NCBI GenBank assembly: GCA_001803645.1 | Contig: MHDW01000187.1 | Span: 1 to 13,514, forward strand | Direction of reading: 5' to 3' | DNA length: 13,514 nt | Source: Nitrospirae bacterium GWC2_42_7 | GTDB taxonomy: Bacteria; Nitrospirota; Thermodesulfovibrionia; Thermodesulfovibrionales; UBA6898 | Shown: piece by piece, positions 1 to 13,514 of the stretch | How the letters are laid out: each line of letters begins with the position of its first letter | Position numbering within the stretch: position 1 is the stretch's first letter | Program-made: the position numbers and the translations under genes | The notes under the pieces: generated by a model | Databases searched by the model: none | The model's input: the letters and a program-made list of their open reading frames with translations, nothing else | Told to the model about the DNA's origin: nothing

Positions 1-564
1 ATAGGTTTTTTCTTTTTTATGGAATTCAATATTATAATCCATCTTCTTTACTTTTAATCCCCTGTCTTCAAATAATGACCTTATTGAAGCTTCATCTCCT
101 GTTTCATCAACTGTCAGCGTTATGTGTCTGTATGCCATGCCAGGCATCCTTGCCTCTACTAATCTCAAGAACCATAATGAAAAAAAAGTGATGATAAACC
201 CTGTGACTCCTGCCACATACTGTCCGGCCCCTATCGCAAGGCCGATAGCAGCAACTATCCAGATACATGCCGCAGTTGTTAGTCCCTGTATCGAAAATCC
301 TGTCTTCAGGATCACTCCTGCACCGAGAAAACCTACGCCTGTCATCGCACCGGCTGCGATCCTTGTTGGGTCAATCCTGGGGGACAAGGGATTTGAAGTA
401 AAAAAATTCTCTGAGATCAACATTAAAAGCACACATGAAACACAAACCAGAAGCTGTGTCCTGAAACCTGCAGGCCTTCCATGTATCTGGCGTTCAAACC
501 CGATTATTCCTCCAAGGAGAGTGCCTATGAGAAGCCTTGAGATTATTTCATAATCAGTTATCAT
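1..564 (-). CDS. MgtC/SapB family membrane protein, partial (C-terminus beyond window)
   Basis: The minus-strand frame is open from an ATG at 564 to the window edge, giving 188 residues with no stop. Residues 1-25 (start [19 protein letters not shown]) contain the family-typical helix followed by [19 protein letters not shown]. Residues 66-90 contain [20 protein letters not shown], the hallmark of the MgtC/SapB integral membrane domain. Further hydrophobic helices lie near residues 38-52, 97-113 and 116-135. From about residue 143 a soluble ACT-like C-terminal domain begins ([22 protein letters not shown]) and is cut off, probably lacking some 30-40 residues. The start codon overlaps the tyrS stop as ATGA (561-564), so it is probably translationally coupled to tyrS. 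MgtC proteins are linked to Mg2+ limitation and ATP-synthase or virulence control in some bacteria; the role here is unknown. The family call is firm from sequence, the function is not. Confidence 0.9.
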
Positions 565-1772
565 TTCGCCTTTATCTTAACAAATTTTCTTTTTCCTGAC
601 TTAAAGATATACTCACCGCTTGGGATCTTCATATCAGGATCTTCTATTTTATTTTCGTCGATCTTAACTCCGCCTTGTTTTATAAGTCTCACAGCCTCGC
701 CTGTGCTCTGGCTTATCCCGGAGAGTTTCATGATCTTCGGCACCCACATCCGGTCTTCTTCCCATGCAAGTTCGAAAACCGGAATATCTTCAGGAACACC
801 TTTGTCTTTAAATATATGTTCAAATCCTTCTTTTGCCAGCGAGGCCGCATCTTTTCCCCAGTACCTTTCAACTATCTCTAATGCAAGGTCTTCCTTGGCC
901 TTCTTCGGATGAACATCTCCTGTTTTTAAACCTTCCTTTAAGACATTTAACTCATCAAGGGAAATATGGCTAAGGAGGTCATAATATTTGAGCATCAGCT
1001 CATCTGTTATTGACATCAATTTCCCGAACATTTCCTGAGGAGATTCATCAATTCCTATATAATTGCCGAGGCTCTTTGACATTTTATTAACGCCATCAAG
1101 ACCTTCCAGCAGAGGCATCATGATAACTACCTGCTCTTCAACACCCATTGATCTCTGTATGGACCTTCCCATCAAGATATTGAATTTCTGGTCTGTTCCC
1201 CCAAGTTCAATATCAGCTTTCAGGGCTACTGAATCATATGCCTGGAACAACGGATAGTAGAATTCAATTATTCCTATCGGCTGCTGGTTCTTGAACCTCT
1301 TTTTGAAATCATCCCGTTCGAGCATTCGGGCAACTGTTTCATGAGCGCCGAGCTGAATAATTTCCATGGCGCTCATTTTGTTCAGCCACTCGCTGTTGAA
1401 TTTTATCTCTGTCTTCTGAGGATCTAGTATTTTAAAAACCTGCTCTTTATAAGTCTCTGCATTTTTTAAAACGTCTTCATGTGTCAGGGGCTTTCGGGTC
1501 TCGCTCTTGCCTGTTGGGTCACCTATCATGCCGGTAAAATCACCTATGAGAAAGACCACCTCATGCCCCAGCTCCTGAAACTGCCGCATCTTTTCGAGAA
1601 GTACTGTATGTCCAAGATGAATATCAGGCGCAGTAGGATCAAAACCTGCCTTAACTATAAGAGGTTTATTTTCTTTGTGGGATTTTTTGACCTTCCAGAG
1701 GAGCTCTTTTTCGCTGATTATCTCAACAGCGCCTCTTTTAATTATCTCTATCTGTTTTTCAGGTTCTAACAT
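561..1772 (-). CDS. tyrS: Tyrosyl-tRNA synthetase (TyrRS, class I)
   Basis: This enzyme charges tRNA-Tyr with tyrosine in the cytoplasm. From the ATG at 1772 the protein has 403 residues, normal for the roughly 400-residue bacterial branch. It shows HLGH (52-55, the HIGH motif), the [14 protein letters not shown] loop (77-90), the tyrosine/tRNA pocket region [30 protein letters not shown] segment around 172-198, and KMSKS at 230-234. An S4 RNA-binding domain fills about 342-400. Earlier in-frame starts exist (TTG 1799, ATG 1784), but family N-termini align with [14 protein letters not shown]. The AGAGG upstream lies only about 2-3 bases from ATG 1784, and a promoter -10 (TATGAT, 1780-1785) sits across the extended N-terminus. 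I therefore choose 1772, which implies an almost leaderless mRNA. The stop overlaps the start of the MgtC-like gene. Confidence 0.95.
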
Positions 1773-1779
1773 CGAAATT

Positions 1780-1809
1780 ATCATAACCTCTTGAGGCAAA
1801 GACAGTCAA
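1780..1809 (-). promoter_or_regulatory. Predicted sigma-70-type promoter of tyrS, leaderless geometry
   Basis: Read on the minus strand, TTGACT (1804-1809) is followed after 18 bases by TATGAT (1780-1785). Seven bases then precede the ATG at 1772, so transcription would begin at or one base before the start codon. This is a sequence match only. It supports the 1772 start for tyrS. Confidence 0.5.
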
Positions 1810-1826
1810 TTTGCCACAAGAATTGC

Positions 1827-1855
1827 TTGTAGTAAACTCCTGTACTTGTTATCAT
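1827..1855 (+). promoter_or_regulatory. Predicted promoter of the coiled-coil protein gene, leaderless geometry
   Basis: TTGTAG (1827-1832), a 17-base spacer and TATCAT (1850-1855) lie six bases before the ATG at 1862. That places the predicted +1 on the A of the ATG. No Shine-Dalgarno sequence is present. The -35 is a moderate match, so this is the weaker half of the divergent promoter pair with tyrS. Confidence 0.4.
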
Positions 1856-1861
1856 TTATTC

Positions 1862-2221
1862 ATGAAGAGTTTGATTAAATATTTGCTTCTTGTTCTGTTG
1901 GGTATGGCGATCGGTTACTTTGCTTTTGCTGCGGAAAAACCCGCTGATTCCGGAAAGAAATTCAAACAGGACATGAAAGAAGCAGGCAAAGATCTTAAGA
2001 GCGCTGCCGGAGATCTGAGGGATAAGGCCAAAGAAGACATTGAAACAGTAAAAGAAAAAGCAGAAAAAAAATTAGAAAAGGCAAAAGACAAAACAGAAAA
2101 AACCTTTAAAGAAAAGATGGGTGATTTTCAGGAGAAAATGAAAACCGGCTGGAAGAAACTAAAAGAAAAAGCCTCTGAAAACTGGGATAAATTCCGCAAA
2201 GCCATTGGGCTGGATTCTTGA
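1862..2221 (+). CDS. Secreted or membrane-anchored LEA/apolipoprotein-like coiled-coil protein
   Basis: The protein has 119 residues from ATG 1862. A start at TTG 1811 would place an unlikely Cys-rich stretch before the signal sequence. Residues 1-24 (MKSLIKYLLLVLLGMAIGYF) are a basic N-region plus a hydrophobic core ending in AFA-AE, a plausible signal peptidase I site or a single membrane anchor. The remainder is almost entirely Lys/Glu/Asp/Ala-rich amphipathic helix with repeating phrases such as KEKAEKKLEKAKDKTEKTFKEK and W residues near the end. This composition resembles LEA group 3, YtxH-like and apolipoprotein-like helices. No catalytic motif is visible. Such proteins are often tied to desiccation, membrane or envelope stress; that role is an inference here. 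It ends 37 bases before the TPR gene, and its stop codon overlaps that gene's -35 box. Confidence 0.75.
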   Translation: MKSLIKYLLLVLLGMAIGYFAFAAEKPADSGKKFKQDMKEAGKDLKSAAGDLRDKAKEDIETVKEKAEKKLEKAKDKTEKTFKEKMGDFQEKMKTGWKKLKEKASENWDKFRKAIGLDS

Positions 2222-2247
2222 CAAACTATCACTGCACTCCATATAAT
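2218..2247 (+). promoter_or_regulatory. Consensus sigma-70 promoter of the TPR-ABC ATPase operon
   Basis: A perfect TTGACA (2218-2223) and a perfect TATAAT (2242-2247) are separated by 18 bases. The -35 overlaps the TGA stop (2219-2221) of the preceding gene. The predicted +1 lies about 4-6 bases before the ATG at 2259, giving a near-leaderless transcript with no room for a Shine-Dalgarno sequence. The exact consensus suggests strong, housekeeping-type expression. Confidence 0.7.
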
Positions 2248-2258
2248 TTTGAATAACT

Positions 2259-2966
2259 ATGGCATATAACATACAGGAACTTTATGATCTCGGCATTAAA
2301 CTCTTCGATGAAGGCAAGCTTGCTGAAGCAGAACCGATCTTAAAAGAAGTTATAATGCATAATCCAAAGTTCGCTGATGTCCATAACAAGCTAGGCATAA
2401 TATCCAACCTCAAGGGCGAGCTCAAAAAAGCATCCGAATATTTTGAGAAAGCTCTTGAACTTAATCCAAGATATACAGAGGCTTCTCTTAATCTCGCTGT
2501 AACATATAATGACCTTGGTGAATTCAAAAAAGCCCGGGATGTTTTTTCGATGGCAGCCCAGATCGCCCGTCCTGACCCTGATACTGTTGACCCGTATATT
2601 GCAGGAAAGCTCGCCAATGAACATTACAAGGTCGGCAATATCTACCTTGAATTTAATATGAATGATGAGGCTATTGAGGAGTACCAGAAGGCGATTAAAC
2701 TCCATCCCAAGCTTGCTGATGTTCACACAAAACTCGGTATTGCCCTGAGAAACAAAGGCCTTGTTGAAGATGCAATAGTCCATTTTGTGAAAGCAAAGGT
2801 GATCAATCCGAACTATGGGCCTGCATGGATCCAGCTCGGATTGAGTTATTATATGCAGGGACTTACAGGCCTCGCCTTTGAGGAATGGGAAAAAGCACTC
2901 GAATTCAACCCTGACCTGAAGGAAGCCGATACCTATATAAAGCTTCTCAAAAAAGAGGAAAAGTAA
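2259..2966 (+). CDS. Tetratricopeptide repeat (TPR) protein
   Basis: This is a cytoplasmic-looking protein of 235 residues with no signal peptide or membrane segment. About six TPR units can be placed: roughly 5-36, 39-72, 73-104, 119-152, 153-186 and 187-220. They show the usual pattern of small residues and a terminal Pro (for example YFEKALELNP, EYQKAIKLHP, EWEKALEFNP). A short linker rich in Asp and Pro (ARPDPDTVDPY, about 103-113) breaks the array into two halves. TPR arrays act as protein-binding scaffolds; the partner cannot be read from the sequence. The gene is followed after 6 bases by the first peptide-transporter ATPase, so the three are probably co-transcribed from the consensus promoter at 2218-2247. 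A link between this TPR protein and the ABC ATPases is suggested only by that arrangement. Confidence 0.88.
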   Translation: MAYNIQELYDLGIKLFDEGKLAEAEPILKEVIMHNPKFADVHNKLGIISNLKGELKKASEYFEKALELNPRYTEASLNLAVTYNDLGEFKKARDVFSMAAQIARPDPDTVDPYIAGKLANEHYKVGNIYLEFNMNDEAIEEYQKAIKLHPKLADVHTKLGIALRNKGLVEDAIVHFVKAKVINPNYGPAWIQLGLSYYMQGLTGLAFEEWEKALEFNPDLKEADTYIKLLKKEEK

Positions 2967-2972
2967 TACGAA

Positions 2973-3941
2973 GTGTCCCTGCTTGATGTAAGGGATTTAA
3001 ATATTTCTTTCAAGTCTTCCGGCAGATCCATCCCTGTTGTATCAGATCTCAATTTCCGGATAGGAGAATCCGAGATCTTCGGCCTTGCTGGAGAGAGCGG
3101 CTGCGGAAAAAGCATTACAGCGCTTTCTATTATGGGAATCCTTCCGCAAAACTCCTTTGCAGAAGGAGAGATTCTTTTTAAAGATAGAGACCTTCTGAAG
3201 CTCAAAAAAGAACCCATGAGACAATTAAGAGGCAGCGAAATATCTATGATATTTCAGGAGCCCATGACCTCACTTAACCCTGTGCTTACTGCCGGATACC
3301 AAATAGCTGAAACCCTTATTACACACCGTAACATGTCCAAGAAAGAAGCTATGGACAGGGCAGTTGAACTGCTCAAGGATGTCAGGATACCTTCTCCTGA
3401 ACTAAGGATCAAAGAATATCCTCATCAGATGTCAGGAGGAATGAGGCAACGTGTAATGATCGCTATGGCAATAGCATGTAATCCCTCTCTTCTCATAGCT
3501 GACGAACCAACAACAGCTCTTGACGTTACAATACAGGCACAAATCCTTGATCTCATCCATGGATTAAGGCAGGAACGCAAGATGTCCATAATGTTCATCA
3601 CCCATGATCTCGGTATAATTTCAGAAAATGCTGCGAGGGTCGGCATAATGTATGCAGGAAAGATCGTAGAGACTGCTGAGACCAATGAGATATTTAATAA
3701 CCCCTGCCACCCTTATACGATCGGTCTGCTCGAATCTCTTCCAAAAGAGCGGGGCAGGCCGCTTAATCCGATCCCGGGGCATGTGCCGCAGCCCGAGGAA
3801 TTCTCGAATGCATGCAGATTTTCAGACAGGTGCAAATTCGCTGAAGATGAATGCAGTGCTAAGGAGCCTGAACTTATCGAGGTCTCACAAGGCCATTTTG
3901 TAAGATGCCGTCTGCCGAAGGGGAAAAGATGGAACTCCTGA
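2973..3941 (+). CDS. Oligopeptide/dipeptide ABC transporter ATP-binding protein (OppD/DppD type)
   Basis: This is one of two ATPases that power Opp/Dpp/Nik-type uptake of peptides or related solutes at the inner membrane. The start is GTG 2973, with a weak GAGGA about 13 bases upstream. In the 322 residues: Walker A GESGCGKS (40-47), Q-loop Q95, ABC signature MSGGMRQR (153-160), Walker B LLIADEP (173-179) and switch His H211 (ITHDLG). The C-terminal oligopeptide-transporter extension starts around HPYTIGLLESLP (246-257). It contains four cysteines (C281, C287, C294, C312) in the C-x5-C-x6-C-x17-C arrangement that in some family members binds a [4Fe-4S] cluster. The second ATPase overlaps its end. 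No permease or solute-binding protein is encoded nearby, so the exact substrate and the choice of oppD or dppD cannot be settled. Confidence 0.93.
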   Translation: MSLLDVRDLNISFKSSGRSIPVVSDLNFRIGESEIFGLAGESGCGKSITALSIMGILPQNSFAEGEILFKDRDLLKLKKEPMRQLRGSEISMIFQEPMTSLNPVLTAGYQIAETLITHRNMSKKEAMDRAVELLKDVRIPSPELRIKEYPHQMSGGMRQRVMIAMAIACNPSLLIADEPTTALDVTIQAQILDLIHGLRQERKMSIMFITHDLGIISENAARVGIMYAGKIVETAETNEIFNNPCHPYTIGLLESLPKERGRPLNPIPGHVPQPEEFSNACRFSDRCKFAEDECSAKEPELIEVSQGHFVRCRLPKGKRWNS

Positions 3942-4945
3942 ATGTAAGCTCACTGAAAAAACACTTTGAGGCCGGAAAGACATTTGGAGGCAGCAAAAGC
4001 CTTGTTAAAGCAGTAGATGGAATTGACTTTTCAGTTAGTGAGAACAGTGTTCTGGCCCTTGTCGGAGAAAGCGGGTGTGGCAAATCAACGGTTGCAAGGC
4101 TTGTGCTCCGCCTTTTAGATCCGACCTCAGGTTCTGTTTTATTTAATGGAGAAAATATTTTTAAATTTGGCAAGAGTTCTTTGCAGTCTTTCAGAAAATC
4201 CGTCCAGATAATTTTTCAGGACCCTTTTGCTTCATTGAACCCGAGGAGAACTGTTTATGACACTGTTTCTGAGCCATTGCAGATACACAGGATAGTGCCT
4301 GGATCTCAAATGAAAGATGCTGTTGTGGAGATCCTCGGGAAAGTTGGGCTCAGGCCCGAGATATTAGACCGCTACCCTCATGAATTCAGCGGAGGACAAA
4401 GACAGCGTATATGCATAGCAAGGGCTCTTGCTGTGTCACCGAAGCTGATAGTTGCTGACGAGCCGCTCTCTGCACTTGATGTCTCGATACAGGCACAGAT
4501 CATTAATCTTCTGCAAGACCTCAGAAAAGAATCCGGCATAGCTTTTCTTTTTATCAGCCATGACCTGAGGGTTGTCCGGTATTTCAGCGATATGGTGGGC
4601 GTAATGTATCTCGGGAAAATAGTCGAGCACTCAAAAACAGAGGATATATTCAGGGAACCGATGCATCCCTATACAGAGATCCTTCTTGCTTCAGCGCCGA
4701 AGATCAGGAGTAATCAGGAAATATCAGTTAGTAGTGATGGGTCAGAAAAAGATCGTGCACGCACTACTTATCAAGCATTTAGAGCAGCTGACTTGGGAGA
4801 GGTGCCGAGCCCCATGAACATTCCTGAGGGCTGTCCATTTCATCCGAGGTGTCCAGAGAGGTTTGAACCGTGCGACAAAATAGTTCCGCAGTTAAAAGAA
4901 AATCAAGGCAGGCTTGTTTCATGCCATTTATGGAACCCATACTAA
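3929..4945 (+). CDS. Oligopeptide/dipeptide ABC transporter ATP-binding protein (OppF/DppF type)
   Basis: This is the partner ATPase of the preceding gene, 338 residues from ATG 3929. An upstream ATG at 3905 is in frame, but AAGGGG at 3918-3923 lies five bases before 3929 and the protein aligns with the family from MELLNVSSLKKHF. Motifs: Walker A GESGCGKST (46-54), Q97, signature FSGGQRQR (153-160), Walker B LIVADEP (173-179), switch H211 (ISHDLR). The C-terminal extension has C302, C308, C315 and C332, again C-x5-C-x6-C-x16-C. Between HPYTEILLASAP and the Cys region it carries a somewhat long polar linker (about 259-290, rich in Ser, Glu and Arg). It overlaps the first ATPase by 13 bases, implying coupled synthesis in equal amounts. 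Its stop directly abuts the stop of the convergent TlpA gene. Confidence 0.93.
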   Translation: MELLNVSSLKKHFEAGKTFGGSKSLVKAVDGIDFSVSENSVLALVGESGCGKSTVARLVLRLLDPTSGSVLFNGENIFKFGKSSLQSFRKSVQIIFQDPFASLNPRRTVYDTVSEPLQIHRIVPGSQMKDAVVEILGKVGLRPEILDRYPHEFSGGQRQRICIARALAVSPKLIVADEPLSALDVSIQAQIINLLQDLRKESGIAFLFISHDLRVVRYFSDMVGVMYLGKIVEHSKTEDIFREPMHPYTEILLASAPKIRSNQEISVSSDGSEKDRARTTYQAFRAADLGEVPSPMNIPEGCPFHPRCPERFEPCDKIVPQLKENQGRLVSCHLWNPY

Positions 4946-5470
4946 TCAGAGCTTCTCTATCTTCTTTTTGATCTCAGGATCTGTCCAGTCATATTCACCA
5001 TGGAATTTCTCGATGATAATACCGTTCCTGTCTATTAGAAAAGTGGTTGGCATCGAAAAAACCTTGTACTGTTTTGAGGTAATACGCTTTTCGTCCATAA
5101 GTATTTTGAAGTCAAAACTGTTCTTGCGGAGATAATCCTTCACATAGCTGATCGAGTCATCAGTCGAAATAGCTATTATTTCGAGCCCCTGTGCTTTCAT
5201 TTCCGTATATAGTTTGTTAAATGACGGCATTTCATGTTTGCATGGCGGGCACCAGGTAGCCCAGAAATTCAGCAGAACAACCTTGCCTTTAAAAGAAGAA
5301 AGGGCAACATCCTTTCCATTGATGTCTTTTAATACGAAATCCGGGGCTTTAACGTTTACAAATTTGTCTGCGTCAAAAGGTGAAACAGCCTCTTTATTTA
5401 AGCCTGTCTGTGAACCAGGGGCCATTGCAGTTAATAAAAAAAGAGATATGATCAAGACAGCTTTTTTCAT
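4946..5470 (-). CDS. TlpA-like thiol-disulfide oxidoreductase/redoxin, exported
   Basis: The protein has 174 residues. The N-terminus MKKAVLIISLFLLTAMA is a signal peptide or anchor; there is no lipobox Cys. The thioredoxin-like fold starts at about residue 40 with APDFVLKDINGKDV and KGKVVLLNFWATWCPPC. The active site is W73-C74-P75-P76-C77 and the cis-proline loop is MPTTFLID with P141. This matches the TlpA/ResA/AhpC-TSA group, which reduces disulfides or apocytochrome c haem-binding sites on the outer face of the membrane. The actual partner is unknown, as no cytochrome-biogenesis gene is adjacent. It lies 69 bases downstream of the HD-domain gene on the same strand and seems to have its own promoter. 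There is no Shine-Dalgarno sequence before the ATG. Confidence 0.92.
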   Translation of the reverse strand: MKKAVLIISLFLLTAMAPGSQTGLNKEAVSPFDADKFVNVKAPDFVLKDINGKDVALSSFKGKVVLLNFWATWCPPCKHEMPSFNKLYTEMKAQGLEIIAISTDDSISYVKDYLRKNSFDFKILMDEKRITSKQYKVFSMPTTFLIDRNGIIIEKFHGEYDWTDPEIKKKIEKL

Positions 5471-5482
5471 GGCTATGTTTTT

Positions 5483-5512
5483 ATTTTACTTTTTATATGT
5501 ACCAGTTAGCAA
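5483..5512 (-). promoter_or_regulatory. Possible promoter of the TlpA-like gene
   Basis: On the minus strand, TTGCTA (5507-5512) is followed after 18 bases by TAAAAT (5483-5488). Twelve bases then precede the ATG at 5470, predicting a leader of about six bases with no Shine-Dalgarno site. Both boxes are 4-5 of 6 matches, so this is a moderate call. Confidence 0.4.
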
Positions 5513-5539
5513 CATCTGCTGCCGAAAATACAATTCATC

Positions 5540-6322
5540 CTAAGTTAATCTTGTTGCCGAAAAATCCTTTAAAATATGCAATACTTTTACAATCTCGTCT
5601 GTTTTGGGAAGTGTTGCAAATATTTTATTAATGTAGTCTCTTTCAAGAAGCAATCTGAAAGATGTCCTGAAATTAAGATCAAAGATCCAGGAAAGCTGCA
5701 TGAGCTTAAAGTCATTTAGCGACTTAAGGCTTGAGAGCGTTGCGAGTTTTTTCTCAAAGAGACATGAAATAATTTCTTTGGAATATTCCGGCAGGTCAGG
5801 AAGACCAAGACTGACTGCTGAAGGCCTGTCTTCTTCTTTTGTCTCAAAGTACTCTGTAAAAACCCTGTAAATATCAAGCTTGTCCGCATCCCGTATCAGT
5901 TTTATTAAAAGGAGTGCATCCGGCTCCTGGAGAGCAGGAACAGAAAAGGCATTATGAAATTTAACTGCATTGACGATCAACTCCTGCTCAGTGAGCGGCA
6001 GGGACTTGAGGACATTCTTTTCAACAAGGATCTCTGCGCCGAGTTTTCCATGATTAACAGAAATACTGTCTCTGAATGTCTTGTATTTTGCATATTGAGA
6101 AAATCTGCCGACATCATGGAAAAGAGCTGTTGCCCCGGCCAACAGTATGGAATTCCGGCTTAGCTGTTCCTCCTCTGCAATCCGGGTAATATTTTCTAAT
6201 ACATTAAATGTATGGAGTTCCTTGAGGGATATATTCCTCTGGTCTTCTTTGTCGGAAGTGTAAAAAAACCCGCAATAATCAGAAAACCATTTTTTCAGAT
6301 CTATCAAGTCTTCATTTGTCAT
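5540..6322 (-). CDS. HD-domain phosphohydrolase
   Basis: This is a soluble protein of 260 residues starting at ATG 6322, with a good AGGAG nine bases upstream. The metal-binding HD pattern is clear: H37 (LHTFNV), H69-D70 (LFHDVGRF), H91 (VNHGKLGAEIL), H123 (VKFHNAF) and D145/D147 (RDADKLD). The extra histidines between HD and the last Asp resemble the two-metal HD enzymes rather than the minimal one-metal type. Members of this superfamily hydrolyse phosphate esters, including nucleotides and cyclic di-nucleotides. No GYP motif is present, and the substrate cannot be assigned. The C-terminal third (about 170-260) is helical with no recognised domain. It is divergent from the release-factor-like gene across a gap containing a palindromic element. 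Confidence 0.85.
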   Translation of the reverse strand: MTNEDLIDLKKWFSDYCGFFYTSDKEDQRNISLKELHTFNVLENITRIAEEEQLSRNSILLAGATALFHDVGRFSQYAKYKTFRDSISVNHGKLGAEILVEKNVLKSLPLTEQELIVNAVKFHNAFSVPALQEPDALLLIKLIRDADKLDIYRVFTEYFETKEEDRPSAVSLGLPDLPEYSKEIISCLFEKKLATLSSLKSLNDFKLMQLSWIFDLNFRTSFRLLLERDYINKIFATLPKTDEIVKVLHILKDFSATRLT

Positions 6323-6394
6323 GAATTATCATCTCCTGCAAAGATTTTTAACAGCAAAGTTACTAATGCATTCGTTAGGAAGCAAAGATCAAAT

Positions 6395-6503
6395 CACCCT
6401 CCCCTTCATCCCCTCCTCTATGAGCCGTTGGCTTCGAGCCATCGGCCCTCAAGGGAGGGGGACATCTTTTGACATCCTCGCCCCTTGGTGGAGAGGGGTG
6501 TCT
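6395..6503. repeat. GC-rich palindromic repeat-like element
   Basis: This block is rich in C on the left and G on the right and stands out from AT-rich flanks. CCCCTCC (6410-6416) pairs with GGAGGGG (6454-6460). Inside it, a hairpin at 6425-6445 pairs CCG-t-TGGCT with AGCCA-t-CGG around a TCG loop. A second small hairpin follows, CCCCT (6481-6485) with AGGGG (6494-6498), and GACATC is repeated at 6461 and 6471. The ends CACCCTCCCC and GGAGAGGGGTG are roughly inverted. It looks like the small, non-coding palindromic repeats dispersed in some environmental genomes. Only one copy is visible here, so calling it a repeat family is inference. Confidence 0.5.
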
Positions 6504-6565
6504 TTTTGCTTTTGAGCTTGTTCGTATTTAATAGTTTAGCATGAATGATTATATCCATTAAAAGA

Positions 6566-6576
6566 TGATATATTAT
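6566..6576 (+). promoter_or_regulatory. Extended -10 promoter element before the release-factor-like gene
   Basis: TGATATATTAT contains an extended -10 (TG-A-TATATT, 6566-6574) nine bases before the ATG at 6584. It also contains an overlapping TATTAT hexamer (6571-6576) seven bases before it. No good -35 and no Shine-Dalgarno site are seen. The same 11-mer precedes the LysR gene. Confidence 0.4.
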
Positions 6577-6583
6577 CAAAACA

Positions 6584-7003
6584 ATGAATATTTTCTCTGT
6601 AAGCCCCAGGAAGGAATCAGCGCTTATTGAAAAAATGGCGTCTTTGAATATTCGAGAGGAGGATATTCAGGAGTCGTTTATTCGTTCAGGCGGAAAAGGC
6701 GGTCAGCATGTAAACAAGACTTCGTCTTGTGTTTATCTCAAGCACATTCCTACCGGCATTGAGGTCAAATGCCAGAAGGAACGTTCACAGTCCCTGAACA
6801 GGTACAGGGCAAGGACCATTCTGACAGAAAAGATCGAGACCATTATAAAGGGAAAAGCGAGCGAAGAACAGCAAAGAATAGAAAAGATCAGGCGCCAGAA
6901 GAGAAGACGCTCAAGAAAAGCAAAAGAAAAAATGCTTGCAGAAAAGAAATTTACTTCTACCAAGAAAAAACTCCGCTCACGCAGTTTTGATAATAATGAT
7001 TAA
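6584..7003 (+). CDS. Release-factor-like GGQ protein, probable ribosome-rescue peptidyl-tRNA hydrolase
   Basis: The protein has 139 residues consisting of a class I release factor catalytic domain only. The peptidyl-tRNA hydrolysis motif is SGGKGGQHVNKTSSCV with G39-G40-Q41. It is followed by LKHIPTGIEVKCQKERSQSLNR, a conserved segment of this family. The C-terminal tail (about 90-139) is a highly basic helix (KIRRQKRRRSRKAKEK), as in rescue factors that place the tail in the mRNA entry channel or contact rRNA. The codon-recognition domains of RF1/RF2 are absent. The arrangement resembles mitochondrial C12orf65/MTRFR and bacterial peptide chain release factor-like proteins more than ArfB. It presumably releases nascent chains from stalled ribosomes or split large subunits. 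It overlaps the next gene by 8 bases and starts without a Shine-Dalgarno site. Confidence 0.87.
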   Translation: MNIFSVSPRKESALIEKMASLNIREEDIQESFIRSGGKGGQHVNKTSSCVYLKHIPTGIEVKCQKERSQSLNRYRARTILTEKIETIIKGKASEEQQRIEKIRRQKRRRSRKAKEKMLAEKKFTSTKKKLRSRSFDNND

Positions 7004-7634
7004 CAGGCTTCAGAAAATTTACACGCTTCTTTTTGATGCCTTTGGACCACAGCGCTGGTGGCCGGGGGAAACGCCTTTTGAAGTTGCTGTGGGCGCTATT
7101 CTTACCCAGAATACAAATTGGGGGAATGTGGAAAAGGCGATCATTAATCTCAAGCAGGCAGGCAAACTGGATCCGGAGGCCCTGCATAAAATTTCTCATG
7201 AAAAACTTGCTTTGTTAATAAAACCAGCCGGATATTTCAATATCAAATCAAAAAGACTTAAGAACTTTATCTCTTTTTTTATGAAAGAATATGACGGAAA
7301 TATTTTGAATATGAAGAAGGAGAAGGCAGAGAAAATAAGGGAAAAACTTCTTTCAGTTAATGGCATCGGGCCTGAGACAGCAGATTCGATAATTTTATAT
7401 GCGCTCGACAAACCTGTTTTTGTTATCGATGCCTATACAAAGCGTGTACTTTCAAGACATAATATTAAAAAACTTGATGCATCTTATGATGAATATCAAG
7501 AACTTTTTCATTCAATGCCAAAAAAAGATGTTCAGCTTTTCAATGAATATCATGCTTTATTAGTAAGGCTCGCTAAGGAGAATTGCAGGACTAAACCTGT
7601 ATGTGCAGACTGTCCGCTCGAAAGGATGAAATAG
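6996..7634 (+). CDS. Endonuclease III-like HhH-GPD DNA glycosylase (MagIII-like)
   Basis: The protein has 212 residues from ATG 6996, which overlaps the upstream stop as ATGATTAA. An earlier in-frame ATG at 6936 lies inside the release-factor gene and adds a non-conserved stretch. The N-terminus has FGPQRWWPGETPFEVAVGAILTQNTNWGNVEKAI, typical of the endonuclease III domain/MagIII group. The helix-hairpin-helix is LLSVNGIGPETADSI (118-132) and the catalytic Asp is D145 (VIDAYTKR). The Lys used by bifunctional Nth at the GVGRKTA position is Glu (E127), so a monofunctional base glycosylase (for example 3-methyladenine) is likely. The C-terminus has three cysteines (C197, C203, C206), but the protein ends where the fourth iron-sulfur ligand would be. 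A base-excision repair role is firm; the substrate is inferred. Confidence 0.88.
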   Translation: MINRLQKIYTLLFDAFGPQRWWPGETPFEVAVGAILTQNTNWGNVEKAIINLKQAGKLDPEALHKISHEKLALLIKPAGYFNIKSKRLKNFISFFMKEYDGNILNMKKEKAEKIREKLLSVNGIGPETADSIILYALDKPVFVIDAYTKRVLSRHNIKKLDASYDEYQELFHSMPKKDVQLFNEYHALLVRLAKENCRTKPVCADCPLERMK

Positions 7635-7635
7635 C

Positions 7636-7824
7636 ATGGCAAGGATAATCACACAGGTGCTTGTTGGTTTAATGCTTTTATTTGGTGTAGTTACCCTATT
7701 GCCAAAGTCTTATATCGAATTCAGGGCAAAAAGGCCGGCTAAGGGATTGCTGTATGCCCTGCTCGGCCTTCTCGCTCTTTACTTCTCATCAATGGCTTTT
7801 TTTTACGCATATCTAAATATCTGA
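7636..7824 (+). CDS. Small two-helix membrane protein of unknown function
   Basis: The protein has 62 residues and starts one base after the glycosylase stop, with AAAGGA about ten bases before the ATG. Two hydrophobic segments (about 4-22 and 38-59) are separated by a short basic loop (KSYIEFRAKRPAKG), predicting a helical hairpin with the loop probably cytoplasmic. The last residues are aromatic (FFYAYLNI). I do not recognise a family. Tight packing in the cluster and a clean membrane-protein composition argue that it is real. A role in repair or ribosome rescue cannot be inferred from position alone. Confidence 0.7.
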   Translation: MARIITQVLVGLMLLFGVVTLLPKSYIEFRAKRPAKGLLYALLGLLALYFSSMAFFYAYLNI

Positions 7825-7844
7825 CATTGAACTGTCAGGATTTT
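7821..7844 (+). terminator. Possible weak terminator hairpin between convergent genes
   Basis: CTGACA (7821-7826) and TGTCAG (7833-7838) form a 6-bp stem with a 6-base loop, followed by GATTTT. The stem overlaps the stop codon of the small membrane protein. It is short and not GC-rich, so termination efficiency is doubtful. On the minus strand the U-tract is poorer. Confidence 0.3.
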
Positions 7845-7854
7845 AAAATATTTT

Positions 7855-8226
7855 TCAGTAAAGCTTCCTTATATCATGCTTTTTGTTATGTTTCTTGCTG
7901 TAGAGCATCTCACTGTTTTCATCAAGTTTCTTTTCCAGTTTTTCTTGTTCTTTTGAAGTAAGTATGCCATCAGACTTCATCTTCTCATACCTCTTACTGA
8001 TATTGTTGAGGTTGTCCTGCAAAATACCTGCTTCGTGCCTTGTAAGTTCACCTGATGCAATGCCCTGGTCTATCCTTTTTTGCTGGTTGTCTATCCGGCC
8101 ATGAAATGAATTTCTCTCATAATAATCAGTTCTCCCCTGATAGGACGGCCTTTCCTGTGAAACAACACAGGCTGTAGCCAATGATAATAATCCAGCACTA
8201 ACAATAAAAACAGCTATTTTCTTCAT
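7855..8226 (-). CDS. Putative lipoprotein with duplicated helical motif
   Basis: The protein has 123 residues, preceded by a strong AGGAGG about eight bases before the ATG. The signal peptide MKKIAVFIVSAGLLSLATAC ends in a lipobox-like sequence with Cys at residue 20; Ala rather than Leu at -3 is slightly unusual. The mature part has a polar, Tyr- and Arg-rich stretch, then two related segments. The first is ASGELTRHEAGILQDNLNNI (about 57-76) and the second KSDGILTSKEQEKLEKKLDEN (about 84-104), sharing G-x-LT-xx-E-xxx-L-xxx-L. This suggests an internal duplication of an EF-hand-like or helical hairpin motif. The end is basic and His/Lys-rich (SKKHNKKHDIRK). It is probably membrane-anchored and periplasmic. 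Function unknown. Confidence 0.8.
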   Translation of the reverse strand: MKKIAVFIVSAGLLSLATACVVSQERPSYQGRTDYYERNSFHGRIDNQQKRIDQGIASGELTRHEAGILQDNLNNISKRYEKMKSDGILTSKEQEKLEKKLDENSEMLYSKKHNKKHDIRKLY

Positions 8227-8314
8227 GTTCTCCTCCTGTTTAAAGGTGTGATATTAAATAATCAGGTTTAAAAGCATTTTACCACACTCATCACTATCCT
8301 GAAACATTGAACAG

Positions 8315-8328
8315 ATAAAGATCTTTAT
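8315..8328. promoter_or_regulatory. Perfect 14-bp palindrome upstream of the lipoprotein gene
   Basis: ATAAAGATCTTTAT is a perfect, loop-free dyad in the gap between the hybrid kinase stop and the lipoprotein start, about 89 bases from the lipoprotein ATG. The lack of a loop and of a T-run makes a terminator unlikely. It could be an operator for a dimeric regulator. It may also be chance in AT-rich DNA. Confidence 0.25.
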
Positions 8329-8339
8329 TATTACATCGG

Positions 8340-9962
8340 CTACTCTTTTCCTGTAATAACCTTCTGTATTGTGTTTATTAATTCACTCATTTTATATGGT
8401 TTGACTAATACGCCGCAAAATCCATATTTTTTAAAATCAACCATTATCGGATCATTTGAATACCCACTCGAAACAATTGCTTTAATATCAGGGTATAGTT
8501 CTTTTAATATTTTTATTGCCTTTTTCCCGCCCATACCCCCAGGTATGGTCAAGTCCATAATGACCACATCAAAACATTCTCCGGATTCTTCAGCTTTTTT
8601 GAAGAGATCAATTGCCTCTGCTCCATTTTTTGCAAATCCAACCTTATATCCGCTATTACATAAAATTCTTTCCGCAATGCTCCTCACCATCTCTTCGTCG
8701 TCCATGACAAGTATTTTGCCGGTGCCTTTGATCTGTTTTTTTTCAGTCTTGCTTTCTATTACCAGCTCTTTTTCTGAAGCAGGCAGATAAATATAAAAAG
8801 TAGTGCCTGTATCCGGCTCAGATTTTACACTGATTATTCCATTGTGTCTTCTGATAATTGAATATGCTATCGCAAGTCCGAACCCGCTTCCTGTTGGTTT
8901 GGTGGTGAAATACGGGTCAAATATTTTACTCAAAAATTCATTGTTGATACCTGTTCCATGATCCATGATTGCTATCTGCACATATTTACCATACTGCAAT
9001 GGCAGACTGCTTTCATGGTCAATTACTCTGTTGCCGGCAAAAACAAAAACTATTCCTCCGTCAGGCATAGCCTGTACAGCATTGACAACTATGTTATGAA
9101 TTACCCGGCTTATCTGTCCTTCATCGATCTCTACCGGCCACAAGTCATCAGAAATAGAAAATTCAGACTTTATGTTCGAGCCGCTCAACATAAAGAGAGT
9201 GCAATCTGTCAATAAGCCGGCGATTGAAACAGTTTTTCTTATAGGAGAGCCGCCCTTCGAAAAAGTAATCAGCTGATTAGTCAAATCTCTTGCTCTAAGA
9301 GATGCCTTCTCAGCTTCTGTCAGTATTTCAAAGGCGCTGCCTGAAGGATCTGAATTGATTTTTGCAAGTGAAATATTGCCCAGAATAGCTGTAAGAAGAT
9401 TATTGAAGTCGTGAGCAAGTCCTCCGGCAAGAAGGCCGATCGATTCGAGTTTCTGTAGTTTCAGAACTTCTTCCTCATATTGTTTCAAGGTGGTAATATC
9501 CTGAAGTGTTTCAATAGCAGCCTTTATCTTTCCGCCTTTATTATGAATAGGCGCTGCATCAAAAATAATATAACGCTGCCCTGCAGGCAGATTCGGATAC
9601 CAGCCTTCAGCGCGAAGGCCGTTTGATATCAGAGATGATTTGCCGTAAGTAGTATAGTGATCCGACATTTTCTCATTGATTCCATCAATAATAATATCTG
9701 CAACTGTCGGCCTCTTCTTTTCATAAAATGCCTTCCAGTGATCTGTTGTACCGAGAATGTCTGATGAACTTATGCCTGTAAGCACTTCACATGCCTTATT
9801 CCAGTAAACAACTCTATGCTCAGTGTTAATTACAAAGGTTGCCACAGCAGAATATTGCAAAAGATTTTCATAAAATTCCTTCTGTTCTTTTAAATCCTTC
9901 TCTACACTCTTGAGCTTGAATTCTAATGTTGTTTTTTCATCATCACGCTCATGTTTATTCAT
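8340..9962 (-). CDS. Hybrid sensor histidine kinase (PAS-HisKA-HATPase-REC)
   Basis: This is a soluble hybrid kinase with no membrane segments. The chosen ATG 9962 gives 540 residues; AGGAG lies nine bases upstream. A further ATG at 9989 would add nine basic residues that overlap this site. Residues 10-35 form a coiled coil. A PAS domain (about 35-160) starts QYSAVATFVINTEHRVVYWNKACEVLTG and ends DITTLKQYEEE. The phosphoacceptor is H184 in LAHDFNNLLTAILGN. The ATPase domain has N290/N294, DHGTGI (334-339) and GSGFGLAIAYSI (358-369). The C-terminal receiver (about 416-535) has acidic D421/D422, phosphorylatable D470 (VVIMDLTIPGGMGG) and K521. HisKA with HDFNN is typical of NtrB-like or environmental hybrid kinases. 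It is divergent from the LysR gene. The output partner is not evident; the REC may act as a phosphorelay step or feedback module. Confidence 0.94.
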   Translation of the reverse strand: MNKHERDDEKTTLEFKLKSVEKDLKEQKEFYENLLQYSAVATFVINTEHRVVYWNKACEVLTGISSSDILGTTDHWKAFYEKKRPTVADIIIDGINEKMSDHYTTYGKSSLISNGLRAEGWYPNLPAGQRYIIFDAAPIHNKGGKIKAAIETLQDITTLKQYEEEVLKLQKLESIGLLAGGLAHDFNNLLTAILGNISLAKINSDPSGSAFEILTEAEKASLRARDLTNQLITFSKGGSPIRKTVSIAGLLTDCTLFMLSGSNIKSEFSISDDLWPVEIDEGQISRVIHNIVVNAVQAMPDGGIVFVFAGNRVIDHESSLPLQYGKYVQIAIMDHGTGINNEFLSKIFDPYFTTKPTGSGFGLAIAYSIIRRHNGIISVKSEPDTGTTFYIYLPASEKELVIESKTEKKQIKGTGKILVMDDEEMVRSIAERILCNSGYKVGFAKNGAEAIDLFKKAEESGECFDVVIMDLTIPGGMGGKKAIKILKELYPDIKAIVSSGYSNDPIMVDFKKYGFCGVLVKPYKMSELINTIQKVITGKE

Positions 9963-9996
9963 TTTATGAGGCTCCTTTTTTGCCCTCATGTTTATT

Positions 9997-10026
9997 TTGA
10001 CAAATACCTGTGCATATGTCTAATAT
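9997..10026 (+). promoter_or_regulatory. Predicted promoter of the LysR-family gene
   Basis: TTGACA (9997-10002) is followed after 18 bases by TAATAT (10021-10026), a strong sigma-70-like match. It predicts a leader of about 25 bases before ATG 10058, with no Shine-Dalgarno site. An alternative extended -10, TGATATATT (10043-10051), lies only six bases before the ATG and would give a leaderless mRNA. Confidence 0.5.
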
Positions 10027-10053
10027 ATTGATAGTATTTAATTGATATATTAT
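10021..10053. promoter_or_regulatory. AT-rich inverted repeat in the kinase-lysR divergent region, possible LysR operator
   Basis: TAATATAT (10021-10028) and ATATATTA (10045-10052) form an 8-bp inverted repeat. Between them is ATTGATA-type sequence with an ATT-N10-AAT dyad. LysR regulators usually bind such interrupted dyads in the divergent promoter region and repress themselves. The region is very AT-rich, so chance dyads are common. Confidence 0.3.
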
Positions 10054-10057
10054 AAGT

Positions 10058-10942
10058 ATGGAACTACGACATCTTAGATACTTTGTTGCAGTAGCTGAAG
10101 AGCTGCATTTTACAAAAGCAGCTGTGCGGCTTCACATCGCACAACCTCCCTTAAGCCAGCAGATCCATAACCTCGAAGAAGAACTTGGAATAAAACTTTT
10201 TGAAAGGGTCAAACGAACTACACGCTTGACTGATGCCGGTATTTGCTTCTTTAAAGAAGCAAAGCAGATACTTCTTCATGTTGAACAGGCATCTGAAACT
10301 GCACGAAGGGTCGATCGCGGAGAAACAGGCCGTTTGGCTGTTGGTTTTGTAGGGTCTGTGGTCCATACTTTTCTGCCTAAAACATTTAGGCTTTTCAGGG
10401 AACGTTTTCCACATGTTGAGCTTGTGTTATATGAACTCAATTCAAACGAACAAGCAAAGGCTATTCTTGATAAGCGTTTTGATATTGGTTTCCTGTATCC
10501 CCATTTTCATGATGACAGGCTTCAGTTGCAGACAATTGTTCGTGCACCTTTTGTAGTTGCTATGCCAAATAAACATATATTATCCAGCCTTAAAAAAATA
10601 GATATTAAGGAATTAGCTCAGGAGCCTTTTATTGTATTAACAAGATCATCAGAACCTGTTATCCGTGACACTTTTATAAGTATGTGCCATTCTGCTGGGT
10701 TCAGTCCCAAAATAGCACAGGAAGCAAGCCAGATACAAACAGTACTTGGTATTGTGGCTTCCGGTTTAGGAATTTGTCTCGTTCCTGACCACATAAAAAA
10801 CATAAAGCGGCCTGGAGTGCTGTACAAACCTCTCTCAGGCTCGCCTCCAATAGTTGAGCTTGCTGTTGCATGGAGAGATGATAGCCATTCCCCTCTTATA
10901 GAGTCATTTGTAAGGGTAACAACAGAAGTAATCAAGCAGTAA
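10058..10942 (+). CDS. LysR-family transcriptional regulator
   Basis: The protein has 294 residues, full family length. The N-terminal winged helix-turn-helix (about 1-60) reads MELRHLRYFVAVAEELHFTKAA, then AQPPLSQQIHNLEEELGIKLFER, then RLTDAG. This start is typical of the BenM/CatM/CbbR-like branch. A linker helix (about 60-88) leads to the effector-binding domain (about 90-294), with GRLAVGFVGS as its first strand and GLGICLVPDHI near the end. The effector is unknown. It is divergent from the hybrid kinase with 95 bases between the starts, so the kinase gene and its own promoter are the first candidate targets. No metabolic genes that would reveal a ligand lie nearby. It starts with ATG and has no Shine-Dalgarno sequence. 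Confidence 0.93.
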   Translation: MELRHLRYFVAVAEELHFTKAAVRLHIAQPPLSQQIHNLEEELGIKLFERVKRTTRLTDAGICFFKEAKQILLHVEQASETARRVDRGETGRLAVGFVGSVVHTFLPKTFRLFRERFPHVELVLYELNSNEQAKAILDKRFDIGFLYPHFHDDRLQLQTIVRAPFVVAMPNKHILSSLKKIDIKELAQEPFIVLTRSSEPVIRDTFISMCHSAGFSPKIAQEASQIQTVLGIVASGLGICLVPDHIKNIKRPGVLYKPLSGSPPIVELAVAWRDDSHSPLIESFVRVTTEVIKQ

Positions 10943-11030
10943 TTAAACTTACGATTAAGAACCAATCTGATAAATACATTAAGAACAAAATTAAGTTTTC
11001 TCTGTAACGCATTATTCTTAAAGTATTTTA
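10943..11030. other. Short intergenic region after the LysR gene
   Basis: This is AT-rich sequence between the lysR stop and the promoter of the HD-GYP gene. I see no convincing terminator hairpin. Only tiny dyads such as CTTA-CGAT-TAAG are present. Confidence 0.5.
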
Positions 11031-11059
11031 TTGACTTTTTTTCTTTAAAATGTTTTAAT
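11031..11059 (+). promoter_or_regulatory. Predicted promoter of the REC-HD-GYP operon, leaderless geometry
   Basis: TTGACT (11031-11036), a 17-base spacer and TTTAAT (11054-11059) end seven bases before the ATG at 11067. This predicts a transcript starting at or one base before the start codon. No Shine-Dalgarno site is present. The arrangement closely matches that of tyrS. Confidence 0.55.
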
Positions 11060-11066
11060 TTTTAGT

Positions 11067-12068
11067 ATGGTTTCGCCTTTTAGTCTGATAAAAGAAGAAA
11101 GGCCGTCTATTCTGGTTGTTGACGACGTAGAGTCCAACCTTGAATTAATGGAGGCAGTTTTTCACAGAGCAGGCTTTCTTGTACATAAAGCTCTGGGGGC
11201 AGAAAGTGCATTAGAGATCTACAGCAAACATCCTATCGATATTGCGATCCTTGATGTTATGATGCCCGGCATCAATGGATTTGAATTATGTAAATCATTT
11301 AAACATCTATCCAAAAAACAGTTCTTCCCGATTATCTTGCTTACAGCGCTGAGTGACACTAAAAGCAGGATCACAGGGCTTGAAGCTGGCGCAGATGACT
11401 TTATAAGCAAACCCTTCGAAACATCAGAATTGATCACCAAGATCAAATCCCTGCTAAAGCTAAAGGCTTTGCATGAGGAGCTTGATCATTCAGAAAATGT
11501 AATAATGACACTTGTAGTTGCTATGGAAGCAAGAGACCCTTACACAACAGGCCATTCTACAAGGGTCGGAGAACTCGCTAAAGAGTTTTCATCTTATCTC
11601 GGGTTTCCACAAAAGGATCAGGAGATAATGAAAAAAGCAGGGATACTTCATGATATCGGAAAGATAAGCTTGAGTGAAACGATCTTGAGCAAGCCTGGCA
11701 AACTTACTGAAGATGAAGCAAAGCTGATAAAAAAACATACCCTAATCGGAGAGGATATATGCCGTCCTCTGATGTCTCTCAGTGGGGTGCTCCCTGCAAT
11801 AAGAGGGCATCATGAAAGGTGGGACGGCTCAGGATTCCCTGATAGTCTTTCTGGTAATGATATTCCTCTTATGGCAAGGATACTCTCTGTTCTGGATTCA
11901 TTTGATGCAATGGTGTCCATAAGGCCATACCGTCAAAAGAGATCATTAGAAAACACGATAAGAGTTATGGAAACAGAACGATACTCTGGACAATGGGACC
12001 CTGAACTTACAGGGTTCTTTCTTAAAATGCTTAATTTTACCGGAGGCAACGGATACGGGCATGTTTAG
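11067..12068 (+). CDS. Response regulator with HD-GYP output, predicted c-di-GMP phosphodiesterase
   Basis: The protein has 333 residues. The receiver (about 12-130) has D19/D20, phosphorylatable D63 (ILDVMMPGINGFE), T93 and K115 (ISKPFE). A helical linker (130-145) leads to the HD-GYP domain. Its metal ligands and motifs include H163 (TGHSTRVGELA), H195-D196 with K199 (LHDIGKI), H224 (KKHTLIGED), H248-H249 and D277/D280. The motif is HHERWDGSGFP, so the third residue is Phe instead of Tyr (GFP for GYP), a known kind of variation. HD-GYP proteins hydrolyse cyclic di-GMP, and phosphorylation at D63 would be expected to control this. Its final 8 bases overlap the start of the sensor kinase downstream, so the two are very probably a cognate pair. 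It is cytoplasmic, with no membrane segment. Confidence 0.92.
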   Translation: MVSPFSLIKEERPSILVVDDVESNLELMEAVFHRAGFLVHKALGAESALEIYSKHPIDIAILDVMMPGINGFELCKSFKHLSKKQFFPIILLTALSDTKSRITGLEAGADDFISKPFETSELITKIKSLLKLKALHEELDHSENVIMTLVVAMEARDPYTTGHSTRVGELAKEFSSYLGFPQKDQEIMKKAGILHDIGKISLSETILSKPGKLTEDEAKLIKKHTLIGEDICRPLMSLSGVLPAIRGHHERWDGSGFPDSLSGNDIPLMARILSVLDSFDAMVSIRPYRQKRSLENTIRVMETERYSGQWDPELTGFFLKMLNFTGGNGYGHV

Positions 12069-13514
12069 AATAGCCATCGCTGGGGGCGGGATTGGGGGCA
12101 GTGCGCTTATTTCTCTTCTGAGAGGGGACCCTAATGCTGCTCTCGTAGGGATCTATGAACCAAAACAGGAAGCGCCCGGAGTTATTCTTGCCGGAAAATG
12201 GAATATACCGGTTTTCTCTGAGATCAAATCTCTTGTTGCTGCTAATCCTGAAATCGTCCTGAATCTGACCGGAAACATAGAAGTCAGCAATGAGATAAGA
12301 AAGGTTTTTAATGATAAAATCGAGGTCATCGAGGGGATTGGAGCAAGATTTATATGGGAGATAATAGAAAAACAGAAAAGGGCCAGGATAGAAGTAATAA
12401 AAACAACTGCAGACCAGAAGACTTTGTACAATCTTGCAGCCAAACTGTGTTCATCTGATTCTGTAAAAGATTTTTATGAAATGATGCTCTCAAGAGCGCT
12501 CGATATCGCAGATGCCCCGGCAGGCAGCATTGTTTTATATGAGAACAGACAGATGAAGCTGACAACTTCAAAAGGACTCAGCAAAAAATTCACTGAAAAC
12601 ACTGCATGGGATGTATTGCCAGGAGGGCTTACTGATAAGATACTTAAGGATAAAGAGTTTGTCGAGATATCCGACACCCTCAAGGTTGAATTTATAAACA
12701 ACCCTGCTATCGCCAATGAGAAGATAAGGTCTATTCTGGCCTGTCCTATAATGCTCAGGGGAGAAGTTGCCGGCGTACTGTACATTGACGATTTCAAACC
12801 AAGGCAATTCTCCGAGAGGCAGAAGACGTCGCTGAATCTGGCAACCGGCATAATTTCGACTGCAATAGACAGATTTTTACTTATGCGGGGCCTTGAGGAA
12901 TACAAAACAAAATTCTCCAATCTTATAGAATCATGCAATGACATTGTGCTGATAACAGATCCAAATGGGCTTGTAATATCAGGCAATGAATCTGCCCGTG
13001 AGCTTTTGGGATATTCATCAGAAGAACTTCTCGGCAAAACAATAACTTCAATAATAAAGAACGGGGATACCGCCAGTTCGATCAAAAAAGCGTTAGAACA
13101 TAAATCAGGCTTTAAAGGCAACGAGATCACAATCATTGACTCTAAAGGAAGGGAGCTTTTTGTTAAACTCAATGCTGTTATCCTTAATGATAAGAACGAA
13201 AATCAAACCGGCACTATTTTTGTGCTTCACAGCATTAATGAAGAACTTGACCTGAAAAATGCCCTTCAGCACAAAACAGGTGAACTTGAAGAATTGAACA
13301 CAAACCTTGAAAAAAAGGTACTGCAAAGGACCGAAGAGCTCGAAAAGACAAACAAAGAACTTGAAAGGATGAACCAGTTAAAAGGCCGCTTCATATCCAA
13401 CATCAGCCATGAACTCAGGACCCCGCTTAACTCAATATTGGGCTTTTCCAATGTACTGATAGAAAAGACTTTCGGCTCCCTGACCACTAATCAGGAACGA
13501 TATTTGCACAATAT
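12061..13514 (+). CDS. Sensor histidine kinase with N-terminal Rossmann-like domain, then GAF-PAS-HisKA, partial
   Basis: The frame is open from ATG 12061 to the window edge: 484 codons with no stop. Residues 1-105 look like a Rossmann nucleotide-binding domain. AIAGGGIGG (5-13) has GxGxxG, an acidic residue ends the second strand (IYEP, E33), and EIVLNLTGN (64-72) is a later strand. Residues about 118-272 form a GAF domain (ALDIADAPAGSIVLY and ILACPIMLRGEVAGVLYIDD). Residues about 280-392 form a PAS domain (LIESCNDIVLITDPNGLVISGNESA). A coiled coil spans about 395-442. HisKA follows, with H450 in FISNISHELRTPLNSILGF. The ATPase domain lies beyond the window. No transmembrane segment is seen, so it is a cytoplasmic sensor. 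E33 would favour NAD(H) over NADP(H). Nucleotide binding is inferred, not shown. Confidence 0.88.
   Translation, partial: MFRIAIAGGGIGGSALISLLRGDPNAALVGIYEPKQEAPGVILAGKWNIPVFSEIKSLVAANPEIVLNLTGNIEVSNEIRKVFNDKIEVIEGIGARFIWEIIEKQKRARIEVIKTTADQKTLYNLAAKLCSSDSVKDFYEMMLSRALDIADAPAGSIVLYENRQMKLTTSKGLSKKFTENTAWDVLPGGLTDKILKDKEFVEISDTLKVEFINNPAIANEKIRSILACPIMLRGEVAGVLYIDDFKPRQFSERQKTSLNLATGIISTAIDRFLLMRGLEEYKTKFSNLIESCNDIVLITDPNGLVISGNESARELLGYSSEELLGKTITSIIKNGDTASSIKKALEHKSGFKGNEITIIDSKGRELFVKLNAVILNDKNENQTGTIFVLHSINEELDLKNALQHKTGELEELNTNLEKKVLQRTEELEKTNKELERMNQLKGRFISNISHELRTPLNSILGFSNVLIEKTFGSLTTNQERYLHN

Follow-up and report, generated by a model that had tools for sequence, protein, structure and literature searches.

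A Rossmann-fold domain as candidate NAD(H) input module of a hybrid sensor kinase in Nitrospirota

What does a fold of dinucleotide-binding enzymes do at the very start of a histidine kinase? The question is raised by the last gene of the window, which here means the whole stretch of 13,514 nucleotides that was analysed, from the draft genome of Nitrospirae bacterium GWC2_42_7. A first-pass annotation, made from the letters alone, had placed a Rossmann-type domain ahead of GAF and PAS domains and suggested that the kinase may read the NAD+/NADH state of the cytoplasm. To our knowledge, internal redox reading in these environmental bacteria, nitrite oxidisers included, is poorly known. Judged from sequence and predicted structure, the N-terminal domain probably serves as a cytoplasmic sensor of redox state or of a metabolite, of a kind so far undescribed.

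The kinase gene and the fold of its N-terminal domain

The 5' part of the hybrid sensor kinase gene occupies 12061..13514 on the plus strand, as do all kinase features given below. From the ATG at 12061 a frame of 484 amino acids stays open without a stop before the window ends; since the window spans an entire contig (G000:C187), the gene is truncated at the contig end. A GGAGG sequence at 12042..12046, 14 bases 5' of the ATG, is a possible ribosome-binding site. The Rossmann-fold input domain comprises residues 1-112 (12061..12396). According to the Rossmann-GAF model it is joined to the GAF domain by a long helix of residues 92-131 (12334..12453), which starts with the motif GxxAxxxW and whose first part is modelled with a mean pLDDT of 65 for residues 91-100. 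The GAF domain (residues 133-270, 12457..12870; Pfam GAF_2, 45.5 bits) is followed by a PAS domain (residues 284-394, 12910..13242; Pfam PAS, 49.5 bits for 284-392, and PAS_9, 55.5 bits for 294-394) and by the start of the HisKA phospho-acceptor domain (residues 441-483, 13381..13509; PF00512, 44.1 bits). The open reading frame and Pfam agree with the first-pass annotation that all of these parts lie in a single frame, and the residues that it had named were found where it had put them. These are the glycine-rich loop GGGIGG (GxGxxG) at residues 8-13 (12082..12099), E33 (12157..12159) as the acid ending strand 2, where an NAD-type ribose contact would be expected, LTGN at residues 69-72, and the predicted phospho-acceptor H450 (13408-13410) inside SHELRTP at 449-455.

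The HATPase_c domain would lie past the contig end in the window copy and was found in all five full-length relatives scanned. For the missing C-terminal half of the kinase the own draft genome, which is 70.8% complete, was searched with the C-terminal half of a relative. This gave 107 matches; identity did not exceed 46% among the matches listed and was 30% for the top-scoring one, and they are taken to be other genes. The window also encodes a second sensor protein (8340-9989, minus strand, 549 residues), which by eye consists of PAS, HisKA, HATPase and a receiver at the C-terminus; these matches include its receiver and kinase regions.

Shuffling of the first 112 residues produced a GxGxxG motif with its start in residues 5-11 in 1,314 of 200,000 cases. 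By itself the motif thus gives modest evidence for a Rossmann domain, and the claim is carried by the fold model, the profile matches and the family-wide conservation. Fold prediction, proposed in the first-pass annotation as a check, yielded a Rossmann core for the N-terminal domain, with a parallel sheet of alternating beta-alpha-beta units. A named sensor domain with a non-nucleotide ligand was sought in Pfam and NCBIfam; only NAD-binding families of enzymes were returned, none of them named as a sensor.

The Gfo/Idh/MocA family PF01408 scored 24.1 bits with the isolated domain and 21.0 bits with the whole protein, at a curated cut-off of 24. The isolated domain gave no significant match by sequence in the PDB (best E 0.19), no match at E 1 in PHROGs and aspartate dehydrogenase alone in NCBIfam (E 0.15). 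Since these single-sequence searches were near-empty, alignments were needed to detect kinship to enzymes. The profile search with set A2 had acylating acetaldehyde dehydrogenase, an enzyme that uses NAD and CoA, as its top match. MurC and formyltransferases were also among the 50 VIA-align rows shown; the redox repressor Rex was absent from these 50 rows, and kinship to it is possible. In total, sequence similarity is detectable to the NAD-binding domains of Gfo/Idh/MocA proteins, DapB, homoserine dehydrogenase and acylating acetaldehyde dehydrogenase (PF01408, PF01113, PF03447). The input domain shares with these enzymes the Rossmann fold, the glycine loop and the strand-2 acid. Unlike them it has no catalytic domain and is joined to signalling outputs: the C-terminal substrate domain of Gfo/Idh/MocA enzymes with its catalytic residues is absent, and the GAF domain begins at residue 133 instead.

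Conservation, spread and outputs of the domain

Conservation was assessed on 135 aligned related domains, a set without the window's own domain. At position 33, D occurs in 76 and E in 58 of them, with one gap; a strand-2 acid is typical of the adenine-ribose contact in NAD enzymes. The glycines of the loop are present in 133 (G8), 119 (G10, with N in 12 others) and 125 (G13) of the 135 domains. Position 68 is D or N throughout (135/135), and G71 is present in 130/135. A further difference from the dehydrogenases is the near-invariant GxxAxxxW past strand 5, a motif first described in the present analysis, which runs into the long helix (A95 and W99 in 133/135 each). A second phylum, introduced below, contributed 24 further domains (L191 left out) with D in 18 and E in 6 at position 33; with L191 included, G13 is replaced by C in 7/25 and position 68 is E in 9/25. 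After thinning of the joint set at 70% identity the strand-2 acid is found in 61 of 61 domains. The loops on the ligand side of the fold, at the carboxyl edge of its sheet, show the higher conservation, with 2.13 bits compared to 1.36 for the opposite-edge loops, both sets being picked by the model's secondary structure, and only 55 of 20,000 permutations were as high. Three observations count against an NAD reading: the second glycine of the motif is Asn in 12/41 window-type domains, one member (L040) is without the first glycine (ASGDSG), and the third glycine is the one replaced by C in the second phylum.

At E 0.001 or better the domain was found in 23 of 41 genomes (the own genome and 40 relatives). 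Profile matches occurred in 197/295 genomes of the window's phylum and, at E 0.001, in 94/198 genomes of a search centred on the Deltaproteobacteria-titled genome G305, both counts including weak near-cut-off matches that are probably enzymes (for example L191, 30 bits). The G305-centred set does not overlap with the set of the window's phylum and is therefore taken as another phylum. Loci were sampled as 20, a further 20 and 80 chosen of at least 365 relatives from a scan of named genomes, all of them best matches and thus a non-random sample. In 74 of the 80 chosen loci the source is titled Nitrospirota or bears the name of a group (Nitrospira, Manganitrophaceae, Troglogloeales) that we count as a member of that phylum; four are titled Deltaproteobacteria (L110, L119, L131, L133), one bacterium (L125) and one Nitrosospira (L155). 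Nitrospira moscoviensis (L143) carries the domain, on a HisKA_3 kinase of 388 aa. The source of the window probably belongs to Thermodesulfovibrionales: L043 comes from a genome of its order, and the domain there has 97% identity to that of a database protein bearing this name. One GAF-PAS-GGDEF relative carries the name Candidatus Brocadiaceae in its database source.

The sampled loci held 113 complete, non-identical open reading frames, sorted by home-made profiles with Pfam confirmation of representatives. They comprise 72 Rossmann-HisKA_3-type kinases, 21 hybrid kinases of the window kind, 14 Rossmann-sigma-54 activators with HTH, three Rossmann-GAF-GGDEF proteins and three Rossmann-NtrB-type kinases. 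A further 22 frames running off the locus (20 hybrid/GAF, one sigma-54, one HisKA_3) are outside the 113 and inside the 135 domains. The domain is common in its group and occurs on several architectures there as well as in the second phylum. The Rossmann domain of L078 and L075 is followed within about 50 residues by a sigma-54 or HisKA_3 domain. A response regulator gene adjoins the HisKA_3 kinase in several loci, the copy in L077 consisting of a receiver and a LuxR-type HTH. Eleven database proteins of 295-296 residues (P0007, P0008, P0010, P0014-P0017, P0019-P0022) have a Rossmann-GAF order, with GAF alone in their precomputed Pfam list; they are possibly partners acting via another protein.

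From the second phylum 22 stretches gave 23 open reading frames with the domain. L200 and L201 are kinases with tandem Rossmann domains followed by PAS and an NtrB-like kinase core, and five more are Rossmann-PAS-NtrB-type kinases (L202, L203, L204, L208, L210). Two are sigma-54 activators (L199, L209), and L192, L193, L194, L196 and L198 are kinases of the window kind. Three Rossmann-GAF-GGDEF proteins bear an N-terminal HTH, an architecture confirmed by Pfam for L195 and assigned by similarity for the two at L197. L190 is a GAF protein of 777 residues with a GGDEF-like end. Four free single-domain proteins of 128-157 residues (L205, L206, L207, L211) are possibly soluble receptors or small regulators; they cluster together in the domain tree. 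L191, with 268 residues, was read as a DapB-like enzyme, its 30 bits comparing to at least 52 bits (best domain) in all others.

A tree of 73 thinned domains requires at least eight changes of output type, five being the minimum possible. As only 10 of its 70 inner branches are well supported, no claim is made on how often the domain was shuffled.

The HD-GYP partner gene and the C-terminal half of the relatives

Directly ahead of the kinase, at 11067..12068 on the plus strand, lies a gene for a protein with a receiver (residues 15-127; Pfam Response_reg, 92.7 bits) and an HD-GYP-type domain (residues 153-314; HD_5, 128.1 bits), the latter with the motifs HDIGK at 195 and HHERWDGSGFP at 248. 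The two genes overlap by eight bases, ATGTTTAG, at 12061..12068 (plus strand). A match to the partner (BLAST E 1e-15 or better) is located directly upstream on the same strand in 19/22 related loci of the window kind; an adjacent partner is missing in L042, L046 and L092. The eight-base overlap recurs in 12 of the 22 loci, and the other seven with a partner overlap by 4 to 76 bases, as measured on first-start open reading frames. By its conserved gene order, the kinase is one half of a two-gene unit with the receiver-HD-GYP protein.

Beyond HisKA the full-length relatives continue with HATPase, two REC domains (a single REC in 2/21 complete frames) and a C-terminal GGDEF domain. The end motif of the latter was readable in 20/22 loci. 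RGSD stands five residues ahead of the signature in 20/20 of these, by a pattern that itself demands RxxD; L044 was missed by the pattern and shows RGSD nevertheless, and L045 is truncated. The fourth residue of GG(D/E)EF is A, S or T in 19/20, the exception being L042 with GIDEF. RxxD is the I-site that binds c-di-GMP, and the fourth residue of the signature matters for catalysis. Since RGSD is kept next to a degenerate signature, the domain is probably a reader and not a maker of c-di-GMP. In the Rossmann-GAF-GGDEF proteins GGEEF is kept in 5/7 (L079, L086, L089, L195 and one at L197), and not in the second L197 protein and L190.

Two-gene c-di-GMP systems of a hybrid kinase and an HD-GYP protein are known, and the window pair resembles them in having a kinase with GAF and PAS inputs beside a receiver-HD-GYP protein. 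It differs from them in the Rossmann input, and its relatives differ in ending in a degenerate GGDEF that keeps RxxD. Two side observations concern the same neighbourhood. In 15/22 loci (L028-L038, L040, L041, L047, L091) a DNA repair gene, that for Ogt (O6-methylguanine-DNA methyltransferase), comes right after the hybrid kinase gene or overlaps it, as found by BLAST with the L033 copy and by Pfam on the L028 copy. In the database protein P0006 (659 aa) a receiver-HD-GYP part is in frame with Rossmann-GAF, in the gene order of the window; its odd junction is perhaps an assembly frameshift.

Proposed mechanism, alternatives and significance

Of the first-pass reading, an NAD-dehydrogenase-type core, an NAD-type acid and a place as input ahead of GAF and PAS have been supported; the sensing of NAD+/NADH itself is carried on here as a proposal. 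What is demonstrated comprises the fold (by model and homology), the NAD-type signature and the recurrence as a signalling input, and the remaining steps are inferred. With moderate confidence we favour a dehydrogenase-derived NAD(H) input module that sets the phosphorylation of H450 and hence c-di-GMP according to redox or energy state. Residues 1-112 would be a sensory module from the NAD-binding half of a dehydrogenase whose catalytic half was lost. NAD+ or NADH, the most likely ligands because of the glycine loop, the acid and the enzyme relatives, would sit at the sheet's carboxyl edge. Depending on which form is bound, the long helix 92-131 leading into GAF could change its pose, and the signal would pass via this helix into GAF, then PAS and the coiled coil, to set autophosphorylation of H450 together with the GAF and PAS inputs. 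The phosphate would then move to the receivers of the kinase itself or, as inferred from a gene order kept in 19/22 loci, straight to that of the HD-GYP partner, which when phosphorylated would switch c-di-GMP breakdown; going by its motifs, the degenerate C-terminal GGDEF would read c-di-GMP as feedback and make none. In net effect, the cytoplasmic redox or energy state may set the c-di-GMP level. As free NAD is millimolar, such a receptor must tell NAD+ from NADH in order to read their ratio.

Among the ligands that the Rossmann fold also holds are CoA, SAM and sugar nucleotides. A receptor for another metabolite (CoA, acyl-CoA, or a substrate beside a permanently held NAD), which would report a pathway intermediate and not the redox state, seems rather unlikely. 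It would be in accordance with the top match of the set A2 profile, an enzyme of both NAD and CoA, and the almost invariant GxxAxxxW (A95 and W99 in 133/135 each) may be an extra contact site; however, the strand-2 acid typical of NAD enzymes is kept in 134/135, and the domain is short, without a second domain for a substrate. A lower probability still is given to a relic that binds no ligand and provides the kinase with a surface for dimerisation or docking. The adjoining long helix could make dimer contacts, and the altered glycine loops of some members (Asn10 in 12/41 of the window type, L040, Cys13 in 7/25) would fit loss of binding. Against this, the ligand-edge loops are better conserved than the opposite ones (55/20,000 permutations), the acid is kept in 61/61 of the thinned set, and the domain recurs on unrelated outputs.

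Homology to dehydrogenases could also be taken as a sign of an active enzyme fused to the kinase. This is highly improbable, as the N-terminal cofactor half alone is present, with GAF beginning at residue 133 and, in L078 and L075, a sigma-54 or HisKA_3 domain likewise following within about 50 residues. That the Rossmann stretch is a separate gene, joined by the assembly or by a wrong start codon, might be suspected of a contig from a draft genome of 70.8% completeness. The identical fused order in 21 complete frames of other genomes and the same fusion in the database proteins P0003, P0009 and P0018 leave it next to no weight, and this reading was dropped.

For the favoured NAD(H) module two known sensors offer a comparison. 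Rex is an NADH-responsive repressor composed of a winged-helix DNA-binding domain and a Rossmann domain, the latter acting as a cytoplasmic redox sensor as proposed here for the kinase module. Unlike Rex, the window protein has no winged-helix Pfam domain, and its Rossmann domain starts at residue 1-2. The histidine kinase KinA of Bacillus subtilis was likewise proposed to read cytoplasmic NAD+, in its case by a PAS fold (PAS-A), unlike the window kinase; according to PMC5552956 this is disputed, since autokinase activity stayed constant with excess NAD+ or NADH. A review of c-di-GMP stimuli names heme, hemerythrin, flavin and disulfide sensors for oxygen or redox (PMC8846402), and the word Rossmann is absent from the available text of PMC8846402 and PMC12826045. 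Searches of the open-access literature gave, among the papers listed and at the level of title and abstract opening, no description of the domain; subscription journals and preprints were mostly outside this scope, and a prior description is possible. Apparently, known outputs are combined here with an undescribed input module.

A wider reading, which we advance tentatively and with less confidence, is that of an undescribed NAD(H) receptor family, a redox input module shared by Nitrospirota and at least one other phylum on many outputs. Two-component kinases, sigma-54 activators, diguanylate cyclases and HD-GYP-paired hybrid kinases would be its outputs, and the doubled and free single-domain forms would belong to it. 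If this holds, one redox signal would set transcription and c-di-GMP together.

With a defined module of 112 residues, present in the named species Nitrospira moscoviensis and on many outputs, the redox question becomes directly testable. Annotation would gain as well, the source names of the relatives encountered here being PAS domain S-box protein, diguanylate cyclase or hypothetical protein. If NAD(H) is bound, c-di-GMP, sigma-54 transcription and two-component signalling would all be tied to the redox state by one family.
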